In this document: positions 1-40,791 of the stretch, one piece after another
How positions within the stretch are numbered: the stretch's first letter is position 1
Layout of the letters: each line of letters opens with the position of its first letter
Assembly (NCBI GenBank): GCA_026417155.1
Contig: JAOADU010000071.1
Coordinates: forward strand, 1-40,791
Source of the DNA: Bacteroidales bacterium
GTDB lineage: Bacteria; Bacteroidota; Bacteroidia; Bacteroidales; GWA2-32-17
Length of the DNA: 40,791 bases
Direction: 5' to 3'
Notes under the pieces: model-generated
Database searches by the model: none
What the model was told of the DNA's origin: nothing
Seen by the model: the letters and a program-made list of their open reading frames with translations, nothing else
Translations under genes and position numbers: made by a program

Positions 1-19
1 AGATGTGTATAAGAGACAG
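1..19 (+). other. Nextera/Tn5 mosaic-end adapter sequence (assembly artefact)
   Basis: AGATGTGTATAAGAGACAG is identical to the 19-nt Tn5 mosaic end used in Nextera libraries and sits exactly at the contig start. Confidence 0.97.
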
Positions 20-316
20 ATGAAGATAAACGAAGTTTATTTAGCGTTTAATAGTGATGATAGTACTAATTTTTGGGACTGTAGAGCTGACTTCGTTGAG
101 AAAATTAATGCAATAGCAGCTTCAAATACTTCAATTCAAATTAAAACGCCTTTCATCAATTTGTCAAAAAAAGAAATCGTAAAATTAGCCCGACAATTAA
201 ATGTTGATTTGAATAACACAATCACTTGTTATCAGCCCAACAAAGAAATTGAATTTGGTGTTTGTTTTAGTTGTTTAATAAAAAATAATACAGTAAAAGG
301 TGATAATATGGATTAA
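20..316 (+). CDS. C-terminal fragment of a QueC-like 7-cyano-7-deazaguanine synthase family protein (5' truncated)
   Basis: IKTPFINLSKKEIVKLARQLNVDLNNTITCYQP...FGVCFSCLIK resembles the QueC C-terminus (TPL..LSKAEIVKLG..LGV...T.SCY....CG.C.SC..R); codons from positions 5-19 are adapter. Confidence 0.75.
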   Translation: MKINEVYLAFNSDDSTNFWDCRADFVEKINAIAASNTSIQIKTPFINLSKKEIVKLARQLNVDLNNTITCYQPNKEIEFGVCFSCLIKNNTVKGDNMD

Positions 317-538
317 AATAGAAGCACTACCACCAACACGGGTTTTGCGTCAGGCAGGCAGACGTCCAAACTTGGAGCTGAGAATTTGTATCAAACATTT
401 GTGTTTTGTTGACAGTTTTGTGCTCCGAAATTCACTACTACGCCTATAGATATAAATAGATATAACCTTAGCAACAAGCCTTTAACGAAAAAATTGACAC
501 TCTCTTAAAAAAGAAATTGGAATTAAATAACTTTATTC

Positions 539-2110
539 CTACTCAAACATAAACGTACCAAACTTTACACTGCGGCCATCTTGTCCGTATGTAACATAAC
601 GCTTACCAATGCTCGAAACAAGGCGAGGAATAATTACATAGCGTTCATCCTGATCTTTAAACATGGTATATTTTTCCCAGCTTCCATCGGGATAAATTGA
701 AACCAATGTTGCCAAGCCTTTTGGTGTAAGCACAGGATTATTTTTAAGTTGTTTTGTCTTTAGCGGCACTTTATTATTTAAGTTTGCTTTGTTGTCGTTA
801 AAGACAATTTTTATTTTATTGGCATCGGAAAATGCTTTATATGAATGATAAAACCCTTTGTCGTCGGGGCTATATTGATTCTTTGCAATACGAATATTCC
901 ATGCCAAAACACCTTCTTTATTGACACCAAAGACGATTAAATCATTGAAATAGTAATGATCGACATGCGTTACTTTCTTTGTTGCAGGATCGACAATATC
1001 GTCGCCACGGACATATTCCTGTTCGGCAATTACTGCAAAACCACCATTATCGAAAAACAACAAATCTTTTAAGATATAATTGTAATACTGTTCGGGCAAA
1101 GTTCCATTACGTTCTTGAGCACATTCGGCAATAAATTCTTTAGTAAAAACTCTTGTATATTTTTTCGGATCAAGTGTTTCTACTTTTTGAGTTCTTGGAT
1201 TGATTTTCATATAATAAGCGCCCATAAATTCATTTGCTGCCTTTACGGTTTTATTGGCAAAAAAGCCTGCGACAATAACGTTTTCTTCATTGTCAAGACC
1301 AAAAATTGCGTTTGCAGGCACGTATTTATCGGCTTTTACATCGAAGGTTGCAAATTCCTTGCGTTTGGGATTGTATGCTAATATTTTGTACTCATATTTC
1401 TCTATTACGGGGGCATTCGATGTAGCAGGTTTCTTCTTCCCTGCTTCGAGGCATTTGACTAAAAAATATAAATACCCGCTTTTGCCAACCGAATACTGAA
1501 TAATGTCAAAAGTACGACCTACCAACGGAAAGTTTAAAGAAACATTTAATTCTTCGGCTAAATCGGAGTTAAATATTTTTACATTAATGGCTTCATTATT
1601 GTACGAAGCAAATGTGTTATGATATAGCAAAACTATCTTGTTGTTTATTAAATTAATTTTAAAACCATCTTTGGGAGCATTTGTCAGAGGTATGCTTCCA
1701 ATATCTTTCGGTTTATTTTTTAATGTACCATCGTTATTCAAATATTGAATGTATAAAATTTTCTGACTGCTCACATTGGCTTGTGTAAGTAATATAAGTT
1801 TTTGATTGATGTAATACATATTGGCAAAATGTGTTTGAATACCATTTACGCTGGGCATTATCACCTGATTTGTCGATTCTATTGTGTTCGATGTCGAAGA
1901 TATGTAATCAATGTATGTATAATCGGTAAGTATTTCGGTTACTGAATTTGACTTTAGCAAGTAATATCCATCTTTATCGTAACCTAAAAACTTATGATAC
2001 CACATATTTTTCTCTAAAGTAAAGTTTGAACCCCAATCCATTTCAACAGATTGAGCAAAAGCCAAAGAACTCAACAAAAACACAAAATTCAGAATTAACA
2101 AACGTTTCAT
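539..2110 (-). CDS. Secreted hypothetical protein
   Basis: 523-aa ORF with N-terminal signal peptide (MKRLLILNFVFLLSSLAFAQ); no family recognised. Confidence 0.8.
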   Translation of the reverse strand: MKRLLILNFVFLLSSLAFAQSVEMDWGSNFTLEKNMWYHKFLGYDKDGYYLLKSNSVTEILTDYTYIDYISSTSNTIESTNQVIMPSVNGIQTHFANMYYINQKLILLTQANVSSQKILYIQYLNNDGTLKNKPKDIGSIPLTNAPKDGFKINLINNKIVLLYHNTFASYNNEAINVKIFNSDLAEELNVSLNFPLVGRTFDIIQYSVGKSGYLYFLVKCLEAGKKKPATSNAPVIEKYEYKILAYNPKRKEFATFDVKADKYVPANAIFGLDNEENVIVAGFFANKTVKAANEFMGAYYMKINPRTQKVETLDPKKYTRVFTKEFIAECAQERNGTLPEQYYNYILKDLLFFDNGGFAVIAEQEYVRGDDIVDPATKKVTHVDHYYFNDLIVFGVNKEGVLAWNIRIAKNQYSPDDKGFYHSYKAFSDANKIKIVFNDNKANLNNKVPLKTKQLKNNPVLTPKGLATLVSIYPDGSWEKYTMFKDQDERYVIIPRLVSSIGKRYVTYGQDGRSVKFGTFMFE

Positions 2111-2133
2111 GACTTTTTAATTTTTAAGTTTTA

Positions 2134-2141
2134 CAAAGATA
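2134..2141 (-). promoter_or_regulatory. Candidate Bacteroidota -7 box (TATCTTTG)
   Basis: TANNTTTG match 24 nt upstream of the 2110 start codon; no convincing -33 TTTG. Confidence 0.35.
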
Positions 2142-2161
2142 TATTTTTAATTACAATTTTC

Positions 2162-3205
2162 CTACTTTTTGAACAATTTATTTGCCAATTGTCCGCATGC
2201 TGCTGCTATATCTTGTCCCCTACTTTTGCGAATTCTAACATTAACATGTCGCTTTCTTAAAAATTCGTAAAAAGCTAATATTTTTTCTTCTGACGATGGT
2301 TGATAAGGTAGTGCATCGACTGCATTGTATGGAATTAAATTAATTTTTGATTTCAAATGGCTGGTAATTCGCAATAATTCTTTCGCATCGGTCAATGTAT
2401 CATTAAATTCTTTCAGCATTAAATATTCAAATGTAACCTCTTGGTTTGTTTTTGTTACATAATGTTTTAATGAGTTTAAAACATCATTCAGCAGATATTT
2501 TTTAGCCAACGGAATAAGTTGTTCTCTTTTTTCCTGAAACGGTGCATGCAACGAAATCGCTAATTGTACTCCAACGTTATCATCGGCAAACTGAATAATT
2601 TTATCAGGAATTCCAACCGTTGAAAGTGTTATTCGCTGTTTCGACCAATTCATTCCTTCAGATGAAGTTATATTTTTTAAGGCTCTTATCGTAAAGTCAT
2701 AATTAAGAAAAGGTTCGCCCATGCCCATTACAACAATATTTGTAAGCGTTTTTTGAAAATAAGTTAAGGAAATTTTATTGAGCCACACAACCTGATCTAC
2801 TATCTCTCCAACATTAAGATTTCGTAAAAATCCCATATTGCCTGTTGCACAAAACTTACATCGTACAGGACAACCTACTTGTGTAGATATACATGCCGTA
2901 TTACGTTCGCTTGACGGAATAATTACACCTTCAACAAAACAATCATCGTATAATTGAAAAGCAGCTTTTATAGTTCCATCTGACGATTGTTGAATGGTAC
3001 TTACATTTATTATATCCCAAGTAATTTGCTCAGTTATTTGATTCAATGCAGATTTGGGCAAATTTGTAATTTCAGTTAATGATTGTATATTTTTTTTCCA
3101 AAACCAATGAAACAATTGTTTTGCCCTAAACGGAGGTTGATTATATTGTGCAAGCCATTGCTGAAGATCAATAAGAGAATAGTTGCGAATTATTGGCTTG
3201 TTCAT
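2162..3205 (-). CDS. rlmN: 23S rRNA (adenine(2503)-C(2))-methyltransferase
   Basis: Radical SAM CPVRCKFCATG motif, GMGEPFLNYD, ITLSTVGI, ISLHAPF, RKSRGQDIAAACGQL C-terminus. Confidence 0.96.
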   Translation of the reverse strand: MNKPIIRNYSLIDLQQWLAQYNQPPFRAKQLFHWFWKKNIQSLTEITNLPKSALNQITEQITWDIINVSTIQQSSDGTIKAAFQLYDDCFVEGVIIPSSERNTACISTQVGCPVRCKFCATGNMGFLRNLNVGEIVDQVVWLNKISLTYFQKTLTNIVVMGMGEPFLNYDFTIRALKNITSSEGMNWSKQRITLSTVGIPDKIIQFADDNVGVQLAISLHAPFQEKREQLIPLAKKYLLNDVLNSLKHYVTKTNQEVTFEYLMLKEFNDTLTDAKELLRITSHLKSKINLIPYNAVDALPYQPSSEEKILAFYEFLRKRHVNVRIRKSRGQDIAAACGQLANKLFKK

Positions 3206-3212
3206 GCCTATT

Positions 3213-6200
3213 TTATCTTAAATACCCGCCAACAACACAAGGCTTTTTAAACGATTTGGTAGTCCCATTAAGGTGAAATACTTCGATATAAACTATATAC
3301 ATGCCTATTTCGGCTTTAGTTTTTGCATCGCTTAATCCGTCCCATGTAAAATACCCTTCAATACCACAAAGCTCATTACGCACTAATTTGCGAATTAAAC
3401 GACCTTTTGAATCAAAAATTTGAGCGTTGGCAACATAGCCCGCTTCTGGGAATTTGTATCTAATGTATAAAATATCATCCTTTCCATCTAAATCGGGGCT
3501 AAATATTTCTGGTTCTACTGTAATCTCACCATCAAAATTTTGAAACATAGAAAACTGAGAATTTTGATAGGTTGGTGTACCAAAGCCAACATTTTGCGAA
3601 GCCGAATGCCACGATTTTGGTTCTTGCGTTGGCAACGACGGATGAATACGCTCGAGAGCAACTCCCTTAAATGAATTTAATAACTGAAAATGCATGCTTT
3701 CGGAGAATTGAAAATCATCTATCACTTGCAACGAGTTGTTGACAAACGTTAATCGATCGCCTGTTGATTTTAAAGCAGGAAAGTCGGACATTTCTAAAAC
3801 TTTTTTAGGATACGGTGTTGTATAAAATTGCATAACTTTACTTAACGACTTGGTAATAACAACATAATCATTGGGAAATAAATAAAAACCTTCGTTTGTT
3901 AATGGTTTAATCACAGAAATTTGTTGCAACGAATCCAGCGTAACAAGTTTTAAATCTTTTAAATTAAATATTTTTGATGTTTTATTGTAAAGTTCAACAT
4001 AATCGGTTCCACCCGTAGGCTCGTAAAACAAAACTTCATTTATTACAATGTCGCCTGGCAGAATTGGGCTTCCTATGCCAAACTGCACAGTTATGTTTTG
4101 TTGGGTTATGTTGCCAACACAATCAGAAATACCTTGCAATATCGTTAAAGTATATATCGTATCGGGCAAAAATTGCACTCCGCTAAATGTTAATAACACT
4201 TTCTTTTGCGATAAATCAATAAATGATACCGATGTTGGGTTTCCAATACCATGCGATACAATATAATTTTGAGGTTGTAATGAGCTTGTTAAAACTGTTT
4301 CGTTAAATGTAACAATCAAAGAATCATTATTCCACAAAACAGCTCGCAATACATCGGGTTTATAAGTATCGCTATTTGAGCTATTAACAGAATTAATGGC
4401 ACCTGGGGTCCCTCCTTTTGCATCTTTTGATGCAGTCCAGTTTGTTTCGGAGCCACAAGGATTATTCGGATCTATTTGTTCTAAGCTCCACCCTCCATCG
4501 TCTTTACTTGTATTTTTATACCATTTGTCAGAATATTCTACAAAATGAATTATTTTGCCATCTTTATATTTTAGTTGTAAAAATGCTCCACTGTTAGTTA
4601 ATACTGATGTGCTGGAAAACACAGGTAATACAGCACCGTACTGTTGCAAAGAACTTACTGCCGAAGCATGAGCGAGCAAAACATATTTTCCCGATTGCAA
4701 CTTGAAGCTGGGTAATGGAATGGTTGTGTTATTTATTTTAAATATCCAGTTTTTTAATTCAAGATCATACGCCGAACGATTGTATAGTTCAACATACTCA
4801 AATTCTGGCAATTGTACCTTGGGTGTTGGATCTGCCATAATTTCATTAATAACAACATCAAACATTGCAGGATAATACCACATGAAATTGGCTGCTAAGG
4901 GCTGAGGAATAGGATTGTTCGCTAAATCAGTGAGATTGAAAAAAGCAATGGTATATTCTTGTCCCGAAGTAAAAGGAGTAGAAAACGTCAAATGTATTAA
5001 GGCTGCGTTTAAGTTGTCTCTAACAGCTGTTACAGGTGTTCCTATGTTATTATTTACAACGTAATTGCTAGTATTTTGTGCAGTTTGTAACGATATACCT
5101 TCAGAAAACAATAAATCAATGTGCAATGAATCTACTACCAACACATCTACTAATGTGGGTTTAATGGTATCAATTTGAACAGGTCCTGTGTAAAATTCAT
5201 CGAAAAAGAATTTACTTTTAGCATACGAAGTTGAAAATTTGCATATAACACCTGTAAAAACAATACTATCAATAAATGCATTATGATTTATTGTGTTTTC
5301 GAGAACAAACGCCGAACCACCCACATAATCGGCATAAATTCGCCAATTGGCTTGTATGTCTCTAATAACCTTAATTCTTACTTGCGGATTATTGGCTACA
5401 TATCCCAATTGTCCTGTTGCCAATAATGTGCTCGTTGTGCTGTCTTGATAGAAAAATTTTATAGCATCGTTCGAACCATCTTCTCCAATTAAAATATAAT
5501 AACCTTTAAGTGGTTTGGTAAGATCGGAATTGTTGCTTAGTAAATAATAACGAACATTATTATTGCTCGATGGGCTAATCTTTAAGTTTATCCACGCCTG
5601 CCATTCCGTACTATCATTATTAATTTTCACGGGAGTTGTTAAATATGCATAATTAACACTACCCGATGCTACAGTATTTAATTCGAGTTGATTGTTTGTG
5701 TTAATGATAAAATCGCCAGTGCTTCCTGTCCATGTTGGGTTCTGATTAAAATTGCCATCTGTAAAATCATCATAAAGCGTTGAAGGTGGAATTATACTAT
5801 ATATGTACTGACTCAACGATGTTTGAAGTATATTTGCTTCATCTTTAACCGATAATTGTATAATTCCGTCAACATTATATATTAAATCGTTCCAACTAAC
5901 AACTCCATTTACGACGGGTTTAATAAGCCCAGCATTCGAAGATATTTGTCCCGAACCTAATTCAACGTGTACATATAAATTGCCCTGAAACGTTATATCT
6001 CTGTTCCCATTTGCATCAATAACTTCTGCCATTAATGAAAAGGGTACTTGTGGAAAAATAATACTTGGTTGTTGAGTTATTCGTATTTTACTAGCAACTG
6101 CTTCAATAGTAAATATATTCGAAACTACCGAAGGAAAATTAGTTGAAAAACCTGAACCAGAGACATACGCATCAAACGAAGTACCATCTACGTAGCATTG

Positions 6201-7142
6201 AATAGCAGTTTGATCAATTAACCCACTGTCTTTTAAATAAATATAAAAATCGAGACTAACTGAGCTGTTATTGGGAATTGTTAACGCTCCATTGTCGAGT
6301 TGAAAAGTGATGCTATTTTGATTTACCGTAGTAGTTAAAGCAGGAATTAAATTATTGTTTAGTTTCAAAAAAGCTCCTGCTATGATGTTTTGCCAATTGG
6401 AACTTAACGAGTTTTTTACAGATATTACCGATACTTTTGTCGGCAATCCATCAGAAGTTCCATTATCATACAAGTTAAAAGTGAATATTGCTTTAGCTAA
6501 ACCTGCCGTAGTACGGAGTGATGAAATGGTATCTGCCTGAATTTGCTGAACTGGATTGCCAGCATAACTGTCGTTATCGTTAGTATTAGCTACAGTTACT
6601 GTACCCGAAACAGACAAAGTATTATCATTAATTCTCCAAGTGCCAGCGGAACTTTCTGCTTGATAGCCATACCAACGAATATATAATGTTTCGCCTTGAT
6701 TTATAATAATATTTAGTCCTGTAATTGTTCCGTCTCTTTCAAGATCATCATCGGGAACGTTTACAGTTGCTAAAGTTGTAAACGAAGAAAAATTTGGTGT
6801 GTTAGAAATTCTAACTTGATACATCCGAATACCTGTTGACGATCTACGTTCGCCAAAAGCAATTGTATTAATCGTAATTCTATATCCCGTATTGGGTGCT
6901 ATTGTAATTTGATAATAGTCGGCAGTATCGGGGTTAGTATTAGTAGTCCAACCAGAGCACGAAGCACCACTCGACCCAAACGATAAGGTATTTAGTCCAG
7001 TCCCTTTTTTAAATACTCCCGCAATTACATTCTGTGCAACATTTGTTGGATTTCCATCTGCAACCAAAGGCCACGTAGCCAATTGTGCATTAGAATTAAA
7101 TAAACCAAATAATAGAATTGCTACAATAAAAAACAGTTTCAT
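3213..7142 (-). CDS. Large secreted multidomain protein with Ig-like (Big_5-like) and two lamin-tail (LTD) domains and a T9SS/gliding-motility type C-terminal domain
   Basis: Signal peptide; two LTD-like segments (VVINEIMADPTP...EYVELYNRS and IVINEVLFYEPTGGTDYVELYNKT); two 'N-x-Y-V/I' Big_5-like segments; C-terminal EIFSPDLDGKDDILYIRYKF...IFDSKGRLIRKL...WDGLSD. Confidence 0.85.
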   Translation of the reverse strand: MKLFFIVAILLFGLFNSNAQLATWPLVADGNPTNVAQNVIAGVFKKGTGLNTLSFGSSGASCSGWTTNTNPDTADYYQITIAPNTGYRITINTIAFGERRSSTGIRMYQVRISNTPNFSSFTTLATVNVPDDDLERDGTITGLNIIINQGETLYIRWYGYQAESSAGTWRINDNTLSVSGTVTVANTNDNDSYAGNPVQQIQADTISSLRTTAGLAKAIFTFNLYDNGTSDGLPTKVSVISVKNSLSSNWQNIIAGAFLKLNNNLIPALTTTVNQNSITFQLDNGALTIPNNSSVSLDFYIYLKDSGLIDQTAIQCYVDGTSFDAYVSGSGFSTNFPSVVSNIFTIEAVASKIRITQQPSIIFPQVPFSLMAEVIDANGNRDITFQGNLYVHVELGSGQISSNAGLIKPVVNGVVSWNDLIYNVDGIIQLSVKDEANILQTSLSQYIYSIIPPSTLYDDFTDGNFNQNPTWTGSTGDFIINTNNQLELNTVASGSVNYAYLTTPVKINNDSTEWQAWINLKISPSSNNNVRYYLLSNNSDLTKPLKGYYILIGEDGSNDAIKFFYQDSTTSTLLATGQLGYVANNPQVRIKVIRDIQANWRIYADYVGGSAFVLENTINHNAFIDSIVFTGVICKFSTSYAKSKFFFDEFYTGPVQIDTIKPTLVDVLVVDSLHIDLLFSEGISLQTAQNTSNYVVNNNIGTPVTAVRDNLNAALIHLTFSTPFTSGQEYTIAFFNLTDLANNPIPQPLAANFMWYYPAMFDVVINEIMADPTPKVQLPEFEYVELYNRSAYDLELKNWIFKINNTTIPLPSFKLQSGKYVLLAHASAVSSLQQYGAVLPVFSSTSVLTNSGAFLQLKYKDGKIIHFVEYSDKWYKNTSKDDGGWSLEQIDPNNPCGSETNWTASKDAKGGTPGAINSVNSSNSDTYKPDVLRAVLWNNDSLIVTFNETVLTSSLQPQNYIVSHGIGNPTSVSFIDLSQKKVLLTFSGVQFLPDTIYTLTILQGISDCVGNITQQNITVQFGIGSPILPGDIVINEVLFYEPTGGTDYVELYNKTSKIFNLKDLKLVTLDSLQQISVIKPLTNEGFYLFPNDYVVITKSLSKVMQFYTTPYPKKVLEMSDFPALKSTGDRLTFVNNSLQVIDDFQFSESMHFQLLNSFKGVALERIHPSLPTQEPKSWHSASQNVGFGTPTYQNSQFSMFQNFDGEITVEPEIFSPDLDGKDDILYIRYKFPEAGYVANAQIFDSKGRLIRKLVRNELCGIEGYFTWDGLSDAKTKAEIGMYIVYIEVFHLNGTTKSFKKPCVVGGYLR

Positions 7143-7235
7143 AACTCTTTTAACTCAAATAATTTGTAAAAATACAACAATTCTTGCAAAAAATGTAAAT
7201 ATGCCATTCTAAAATAGTACCTTCTTTTGCAATAG

Positions 7236-7913
7236 CTAATTCAAAGTTTTAGGCATGTAATTCATGTATCGCAATATAAAGTTTTTTCTATTGGTTACAA
7301 ATTTTGAGTTTTTAAGTGGATTATATTTTCTAGGATTGGGTAAGCAAGCAGCAATAGCAGCCGCTTCTGAACGTGTTAGTTTCTTTGCAGGTTTTTTAAA
7401 ATACTTGCGTGCAGCCATTTCTACACCATAATAACCATCGCCTGTTTCTATAACATTCAAATATACTTCCATGATTCTTTCTTTCGACCAAAATATTTCT
7501 ATTAGCATGGTAAAATATGCTTCAAATACTTTGCGAACATAGGAACGCGAAGGCCATAAAAATACATTTTTTGCTGTTTGCTGACTTATAGTACTTCCAC
7601 CTCTAATTTTTTTCCCTTTTTTATTGTATTCGTAGGCTTTTTTCATCGCTTTAAAGTCGAAACCCCAATGATTTAAAAAATTTTGATCTTCACCAGCCAC
7701 TACAGCCTGAATCATATAAGGTGATATTTCTTCTATTGGTACCCAACGTTTGTGCATAACAGGGAATTTGCCGTCAAATACTTGTTCTGTACTTCGAATT
7801 ATCATTAACGGAGTAATAAAAACGGGGGCAAAACTATAAACAATTACACTGAAAATACTAGTTGCAAAAAATAGTAAAATTAGCCGTATGAGCCATTTGA
7901 ATATTTTTTTCAT
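7236..7913 (-). CDS. mtgA: Monofunctional biosynthetic peptidoglycan transglycosylase (GT51)
   Basis: EDQNFLNHWGFD, RGGSTISQQTAKNVFLWPSRS, KERIMEVYLNVIETGDGYYGVEMAARKYF; single N-terminal TM. Confidence 0.93.
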   Translation of the reverse strand: MKKIFKWLIRLILLFFATSIFSVIVYSFAPVFITPLMIIRSTEQVFDGKFPVMHKRWVPIEEISPYMIQAVVAGEDQNFLNHWGFDFKAMKKAYEYNKKGKKIRGGSTISQQTAKNVFLWPSRSYVRKVFEAYFTMLIEIFWSKERIMEVYLNVIETGDGYYGVEMAARKYFKKPAKKLTRSEAAAIAACLPNPRKYNPLKNSKFVTNRKNFILRYMNYMPKTLN

Positions 7914-7925
7914 TCATTTTTTTTG

Positions 7926-7933
7926 CAAAGTTA
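7926..7933 (-). promoter_or_regulatory. Candidate Bacteroidota -7 box (TAACTTTG) for mtgA
   Basis: TANNTTTG 12 nt upstream of the mtgA ATG; no clear -33 element. Confidence 0.35.
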
Positions 7934-7988
7934 TTCAATTTACAGACATTAAAAGTCTTCCGTTAGTTATATTATTGTTTTTGTTTCG

Positions 7989-7996
7989 TAATTTTG
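7989..7996 (+). promoter_or_regulatory. Candidate Bacteroidota -7 box (TAATTTTG) for hldD
   Basis: TANNTTTG 22 nt upstream of the ATG at 8019. Confidence 0.35.
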
Positions 7997-8018
7997 CTCT
8001 TTAAAAAATCATTTGTTT

Positions 8019-8984
8019 ATGATTATAATAACTGGCGCAGCAGGTTTCATTGGTAGTGCACTCGTTGCTAAATTAAATTCTGAAAAATATTACGATATTG
8101 CTTTGGTTGATGACTTTTCGAGAGAAGATAAAAATAAAAATCTCGACAACAAAAAATTTTCATTTAAAGTACATCGCGATATTTTTCCCGAATGGTTAAA
8201 ACTAAATCATCGTTGGGTAGAGTTCATCTTTCATATTGGTGCCAGAACTAATACGGCTGAATTTAATGAACAAGTATTCGAAACTCTAAATATAAACTAC
8301 TCAAAACAATTGTGGAATTTATCAGTAGAATATGGAATTCCTTTCATATATGCATCGTCTGCTGCGACTTATGGTTCGGGCGAAAATGGCTATTCCGACG
8401 ATGAAGCACAAATAAAATATTTACAGCCATTAAATCCTTATGGTTGGTCGAAACAAAAATTCGATATGTGGGTTTTAGAACAAAAGAATAAACCCTACTT
8501 TTGGGCGGGCTTTAAGTTTTTCAATGTTTATGGACCTAATGAATATCACAAAGGACGAATGGCATCGGTGGTTTTTCACGCTTTTCATCAAATTCAAAAT
8601 GAAAAAAAAATAAAATTATTCAAATCGTACAAAGAACATTATGGCCATGGAGAACAAAAACGCGATTTTATATATGTAAAAGATGTTTGCGATGTGCTTT
8701 ATTTTTTTATGCACCACAGAAAAAATTCGGGTATATATAACTTAGGTACAGGCACTGCCCGAACTTTCAACGACTTAGCTCATGCTGTGTTTTCTTCTCT
8801 TTCTTTGCCTACAAATATTGAATATATAGACATGCCCCAAGATATAAAAAACAATTATCAATATTTTACCCAGGCAGACATGAACAAATTAAAATCAATA
8901 GGATACCATAAAGAATTTACTACGCTCGAAAATGGAGTAAATGATTATGTACAAAACTATTTGCTAAAAGGTTTATTTTTATGA
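8019..8984 (+). CDS. hldD: ADP-L-glycero-D-manno-heptose-6-epimerase-like NAD-dependent epimerase
   Basis: IIITGAAGFIGSAL, ASSAATYG, YGWSK, FKFFNVYGPNEYHKGRMASVVFH, QKRDFIYVKD, GIYNLGTG; the ORF track starts at TTG 8013 but ATG 8019 is the likelier start. Confidence 0.92.
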   Translation: MIIITGAAGFIGSALVAKLNSEKYYDIALVDDFSREDKNKNLDNKKFSFKVHRDIFPEWLKLNHRWVEFIFHIGARTNTAEFNEQVFETLNINYSKQLWNLSVEYGIPFIYASSAATYGSGENGYSDDEAQIKYLQPLNPYGWSKQKFDMWVLEQKNKPYFWAGFKFFNVYGPNEYHKGRMASVVFHAFHQIQNEKKIKLFKSYKEHYGHGEQKRDFIYVKDVCDVLYFFMHHRKNSGIYNLGTGTARTFNDLAHAVFSSLSLPTNIEYIDMPQDIKNNYQYFTQADMNKLKSIGYHKEFTTLENGVNDYVQNYLLKGLFL

Positions 8985-10903
8985 TTCTAAAACAACTACG
9001 GTGGAAAAAAGTATTTTCTTTCACCTTTGGTACATTAGTCTTTCTTTTTATAGTGTTGCTATTTATTAAAAACAGCATATTTCAATATATTGTCAGAACC
9101 AAAGTAGAAGAATTTAATAAAGAACACATAAGTCAAATACACGTTGAAGATTTTATTTTAAAAGGGTTTAATACTGTATCATTCAAAAATTTTACTATCA
9201 TTCAGAATAGCGATACCACGATAAATATTGATACTATATCCATACATTTCAGTTTTTGGAAAGCATTGATTGGCGATATTAGCATTAAAAAAATATATGC
9301 AAATAATTTATTGTTTAATTTTACTTTTAGCGATACAAGCGATTCATTTTCTTTATTGCTTCGAAAAAAACACATAGAATTCAACGATACGATTCAACAA
9401 CCAGACGAACCAAATATAAAGAAAAAAGCCCATTTTTTATTTCATATGCTTTTTAATCTACTGCCCGAAGAAGGTAATATATTAAACACTTTTATTTGCA
9501 TTACTCGCCAAAACAACAATAAGATAAACATTCAGATACCTTTTATTGCCATTAAAAATTATTTATTAAAAACTCCTATTTTCATTAACGACAATAAAAA
9601 TAAACAAAGCATAAAAGCCGCTTGTGCTATAAATAAAGAAACGCAATTCCTGACAGTAAAATGCATTCAAGAATACAAGAAAAACGAATATTTTCCGGGC
9701 TTTTCGGATATTCAATTAAAATTTCATTTCGATACAGCTTTCTTTAATATTAAGTGCACCACCATCAATGATATTTTAAGTTTAACGGGACAAGGAAATT
9801 TAACTAACTTTGTTCTTCACCAACCTTCATTGTCCACATCGGAAGTTGTATTTAATACAATTTCATCAAATTTTAAAATTTATATAGATAACCATTTTGC
9901 ACTACTCGATAGTTCTACCTCTATATCATTAGGCTTATTAAATTTTCATCCTTATATCAAATATACTACATCTCCCGAAAAAGAAATAGAAATAAAAATT
10001 AATGAGCCCGCAATTGATGCCCAAAACTTTTTTTCTTCGTTGCCCGAAGGTTTGTTTCCCAATACCAACAATATTAAAGCTAAGGGAACATTAAGCTATA
10101 AGTTACATTTTCAGTTAAATTTTAATCGTATAGATTCATTGGTTCTTATTTCTGAATTACAACCACATAAGTTTAAAATTATTTCTTACGGAAAGTTAAA
10201 TCTTGCACAAATTGATTCGGATTTTATTCATACTGTTTACGAAAAAGGAGAACCTGTTGAAACAATTTTCATCAGCTATTCCAATCCGAATTATATTCCA
10301 TTGTCTCGCATATCGCCTTATTTACGCAATGCCTTGCTTTGCACCGAAGATGGAGGATTTTATTGGCATCGCGGATTTTTACCCGATGCATTTCGAGAAG
10401 CCATGATTGAAAACATCAAAAGAAAACGCTTTGCACGTGGTGGAAGCACTATCACAATGCAGTTAGTAAAAAATTTGTATCTAAATCGCTACAAAGTAAT
10501 ATCGCGAAAACTCGAAGAAATGCTTATTGTTTGGCTTATCGAAAACCTGAGATTAGCATCAAAAGATAGGTTATTTGAAATTTATTTAAATATTATAGAA
10601 TTTGGTCCGGGAATATATGGTATTGCCAAAGGAACATCGTTTTATTTTAACAAATTGCCTCATGAGCTTACATTGCCCGAAGCTATTTTTTTAGCCTCTA
10701 TCGTACCTAAACCGAAACGTTTTGCAGCTTCATTCGATTCTACCGGCACATTAAAGCCCGATGTTCAAGATTTTATGAACTTTGTTGCAAAAAAAATGTA
10801 CGAAAAACAAATGATCAGCGAACAAGAATGGAACCAATTTGAACCACATATAACATTAAAAGGTAAAGCTAAAGATTTCATAAGCTCACCAAGCAATAAT
10901 TAG
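8981..10903 (+). CDS. Membrane protein with N-terminal AsmA-like region fused to C-terminal GT51 peptidoglycan glycosyltransferase domain
   Basis: N-terminal TM and AsmA/TamB-like beta-rich region; C-terminal ALLCTEDGGFYWHRG, RGGSTITMQLVKNLYL, RLFEIYLNIIEFGPGIYGI; ATGA overlap with hldD. Confidence 0.85.
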   Translation: MILKQLRWKKVFSFTFGTLVFLFIVLLFIKNSIFQYIVRTKVEEFNKEHISQIHVEDFILKGFNTVSFKNFTIIQNSDTTINIDTISIHFSFWKALIGDISIKKIYANNLLFNFTFSDTSDSFSLLLRKKHIEFNDTIQQPDEPNIKKKAHFLFHMLFNLLPEEGNILNTFICITRQNNNKINIQIPFIAIKNYLLKTPIFINDNKNKQSIKAACAINKETQFLTVKCIQEYKKNEYFPGFSDIQLKFHFDTAFFNIKCTTINDILSLTGQGNLTNFVLHQPSLSTSEVVFNTISSNFKIYIDNHFALLDSSTSISLGLLNFHPYIKYTTSPEKEIEIKINEPAIDAQNFFSSLPEGLFPNTNNIKAKGTLSYKLHFQLNFNRIDSLVLISELQPHKFKIISYGKLNLAQIDSDFIHTVYEKGEPVETIFISYSNPNYIPLSRISPYLRNALLCTEDGGFYWHRGFLPDAFREAMIENIKRKRFARGGSTITMQLVKNLYLNRYKVISRKLEEMLIVWLIENLRLASKDRLFEIYLNIIEFGPGIYGIAKGTSFYFNKLPHELTLPEAIFLASIVPKPKRFAASFDSTGTLKPDVQDFMNFVAKKMYEKQMISEQEWNQFEPHITLKGKAKDFISSPSNN

Positions 10904-11992
10904 CTAATAGCTTTTTTCTAACCGTAACAATAGTCTCAAATTTACTGTAAATGCATTTTCTAATCTTCTTCCTGTTCCAGAGGGATTAATAATATATTGA
11001 ATATCGGGCTGAATGAAAATATATTTTCCTATGTTACGGTAATAATTTAGTTCTACGACGGTTTCTTCTAAATATTTTCTTTTATCTCCTGCGTGAGCAA
11101 TACCAAGCGAAAACTGACTTGTATTTTCTTTTTTACACAATTCTAATGTTATACCTCCACCAACATAATAATTATGATAATGATGAACATGAAGGCTTTT
11201 ACTCAATTGTGAAAATAACGATAAATGATATTTCTCATTCTTAAATAAATCTTTGTAAATAATTGAATAAAAACCTTGGTGAGCTTTTAAATCGAGAGAA
11301 GAATCTATATCAGATTTTTTTCCACTGTGATAATAACTTCCCATTTTAAAATGAATGTTTTCCCAGTATTTCGCAGCTTCACCAATAACAAAATAACCAT
11401 CATTAAGTTGAATTGCAGTGCTTAACCTATTGCTTATTTTATGATCAGGAAAACCATCGTAGATGCCAAGTTTTAGAAAGAATTTGTTCTTAAATTCTTT
11501 AATAAAATTTGCTCCTAACGTAGTGAGTGGATATACAGATACAGGAGTATTATGAGTAATATGCGACGGAATACCAAACGATGAATTAAGCAAATACTGA
11601 GCATTTTCGCACATTACAAATTGTTCGTTCATGTTTAAAATCCCTATTTCACCCTTAAACTTTTTTGATTCAACAAAAAAATAACTTTCAAAAATAAACC
11701 ACCCCACATCAGCATCAATATTCGACATTACGTGCATATCGCCAATTAACTCCTCCGATGGCGATTTCCCAAAAGAATAACACATCGAACCTTTAAAACC
11801 AAACTTTCCATATCGAATATTCGGATCAAATGCTAATAATCCCTTATAAACTGTACCACGTTTAATTCCCCCCGATATGTTATTTACTATATCATTCCAC
11901 GATTCAAGGGCAAAACCATATTTTAAAGTATCGCCTGCAACTACAACATTAGAAAATAATATCAACCATAAAATAAATTGATATCCTTTCAT
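10904..11992 (-). CDS. Putative outer-membrane beta-barrel porin (OprB-like carbohydrate-selective porin family)
   Basis: Signal peptide; alternating beta-strand pattern; FIQPDIQYIINPSGTGRRLENAFTVNLRLLLRL C-terminus typical of OprB-like porins. Confidence 0.65.
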   Translation of the reverse strand: MKGYQFILWLILFSNVVVAGDTLKYGFALESWNDIVNNISGGIKRGTVYKGLLAFDPNIRYGKFGFKGSMCYSFGKSPSEELIGDMHVMSNIDADVGWFIFESYFFVESKKFKGEIGILNMNEQFVMCENAQYLLNSSFGIPSHITHNTPVSVYPLTTLGANFIKEFKNKFFLKLGIYDGFPDHKISNRLSTAIQLNDGYFVIGEAAKYWENIHFKMGSYYHSGKKSDIDSSLDLKAHQGFYSIIYKDLFKNEKYHLSLFSQLSKSLHVHHYHNYYVGGGITLELCKKENTSQFSLGIAHAGDKRKYLEETVVELNYYRNIGKYIFIQPDIQYIINPSGTGRRLENAFTVNLRLLLRLEKSY

Positions 11993-12075
11993 CGCGAAAA
12001 AAAATTTTATGTATGCAAAGAAAATGAATTACATTAGAGAAGCAAATAACGAATTATAGCGAATTATTAATTTCA

Positions 12076-12097
12076 AATTAACAAATTCTTGTTAATT
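12076..12097. terminator. Inverted repeat, 9-bp perfect stem (AATTAACAA-ATTC-TTGTTAATT)
   Basis: Intergenic, downstream of the rubrerythrin-like gene on the minus strand; AT-rich and without a clear U-tract. Confidence 0.35.
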
Positions 12098-12145
12098 CGC
12101 AATTTTGCTATTTTTTTACAAATATGTAAAGAATGTTATATTTTG

Positions 12146-12601
12146 TTAATTCTCTCTTAATATAACTTCATCGTATTCTATTTCGAACATAAGCTTATGT
12201 TTCGACTCTTCTTGAGCTAAATTAAGAAACAATTGTACCAGCTCTGGATTTGATGTTTGATGAGCAAGCTTAGTGTACAAACGAAAAGCTGCTTTTTCTC
12301 TTTTCATGGCTAATATTAAAGCTTCCTGATAAGTCATATCGGGTTTGGGCTCGGTTCGTTCTACATATTCCGAGATATTCAATTCCTTAACTTTTTCTTG
12401 CCCTATATTAAAAATTTTTTCTTCTTTTATTTTAGTTAGCTTTGCTTTATGTTTTATTTCTTCTTCAACAAATCGAAGAAATGTTTGTTTCATGTCTTGG
12501 CTCAGAGCCTGATGAGATAATTCCTTATAAAAGTCAATAGATTTTTGCTCCATTTCGATAGCAAAATCTAAAACATCGTCGATACTATTAAACTCTTTCA
12601 T
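12146..12601 (-). CDS. Rubrerythrin-like ferritin-family diiron protein (no rubredoxin domain)
   Basis: Two E...ExxH helical pairs (EMEQKSIDFYKEL..EEEIKHKAKL; KREKAAFRLYTKL..EESKHKLMFE). Confidence 0.85.
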   Translation of the reverse strand: MKEFNSIDDVLDFAIEMEQKSIDFYKELSHQALSQDMKQTFLRFVEEEIKHKAKLTKIKEEKIFNIGQEKVKELNISEYVERTEPKPDMTYQEALILAMKREKAAFRLYTKLAHQTSNPELVQLFLNLAQEESKHKLMFEIEYDEVILREN

Positions 12602-15600
12602 ATTGTTTCTGTTTTTTTAATTTTTGTTCAAAATAGTTTTCAAAACGAAAACTGATATTATCGCAACCATCATAGAAATATCTAATATCATTATCGTTTG
12701 TTGTATATCTAAATATAGGCTGCGGCAATTGATTTAAACTCGAAAATTGTTGTGTATATTCAAACGATACATCTTTAATTGAATGCAGATGATTGATATT
12801 GAATAGTTTTAAAATAGAAAGCAACTGTCCAATGTTGCAAAACTCAAATGGTGGATTCATTGCTCGTTCAAAATTTAATATCTCACGTTGCATATTGGTA
12901 AATGAGCCTCCTGTTTCGTATGGTAGTGATGCAGGAAGAATTAAATTTGCCATTTGTGCCGTTTCGGTCATAAAATAATCTTGAACCAAAATAAATGATG
13001 CATCGCCAAGCCATTTTTGAATTTTAGCTTTATCTATTGCTGAGCCTATGGGATCTTCACCAAAAATAAACCATTTTTTAATTTGATTCTGTGAAATTTT
13101 ATTTATTAACGATGTATCATTTAATGCAACTATTTTGTTGAAAGAATCGGTGCCTTCAACAAATCCCAGTGTAAATAATCCTTCGGAATTATTCTTTTCT
13201 TTTAGTGCAATAATTCCTGCTCCGTTTTTACCAAGTTTTCCAGTTATTATAGCTAGATGTCTAAGCTCAAGTGATGTATTAGAAGAAATATATTTTTCAG
13301 AGAAAATAATAACAGAGTTATGCTTTTCATTATAATCCTTAGCAAAATTTTCGACAGTTTCAGCATTGACACCAGCTTCATCGAGTAATTGCTGATAATT
13401 TTCCTTTAAAATATTGTCTTTATATATTCTAAAACTATCACTGGCAAACTGATTAATATACAATTGATTTTGAAGATTATGAGCAATTAAATAATGATTT
13501 ACTGCCTTTATAAAATGATAATACGAGCGAATTCGTATCGTTTCATTAACCTTATGATTTAAGCGATTATGTTTCTGTGTAGTAATTTGAATAATAGGAA
13601 TTTGATTATTATACTGATGATTAAATAGTACATAACCAACTACTGGATGATCGTAATTTATTTCAGTCCCAACGATATAAATATGTGAAACCTTGTTCAA
13701 GTCATTTATTGGAACCGTGTAAAAACTATTTTCTGCATATCCATTACCTCTACCTAAATAAGCAAAGCTTCCCTTATAGCTGCCATGTACTGCTTTTTCG
13801 GATAACTTTCGAATTAGGTACATTTCTTCGTTCGATAGCCTTGCACCAGCAAAAAATGCTATTTCTTGTCCATTACTATTGGATAGTTGTTGATGAATAA
13901 TGCTAAAAGCTTCTTCAAACGTTACTTCTTTCCACAAACCGTTTTCTTTCCACAATGGTTTTGTAATGCGTTCATTACTGTTAATATAACTATATCCAAA
14001 TTTAGCTTTTGCACAAATGTTTGTATCCTTATTTACTAGACCATGGCTACCCGTAACTTGCCAAACAAAGCGCTTTTTAACGTGATAATTTATTTCACAA
14101 CCTACTGAGCAATAATTACAAATGCTTGTAATGCTGTTAGTTTTTACTGGTCCAGGTTTAAATGTAACATTTTCAGATATTGCAGCTGTTGGACAGGTAG
14201 AAATGCATAAGCCACAAGATTCACATTCTGTTTCAAGCAGCGAATTGCCCATGCTAGGTGCTACATACGTTTCAAACCCTCTATTTATCAATCCAAGTGC
14301 ATAAGCTCCAACTACTTCGTTGCATATACGGATACAACGAGCACATAAAATACATTTATTGTTATCTATTTCAATAAATGGATGGTCGAAACGAATGTTG
14401 TATTGCTTAAATTCACCTTTAAGATTTTCTTGAGTTGCCTGATAAGTAGTTGCATGTTTTTTAAGTTCACAGGTATAATACTCTACGCATCCGCATTCGA
14501 GACAACGCGATGCCTCTTGTTTTGCCACTTCTTCGTTTTCATATCCCAACTCTACTTCATTAAAATTAATACGTTCGTGCTCGGGCAGGGTTGGCATCTC
14601 ATGCCTTTTCTGAAAAATATATTTTCCTTTATAATCGCTTGGTAACTGTTTCTTAAAATTATCACGCTTACTTATGAACTCATAAGGTTCTGCCTTTATT
14701 TCCTGACCGGTTAAAAACTGATGACAGCTTAATGCAGCCCGGCAAGCTTGTGCAATAGCTTCTATAACAGTAGCAGGACCTTTAACGGCATCGCCACAAG
14801 CAAAAATATTAGGTATTCCTGTTTGTAATGTAACTGGGTTTACATCTAAATCGCCCCATTTATTCAGAGCTAATTTTCCATTCGTCGAATGTTGATTTAT
14901 TTCTTCGATAAAAGGTGCTACTGTTTTTTGTCCTATAGCTGCAAGTATATAATCGACCTTTATATCAAAATCGCTTCCTTCAACAGGAACAGGACGACGA
15001 CGGCCAGATGAGTCTGGCTCGCCCAACTCCATTCGTAAACATGTTATCGATTTTACTTTACCCGATTCATCTTTATTTATTTTTTTGGGAGCAGTTAAAA
15101 ACATGTATTCTACACCCTCAAGTTTCGATTCGTGTATTTCAATTGGATTAGCAGGCATTTCTTTTTCGGTTCGACGATAAAGCACGTATACCTTATCGGC
15201 ATGGCAACGAATGGAAGTTCGGCAGCAATCCATAGCAGTATTTCCACCGCCAATAACGGCAACTGTTTTTCCTCTAAAATCGTATCGCTGACCTGTGATC
15301 TCCATATTTCTTAAAAATTCTACTCCTCCGAACACATTTTCGGCATCGTCGCCTTCGCAACCAACGGGAGTACTTCCTTGCGATCCTATAGCAAGAATAA
15401 TAGCATCGTATTTTTCTTTTAATTCATTATAGCTTAAATTTTCGCCTAACTTTTTATTGTAATGAATGTTCGATAATCCTAATTCTAATATTGCATTTAC
15501 TTCTTTATCAATTATTTCATTGGGCAAACGATATTCAGGAATACCATAGCGGAGCCACCCTCCAGCTTTAGGGTTTGCTTCAAAAATATCGCAATAATGT

Positions 15601-16253
15601 CCTTCTAATTGCAAGAACCACGCTGCCGATAATCCTCCAGGTCCGGCTCCTATAATCGCGACTTTCTTTCCTGTAGCAGGTTTAGGTTTTGCTACATATC
15701 GTTCTTTCGATTCAAGGTCTTTATCACTTGCAAATCGTTTCAAATAATCAATTCCAACACCTGCACCTTCTTCAAGGAGGTTTCTACGACAGGCTACTTC
15801 ACAAGGTCTTACACATACACGACCACAAATAGCTGGCAAAGGATTTACTTCCTTAATTAATGCAACTGCCTCGCTATATAAACCCTTCTCAATGAGTGAT
15901 AAATAACCTTGTACATCAACACCAGCAGGACATGTTAGTTTACAAGGAGCGACACAATCGGCATAATGGTTGCTTACTAATAAATCGAGGGCTGTTTTGC
16001 GGGCTTGAAATATTTTTTCGTTGTCGGTAATAATTTTCATTCCTTCTGTTATTTTAGTAGAACATGAAGGCTGTAGCCCTCTCATACCTTCTATTTCCAC
16101 TACACAAACATAACACGAAGTATATGGTTCTAATCTAGGATCATGACAAAGTGTTGGTATATCAATTCCATGCCGTTGTGCCAATTCTAAAACAGATTCG
16201 CCTGAATATCCTACTACAGGCTGACCATTTAATATAACGTTTATTTGATTCAT
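12588..16253 (-). CDS. Fusion: [2Fe-2S] ferredoxin + GltD/NfnB-like NAD(P)H flavoprotein + 4Fe-4S domains + NuoG/molybdopterin-oxidoreductase-like domain lacking the catalytic Cys/Sec; candidate StnA-like subunit
   Basis: LCHDPRLEPYTSCYVC; CKLTCPAGVDVQGY; GAGPGGLSAAWFL; GGGNTAMDC; CILCARCIRIC; CESCGLCISTCP; SICNYCSVGCEINYH; late FMTETAQMANLILPASLPYETGGSFTN. Start adjusted from TTG 16262 to ATG 16253. Confidence 0.88.
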   Translation of the reverse strand: MNQINVILNGQPVVGYSGESVLELAQRHGIDIPTLCHDPRLEPYTSCYVCVVEIEGMRGLQPSCSTKITEGMKIITDNEKIFQARKTALDLLVSNHYADCVAPCKLTCPAGVDVQGYLSLIEKGLYSEAVALIKEVNPLPAICGRVCVRPCEVACRRNLLEEGAGVGIDYLKRFASDKDLESKERYVAKPKPATGKKVAIIGAGPGGLSAAWFLQLEGHYCDIFEANPKAGGWLRYGIPEYRLPNEIIDKEVNAILELGLSNIHYNKKLGENLSYNELKEKYDAIILAIGSQGSTPVGCEGDDAENVFGGVEFLRNMEITGQRYDFRGKTVAVIGGGNTAMDCCRTSIRCHADKVYVLYRRTEKEMPANPIEIHESKLEGVEYMFLTAPKKINKDESGKVKSITCLRMELGEPDSSGRRRPVPVEGSDFDIKVDYILAAIGQKTVAPFIEEINQHSTNGKLALNKWGDLDVNPVTLQTGIPNIFACGDAVKGPATVIEAIAQACRAALSCHQFLTGQEIKAEPYEFISKRDNFKKQLPSDYKGKYIFQKRHEMPTLPEHERINFNEVELGYENEEVAKQEASRCLECGCVEYYTCELKKHATTYQATQENLKGEFKQYNIRFDHPFIEIDNNKCILCARCIRICNEVVGAYALGLINRGFETYVAPSMGNSLLETECESCGLCISTCPTAAISENVTFKPGPVKTNSITSICNYCSVGCEINYHVKKRFVWQVTGSHGLVNKDTNICAKAKFGYSYINSNERITKPLWKENGLWKEVTFEEAFSIIHQQLSNSNGQEIAFFAGARLSNEEMYLIRKLSEKAVHGSYKGSFAYLGRGNGYAENSFYTVPINDLNKVSHIYIVGTEINYDHPVVGYVLFNHQYNNQIPIIQITTQKHNRLNHKVNETIRIRSYYHFIKAVNHYLIAHNLQNQLYINQFASDSFRIYKDNILKENYQQLLDEAGVNAETVENFAKDYNEKHNSVIIFSEKYISSNTSLELRHLAIITGKLGKNGAGIIALKEKNNSEGLFTLGFVEGTDSFNKIVALNDTSLINKISQNQIKKWFIFGEDPIGSAIDKAKIQKWLGDASFILVQDYFMTETAQMANLILPASLPYETGGSFTNMQREILNFERAMNPPFEFCNIGQLLSILKLFNINHLHSIKDVSFEYTQQFSSLNQLPQPIFRYTTNDNDIRYFYDGCDNISFRFENYFEQKLKKQKQYERV

Positions 16254-16264
16254 AGATAGCAATT

Positions 16265-18043
16265 TTAAGATAAATTAATAGCTTCAAATTTACATTTGGT
16301 ATAACAAACACCGCATTTAATACAAATGTTTTGATCAATAAAATGTATTTGTTTTCTTTCGCCAGTTATTGCATTTACAGGGCAATTTTTAGCACAAACA
16401 GTACAACCTGTACATTTTTCTTCAATTACGGTATATGTGATTAATTTTTTACAACTTTTTGCTGGACACTTTTTATCGCGAATATGAGCTTCGTATTCAT
16501 GACGGAAGTATTTTATGGTTGTTAGAACAGGATTAGGAGCAGTTTGACCTAATCCGCACAATGAACTATCTTTTATTTGCTGAGATAAACTTTCTAAAAG
16601 TTCTATGTCACCTTCACTTCCCTCACCTTCACAAATTCGTGTAAGGATTTCCAACAGTCGTTTAGTTCCTATTCTACAGAAAGTGCATTTGCCGCACGAT
16701 TCCTTCTGAGTAAAATCGAGAAAAAATCGGGCAATGTCTACCATACAAGTCGTTTCGTCCATTACAACCATACCTCCAGAGCCCATAATTGCTCCCGTTG
16801 AAGTAATTGACTCATAATCAATTGGAATATCCGATAAATAATCGGGAATACATCCTCCCGATGGACCTCCCAATTGTACGGCTTTAAATTTCTTATTCTG
16901 TTGTATCCCACCTCCTAATTTAAATATTACATCATTGATAGATATTCCCATTGGAACTTCCACCAACCCACCTCTATTAATTTTTCCAGTTAATGCAAAA
17001 ACTTTTGTTCCTTTCGATTTTTCCGTACCATATTTATTGTATGATTCTGCACCATTCAATATAATGTACGGAACATTGGCATATGTTTCTACGTTGTTGA
17101 TGTTAGTAGGTTTTTTCCATAAGCCCGACACAGCAGGGAAAGGCGGTCTTTTCCGTGGCATTCCACGTTTACCTTCTACCGATGCCATTAGCGCTGTCTC
17201 TTCGCCACACACAAATGCACCTGCCCCTTCCTTAACATATATGTCAAAATTCCAACCTTGTTTTCCATAAATATTGTTTCCTAAATACCCCTTTTTTCTG
17301 GCTTGCTCGATGGCTATATTAAGTCGTTTAATTGCCAACGGATATTCTGCTCTGCAATAAATCACTCCCTCTGTTGCACCGATAGCATATGCAGCAATGG
17401 TCATTCCTTCTAATACCGAATGTGGATCGCCTTCCAATAAACTACGATCCATGAATGCGCCGGGGTCTCCCTCATCGGCATTACAAATTACATATTTCTG
17501 CTCCGATTTGCTTTGATAAGCAAATTTCCACTTCATCCCAGTAGGGAAACCTCCACCTCCGCGTCCTCTTAAACCGCTGTCTATGATTGTTTGAATTACT
17601 TGTTCGGGTTGAATATTTTGATTAATCAATTTTTTAATCGCTTGATACCCTCCGTATTGTTCGTACTCTTCAATATCTTCTGGATTGATAATTCCGCAGT
17701 TTCTTAATGCTATTTTTACTTGATTTTTCCAATAACTATCGTCAGGATTTTCGAATAAATCTGTTTTTACAATATATTCTTTTACAGGTTCTTTGCCTTT
17801 TATGTGCTTTTCAATAATTTCAGTAATTTTTTGTTCATCAATTTCGCCATATAAATACGAACCGGTATCATCAATAACTTCTACTAATGGTTCGCGATAG
17901 CACATTCCTACGCATCCTGTTTTTGTAAGTTCAAACGTAAGTTTTTCATTGTGCTTTATTGCTTCTATTTTTTCATAAACTTTATTGGCTCCTGCAGCAA
18001 TACCACAGCTTGCAAGTCCAACAAGCACTTTTGTTGGTTTCAT
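16265..18043 (-). CDS. NuoF/HydB-like NADH-binding flavoprotein with N-terminal thioredoxin-like [2Fe-2S] domain and C-terminal 2x[4Fe-4S]
   Basis: GRGGGGFPTGMKW, CNADEGDPGAFMDRSLLEGDPH, ESCGKCTFCRIG, CTGCTVCAKNCP, CIKCGVCYTKC. Confidence 0.94.
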   Translation of the reverse strand: MKPTKVLVGLASCGIAAGANKVYEKIEAIKHNEKLTFELTKTGCVGMCYREPLVEVIDDTGSYLYGEIDEQKITEIIEKHIKGKEPVKEYIVKTDLFENPDDSYWKNQVKIALRNCGIINPEDIEEYEQYGGYQAIKKLINQNIQPEQVIQTIIDSGLRGRGGGGFPTGMKWKFAYQSKSEQKYVICNADEGDPGAFMDRSLLEGDPHSVLEGMTIAAYAIGATEGVIYCRAEYPLAIKRLNIAIEQARKKGYLGNNIYGKQGWNFDIYVKEGAGAFVCGEETALMASVEGKRGMPRKRPPFPAVSGLWKKPTNINNVETYANVPYIILNGAESYNKYGTEKSKGTKVFALTGKINRGGLVEVPMGISINDVIFKLGGGIQQNKKFKAVQLGGPSGGCIPDYLSDIPIDYESITSTGAIMGSGGMVVMDETTCMVDIARFFLDFTQKESCGKCTFCRIGTKRLLEILTRICEGEGSEGDIELLESLSQQIKDSSLCGLGQTAPNPVLTTIKYFRHEYEAHIRDKKCPAKSCKKLITYTVIEEKCTGCTVCAKNCPVNAITGERKQIHFIDQNICIKCGVCYTKCKFEAINLS

Positions 18044-18052
18044 ATTATTGAA

Positions 18053-18574
18053 TTAATTATTTTCTTTTAACTGAATTTCTTTGATGATATTTACAGCACT
18101 TTTGCCTGTAAGTTTACCGTACACTTCATCATCAATCATAATAACTGGAGCTAACGAACAACAACCCAAACAAGCCACCGATTCTACAGTATAAAAACCG
18201 TCGGGTGTTGTTTCTCCATCTTTTATTTGTAAGGCTTCTAATATAGATTCAGAAATAACATTTGCACCTTGAACATGGCATGCTGTACCATGACATACTT
18301 TAACTATATGTTTACCCACAGGTTTCAGTCGAAACTGTGCATAAAAAGTGGCAACACCGAACAATTCGCTTGTTTTTATTCCGGTATGTTTACTTAAATA
18401 CATGAAAGCATCTTTAGGAATATATCCATAAATTTGTTGTGTTGCTTGAAGTAATGGAATAGTGCTTCCTTTTTTATTTTTATATTTTTGTATGATTGGG
18501 TCGAGTAATGATAAATCTATTTTTTCGTTTTTATTTTCTTCAACTAATTTTGATTCAATACGTTGTATTCTCAT
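18053..18574 (-). CDS. NuoE/HydC-like thioredoxin-type [2Fe-2S] subunit
   Basis: TFYAQFRLKPVGKHIVKVCHGTACHVQGA, ESVACLGCCSLAPVIMIDDEVYGKLT. Confidence 0.94.
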   Translation of the reverse strand: MRIQRIESKLVEENKNEKIDLSLLDPIIQKYKNKKGSTIPLLQATQQIYGYIPKDAFMYLSKHTGIKTSELFGVATFYAQFRLKPVGKHIVKVCHGTACHVQGANVISESILEALQIKDGETTPDGFYTVESVACLGCCSLAPVIMIDDEVYGKLTGKSAVNIIKEIQLKENN

Positions 18575-18605
18575 AAAAGCATTTATTTTTTTATAAAAAT
18601 AAAGA

Positions 18606-18630
18606 AAAAGAGGACACTAGGTCCTCTTTT
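18606..18630. terminator. Strong intrinsic terminator-like hairpin (AAAAGAGGAC-ACTAG-GTCCTCTTTT)
   Basis: 10-bp perfect stem, 5-nt loop, flanking A/T tracts; 15 nt after the gdhA stop and 32 nt before the nuoE-like ORF. Confidence 0.85.
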
Positions 18631-18644
18631 ATTGAAAAATTTAA

Positions 18645-20057
<1,413 letters not shown>

Positions 20058-20150
20058 CTCAAAAAATGATATTATATAACATAAAAATTGATTTTTTACT
20101 AAATAAAATAATTGGTAAATTTCTGAACAAAAAACTACCAAAAATCAAGT

Positions 20151-23100
20151 ATGAACGAAATTTCCAAAATTTTTGACAATGAAGAAAATCTAAATCGCTT
20201 ATTAAGAGAGAGTAAAGAGCGATTAAAAGAGCTTAATTGTATTAATAAAACTACCGATTTAATTAAACAAGGCTTAAATATTGATGAAACACTTCAAGCT
20301 ATATGTAATTTGCTTCCACCTGCTTATCAATATCCAGAATATACTGTTTGTTGTATTGAATATGATGGAAAAAAATACATATCCGATTTCTTTATCGAAA
20401 CTCAATGGCTGCAACAATCCGACTTCGTTACAGCCGAAGGAAAAAAAGGTTCTATAAAAGTATATTATACAAAAGAATTTCCCAGGGAAAGTGATGAAGG
20501 ACCCTTTTTAGTCGAAGAAAGAAATCTTATCAATAACATAGCTACACTTATATCAAACTATATAAACAGTCAAAAAATTAAAGAAATATTGCACTACGAT
20601 GAGCCTAAAATTGATCTGACAAATATACAACAATCGGCACAGCTATACTCACGTCAATTATTGCAAAAATTTATTAACAAAGATTATTACGAAAGAGATA
20701 TTTATCACGATTTAATGCCTTTTAAAGTAAAAGAAATATTACTCATTGCCAATTTATACGATGCCTTTAGCATAGAAAAAGAAGGAAGATTTACAGAACA
20801 TATTTTGGGCGAATATTACAAACTTAACTTGACATCGTTACCCAGAATTACAGGAGTTTCGAGCGAAGAAGAAGCCCTTTTTTTATTGAAACAAAGGCAT
20901 TTCGACTTAATAATTATCATGATGGGATCTGATAAAAAGATGCCCTTTTCCTTATGTGAAACCATTAAAGCAAATTATCCTTATATTTCCACATATTTAC
21001 TTCTAAATAATGATAACGATATTCAATATTTAAAAAAGTATAACTTTTACAAATCTAGTTTCGACAAAGTTTTTGTATGGAATGGCGACTCCAAAATATT
21101 TTTCGCCATGGTAAAATTACTAGAAGATAAAGTAAACATAGAAAACGATTCAAAATTAGGAGTAATTCATGCCATTGTTTTAGTTGAAGATTCCCCAAAA
21201 TATTATAGTCGTTTCTTACCTGCACTTTACAATGCTGTTTTAGAACAAACACAACGACTAATAGAAGAAGTCAATACAGATGAATTATACAAAGTACTTA
21301 AACTAAGAGCAAGACCAAAAATTTTACATGCTTGCACATACGAAGAAGCCATGAGCTTGTATGAACGATACAAAGACATTATTATTTGTTTAATTACCGA
21401 TATCCGTTTCCCAAAAGGCAAGAAAGAAGATCCTACAGCAGGATTTCAGTTAGTTGATTATGTGCAAGCTACAAACCCTACCATGCCCATTTTAATGCAA
21501 TCGTCCGACGCCGAAAATATGAAAAAAGCTTTCGAACGGGGAGTGATGTTTTTAAATAAATCATCCGATAGTTTAATACAAGACTTAAAAGATTTTATTA
21601 TCTATCATTTGGGTTTTGGACATTTTGTATTTCGTTCTACCGAAGGTAAACAACTTGCCATTGCACGAAATTTAAAAGAATTTGAAAACCTTTTAAAACA
21701 AATACCTGACGAATCACTAACATATCATGCTTTAAAAAATCACTTCTCTCTTTGGATGATGGCACGTGGTGAAATTGAAATTGCTAGAAAAATAAAGCCA
21801 TACAGAGTACAAGACTTTAAAAGTCCGCAAGAAATAAGAGAGTTTTTATTAAAAATAATACAGAAACACAAAATTGAGAAAGATAAAGGAAAAATTGTTC
21901 AATTCGATCCGGACGCATTAACCGAAGAAAGTAACATAGTTACGTTGAGTAGCGGTTCTCTTGGTGGCAAAGGCAGAGGATTAGCATTTGTCAACACACT
22001 TATTTATAATTACGACTTTTCCAATGTTATTCCCGGTATTTGTATTCGGACACCAGTTACCAGTATTATCGGAACAGACGAATTTGATTATTTTTTGCAT
22101 CGCAACAAATTATATTCACTAATACATGAAGAAACCGATTTTAACAACCTCAAAGAACATTTTGTAAAAGGTGAGCTGTCGTATGAACTAATGAAAAAGT
22201 TAAAAATATTTATTAAAAAAATTAAAAAGCCATTAGCTGTACGTTCTTCCAGCCTACTCGAAGATTCGCTAAGTCAACCTTTTTCGGGTGTTTTTGAAAC
22301 TTATTTGCTTCCCAATAATCACCCCGACGAATCGGTACGTTTACAGCAATTAGCAACTGCCATCAAACTAGTATATGCTTCCGTTTTTTCGCCAAATGCA
22401 CGGCTATATTTCGATGCCATTCAATATAAAGTAGAAGAGGAAAAAATGGCTGTTGTTATTCAGGAAGTAGTTGGTAGAGAATACCATCAATATTATTATC
22501 CACATATAAGTGGCACAGCTCAGTCGCACAATTTTTATCCTGTAGGTCACATGAAGCCCGAAGAAGGGTTTGCAGTAATTGCACTTGGCTTAGGACAATA
22601 CGTTGTAGAAGGAGAAAAAACTTATCGTTTTTCGCCACGTTATCCCAAAATAGACATTATGAGTTTGAACGACATTGTCAACAACTCTCAAACCGAATTT
22701 TTTGCAATTAACCTAAAGCAAAATAATCCTAATTTAATGGAAGGCGAAAATGCAAGCTTAGCTCGACTCGACTTATACGAAGCCGAAATGCACGAAACAC
22801 TTAAACATTTAGCATCGGTTTACAATCCCGAAAACGATACCCTCGAAGCAGGGCTTTCGAAACAAGGTCCACGAGTTGTCAATTTTGCAAATATTCTTAA
22901 GTACGAATACATCCCACTAGCTCAAACTATCGAAGTAGTATTAAGTATTGTAAAAGAAGCCATGGGGACACCCGTTGAAATAGAATTTGCTGTTGATTTA
23001 GAAAAAAACGAAAAAAATAACCTTCCTTCATTTTATTTGTTACAAATTAAACCCTTGTTAGGTAGCGAAAAAGATTTTCATGTAGATTTTTCGAAATTTT

Positions 23101-23618
23101 CAAACGAAAAAACTATATTACGATCATCAAAAAGCATGGGAAACGGAAAGATAGAAGGATTACAAGATATTATTTTCGTAATTCCCGAAGCATTCAATAA
23201 CCTTTATACCGAAGACATGGCTTTAGAAATAGAACAAATAAACCGAGATTTCCTAAAACAAAATAAAAAATACATACTCATAGGTCCGGGACGCTGGGGT
23301 ACACGCGACAAATTTATTGGAATACCCGTTGTATGGTCGCAAATTTCTGCTGCCAAGGTTATTGTTGAAACGGAATTGCCCAATTTCCCGCTCGATGCTT
23401 CGCTAGGTTCTCACTTTTTCCATAATGTAACTGCCATGAATGTTGGGTATTTTTCGGTAAAAATGATGAATGATTTTGACTTTATCAATTGGGAACTTAT
23501 TCAGCAAGCACATACTGTCAAACAACTACATTTTTTTAAACATGTGCATTTCAACGAACCTGTTAGCGTATATATGGACGGATCAAAACAAAAAGCTATC
23601 ATTGTTTTAGAAAGTTAA
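20151..23618 (+). CDS. Signalling-type protein with GAF-like N-terminus, receiver (REC) domain(s) and PEP/pyruvate-binding ATP-grasp domain (PPDK_N)
   Basis: REC signature IVLVEDS...ICLITDIRFP...ILMQSSD...VMFLNKSSD; PPDK_N signature SSGSLGGKGRGLAF, AVRSSSLLEDSLSQPFSGVFETYL; C-terminal GPGRWGTRDKFIGIPVVWSQISAAKVIVE. Confidence 0.85.
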   Translation: MNEISKIFDNEENLNRLLRESKERLKELNCINKTTDLIKQGLNIDETLQAICNLLPPAYQYPEYTVCCIEYDGKKYISDFFIETQWLQQSDFVTAEGKKGSIKVYYTKEFPRESDEGPFLVEERNLINNIATLISNYINSQKIKEILHYDEPKIDLTNIQQSAQLYSRQLLQKFINKDYYERDIYHDLMPFKVKEILLIANLYDAFSIEKEGRFTEHILGEYYKLNLTSLPRITGVSSEEEALFLLKQRHFDLIIIMMGSDKKMPFSLCETIKANYPYISTYLLLNNDNDIQYLKKYNFYKSSFDKVFVWNGDSKIFFAMVKLLEDKVNIENDSKLGVIHAIVLVEDSPKYYSRFLPALYNAVLEQTQRLIEEVNTDELYKVLKLRARPKILHACTYEEAMSLYERYKDIIICLITDIRFPKGKKEDPTAGFQLVDYVQATNPTMPILMQSSDAENMKKAFERGVMFLNKSSDSLIQDLKDFIIYHLGFGHFVFRSTEGKQLAIARNLKEFENLLKQIPDESLTYHALKNHFSLWMMARGEIEIARKIKPYRVQDFKSPQEIREFLLKIIQKHKIEKDKGKIVQFDPDALTEESNIVTLSSGSLGGKGRGLAFVNTLIYNYDFSNVIPGICIRTPVTSIIGTDEFDYFLHRNKLYSLIHEETDFNNLKEHFVKGELSYELMKKLKIFIKKIKKPLAVRSSSLLEDSLSQPFSGVFETYLLPNNHPDESVRLQQLATAIKLVYASVFSPNARLYFDAIQYKVEEEKMAVVIQEVVGREYHQYYYPHISGTAQSHNFYPVGHMKPEEGFAVIALGLGQYVVEGEKTYRFSPRYPKIDIMSLNDIVNNSQTEFFAINLKQNNPNLMEGENASLARLDLYEAEMHETLKHLASVYNPENDTLEAGLSKQGPRVVNFANILKYEYIPLAQTIEVVLSIVKEAMGTPVEIEFAVDLEKNEKNNLPSFYLLQIKPLLGSEKDFHVDFSKFSNEKTILRSSKSMGNGKIEGLQDIIFVIPEAFNNLYTEDMALEIEQINRDFLKQNKKYILIGPGRWGTRDKFIGIPVVWSQISAAKVIVETELPNFPLDASLGSHFFHNVTAMNVGYFSVKMMNDFDFINWELIQQAHTVKQLHFFKHVHFNEPVSVYMDGSKQKAIIVLES

Positions 23619-23625
23619 CGAATAA

Positions 23626-23657
23626 TTTGCTAATTTCTCAAAAAAAATGTAGGTTTG
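23626..23657 (+). promoter_or_regulatory. Candidate Bacteroidota promoter (TTTG-N20-TAGGTTTG)
   Basis: Perfect -33 TTTG and -7 TANNTTTG, 21 nt before the ATG at 23679. Confidence 0.65.
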
Positions 23658-23678
23658 CAGTCCTAAAAAAATTGTCTC

Positions 23679-24380
23679 ATGGAAGAAAACAATAAAAAAA
23701 ACACTACTGATAATGAGTTAGAAAACGAATCGATGCTAAGTAAAACTGAACAATTTATTGATAAAAACAAAAAGAGTATTACTTACATCATTGGAGGCCT
23801 TATTGTGGTTGTTGCATTATTCTTTATATACAAGAAAAGTTACTTAGCTCCACTCGAAGACGAAGCCCATCAGGAAATGTTTATGGCAGAAAATTACTTT
23901 GCTAAAGATTCTTTTAAATTAGCATTAAATGGAGATGGTCAATATCCTGGCTTTCTAACAATTATTGATGAATACAGCTCTACCACTGCTGGGAATTTAG
24001 CTAATTATTATGCAGGAATATGTTACTTACGTCTAGGCCAGTTTGAAAAGGCAATTCAATATTTAGAAGAATATTCTACAGACGATGTTTTACTTTATGC
24101 TACAAAAAATGGTTCTATTGGAGATGCTTACCTTGAATTAGGTAAAACTGATGAAGCTATCAAATATTATAAAAAAGCTTCGTACGATAAACCCAATCAA
24201 TTTTCCTCGCCATTTTACTTAATGAAATTAGGCTTTGCATACGAAAAGCTCGAACAATGGGATAAAGCTTTAGAAACATACGAATATATTGAAAAACAAT
24301 ACAATCGTACGAATGAAGGTCGAAAAGTAGAAAAATATATTACACGTGTTAAAATAAAATTAAATAAAGAAGATCTTTAA
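23679..24380 (+). CDS. Membrane-anchored tetratricopeptide-repeat protein
   Basis: Single TM (SITYIIGGLIVVVALFFIY) followed by TPR-like repeats (ANYYAGICYLRLGQFEKAIQYLEE; GSIGDAYLELGKTDEAIKYYKKA). Confidence 0.88.
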   Translation: MEENNKKNTTDNELENESMLSKTEQFIDKNKKSITYIIGGLIVVVALFFIYKKSYLAPLEDEAHQEMFMAENYFAKDSFKLALNGDGQYPGFLTIIDEYSSTTAGNLANYYAGICYLRLGQFEKAIQYLEEYSTDDVLLYATKNGSIGDAYLELGKTDEAIKYYKKASYDKPNQFSSPFYLMKLGFAYEKLEQWDKALETYEYIEKQYNRTNEGRKVEKYITRVKIKLNKEDL

Positions 24381-24383
24381 CAT

Positions 24384-24884
24384 ATGCCAACCAAATTTAA
24401 AAAGCAAGAAAAAGGAGAACTTAATGGTTCTCCTTTTTCATTCGGAATAGTAGTAGCCGAATGGAATCCCGATGTTACAGAAAAATTATTATTTGGTGCC
24501 ATCGAAACTTTAAAAAAATTAAAAGTTCCCGAAAATCAAATTACCGTAATAAAAGTACCGGGTAGTGTAGAATTAACTAAAGGTGCTCAATGGCTCGCCA
24601 ATACCATGCAATTCGATGCTATTATTTGTTTAGGTTGCGTAATACAAGGCGAAACTAAACATTTCGATTATGTATGTCAGAGTGTTACTCATGGAATAAC
24701 AGAGCTTAATTTACAATACGATATCCCTTTCATTTTCGGAGTATTAACTACATTAAATCAACAACAAGCATTAGAAAGAGCTGGTGGCAAACATGGCAAT
24801 AAAGGCAGCGAATGTGCCGAAACGGCAATTAAAATGGCATACTTAAGGAAAAAAGTTGAAGGAAATACTGCCTTAAAAATGTAA
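24384..24884 (+). CDS. ribH: 6,7-dimethyl-8-ribityllumazine synthase
   Basis: FGIVVAEWNPDVTEKLLFGA, VPGSVELTKGAQWLA, ICLGCVIQGETKHFDYVCQSVTHGI, IPFIFGVLTTLNQQQALERAGGKHGNKGSECAETAIKM. Confidence 0.97.
   Translation: MPTKFKKQEKGELNGSPFSFGIVVAEWNPDVTEKLLFGAIETLKKLKVPENQITVIKVPGSVELTKGAQWLANTMQFDAIICLGCVIQGETKHFDYVCQSVTHGITELNLQYDIPFIFGVLTTLNQQQALERAGGKHGNKGSECAETAIKMAYLRKKVEGNTALKM
24409..24438. terminator. Perfect 12-bp terminator-like hairpin inside the 5' end of ribH (AAAAAGGAGAAC-TTAATG-GTTCTCCTTTTT)
   Basis: Fully complementary arms with A-tract and T-tract, 6-nt loop; lies within ribH codons 9-18. Confidence 0.6.
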
Positions 24885-24894
24885 ACATTTCTTG

Positions 24895-24968
24895 TAGCGA
24901 GAGCCGGGATTGAACCGGCGACCTCATGATTATGAATCATGCGCTCTAACCAACTGAGCTACCTCGCC
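24895..24968 (-). tRNA. tRNA-Met (anticodon CAT), elongator type likely; CCA not encoded
   Basis: GGCGAGGTAGCTCAGTTGGTTAGAGCGCATGATTCATAATCATGAGGTCGCCGGTTCAATCCCGGCTCTCGCTA folds as a cloverleaf with CATGA/TCATG anticodon stem and TTCATAA loop; tRNA-Ile(CAT) not formally excluded. Confidence 0.95.
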
Positions 24969-25083
24969 ATTTGTCTTATTTGATATTTCAATGAACGGTT
25001 CTACGCTCAATAGGCTTTTAAAAAGCGACTGCAAAAATAATTTTTTTCCATAAAAAAAACAAATAGCGAAATAAAATTATTAC

Positions 25084-27807
25084 CTAAACTAGCTCAATTC
25101 TTACCACAGAATACTTAAACGGAGCAATTTTCGAAATTGGATCCTTTTCGTTTCTTGTTAACGCATTGACTGGCGCTTCATGAAAATGCCAAGGCATGAA
25201 CACTTCGCCGGGTAAAACTTCATCGCTTATTATGGCTTTTGTAGTTAACTCTCCGCGCGGTGAAACTACTTTAACCTTTGCATGATTTGAAATATTGTAT
25301 TTTTGAGCATCTTCGGGATGAATTAACACATAAGATTCATTTGCAAAAGTATTTAACACTTCGCTTTTACGCGTCATAGTGGCAGAATGGTATTGATATA
25401 ATATTCGACCGCTATTCATCACTAATGGAAACTCGACAGACGGTTTTTCGCTTTGTTCCTGATATTCTACAGGATATATTTTTGCTTTGCCCGTCAACGT
25501 ATTAAACTTTTCCGTATATAGCGTTGATGTGCCCGGATGTTGTTCGTGCCAACATGGCCATTGTATTCCTTGTTTATCGATTCGCTCGTATGAAATACCA
25601 CTCATAATGGGTGCTACTTGACGAATTTCGTTCCATATCTCTTCTTCATTATTGTAATTTCCAATATTTATACTCATCCGATTAGCAATTTCTACAATAA
25701 TTTTCCAGTCGGGCCAAATATTTTTATCAGAAACAATAGCTTTACGAAGACGTAATACCCTTCTATCACTATTTACAACTGTACCATCTTTCTCAAATAA
25801 CGACGTAGCAGGTAAAACAACATGAGCATATGCTGCAGTTTCTGTCATAAAAATATCTTGTACAATTAAAAATTCAAGATTTTGTAATGCCTCAATCGTA
25901 TGCAGTTGATTGGGATCCGTTACCACAGGATTTTCGCCCATAATATACATCGCTTTAACCTTACGCTCATGTGCCGCGTCCATAATTTCCAAAGTGGTTA
26001 ATCCTGGATTGGGATCTAATTGTTCGAAAGGCACTTGCCATATATCAGCAACTTTTTTTCTAATCTCTTCATTTGTAACAGGAATATAACCCGGATACAT
26101 TATAGGACTTGCTCCTACATCTGTTGCTCCTTGTACATTGTTTTGCCCACGGGGTGGATTGACGCCACATCGTTCTCTTCCTATTTGTCCCGTAATTAAA
26201 CACATATTCAACAAAGCAAATACGTTGTTTGTACCTACTGTTTGTTGGCTCATACCCATTCCCGTTGCAATCATAGCAGTTGGAGCTGTAGCATACATTA
26301 TGGCAGCTTCTGAAAATAGTTTCTCTGGAACACCCGTAATCTTTTCTACAATATCGGGAGTATATTTCATAACTACTTTTTCCAACTGCTTAAATGTTTC
26401 CCAGCCTCCTTCTATTCGTTGCTCAATGAATGATTTATTTATTAAATCATTTTTAATAATTACATACATCATACCGTTCAATAATGCCACATCAGTAGCC
26501 AAACGAGGTTGAAGGAAGATATCGGCATATTTTACCAAAGGAGTCCACTTAGGATCGATAACGATTATTTTTTGTCCTTTTTGTTTTCCTCGTTTAATAA
26601 ATGTTGCCGTAACAGGATGAGTCTCTATGATATTATTGCCAATAACTATTAAACAATCGGTTGTTTCAAAATCTTCAATAGAGTTGCTTCCTGCTCCATC
26701 GCCCAATGAGCGAATCATTGCAGCAACAGTTGAAGCATGGCACAAACGGGTACAATAATCTACATTATTATTTCCAAAAGCTATTCGAATAAATTTTTGA
26801 AAAATATAGTTGTCTTCGTTTGAACATTTAGCAGAACTATAACCCGCTAAAGCTTTATTACCATATTTTTGTTTTATCTCGGCAAATTTTTGAGCAACAA
26901 TAGTTAAAGCTTCTTCCCATGTTGTAGGTACTAATTTACCATTTTTGCGTACGAGCGGTTGAGTTAATCTTTCTTTATGGTTAGCATACTGATAACCGAA
27001 GCGACCTTTTACACACAAACGTCCATAATTGGGCGATACATCTTCAACTCCATTGATACGCACAATTTTATTATCCTGCACCCACACTTCTATCTGACAA
27101 CCCACACCACAATAGGGACAAGAAGTAATCACTTTTCGCTGAATTTTATTTACATCAATCACTTCCCTATTAGGTTTTTCTACTATTGCACCGGTAGGAC
27201 ATAATTGAATACACTCGCCACATCCGTCACACTCCGAATCGCCCCAATTAGCCAATCCGGCAACAATATACTTTTGAATTCCTCTATCGGCAAAACTTAA
27301 TACCCCTTTCCCTTGCAGTTCTTCACATGCCTTAATACATCGAAAGCATCGAATACACTTAGACGAATCGTATGTCAATACTGGCGAGGTATCATCTATC
27401 ACACGAGGAATATTTTGCCAAAACGATTGAATGGGTCTTTCTTTGGTATTTAATAATTGATATTTCTCTATTAAAGGCTTAAATTCATCTACATACGTTG
27501 CATCGTATTCTTCGTTATGTTCGGCCAATAAATACGCTAACGTATGGCGACGATTTCTTTCCAACTCTTCGTCGAATGCTATTACATTCATTCCATCGGT
27601 TACTTGAACCGTACACGACATTACTAAACCTTGTACTCCTGCTATTTTAACAACACACAACCGACATGCACCCGTTGGGCTCAATCGTGGATGATAGCAT
27701 AACCCAGGAATTTCGAAGCCATTTTCACGAGCAACTTTTAATAAATTATCGCCCTTTTTGGCAACTATTGGTTTATCATTTATTTGGATTGTTACATACT
27801 CGCTCAT
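25084..27807 (-). CDS. NAD-linked formate dehydrogenase catalytic (alpha) subunit, Cys-type, with NuoG-like N-terminal Fe-S domains
   Basis: N-terminal CYHPRLSPTGACRLC, CIRCFRCIKAC, CDGCGECIQLCP, CPYCGVGCQIEV, DYCTRLCHASTVAAM, MGENPVVTDPN, VLPATSLFEKDGTVVNSDRRV; molydopterin dinucleotide-binding C-terminus. Confidence 0.93.
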   Translation of the reverse strand: MSEYVTIQINDKPIVAKKGDNLLKVARENGFEIPGLCYHPRLSPTGACRLCVVKIAGVQGLVMSCTVQVTDGMNVIAFDEELERNRRHTLAYLLAEHNEEYDATYVDEFKPLIEKYQLLNTKERPIQSFWQNIPRVIDDTSPVLTYDSSKCIRCFRCIKACEELQGKGVLSFADRGIQKYIVAGLANWGDSECDGCGECIQLCPTGAIVEKPNREVIDVNKIQRKVITSCPYCGVGCQIEVWVQDNKIVRINGVEDVSPNYGRLCVKGRFGYQYANHKERLTQPLVRKNGKLVPTTWEEALTIVAQKFAEIKQKYGNKALAGYSSAKCSNEDNYIFQKFIRIAFGNNNVDYCTRLCHASTVAAMIRSLGDGAGSNSIEDFETTDCLIVIGNNIIETHPVTATFIKRGKQKGQKIIVIDPKWTPLVKYADIFLQPRLATDVALLNGMMYVIIKNDLINKSFIEQRIEGGWETFKQLEKVVMKYTPDIVEKITGVPEKLFSEAAIMYATAPTAMIATGMGMSQQTVGTNNVFALLNMCLITGQIGRERCGVNPPRGQNNVQGATDVGASPIMYPGYIPVTNEEIRKKVADIWQVPFEQLDPNPGLTTLEIMDAAHERKVKAMYIMGENPVVTDPNQLHTIEALQNLEFLIVQDIFMTETAAYAHVVLPATSLFEKDGTVVNSDRRVLRLRKAIVSDKNIWPDWKIIVEIANRMSINIGNYNNEEEIWNEIRQVAPIMSGISYERIDKQGIQWPCWHEQHPGTSTLYTEKFNTLTGKAKIYPVEYQEQSEKPSVEFPLVMNSGRILYQYHSATMTRKSEVLNTFANESYVLIHPEDAQKYNISNHAKVKVVSPRGELTTKAIISDEVLPGEVFMPWHFHEAPVNALTRNEKDPISKIAPFKYSVVRIELV

Positions 27808-27818
27808 AACACACTTTT

Positions 27819-29039
27819 TTAATTATTAAAGTATTTTGAAAACGATTTAATAGGTAAAATAGGGCTTTGTCCTAAAGGACATAACGAATTTTTTGCCATA
27901 TATTCTGCTTGCTGAAGCATCCAATTAATATCAACATTGGAAATATTTTTGCTATGTTCATAAAGTATCGTTGTTCCTATACGACAAGGCACACATTTAC
28001 CACACGATTCATGTTTAAAGAACTCCAAAATATTCGACAACAAGCCCTTCAAGTTAGTAGTATTGTCCAATACCATTACTGCGCCAGAACCCAATGTTGC
28101 TCCTTTTTCTTTTAGTGTTTCGTAGGCTAATGGTACATCTAAAAAGGTAACATCTACAAATGTTCCAGCAGCTCCACCAATTAATGCGCCTTTAAATTCA
28201 TAGTTTGCCTCCATTCCTCCGCATACTTCATAAATAAGTTCACGTAAAGTAATTCCCAATGGCAATTCGTAAACTCCTGGTTGCTTTACATTACCACTTA
28301 CGCAAAATAACTTAGTTCCTTTCGATTCTGATGTTCCGATAGAAGCATAAACCTCGCTACCATTAGTAATAATAAAGGGTATATGGCTAAATGTTTCTAC
28401 ATTATTTATTAACGTTGGTTTATTCCATAAGCCTTTCTCGGCCGGGAACGGAGGTTTTATCCTTGGATAACCTCTTTTACCTTCAAGAGATTCAATAAGT
28501 GTTAATTCCTCGCCACATAAATACGAACCTGCACCTATGTATATTTCTAAATCAAAAGAAAAGCTTCCTTGCAGTATGTTTTGCCCTAACAAATTGTGCT
28601 GATAGCATACCATGATGGCATGTTGCATTGATTGAATAGATTTTTCATACTCTCCACGAATATAAATAAATCCTTTGGTTGCTCCCACAGCATATGCTGC
28701 AATAGTCATGCCTTCAATAACAATATAAGGATTTTTCTCCATGATATACCTATCTTTAAAAGTGCCGGGTTCGCCCTCGTCGGCATTGCATACTACATAA
28801 ATCTGATTACAATTATCGCACGATCTTTTTGTAAAACTTTGCTTCATACCTGTGGGAAAGCCTGCACCCCCGCGCCCCCTCAATCCCGATTTTTTAATCG
28901 ATTCTACAATTGCATCGGGATTCATTGAAAGGGCTTTCTTTAATGCCTCAAAACCACTTGTTTTTATGTAATTTTCTATATTATTCAGGTCGTAGCGATC
29001 TGAATCTTTTAACGATATTTGCCAATTGTTATAATTCAT
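27819..29039 (-). CDS. NuoF/FdsB-like NADH-binding subunit (short form)
   Basis: GRGGAGFPTGMKQ, CNADEGEPGTFKDRYIMEKNPY, ESCGKCVPCRIGT; lacks the N-terminal thioredoxin-like and C-terminal ferredoxin extensions of the 16265-18043 paralog. Confidence 0.94.
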   Translation of the reverse strand: MNYNNWQISLKDSDRYDLNNIENYIKTSGFEALKKALSMNPDAIVESIKKSGLRGRGGAGFPTGMKQSFTKRSCDNCNQIYVVCNADEGEPGTFKDRYIMEKNPYIVIEGMTIAAYAVGATKGFIYIRGEYEKSIQSMQHAIMVCYQHNLLGQNILQGSFSFDLEIYIGAGSYLCGEELTLIESLEGKRGYPRIKPPFPAEKGLWNKPTLINNVETFSHIPFIITNGSEVYASIGTSESKGTKLFCVSGNVKQPGVYELPLGITLRELIYEVCGGMEANYEFKGALIGGAAGTFVDVTFLDVPLAYETLKEKGATLGSGAVMVLDNTTNLKGLLSNILEFFKHESCGKCVPCRIGTTILYEHSKNISNVDINWMLQQAEYMAKNSLCPLGQSPILPIKSFSKYFNN

Positions 29040-29529
29040 AATTGTTTGTTTTTAAGGCATGTAATATTTCATCTATTTTTTCTCGAGTTAAATTTGAATA
29101 TATTGTATTGTTTACCATCATCGCTGGTGCTTGTTCGCAATGGCCTAAACATTCGGTAGTTTCGATTGTAAACAAACCATCTGCACTAATATTTTCGGTA
29201 CTTGCAGTAAGTTGTAAATGTTCTTCCAAATAATTTTTCAAGTTGAATGAGCCTTTCATATAACACACGGGCGATTTGCACAATCGAATAATATATTTTC
29301 CCCGAGGTTTAGTACTAAACATAGAATAATATGTTACAATACCATATACTTGTCCAAGTGTAATATTAAAATACTTAGCTACGGCTTTCATGGCATCTGA
29401 TGAAATATAATGCTGAGGATTAGCATTTTGCAACGAATGCAAAGCTTTCAAAATTTCTGTCCTCTCTGGACGAAATTGATTTAAAATTTCAAAATTATTT
29501 TCGTCATTCTTATTGTTTTGCATAATCAT
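29029..29529 (-). CDS. NuoE/FdsG-like [2Fe-2S] subunit
   Basis: TYYSMFSTKPRGKYIIRLCKSPVCYMKGS, ETTECLGHCEQAPAMMVNNTIYSNLT. Confidence 0.93.
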   Translation of the reverse strand: MIMQNNKNDENNFEILNQFRPERTEILKALHSLQNANPQHYISSDAMKAVAKYFNITLGQVYGIVTYYSMFSTKPRGKYIIRLCKSPVCYMKGSFNLKNYLEEHLQLTASTENISADGLFTIETTECLGHCEQAPAMMVNNTIYSNLTREKIDEILHALKTNNYEL

Positions 29530-30091
29530 TAGCTTTTAAAATATCTTCGGGATAATTTATATTAAAAAACATCTTTTTGGTATCAAAATGGTCATCAATA
29601 GTAATAATTGTTGTAACAGCCTTTTTAAATAAATGGCGAATAGTATAATCACCCATAGATATTTGTTTCTCTACCAATGGTAAAATACTTGTAAAATAGA
29701 TGGCATGAAGCGGTTCAAAACCATTTGCATGATATGGAACAATAATTTCTGTTTTTAATTGCAAGGCTTTAGTTGTTAAATATTTAATAAAGTCGGCACT
29801 AAGAAATGGCATATCATTAGAAACTACAAAAACAAAAGGACTTTTAGTATGTTTTAACGCTGCATGAATACCAGCTATGGGACCTATATCTTTATAATAA
29901 TCGGTATAAGTAACACACTTACTACATTCCCAACTCTCATTCGATATTATGAAAATATCATTAAAGATCTGCTCCAGTGTAGCAATTTGTAAATCTAAAA
30001 TAGATTTTGATTGAATGCGGATTTCAGACTTATTTAATCCATTCAATCGTGTTGCTTTTCCGCCTGCTAATATGGCAGCACTTAAAATCAT
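29510..30091 (-). CDS. mobA: Molybdenum cofactor guanylyltransferase
   Basis: AAILAGGKATRLNGLNKSEIRI, DIGPIAGIHAALKHTKSPFVFVVSNDMPFLS; overlaps the downstream nuoE-like gene by 20 nt. Confidence 0.88.
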   Translation of the reverse strand: MILSAAILAGGKATRLNGLNKSEIRIQSKSILDLQIATLEQIFNDIFIISNESWECSKCVTYTDYYKDIGPIAGIHAALKHTKSPFVFVVSNDMPFLSADFIKYLTTKALQLKTEIIVPYHANGFEPLHAIYFTSILPLVEKQISMGDYTIRHLFKKAVTTIITIDDHFDTKKMFFNINYPEDILKANDYAKQ

Positions 30092-30102
30092 AAGGAATAA
30101 GG

Positions 30103-30110
30103 CAAAACTA
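30103..30110 (-). promoter_or_regulatory. Candidate Bacteroidota -7 box (TAGTTTTG) for the mobA-FDH operon
   Basis: TANNTTTG 11 nt upstream of the mobA ATG; no -33 seen. Confidence 0.35.
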
Positions 30111-30311
30111 AATATTTTTTAAAATAAATAAAAAGATACGTCTTTATTTAGCTTATAATTAGCGGTAAGTTAAATACCGCATAAAACTAAAACTTTAAGA
30201 TAATATTGTACATTAATGCAATAGCTGTGCTGGTGTATTTCCCAATAACCAATCTTTGCAAAAAGTTTATAAAAAATTACATCAGCATTTTATGATTTAT
30301 TAATTTCATTT

Positions 30312-30319
30312 TATATTTG
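30312..30319 (+). promoter_or_regulatory. Candidate Bacteroidota -7 box (TATATTTG) for the R-M module
   Basis: TANNTTTG match 132 nt upstream of the methyltransferase ATG, leaving an unusually long leader. Confidence 0.35.
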
Positions 30320-30451
30320 CATTGAAAGGTAAAATGCAACACTAAGGCGACATTAATTCCAAAATTGGAAATAAGGCATAGTGGAGTGGCGTATATTATT
30401 GTAGTGCATATAAAAAACTAAGATACATAAAAAGTCAATTAAATAGGCTCC

Positions 30452-31243
30452 ATGGAATTATATAAAATATACAACGAAGATTGCTTAATTACAATGGGCA
30501 GAATGCCTAATGAGTTTATTGATTTTGTAATTACATCACCTCCATATGATGATATTAGAAATTATAATGGATTTCATTTTGAATTTGAAAAAATTGCTCA
30601 TGAACTATTTAGAATATTAAAAATTGGAGGCATCGTAATTTGGGTTGTTGCAGATGCAACTGTGGATGGAAGTGAAACAGGTACATCCTTCAAACAAGCT
30701 TTGTTTTTCAAGGAAAAAGTTGGATTTCGTATTCATGATACAATGATATATTACAAAAACAATCCAATGCCTCAAACTGGTAAAAGATATCATCAACATT
30801 TTGAATATATGTTTGCTTTTTCCAAAGGTTCACCAAAAACTTTTAATCCCATTACTGAACAAACAAAATACCGTGGTCTTGCAAATATGAAAAATAGAGG
30901 TAAAGAAGGATTACTAGATTATGAAAAAGTACCACGAACTACTGAAAAAAAAGTTGGTAATGTATTTTTTTATTCTGTTGGCGGTGGAATATCAACAAAA
31001 GACAAAATCGCTTATCATCATCCTGCTATTTTTCCTGAACAATTAGTGTATGATCAAATCTATACTTGGACAAATGAAGGTGACTTGGTTTATGATCCCT
31101 TTATGGGAAGCGGAACCACCGCGAAAGTCGCACATATTATGAACAGAAAATGGATTGGTTCAGAGATTTCAAAAGAATATGTTGAAATTGCTAATGAAAG
31201 GTTAAAAAATTACACTACAAATAATTTGTTTACAAAAAAATAA
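30452..31243 (+). CDS. Site-specific DNA methyltransferase (N4-cytosine/N6-adenine, beta-type motif order), Type II R-M
   Basis: TSPPYDDIRNY (motif IV) followed by YDPFMGSGTTAKVAHIMNRKWIGSEISKEYVEIANERL (motif I). Confidence 0.94.
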   Translation: MELYKIYNEDCLITMGRMPNEFIDFVITSPPYDDIRNYNGFHFEFEKIAHELFRILKIGGIVIWVVADATVDGSETGTSFKQALFFKEKVGFRIHDTMIYYKNNPMPQTGKRYHQHFEYMFAFSKGSPKTFNPITEQTKYRGLANMKNRGKEGLLDYEKVPRTTEKKVGNVFFYSVGGGISTKDKIAYHHPAIFPEQLVYDQIYTWTNEGDLVYDPFMGSGTTAKVAHIMNRKWIGSEISKEYVEIANERLKNYTTNNLFTKK

Positions 31244-31244
31244 T

Positions 31245-31994
31245 ATGAATTTAGTTGAACGAGGTTCTCTAATTGCAAAAAATGGCTTTAAGAATGAAGA
31301 CGATATTGTAAAAAAATTTAATGACTGGAAAAAAGACAAAGATGCTCAAGCATGGTTAGTTATTATGAAGTATGAACTTTCAGAAATTGAGTATGTTGAA
31401 GCTGTAAAAATATCAGGTTACAAAACTGACGTTCAAGTACAAATTACCATAAAACTCAAGAAAGCAATTGACATTGAAAATTTGCAGGTTAAATTGGTAA
31501 GTAATCCTAAAGGGTTTAATCAAATTGATAAGCGATGGGTTGACAAATATGCAGAAATGTGGAATATGCCTGAACAAATTGTTTCTATACTAAAGAGATA
31601 TACAGGTGAAGAAAAACCTACTATTAATAAACCTAAAGATAAAAGAAGAATGTTTGCAAATGAATTTTCTAAAGTTGAACAGGAAGTTATTTTAAAATGG
31701 TTAAAGAAAAATCAATCTTTAATTGTTTCTGACATTTTGAAAGGACAGGGGAAAATTTGCAGCAGAATGGATGTTAGCTACTCAAAAAGTTGAGAAAAAT
31801 GCAAGATGGATACTTAAACCCATGAATTTTTTATATGAATTATTTCGGGAACGGAGAAATTAAAATAACAAATAGAGGAAATTATAAAAATTGGAAGAAT
31901 TACTATGCAACGTAAAGGTGGTGATGGAGGAAGAGATACTGCAAAAATGTTACAATTTAAAATTAATCCTGCAGAATTGTTTACTCATGAATAA
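31245..31994 (+). pseudogene. Type II restriction endonuclease, reading frame broken by three +1 homopolymer shifts
   Basis: The 182-aa ORF 31245-31793 continues across three frames: GKFAAEWMLATQKVEKNARWILKPMNF / YMNYFGNGEIKITNRGNYK / IGRITMQRKGGDGGRDTAKMLQFKINPAELFTHE*; removing one base at each of three homopolymers restores a single ~249-aa ORF. Confidence 0.82.
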
Positions 31995-32114
31995 AATAGA
32001 TAGAAATACCTATTTTACCAGTTTGCATATGCAATTAAAATGCTCCATAACACTCTTCACAAAACCATTAGCAATAAATACCCTATCATTTAAACGATAT
32101 AAAGCGATTTACTA

Positions 32115-32145
32115 TTTGGAATTATCGAAAATTTTGTTAATTTCG
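32115..32145 (+). promoter_or_regulatory. Candidate Bacteroidota promoter (TTTG-N19-TAATTTCG) for the ECF sigma operon
   Basis: -33 exact, -7 with one mismatch, 66 nt before the ATG. Confidence 0.45.
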
Positions 32146-32211
32146 TAAAAAAAGTATACATACAGACAACGTTTTAACGTTATTCATTGTCTTAAAATTG
32201 AATAAAAGATC

Positions 32212-32748
32212 ATGCAAGGTAGCGATGGTATAACATACATTGGCGAAGCCAAACAAGGTTGGGAAGATCTTTATAATCAATATTCCCGAAAAATGTATGG
32301 TGTTTGTCTTCGCTATGCACGAAATGCTGATGATGCCAAAGATATCTTGCACGATGGTTTTTTAAAAGTTTTTAAATGCCTTCATGAATACAAAGGCACA
32401 GGTTCTTTTGAAGGTTGGATACGACGTATTATGGTGCATACAGCTATTAATACATACAGACTATACAACAGCCGATGGTTCTTCATTGAAGATAACACCG
32501 AAATAGACACCCCCGACGAAATAACAATTGAAGACAACATCTCGTATGAAGAACTTATAAAACACATCAACGCTCTGCCCGATGGTTATCGTATAGTGTT
32601 TAACATGTATGTTATCGAAGGATATAAGCATCAGGAGATTGCCCAAATGCTTGGCATCTCAGAATCAACGTCCAAAACTCAATTGCTCAAAGCAAGAAAA
32701 TTGTTAACTAAACGATTAGGAGTTAAGAACTATGAAAAAGTTTACTAA
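32212..32748 (+). CDS. RNA polymerase sigma factor, ECF (sigma-70) family
   Basis: YNQYSRKMYGVCLRYARNADDAKDILHDGFLKVFKCLHEYKGTGSFEGWIRRIMVHTAIN; LPDGYRIVFNMYVIEGYKHQEIAQMLGISESTSKTQLLKARKLL. Confidence 0.95.
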   Translation: MQGSDGITYIGEAKQGWEDLYNQYSRKMYGVCLRYARNADDAKDILHDGFLKVFKCLHEYKGTGSFEGWIRRIMVHTAINTYRLYNSRWFFIEDNTEIDTPDEITIEDNISYEELIKHINALPDGYRIVFNMYVIEGYKHQEIAQMLGISESTSKTQLLKARKLLTKRLGVKNYEKVY

Positions 32749-33955
32749 CGATCAATTCGACGATTTTATTCGTAATCAGCTATACGATTACGAACAAGAG
32801 CCTCCTATTGAGGTTTTTCAATCGTTAAAGAAAAATATTCAAAAAAACAATATTTTTCATTTTAATCAATATATTGCATTAGGAATTATTACTATTGCAA
32901 CTTTCATTGCCACATATTTTTTCCTTAATCACAATGATACTTCCATTACTACTCACAACTTGAATGACAAAACCACTATTGTTCAACCCGCATCCAACAA
33001 TATTATGGAGTACCCAATAACAACTGAAGAACATAAGCAAAATATTATCCACAATAATTCCAACACCCGTCAACAAAATTTACAACAAAAAGCAACCACA
33101 ACAAATAGTATTACTACAGAAAGCACGCAAGCCGATCAAATGAATCAATTAATTCAAACAGATAATAAAAATAACTTAAAAACCAAACCCGTTTATGAAG
33201 TTGTTACTCATGCTGCTACCTGTAAACAATGGAACGGAAAAGCATATATTCGTTGTAATACCTCAGATATCAGCTTTTATTGGAAAGAACTCAATGTCCA
33301 TAAAACAAGTGTTGAAAATTTGAAATACGGTCAATATACAGTTTTTGCAAAGCGTGGTGATGAAATTATTGATACCATTATTATTAACATTCCCGATAGC
33401 GGATCTGTAATTGCTGATTTTAAAATATACGATTTGCTTATCGGTAACGAATTAATGACAATTACAGAAAATCTTACACTGATAGACAAGAAAATATGGA
33501 AAAATCAAAACAATGTTTCATTTTATTGGTATTTCGATAATGAAGCGGTTTATGCACAAGCCGAACCCAAACATTCATTTACAAAATCGGGACAATATAC
33601 TATAAGCCTGGTAGCTAAATCATCTAAAGGATGCATTGATAGTATAACTAAATCGTATATTGTAGAAATACCATTAAACTATGTTGAATTGCCTAATATT
33701 TTCTCGCCCAATGGCGATGGCATTCATGATTATTTTACACCTGTACTCTACGATATGGAATCCGTTGAATGTTCCATTTTTGACAGAAACGGCACTTTAA
33801 TTTATGAATGGAAAACTTTAGATGGAAAATGGGATGGAAAAATTAGAAATACAAATCAAACCGCTTCACCTGGAACATATTATTATATTTTGAAAGGTAA
33901 AACCAAATCGGGAAAACAAATCATGCACAAAGGAATGGTTCAATTGGTATTGTAG
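32732..33955 (+). CDS. Membrane protein with anti-sigma-like cytoplasmic N-terminus, one TM, PKD domain and T9SS type-B/gliding-motility-associated C-terminal domain
   Basis: Overlaps the ECF gene by 17 nt; TM IALGIITIATFIATYFFL with no signal peptide; PKD-like VSFYWYFDNEAVYAQAEPKHSFTKSGQYTISLVAKSSKGCIDS; LPNIFSPNGDGIHDYFTP...CSIFDRNGTLIYEWK...WDGKI...GTYYYILKG. Confidence 0.85.
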   Translation: MKKFTNDQFDDFIRNQLYDYEQEPPIEVFQSLKKNIQKNNIFHFNQYIALGIITIATFIATYFFLNHNDTSITTHNLNDKTTIVQPASNNIMEYPITTEEHKQNIIHNNSNTRQQNLQQKATTTNSITTESTQADQMNQLIQTDNKNNLKTKPVYEVVTHAATCKQWNGKAYIRCNTSDISFYWKELNVHKTSVENLKYGQYTVFAKRGDEIIDTIIINIPDSGSVIADFKIYDLLIGNELMTITENLTLIDKKIWKNQNNVSFYWYFDNEAVYAQAEPKHSFTKSGQYTISLVAKSSKGCIDSITKSYIVEIPLNYVELPNIFSPNGDGIHDYFTPVLYDMESVECSIFDRNGTLIYEWKTLDGKWDGKIRNTNQTASPGTYYYILKGKTKSGKQIMHKGMVQLVL

Positions 33956-36519
33956 TTATTTTCTCTTTGCATCAACAATAACTTGACAGTATTTAAGAAA
34001 TGCTCTGTAGATATGGGCTTTGAAAAGTACTCAACAAAACCGCTTTCGATAAATTTCTCCTTATCCGATGGCATCGAATATGCTGTTTGAGCAATAAATG
34101 GTACATGCAAATATGGTGGATATTTTTCCTTTATTACCTTCAATAGCATCCCACCTTCCCACTCTTGTGGTAAATTAATGTCTAAAATAACAACATCAAA
34201 AGGCTTTTGTAAGTTATTTTCAATTACTTCTATTGTTTCTGAGCCAGTTTTTACCCATGTTACTTTAGCTACAGGTTCTAATATTGTAATAAGAAACAAT
34301 GCATTAAAATCATCATCTTCAACGAGCAACACTCTTCCTTTCTTATCGCCAACTATTGTTTCTATTTTTTGGGTATCAACTTCAGATTGAGGTACTTCTT
34401 CCGATGACGGTAAAATAATATTTACGGTAGTTCCAAAATTCTTTTTGCTCGATATTTCGATAGTTCCACCCATTAGCTTTACCAGACGTTTAGCCAGCGG
34501 TAACCCTAACCCTGCCCCTTGAAATGGCCTATCAAATCCCATTTGCTCTTGTCTAAACGCTTCAAAAATATTCGACAAGTAAGTTTCTTCTATACCGATA
34601 CCTGTATCGGATACAGAAATTTTTACATTACCCGAAGCTGGAATGTATGTTGTTGCTAAAGTTATTTTTCCTTTATTAGTGTATTTTACAGCATTATCGA
34701 GCACTTCTACTAATACTTTAAACAGCAAATCGTGATCGCAACGAACAGCAGGCACGTCGCCCAATAAATATTGCAACTCGAGTTTTTTTTCGTTTATCCT
34801 AAAAACAAATAAATCGCCTACTTTTTTTACAATCTTGTTCGGGTTACATACTGAAAAATGTGGTTTAATGTCATTTGCTTCGGCACGACTAATATCAATA
34901 ATATTATTCAATAAATTGAGCAAGCGGTTGCTGCTTTGTACAATGCCATCAATGTATTTTATCAAATCGGGATGTTCCGAGGCTTTTATTTTGCCTTTTA
35001 GTACTTCCGACAAGCCTACAATTGCGCTAAGAGGTGTGCGTATTTCATGATTGATATTTGCCAAAAATGCATCTTTTAAAAAGTTCGATTCTTCCATTTT
35101 CTTAATGGCTACCTCGAGTTGTTTTAAAGCTTTTTCTTTTTCATTAATTTCTTTTAGTAGTTCGTTTGTTCGCTCATTTACTCTTTGTTCGAGTTCTTCG
35201 TTCGTTGATATTAATTCTTCGTTTATTTTTTCAATTTCTAAGTTTTTCTCCTGAATAACTAGTTTTGACTTTTGTCCTATTCTCAATCGTACAAAAACTA
35301 ACAATAAGACAAAAAATAAGATTATTAAAACAATAATTAGTAAATACTTGAATGTTAAATTTTTTCTTAACTTTTCTAATGCTTGCTGATGTTCGATACG
35401 AAGATTATTTAGTTCATGTTCCTTTACACTTTGATTAATTAAATATTCCAATTCTAAAGATTTTTGAAGATATTGTTCATTGAATATAGAATCGTCGAAC
35501 TCATTAATGTATTTATACAACTCAACAGCTTCTTTATATTGGTTTGTTTTTTCGTAATATAATGCCTGTATTTCTACATAATAACGTTTTACATCTTTCG
35601 ATGTTTTATTATTTATAAGCTGTTTTGCATTTGAGAGATAATTTCGCGCTTTCTCAAGCTGATTGGTTAAACATGCTATTTTGGCTAGTGCAATTATATC
35701 TTTAATTATATTTTCTTTGTCGTTGGCTTGTGTATGTAAAACTAAAGCTTCGTTAAATGTTTTCTCTGCCAATTCATAATTTTTCATTAATAAATATACT
35801 TCGGCTATATTCCCGTATGAATTAGCAAGTGTTCTCGTCTCTCCAATTTTTTTTTTCAATTCAAGCGACTCTTTAAAATAGTTTAAAGCTTTCTCGTAGC
35901 TACCTATTTTTTTATATACTATTCCGATATTATTATAAGTATAAGATAAATTTTTTTGATCGTTAATTTGATGATATATTTCTTTGGCTTTTATAAAGTA
36001 GTCAAATGCTTTATCGTAGTTACCCTGATCTTTACTTATTAGTCCTAAGTTATTATATGTTTGCCCCAATAAAGCAATTTTATCGGACTTTAAGGCGTAC
36101 TGATATGCTTTATTGTAATTAGATAAGGCTTCGGAAAATAACGACCATTCATGAAAAATAGCTCCTATGCGATTATACACTTGAGCTAAGCCTTCATTAT
36201 CTCCTTTTTTATGTAGTAGTTGTCGTTGTAAATTTAGATAGGTTAAACTTTCTTTCCTGTCACCAGAATAATAATATGCTAATGCTAAATGATTGTATAA
36301 TGTAATTAGTTCGTCTATTTCAGCTCTTTTTTCAATATAAAGTAATAATTCTTTTCCGAGCTTTATAGCTCTTTCAGGATTTTTACCAATGTAAAATTTT
36401 ACGGTATCGAAATATGATTTGTACGACAGCGTATCGAAAGAATATGAAAATATTTTTGTACTCCAACAATTTAAACCAACAAATAACAATAGAATATATA
36501 TGTTTTTTATCGAATTCAT
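33940..36519 (-). CDS. Hybrid sensor histidine kinase with N-terminal TPR array and C-terminal receiver domain
   Basis: Six or more TPR-like repeats, TM, coiled coil, HisKA FLANINHEIRTPLSAIVGLSE, HATPase (DNAVKYTNKG, DTGIGIEE, GAGLGLPLAKRLV), REC (LLVEDDDFNALF, VVILDINLP, YFSKPIS). Confidence 0.95.
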   Translation of the reverse strand: MNSIKNIYILLLFVGLNCWSTKIFSYSFDTLSYKSYFDTVKFYIGKNPERAIKLGKELLLYIEKRAEIDELITLYNHLALAYYYSGDRKESLTYLNLQRQLLHKKGDNEGLAQVYNRIGAIFHEWSLFSEALSNYNKAYQYALKSDKIALLGQTYNNLGLISKDQGNYDKAFDYFIKAKEIYHQINDQKNLSYTYNNIGIVYKKIGSYEKALNYFKESLELKKKIGETRTLANSYGNIAEVYLLMKNYELAEKTFNEALVLHTQANDKENIIKDIIALAKIACLTNQLEKARNYLSNAKQLINNKTSKDVKRYYVEIQALYYEKTNQYKEAVELYKYINEFDDSIFNEQYLQKSLELEYLINQSVKEHELNNLRIEHQQALEKLRKNLTFKYLLIIVLIILFFVLLLVFVRLRIGQKSKLVIQEKNLEIEKINEELISTNEELEQRVNERTNELLKEINEKEKALKQLEVAIKKMEESNFLKDAFLANINHEIRTPLSAIVGLSEVLKGKIKASEHPDLIKYIDGIVQSSNRLLNLLNNIIDISRAEANDIKPHFSVCNPNKIVKKVGDLFVFRINEKKLELQYLLGDVPAVRCDHDLLFKVLVEVLDNAVKYTNKGKITLATTYIPASGNVKISVSDTGIGIEETYLSNIFEAFRQEQMGFDRPFQGAGLGLPLAKRLVKLMGGTIEISSKKNFGTTVNIILPSSEEVPQSEVDTQKIETIVGDKKGRVLLVEDDDFNALFLITILEPVAKVTWVKTGSETIEVIENNLQKPFDVVILDINLPQEWEGGMLLKVIKEKYPPYLHVPFIAQTAYSMPSDKEKFIESGFVEYFSKPISTEHFLNTVKLLLMQRENNYNTN

Positions 36520-36579
36520 TTTGACGAAGTAAAAAAATTAAGTGATAAAATTAAATATTATTTTGACAAAAAGCAAGGA

Positions 36580-37650
36580 TTAATTTTTAAATAAATCTAA
36601 AAATATAGGATAATGATCACTAAAGCCGCCATTAAATTTGAACCCTACATACATACGATATGGCTTTACTCCAACGAAGGCATCATCTTTTTCGGATAGA
36701 AAATCGGCATTAAACACTTTTGCATTGTCGGGTGTCGTATAAATAGAATTTGTTTTTTGCAATAAGCTGCCAGAAACAATAAACTGGTCAATTAATCCCC
36801 ATTGTCCCTGAAATTTAAGACTACCCATACCTTTTACTTCTTTCATATACCATGCCAAATTATACAATTCGCCTGGCTGAGGATTGTCGAACTTTGTTTG
36901 GGCTCGCAATACATCAGTAATACTTAAATTATCTGGTTCATCATTAAAATCGCCCATGATAATAATATTGGCATACCAGTTAGTTCGAAATATTGAATCA
37001 ACCTTTGATCGGACAATGCTTGCTACGAATTGGCGGTTTTTGTCCGATTCGCTTTGTCCTCCTAAACGCGAAGGCCAATGATTCATAAAAATGTGTAATG
37101 TATCGTGTGTGTGTGTACAACCTTTTACATAGAGTACATCTCTTGTTTTTCGTGTTAAATCCCATGGGAACTCAATAGTATAAAAAGCTTCGTTCAATAT
37201 CCGAAATTTATCTTTCCGATACAATAAAGCCACATCAATTCCTCGTTCATCAGGCGATTCTTTATGAACTAAGCCATAATTTCTCCATTTTAATGGCGTA
37301 CTTTTTATTAAATCTTCTAATACATATCTATTTTCTATTTCGCAAAAACCAATAATTTCGGGCAATTCCCACCCTCCTAAAGCAGCTAAAACTTTGTATA
37401 TTTTCTTTTGTTTTTCTTTAAATTTTTCCCATGTCCAATGTCTGGGTCCATCGGGAGTAAATTCATCGTCATTTTTAAGACTATCGTTAAACGGATCGAA
37501 ATAATTTTCAACATTATACGAAACTATTCTTAAAAAACCTCTATCTTCGGCATAGTTAATTTCTGTTAAGCGATTATCAACAGAATTTTTCGTTGATTTG
37601 CAAGAGATAATAACAATGCACAACAATAAAAACACTATAACTTTATGCAT
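36580..37650 (-). CDS. Endonuclease/exonuclease/phosphatase family lipoprotein
   Basis: Lipobox-like IISCKS; RIVSYNVENYFDPFND, GFCEIENRYVLEDL, NHWPSRLGGQ, IIMGDFNDEPDN, FSDHYPI. Confidence 0.92.
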   Translation of the reverse strand: MHKVIVFLLLCIVIISCKSTKNSVDNRLTEINYAEDRGFLRIVSYNVENYFDPFNDSLKNDDEFTPDGPRHWTWEKFKEKQKKIYKVLAALGGWELPEIIGFCEIENRYVLEDLIKSTPLKWRNYGLVHKESPDERGIDVALLYRKDKFRILNEAFYTIEFPWDLTRKTRDVLYVKGCTHTHDTLHIFMNHWPSRLGGQSESDKNRQFVASIVRSKVDSIFRTNWYANIIIMGDFNDEPDNLSITDVLRAQTKFDNPQPGELYNLAWYMKEVKGMGSLKFQGQWGLIDQFIVSGSLLQKTNSIYTTPDNAKVFNADFLSEKDDAFVGVKPYRMYVGFKFNGGFSDHYPIFLDLFKN

Positions 37651-38908
37651 ACGATTTTTGTAATTCTCCGTTAATATATACTGATTCTATTACATGATTG
37701 CCAAAGCTATAAGGAATAAATTCGTACGAAGGTATGGGTTTTGTAATGATAAACGAAGCGGATTTGCCAATAGATATCGATCCGTGGGTTTCAGAAATTC
37801 CCATCGCATAAGCCGAGTTAATAGTACATGCATTTATAGCCTCTTCGGGCAACAATTTATAACGAATACATGCCATAGAAAGAACTAAATTCATGTTTCC
37901 CGATGGGCATGAGCCAGGATTGTAATCGGAAGCAAAAGCGACAGGCAAGCCTGCATCAATCATTTGTCGAGCTGGTGCTAATGGTAAGTTTAAGAAAAAT
38001 GCCGAACCGGGTAATATTGTTGGCATTGTATCCGAATCTTTTAATAGTTCAATGTCATTTTCAGAAACATATTCTAAATGATCTACAGAGATTGCTCCAT
38101 ATTTAACACCTACTTCTATTCCACCCGAATGATCTAATTCATTGGCATGTAATTTTGCTCTTAAGCCATACTTCATGCCTGCCATTAATATTCTTTCGGT
38201 TTGTTCGGGTGTAAAAAATCCCTTATCGCAAAAAACATCAATGTAATCGGCTAATTCTTCGGCTGCTATTACCGGAAGCATTTCGTTAATTACAATATCA
38301 ACATATTCATCCGAATTACTTCTATATTCGAGTGGTATTGTATGAGCACCTAAAAAAGTAGCTTTTATTTTAATTGGAAAATTTTCTTTTAACCTTTTAA
38401 TAACCCTTAACATTTTAATCTCTGCTTCTGGTGTTAAGCCATATCCACTTTTTATTTCAACGGCACCCGTACCTAAGGCTATTATTTCTTTTATACGTTC
38501 GGCCGACTGCTCATATAATTCGTCTTCACTAGTTTGTTGAAGCAATGCCGCACTATTTAAAATACCTCCTCCTCGTTTGGCAATTTCTTCGTAGCTTAAT
38601 CCTCGTACTTTATCAACAAATTCCTTTTCGCGGCTTCCTGCATATACCAAATGAGTATGTGAATCGCACCATGTAGGTAAAATGAACTTGTTGGAAGCAT
38701 CAATAATTTTTTCAGACATGCTAAAATATCTCTCTCTTCCAATATTCAATTCATTCATCTTACCAAAATCCATTATGCGTCCCGATTCTACATACAAAAA
38801 TGCATCCTTTATTGCTGGTAATTTAGCCATTTGTTTGCCCGAAACAAAAGTTTTACATTTAGCTTCGGCTTGCAATAATTGTTTTATATTTATTATTAGA
38901 AGATTCAT
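37643..38908 (-). CDS. hutI: Imidazolonepropionase
   Basis: LPTWCDSHTHLVYAGSREKEF, RGGGILNSA, GTGAVEIKSGYGL, FLGAHTIP, DVFCDKGFF, KLHANEL, LPGSAFFLNL, ASDYNPGSCPSGNM. Start moved from TTG 38926 to ATG 38908. Confidence 0.95.
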   Translation of the reverse strand: MNLLIINIKQLLQAEAKCKTFVSGKQMAKLPAIKDAFLYVESGRIMDFGKMNELNIGRERYFSMSEKIIDASNKFILPTWCDSHTHLVYAGSREKEFVDKVRGLSYEEIAKRGGGILNSAALLQQTSEDELYEQSAERIKEIIALGTGAVEIKSGYGLTPEAEIKMLRVIKRLKENFPIKIKATFLGAHTIPLEYRSNSDEYVDIVINEMLPVIAAEELADYIDVFCDKGFFTPEQTERILMAGMKYGLRAKLHANELDHSGGIEVGVKYGAISVDHLEYVSENDIELLKDSDTMPTILPGSAFFLNLPLAPARQMIDAGLPVAFASDYNPGSCPSGNMNLVLSMACIRYKLLPEEAINACTINSAYAMGISETHGSISIGKSASFIITKPIPSYEFIPYSFGNHVIESVYINGELQKSYA

Positions 38909-38927
38909 AAATTGTGTTTTACACAAG

Positions 38928-38935
38928 CAAAGATA
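38928..38935 (-). promoter_or_regulatory. Candidate Bacteroidota -7 box (TATCTTTG) for hutI
   Basis: TANNTTTG 19 nt upstream of ATG 38908; no -33 seen. Confidence 0.35.
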
Positions 38936-38964
38936 TAGGATTATTTGAAAAAAAGTAAAAAGTA

Positions 38965-40239
38965 TTACTCGGTTTTTAAAATTTTGTAATACTTTCTAAA
39001 ATTAGAATTTGTAATCTCAATAATGTAGATTCCATTTATTGCATCAGGAGTTTGTATTGAAAACTCTGTTTCTGTAGCATATGCAACACCTTCAAAAACT
39101 GTATTTCCTGTTGTATTTATTATCTTTAATTGTATTTTTTCATTTATATTGGATTTGAATGTTAATACATTTTTTTGCCACGAAACAGGTGTTACTGTCC
39201 ATTCTGTAAAAGGATTTTTTTCGACACTAATCTGTGGTGTTTGATGAACAACTAATTTTAACGTAACAGGTAAATGATCGGACATGTTGGCAAGTGCAAT
39301 TAAAACATCATTGGGAACAGAATAATTTTCGGGATTATCTACTCCCATGTTCAAACGATTTCCATCTTGCCCAATTACCTTATAACTATTGTTTAAATAT
39401 TCTACTTTGTAAAGTTTATTCATTATCCCAAACGATGCTAATATAAAATCGAATCTATCGTCTAAACCTCCACCCGAAGTGCAACCATTTGAATTAAGTT
39501 GTGCCGCTTGTGTATGATATAAGGCAAAAGAAGCATTATCGTGCCAATTGCCCAATTTATTTACAGGATCATAAAAGCGTATTGCTATATTACTATGATT
39601 GATAAGATTTTGAAAAGCTTGTTCGGTGCTTGCATTAACGTTCAAGTCGCCCATTAGAATGGTATTTTTTATGCTTCCTAAATTATTTAAATAGTTCATT
39701 ATAATTTGAGTTTCTTGGGCTCGTTGTTGCTGATCGCTTGACGTGCTTCCGGCCTTTAAATGTGCTACAATAACTCTAACGAATACTGTATCTTGTTGAT
39801 TTTGCAGTTCTAAACTTTTATAATATAAATTGGCAATTATTACATCTCGCAAACCCGTTTGTAAAAAATTTGTTGAATGTAGAGCAAATTTGTTTGTATT
39901 ATAAAAAACTGTACTTACAATGTCCGAATTGCTCGAATTTATGTATGGAATACGACCATAAATTTTCGATGTACCTACATTTAAAATACTATCTAAAATT
40001 AACTGAATATTAGCATTATTCGCACCCACTTCATTAAATCCAATAATATCGGGCATTACGTATTGACTAATCGTTTTCAAGTATATTTTCTTATTATTAA
40101 TGGGATTATTGTTTTGTGTGCAATACGAGGTATTGTTATTGAAATTTAATAAGTTATAAGTCATAACTGTGATTGTATCCTGAGCCGATATACAGGCACT
40201 TATCAGTAAAGAAAACCAAAACAAAACAGGGCGTATCAT
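38965..40239 (-). CDS. Secreted endonuclease/exonuclease/phosphatase family protein with T9SS type-A-like sorting domain
   Basis: Signal peptide; VMTYNLLNFNNNT, IIGFNEVGANN, ILMGDLNVNAST, SDHLPVTLKL; C-terminal KIINTTGNTVFEGVAYATETEFSIQTPDAINGIYIIEITNSNFRKYYKILKTE. Start moved from TTG 40251 (inside a -7 box) to ATG 40239. Confidence 0.9.
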   Translation of the reverse strand: MIRPVLFWFSLLISACISAQDTITVMTYNLLNFNNNTSYCTQNNNPINNKKIYLKTISQYVMPDIIGFNEVGANNANIQLILDSILNVGTSKIYGRIPYINSSNSDIVSTVFYNTNKFALHSTNFLQTGLRDVIIANLYYKSLELQNQQDTVFVRVIVAHLKAGSTSSDQQQRAQETQIIMNYLNNLGSIKNTILMGDLNVNASTEQAFQNLINHSNIAIRFYDPVNKLGNWHDNASFALYHTQAAQLNSNGCTSGGGLDDRFDFILASFGIMNKLYKVEYLNNSYKVIGQDGNRLNMGVDNPENYSVPNDVLIALANMSDHLPVTLKLVVHQTPQISVEKNPFTEWTVTPVSWQKNVLTFKSNINEKIQLKIINTTGNTVFEGVAYATETEFSIQTPDAINGIYIIEITNSNFRKYYKILKTE

Positions 40240-40248
40240 TTTTTTCCA

Positions 40249-40256
40249 CAAAGATA
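40249..40256 (-). promoter_or_regulatory. Candidate Bacteroidota -7 box (TATCTTTG)
   Basis: TANNTTTG 9 nt upstream of ATG 40239. Confidence 0.35.
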
Positions 40257-40364
40257 GCTATTTAATAACTTTTTATTTATATGTCATAACTGGAATTTCT
40301 TGAAAAAAGATATAAACCTAATATTTTTATTAATAATTAATTTTTATCGGTTCGATGAAAAAAA

Positions 40365-40372
40365 TAACTTTG
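40365..40372 (+). promoter_or_regulatory. Candidate Bacteroidota -7 box (TAACTTTG)
   Basis: TANNTTTG 17 nt upstream of ATG 40390. Confidence 0.35.
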
Positions 40373-40389
40373 TAAAAAAAAGAAACTCT

Positions 40390-40791
40390 ATGAGATTTAT
40401 CTGTGTAATTAACATTTTTATTTCTACAAGCATTTTATGTCAAACTTTTTCGGGGACAATCAAAAACTTCAATAACCGAAGTTTTGCTATTTATGCAATT
40501 TTTGCAGATTCATTAATATTTATTGACTCTATTCGCACAAATAACAAAGGAGAATTTTCGTATCCTTTATACGAAACCATGAAAAAACGTTCCCCCGATA
40601 ATATAAAAGCGGCAAAACATGTTACATTTCGTATTCAACTTAATTGGAATCAATTTGCTGATGTTATTGGTAATAACGACTATGGAAAACAAACCATTAA
40701 CATTCCACATTCTGATAATCCACAACCCAAGAAAAACGAAAAAGATATTGTATTAAATACTGTATTTCGTCCTTCACAATGGAACAATTTT
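40390..40791 (+). CDS. Secreted hypothetical protein, 3' truncated by window end (absent from the ORF track)
   Basis: Open frame of 134 codons with signal peptide: MRFICVINIFISTSILCQTFSGTIKNFNNRSFAIYAIFADSLIFIDSIRTNNKGEFSYP... Confidence 0.75.
   Translation, partial: MRFICVINIFISTSILCQTFSGTIKNFNNRSFAIYAIFADSLIFIDSIRTNNKGEFSYPLYETMKKRSPDNIKAAKHVTFRIQLNWNQFADVIGNNDYGKQTINIPHSDNPQPKKNEKDIVLNTVFRPSQWNNF

What the first reader, a model, noticed from the sequence alone, without database searches (positions are those of the whole stretch)
31245..31994. Restriction endonuclease broken by three single-base homopolymer expansions while the methyltransferase is intact
The frame moves 0 to +1 to +2 to 0 at GGGGAAAA (31748-31755), T6 (31827-31832) and A5 (31886-31890). 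Deleting one base at each site restores a continuous C-terminus ...LKGQGKFAAEWMLATQKVEKNARWILKPMNFYMNYFGNGEIKITNRGNYKIGRITMQRKGGDGGRDTAKMLQFKINPAELFTHE*, with no other lesion. Three same-direction shifts in about 140 nt of otherwise clean sequence point to very recent decay, slippage/phase-variation, or base-calling error. If real, the methyltransferase has become an orphan.
Basis: partly seen in the sequence, partly recalled or inferred. Interest (0 to 1): 0.7.

Follow-up and report, generated by a model that had tools for sequence, protein, structure and literature searches.

The report
Frameshifted HinP1I-type restriction enzyme gene
A bacterial DNA-cutting gene of a well-known kind (HinP1I type) carries three one-base insertions that cut its protein short while the neighbouring DNA-methylating gene stays intact, a commonplace way for restriction systems to decay, though a local assembly error cannot be excluded without the reads.

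Summary
ORF 31245-31793 is the first 167 codons or so of a HinP1I-family Type II restriction endonuclease (PF11463; solved relative 1YNM). Aligned with ten relatives of the two-gene operon, the window carries exactly three private length changes, all +1: at 31748, at 31827, and in 31884-31890. All lie in the last third of the endonuclease; the methyltransferase gene (30452-31243) has none. About 20 relatives run through to ...QFKINPAELF, so the family does not end at residue 182.

General base-calling error is unlikely: no other frameshift turned up in 391 kb of this genome (test sensitivity 132/150). A local consensus error cannot be excluded without reads. Constraint on the intact part is still strong, so any real break is recent. 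Phase variation is poorly supported. The same decay recurs in relatives and is published for the GCGC-specific Hpy99III system of Helicobacter pylori, where the endonuclease gene is present in 61 of 459 strains and functional in 15, with the methyltransferase predicted in all.

Side finding: HinP1I-type endonucleases occur with two unrelated methyltransferase partners, the usual C5 type or, here, a TSPPY amino-type (inferred N4-cytosine). Verdict: ordinary decay, new instance of a known kind.

The parts
30452..31243 (+). Intact DNA methyltransferase, 263 aa, N6_N4_Mtase family (PF01555), motif IV TSPPY; inferred N4-cytosine methyltransferase
   Evidence: PF01555 146.6 bits; full-length alignment with 11 relatives without private indels and 2 private substitutions at invariant sites against 0-4 in its near relatives; nearest solved structures include DNA cytosine-N4 methyltransferases; best PADLOC model is an orphan-MTase model, 284 bits
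31245..31793 (+). Truncated HinP1I-family restriction endonuclease ORF, 182 aa; in frame with the family up to about codon 167
   Evidence: PF11463 3.9e-50; ungapped phmmer match to R.HinP1I 1YNM residues 1-173, 3.8e-58; PADLOC REase_II 245.9 bits
31748..31748 (+). First private +1 (G run); frame lost
   Evidence: gap in all ten aligned relatives; G run one base shorter in L010
31827..31827 (+). Second private +1 (T run), next to a G-to-A substitution (conserved Cys to Tyr)
   Evidence: gap in all ten aligned relatives; relatives read ATGAATTTTTGT...; C212Y in alignment columns
31884..31890 (+). Third private +1 (A at 31884 or in A5 31886-31890; ambiguous); original frame regained
31794..31994 (+). 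Untranslated remainder of the endonuclease gene, still recognisable to its natural stop at 31992-31994
   Evidence: PF11463 matches through to position 208 with stops inside; about 80-87% nucleotide identity to most relatives kept

Best explanation
This is a Type II restriction-modification operon of HinP1I type, methyltransferase gene first and endonuclease gene second, whose endonuclease gene has recently become a pseudogene through three single-base insertions. The first insertion ends the protein at residue 182, keeping the aligned catalytic core but losing the conserved C-terminal part, so no functional endonuclease is expected (inferred). The methyltransferase gene is intact and presumably still methylates the shared target, as an orphan. 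Losing the endonuclease first is the order expected, because losing the methyltransferase first would expose the chromosome to cutting. By homology the target is GCGC; since that site holds no adenine, a TSPPY-type enzyme would have to make N4-methylcytosine (inferred).
For: Full-length intact relatives with the same C-terminus; three private +1 changes and no others in the operon alignment; methyltransferase clean. Low error elsewhere: no frame switch in 391 kb that was not an ordinary gene junction, sensitivity 132/150. Slight signs of relaxation: three private substitutions at otherwise invariant endonuclease positions (T23I, V194A, C212Y in alignment columns), against 0-2 in relatives of similar branch length, two of them radical. 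Recurrence: in-frame stop in L021 and a frameshift in L024, both with the methyltransferase intact; broken endonuclease beside an intact dcm on one Spiroplasma citri plasmid, intact pair on its sister plasmid. Published parallel: Hpy99III, PMC8706393.
Against: The intact part looks as constrained as in relatives (dN about 0.06-0.09, dS about 0.5-2). Three insertions with so little substitution is more than simple drift predicts, which leaves room for a local sequence error. No reads or second isolate were available.
Confidence: 0.66

Rival explanations
1. Local consensus or assembly error: the organism's gene is intact and the draft genome carries three false insertions, for example in a stretch of low coverage or mixed strains.
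For: All three changes are +1 at homopolymers within 140 nt; the rest of the gene shows strong constraint. In L023 the methyltransferase is frameshifted while the endonuclease is intact, a state expected to be lethal, so such drafts do contain false frameshifts.
Against: No comparable frameshift in 391 kb of the same genome, though A and T runs of 5-8 are abundant there; longer runs in the same operon are in frame. A false insertion would not explain the G-to-A change beside the second site or the private T-to-I change at a position conserved across the family.
Confidence: 0.27
2. Phase variation: tract-length changes switch the endonuclease on and off.
For: All three changes lie in or beside homopolymers; such switching is known for other methyltransferase genes (PMC9465063, poly(G) and GA tracts).
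Against: Tracts are only 4-6 nt, three must change together, intact relatives do not have long tracts at these sites, and longer runs in the operon are unaffected.
Confidence: 0.03
3. The 182-residue product is a functional short form, or the full protein is made by programmed frameshifting.
For: The HinP1I-aligned core is complete and ungapped, and the third insertion regains the original frame.
Against: Every intact relative carries the C-terminal part. Three separate shifts would be needed for full-length product. No relative shows the same arrangement; the broken relatives carry different lesions.
Confidence: 0.02

Closest known systems
R.HinP1I (Haemophilus influenzae P1; G^CGC; PDB 1YNM, 2FKC, 2FL3)
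   Same: Endonuclease family: ungapped alignment over residues 1-173, E 3.8e-58; full PF11463 profile covered once stops are read through
   Different: Frameshifted after about codon 167; partner methyltransferase is amino-type, whereas the partner of HinP1I itself is C5 (from own knowledge, not tested here)
Hpy99III system of Helicobacter pylori (GCGC; M.Hpy99III universal, endonuclease mostly absent or pseudogene)
   Same: Same target by inference; endonuclease lost by stops or frameshifts while the methyltransferase is kept (PMC8706393)
   Different: There the methyltransferase is m5C type; here it is an unrelated amino-methyltransferase
Spiroplasma citri plasmid HinP1I-like systems (CP047439.1 intact, CP047440.1 endonuclease broken)
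   Same: HinP1I-like endonuclease broken beside an intact methyltransferase
   Different: C5 (dcm) methyltransferase partner; endonuclease only about 50% identical

Membership tests
HinP1I restriction endonuclease family (PF11463) | Profile match above curated cut-off | tested here: met
   170.6 bits against cut-off 25 for the ORF; 223.7 bits over positions 1-208 with stops read through
HinP1I restriction endonuclease family (PF11463) | Complete open reading frame including the conserved C-terminus (QRKGGDxGRxTAxMLQFKINPAELF) | tested here: not met
   Open frame ends at 31793; the C-terminus is present only beyond the stops and in shifted frames. Filed as a pseudogene of the family, not a functional member
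HinP1I restriction endonuclease family (PF11463) | Cleavage at G^CGC | not testable with these tools
   Needs an assay; GCGC is scarce in the genome (0.47 of expected) but equally so in two of three same-genus genomes without the system, so this is not diagnostic
Type II restriction-modification system | Adjacent methyltransferase and endonuclease genes conserved together | tested here: met
   Same two-gene order in L005, L011-L017, L019, L021, L023, L027, L030, L031
Orphan DNA methyltransferase | Intact methyltransferase without a functional cognate endonuclease in the genome | tested here: inconclusive
   The only PF11463 locus in the genome is the broken one; an isoschizomer from another family was not searched for, and methylation activity is untested
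N4-cytosine methyltransferase | (S/T)PPY catalytic motif and N6_N4_Mtase fold | tested here: met
   TSPPY and PF01555. The modified base itself is inferred; this motif does not exclude N6-adenine
Phase-variable gene | Long simple-sequence tract whose length varies | tested here: not met
   Tracts of 4-6 nt; no long tract at these sites in relatives. Within-strain variation could not be tested

The most novel reading that the evidence does not exclude
HinP1I-type endonucleases have exchanged methyltransferase partners, between a C5-cytosine enzyme and an unrelated TSPPY amino-methyltransferase (inferred GCGC N4mC), in a mobile two-gene cassette shared by Bacteroidota, Ignavibacteria, Kapabacteria and others, and in this genome the amino-type partner is now an orphan.
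Probability: 0.5. Interest if true: 0.4.

Novelty: new member of a known kind. Interest (0 to 1): 0.2.

Why it matters
It documents one more recent loss of an endonuclease with the methyltransferase kept, the order needed for restriction systems to turn into orphan methyltransferases. The intact relatives give a natural set for testing whether two unrelated methyltransferase classes protect the same site from the same endonuclease family.

Tried and rejected
GCGC scarcity as a footprint of the system: 0.47 of expected, but 0.39, 0.50 and 0.78 in three same-genus genomes lacking the endonuclease, so not diagnostic. A frame-switch candidate in L045 proved to be two complete transporter genes with an over-extended start. 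Flanking repeats marking an insertion: only chance-like matches. Phage and viral collections: no relatives. Single origin of the amino-methyltransferase pairing: neither shown nor rejected (2 changes; AU p 0.12). Different identities of methyltransferase and endonuclease to the same relatives (0.77-0.79 against 0.82-0.87 for most) hinted at recombination within the operon but were not pursued.

Full report
WHAT IS THERE. The window is one 40,791-base contig of a 2.44-Mb, 90-contig draft genome, 94.5% complete. At 30452-31243 lies a 263-aa methyltransferase gene, followed one base later by the reported ORF 31245-31793 of 182 aa. The ORF matches the R.HinP1I endonuclease family (PF11463, 3.9e-50) over the first 136 of 208 profile positions, and R.HinP1I itself (1YNM) without gaps over residues 1-173. 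A genome-wide search that reads through stops extends the match to all 208 positions with four stops inside.

THE LESIONS. Relatives from many draft genomes, and others from whole-genome searches, run on past the point where the window stops and end ...MQRKGGDGGRxTAxMLQFKINPAELF. The window holds this C-terminus in three frames. A nucleotide alignment of the whole operon with ten relatives gives exactly three length differences private to the window, each +1: 31748, 31827, and 31884 (equally well placed in the A5 at 31886-31890). There are none in the methyltransferase gene apart from a 3-nt insertion shared with L011. The alternative that the family ends at residue 182 is refuted.

ERROR OR DECAY. 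A three-periodic coding model was trained on this genome and used to look for frame switches inside genes in 391 kb (20 sampled stretches and the window). With simulated insertions it detected 132 of 150. All switches but three were ordinary junctions between neighbouring genes; of those three, one was resolved by its ORFs as two complete genes, and the other two fall beside a plausible start codon at a short gene overlap. The model does not itself call the short triple event at the strict setting, so it could miss equally compact clusters. Homopolymers as long or longer are abundant in intact genes, and within the operon A8, T7 and A7 runs are in frame. A general homopolymer error is therefore unlikely; a local one is not excluded.

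SELECTION. The still-open part of the endonuclease gene has dN about 0.06-0.09 and dS about 0.5-2 against its closer relatives, like those relatives among themselves. Three substitutions fall at positions invariant in the comparison set (T23I, V194A, C212Y in alignment columns), against 0-2 in relatives of similar branch length; the T is conserved throughout the family. This is a weak hint of relaxed constraint. The methyltransferase shows no excess, 2 against 0-4 in its near relatives. The break, if real, is recent.

RECURRENCE AND PRECEDENT. Other relatives are broken in different ways: an in-frame stop at codon 50 in L021 with the methyltransferase intact, a frameshift near codon 157 in L024 with an intact C5 methyltransferase, a missing N-terminus and no methyltransferase in L028, and in L032 a truncated methyltransferase, an extra ORF and a frameshifted endonuclease. 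Two plasmids of one Spiroplasma citri strain carry an intact and a broken copy beside intact dcm genes. For the GCGC-specific Hpy99III system of H. pylori, the methyltransferase was predicted in all 459 strains, while the endonuclease gene was found in 61 and predicted functional in 15 (PMC8706393). A methyltransferase 69% identical to the window's stands without a HinP1I-type neighbour in L095. The closest PADLOC model is an orphan-methyltransferase model.

MECHANISM. Shown: sequence state, homology, operon conservation. Inferred: the truncated protein is inactive; the methyltransferase still acts; target GCGC; modified base N4-methylcytosine. GCGC has no adenine, so an amino-methyltransferase protecting it must modify cytosine, which fits TSPPY and the N4-cytosine enzymes among the nearest solved structures.

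SIDE FINDING. HinP1I-type endonucleases occur with two unrelated partner methyltransferases: C5 (L006, L007, L022, L024, L025, L026, Spiroplasma plasmids) or the TSPPY type (window and its near relatives). Endonucleases about 77-78% identical to the window's (L022, L024) carry the other partner. The tree needs two partner changes; one origin is not rejected (AU p 0.12). Same-genus genomes lack the endonuclease, and the operon sits between two blocks that are not adjacent in them, consistent with horizontal acquisition.

VERDICT. An ordinary, probably recent decay of a Type II endonuclease with the methyltransferase retained; new instance, known kind. The main open question is whether reads confirm the three insertions.

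Noticed in passing
L006, L007, L022, L024, L025, L026 against the window, L005, L011-L017, L019, L027, L031: HinP1I-type endonucleases are paired either with a C5 methyltransferase or with an unrelated TSPPY amino-methyltransferase, suggesting partner exchange at a conserved target.
   Followed up: partly
L023:677-1471: Methyltransferase frameshifted while the endonuclease is intact, a state expected to be lethal; likely a sequence error in that draft genome.
   Followed up: partly
L032:2409-2969: An extra ORF with a possible endonuclease-like motif sits between a truncated methyltransferase and a broken HinP1I-type endonuclease.
   Followed up: no
window 30452-31994: The methyltransferase is less similar to most relatives (0.77-0.79) than the endonuclease is to the same relatives (about 0.82-0.87), hinting at recombination within the operon.
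   Followed up: no
G000 sampled stretches; G398, G399, G400: GGCC, CTAG, GCGC and GATC are strongly under-represented in this genome and in two of its three same-genus relatives, irrespective of the HinP1I-type system.
   Followed up: partly

Follow-up and report, generated by a model that had tools for sequence, protein, structure and literature searches.

A cargo-like type IX secretion domain on a predicted anti-sigma factor in Bacteroidales

We describe an overlapping gene pair in a contig of a Bacteroidales bacterium (JAOADU010000071.1, assembly GCA_026417155.1; the whole stretch analysed, 40,791 nt, is called the window here), in which an ECF sigma factor gene is followed by a gene, ORF2, for a predicted anti-sigma factor that ends in a type-B C-terminal domain (CTD) of the type IX secretion system (T9SS). 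Judged from profile comparison, the whole folded ectodomain of ORF2 (residues 157-407) is homologous to the C-terminus of a cargo protein under the same promoter, and the regulon predicted from the promoter motif is mainly T9SS cargo, not machinery. We tentatively propose that the pair may be a one-polypeptide switch spanning the envelope, in which a cargo-mimicking anti-sigma factor would control T9SS cargo genes and sense the engagement of its own CTD, a proposal that in our judgment falls just short of probable. How cargo supply is matched to the export machine in Bacteroidota is not settled, as the data on PorA/PorXY-SigP and on Flavobacterium ECF factors concern machinery genes, and a single protein that connects a cargo-like domain with an ECF sigma factor would directly answer this question.

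Results

The features of the pair are collected in Table 1. The product of the sigma gene matches PF04542 (54 bits), PF08281 (57 bits) and TIGR02937 (99.5 bits), and its reading frame shares 17 nt with ORF2 (32732-32748), as had been noticed in an earlier reading of the sequence alone. The putative promoter, GACAAC-N16-TTGTCTTA, is conserved in the P1 orthologues, and the sigma start codon follows its 3' edge after about 20 nt. The conserved GACAA...TTGTC element upstream of the gene was also considered as an RNA hairpin, an idea that was dropped because constant spacing, an AAC-type -35 and the existence of other GCAAC-N-CATCT/CGTCT promoters all favor an ECF promoter.

Table 1. Coordinates (window positions) and supporting evidence for the sigma/anti-sigma pair, and related cargo loci
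Feature	Position	Strand	Evidence or identity
ECF-type promoter of the sigma/anti-sigma operon	32165..32194	+	GACAAC-N16-TTGTCTTA
ECF sigma factor gene, 178 aa	32212..32748	+	PF04542, PF08281, TIGR02937
Predicted anti-sigma factor with cargo-like T9SS type-B CTD (ORF2), 407 aa	32732..33955	+	Conserved beside sigma gene
Cytoplasmic anti-sigma-like domain (ASD), residues 1-45	32732..32866	+	Profile A5
Transmembrane (TM) helix, residues 46-66	32867..32929	+	Hydropathy; AF2 helix 26-66
Disordered tether, residues 67-153	32930..33190	+	Low pLDDT; low identity
Ig/SprB-like and PKD-like domains, residues 154-314	33191..33673	+	PKD_4; hhalign to cargo
T9SS type-B CTD, residues 315-407	33674..33955	+	CHU_C, TIGR04131, conservation, pLDDT, PDB sequence match
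Motif-contiguous cargo in other family genomes			G007:C28 = L158; G005:C132 = L152; G002:C21 = L202

ORF2 contains a single hydrophobic segment (residues 47-65, mean Kyte-Doolittle value 2.04). By hydropathy, no signal peptide-like segment is present at its N-terminus, where about 46 hydrophilic residues come before the first hydrophobic segment, and because Lys residues precede the TM helix without such a segment, an N-in topology is predicted. This agrees with the sequence-only reading, which had assigned to the protein about 45 cytoplasmic residues, one TM helix and no signal peptide. The ASD carries the motif F...KF..FE.PP..V...IK, and a Pfam scan found no FecR domain in ORF2. The PKD-like domain and the type-B CTD, likewise anticipated, both score above their cut-offs: PKD_4 at residues 258-308 (33.4 bits, cut-off 27), CHU_C, a type IX signal domain, at 319-405 over the full model length (64.5 bits, cut-off 27), and TIGR04131 (45 bits, cut-off 35). 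An additional Ig/SprB-like domain occupies residues ~155-222. Among PDB sequences, a profile search matched PKD domains of collagenases as well as GhpA, the grappling hook protein of Aureispira, at its CTD end. The AF2 model, weak overall (pTM 0.35), contains helices at 6-17 and 26-66, with pLDDT of 30-39 over residues 70-149 and mostly 83-92 over 340-407. Mean pairwise identity among nine orthologues is 41% in the ASD, 29% in the TM helix, 18% in the tether (which is 76-100 aa long), 36% in the first Ig domain, 42% in the PKD domain and 51% in the CTD, which is thus the most conserved part, aligns without gaps and retains the canonical motif residues.

The orthologous sigma/anti-sigma pair occurs in eight other genomes of the family (10 genomes) with the same domain order and overlaps of 14-23 nt, and a second, diverged paralogous pair (P2) is found in six family genomes, including that of the window. 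These recurrences argue that the pairing is beyond chance. Combinations of ECF, TM and CTD, which the earlier reading had proposed to look for more widely, account for 16 of the 24 new loci inspected at the order level (393 genomes) and, in the class, for 14 of the 69 loci inspected among those found with profile A5, which covers the first ~80 residues only (ASD and TM helix). Of 395 genomes in the class, 202 hold relatives found with this profile. An ECF gene lies immediately upstream in 67 of the 69 inspected loci, which supports the proposed sigma/anti-sigma pairing on genomic grounds. The outer module at these 69 loci is a type-B CTD in 14, short in five and beta-barrel-like in most others; PF13568 was matched in 10 of 14 that were sampled, and A5 matched barrel-bearing, ECF-linked proteins at E values of 4.9e-12 and weaker. 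The N-terminal domain and TM helix of ORF2 are, by these profile matches, homologous to those of Dma-like anti-sigma factors across the class, with the CTD in place of the barrel. Because of this homology and the gene pairing, residues 1-45 are predicted to hold the sigma factor.

Two further lines of evidence were set aside. On the sigma tree the CTD label needs about seven changes, which might hint at repeated module swaps; the starred branches and an AU test (p 0.34) are compatible with one origin. The co-occurrence with T9SS is non-specific, as Sov/SprA is present in 28 of 29 CTD-type genomes but also in 19 of 19 barrel-type genomes. In the MAG of the window (94.5% complete) Sov/SprA was not found; it is present in the other nine family genomes. 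The same MAG holds a third ECF/ASD-TM pair (L237:1566-2707, G000:C51), whose short anti-sigma-like protein of 201 aa has no type-B CTD.

The homology between ORF2 and cargo extends beyond the CTD. When ORF2 residues 157-407 were compared with the last ~250 residues of a giant type-B cargo, hhalign gave a probability of 99.9% (E 1.1e-34, 29% identity). In a genome-wide comparison, cargo contiguous with the promoter motif is among the best or near-best CTD matches outside the orthologues in G002, G005 and G007, and the spacer is 1 nt shorter in both the sigma and the cargo promoter of G002; in G000 and G003 the link between cargo and motif spans a contig gap. In P2 operons, the sigma gene is followed by the CTD-bearing anti-sigma gene, a gene for a small secreted protein and a gene for a type-B cargo of 2,600-2,770 aa. 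These data support, at the level of sequence, the notion of a pseudo-substrate CTD put forward in the earlier reading.

In other families of the class, a type-B cargo gene directly follows seven of 13 CTD-type pairs, compared with zero of 20 barrel-type pairs (Fisher p 0.0004), and lies three genes further on in an eighth CTD-type pair. In G603 the adjacent cargo has the closest non-self CTD to that of the anti-sigma factor. Mimicry of the adjacent cargo does not hold as a general rule, since the neighbor is not the closest CTD match in family f140, G610 and G700. A comparison of cognate with shuffled anti-sigma/adjacent cargo similarity gave p 0.007 for eight pairs, a value confounded by relatedness. 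At three class-level loci a terminator-like hairpin, read by eye, lies between the anti-sigma and cargo genes.

Small secreted proteins (130-220 aa) are encoded just 5' of the giant type-B cargo gene at L143, L152, L165, L170, L179, L072, L060, L066 and L200. No credible Pfam family was found for them, and a role as cargo chaperone or accessory is possible. Giant type-B CTD genes also occur behind some barrel-type (Dma-like) pairs (L299, L304, L309 and L310; families f172 and f178), where they are preceded by a gene for a protein of ~500 aa; barrel-type pairs may control T9SS cargo as well.

Scanning the ten family genomes with RRCAAC-N16-TTGTCTDA gave 48 matches, compared with seven for the reversed pattern and one with an N20 spacer. 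Seven of the 48 are the sigma genes' own promoters. The other 41 comprise six within or opposite ORFs, three without a clear gene, eight with targets truncated at contig ends and 24 that are interpretable, that is, intergenic with a complete target gene. T9SS CTDs are encoded by 19 of these 24 targets (16 type A and three type B; NCBIfam confirmed 18 of the 19 calls, and similarity gave the one for the second gene at L180). Since T9SS cargo is common in this family, with at least 150 type-A matches in the larger genomes, the background was set at a generous 12%. The enrichment is then significant at p of about 7e-14, or 5e-10 when in-ORF and empty matches are counted as failures, values to be read with the matches not being independent, as family genomes and sister species share orthologous targets. 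Among the contig-cut targets, five start with a small secreted protein, and a giant cargo gene comes next in four. No T9SS core machinery gene lies behind any of the 48 matches in the ten family genomes. The window's own genome has only two strong sites, one the pair's own promoter and the other at C75:48297, ahead of the gene for a small secreted protein with a cargo gene that a contig end splits. The motif also precedes pairs of TlpA/ResA-like thioredoxin-domain genes at L163, L171 and L177 (in G007, G008 and G009), which could serve the folding of secreted cargo and are the only possible quality-control target in the motif regulon.

Discussion

We speculate that the predicted anti-sigma factor acts as a probe for the state of the export machine. 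The proposed switch is based on the architecture of ORF2, its pairing with the sigma gene, the promoter, a predicted regulon rich in cargo and the homology of ectodomain and cargo; sigma binding, CTD docking, surface exposure and the direction of the signal are what we infer. The N-terminal ~45 residues would hold the ECF sigma factor at the inner membrane, and the TM helix and a disordered tether of ~85 residues would present an ectodomain that mimics the ~250 C-terminal residues of a type-B cargo. Its CTD would be handled by the outer-membrane sites for type-B cargo, Sov/SprA together with a PorP/SprF-like barrel, so that the anti-sigma factor would report whether these sites are present and free. 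Docking at PorV or PorU, which the sequence-only reading had named as partners, is not favored, as these belong to type-A cargo, whereas type-B CTDs reportedly bind to PorP/SprF-like barrels with no need for PorV and PorU (PMC9143113). Engagement of the CTD, or the pull exerted on it, would most likely free the sigma factor by a conformational change or regulated proteolysis, and the freed sigma factor would transcribe its own operon and the cargo genes. Accumulating cargo would then compete for the same T9SS sites, leading to recapture of the sigma factor. This direction, which could be wrong, is preferred because the sigma factor is predicted to drive cargo, not machinery, and release on blockage would worsen a jam.

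The main rival to the switch is a sensor like Dma, in which the CTD merely delivers the ectodomain to the outer membrane or surface and parks it there, and in which the sigma factor is released when an external ligand or envelope stress displaces the tether; the cargo regulon would then supply the surface proteins needed in that environment. The shared ASD-TM-tether chassis, with barrel and CTD as interchangeable ends, speaks for such a sensor, as do the uncleaved anchoring of type-B CTDs to PorP-like barrels (PMC9143113) and the giant type-B cargo found after some barrel-type pairs. We nevertheless consider it rather unlikely, as it leaves unexplained why in the window's family the whole ectodomain, beyond the CTD, copies a co-controlled cargo. 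The earlier reading had placed the CTD in the periplasm, which is one possible topology and not the sole one: with the N-terminus kept in the inner membrane, as in Dma, a tether of ~85 residues could let the CTD extend to the outer membrane or to the cell surface. Lack of a signal peptide and exposure at the surface are therefore compatible.

It would also be tempting to see the pair as an alarm in which a docked CTD keeps the sigma factor bound and blockage or overload of T9SS frees it, as the sequence-only reading had suggested. A cargo-like CTD on an anti-sigma factor fits this idea, a faltering machine has been proposed to lead, through PorA of Porphyromonas gingivalis, to higher T9SS expression (PMC7712824), and in F. 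psychrophilum the promoters of T9SS machinery genes have been connected to an ECF pair (PMC9723704). The motif-defined regulon points the other way, as 19 of its 24 interpretable targets are cargo and no match precedes a core machinery gene, so that freeing the sigma factor on blockage would send more cargo to a machine that is already jammed, a positive feedback; we regard such an alarm as improbable. Very improbable, in our view, is a reading in which the CTD has no T9SS role, being a relic or some generic periplasmic Ig-like fold, and the pair senses something else. Ig and PKD folds are common in periplasmic proteins, and Foldseek returned only generic Ig-like matches for the AF2 model (pTM 0.35), a result otherwise unused as evidence. 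A relic would hardly be expected to be the best conserved part of the protein, ungapped and with its canonical residues kept, in a pair whose regulon and neighbors are T9SS cargo.

Dma, PorA/SigP and FlgM each share one element with ORF2. Like Dma (PMC13088901), ORF2 combines an adjacent ECF gene, a short N-terminal anti-sigma domain, a single TM helix, a long disordered tether and a putative outer-membrane module, a likeness drawn through barrel-bearing ECF-linked relatives. Unlike Dma, it has no C-terminal outer-membrane beta-barrel but a type-B CTD with cargo-like Ig/PKD domains, and its pair is predicted to control T9SS cargo, whereas the Dma regulon consists of vesiculation and PUL genes. 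In the PorXY-SigP system of P. gingivalis, a CTD-bearing protein, PorA, likewise informs an ECF sigma factor on T9SS, but PorA, a surface protein made with a signal peptide, acts through a two-component system with no direct anti-sigma factor, and SigP serves machinery genes (PMC7712824). Type-B cargo such as SprB and PG1035 shares the type-B CTD (PMC9143113), and the cargo compared here also shares the Ig/PKD-like domains before it; cargo has a Sec signal peptide and is fully exported, whereas ORF2 has an N-in TM helix and a cytoplasmic domain. ORF2 is therefore a member of neither Dma, having no barrel, nor type-B cargo, having no signal peptide. In flagella, sigma28 controls late substrates of the export machine, and its anti-sigma factor FlgM bears the export signal of that machine. 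The sigma factor described here is similarly predicted, from the motif and the 19 of 24 cargo targets, to control substrates of the same export machine; FlgM, however, is soluble and leaves the cell, whereas ORF2 has a TM helix, so that its release would come by pull or proteolysis and not by simple export. We found no description of an anti-sigma factor carrying a T9SS CTD in the open-access literature.

More broadly, the Dma chassis is modular, with its own barrel or a T9SS CTD as outer end. It is possible, although we hold this a little more loosely than the switch itself, that widespread anti-sigma factors of Bacteroidota use a tethered copy of cargo as a probe of T9SS capacity, the translocon's engagement of the dummy releasing the ECF sigma factor that makes cargo. 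If this is true, a feedback between export capacity and cargo synthesis would be built in.

The neighboring genes in the window deserve a brief mention. On the opposite strand, a TPR hybrid histidine kinase gene (33940-36519) has 16 nt in common with the end of the anti-sigma gene; the kinase was considered as a partner and rejected, its synteny being kept among the inspected loci in G001 only, and not in G003 or others. On the other side lies a HinP1I-like restriction-modification locus (30452-31993) with an intact methyltransferase (PF01555). A premature stop ends the R.HinP1I-like frame (31245-31793), and the remaining family-like sequence is found in other frames, so that either the nuclease is disrupted or the assembly contains indels.
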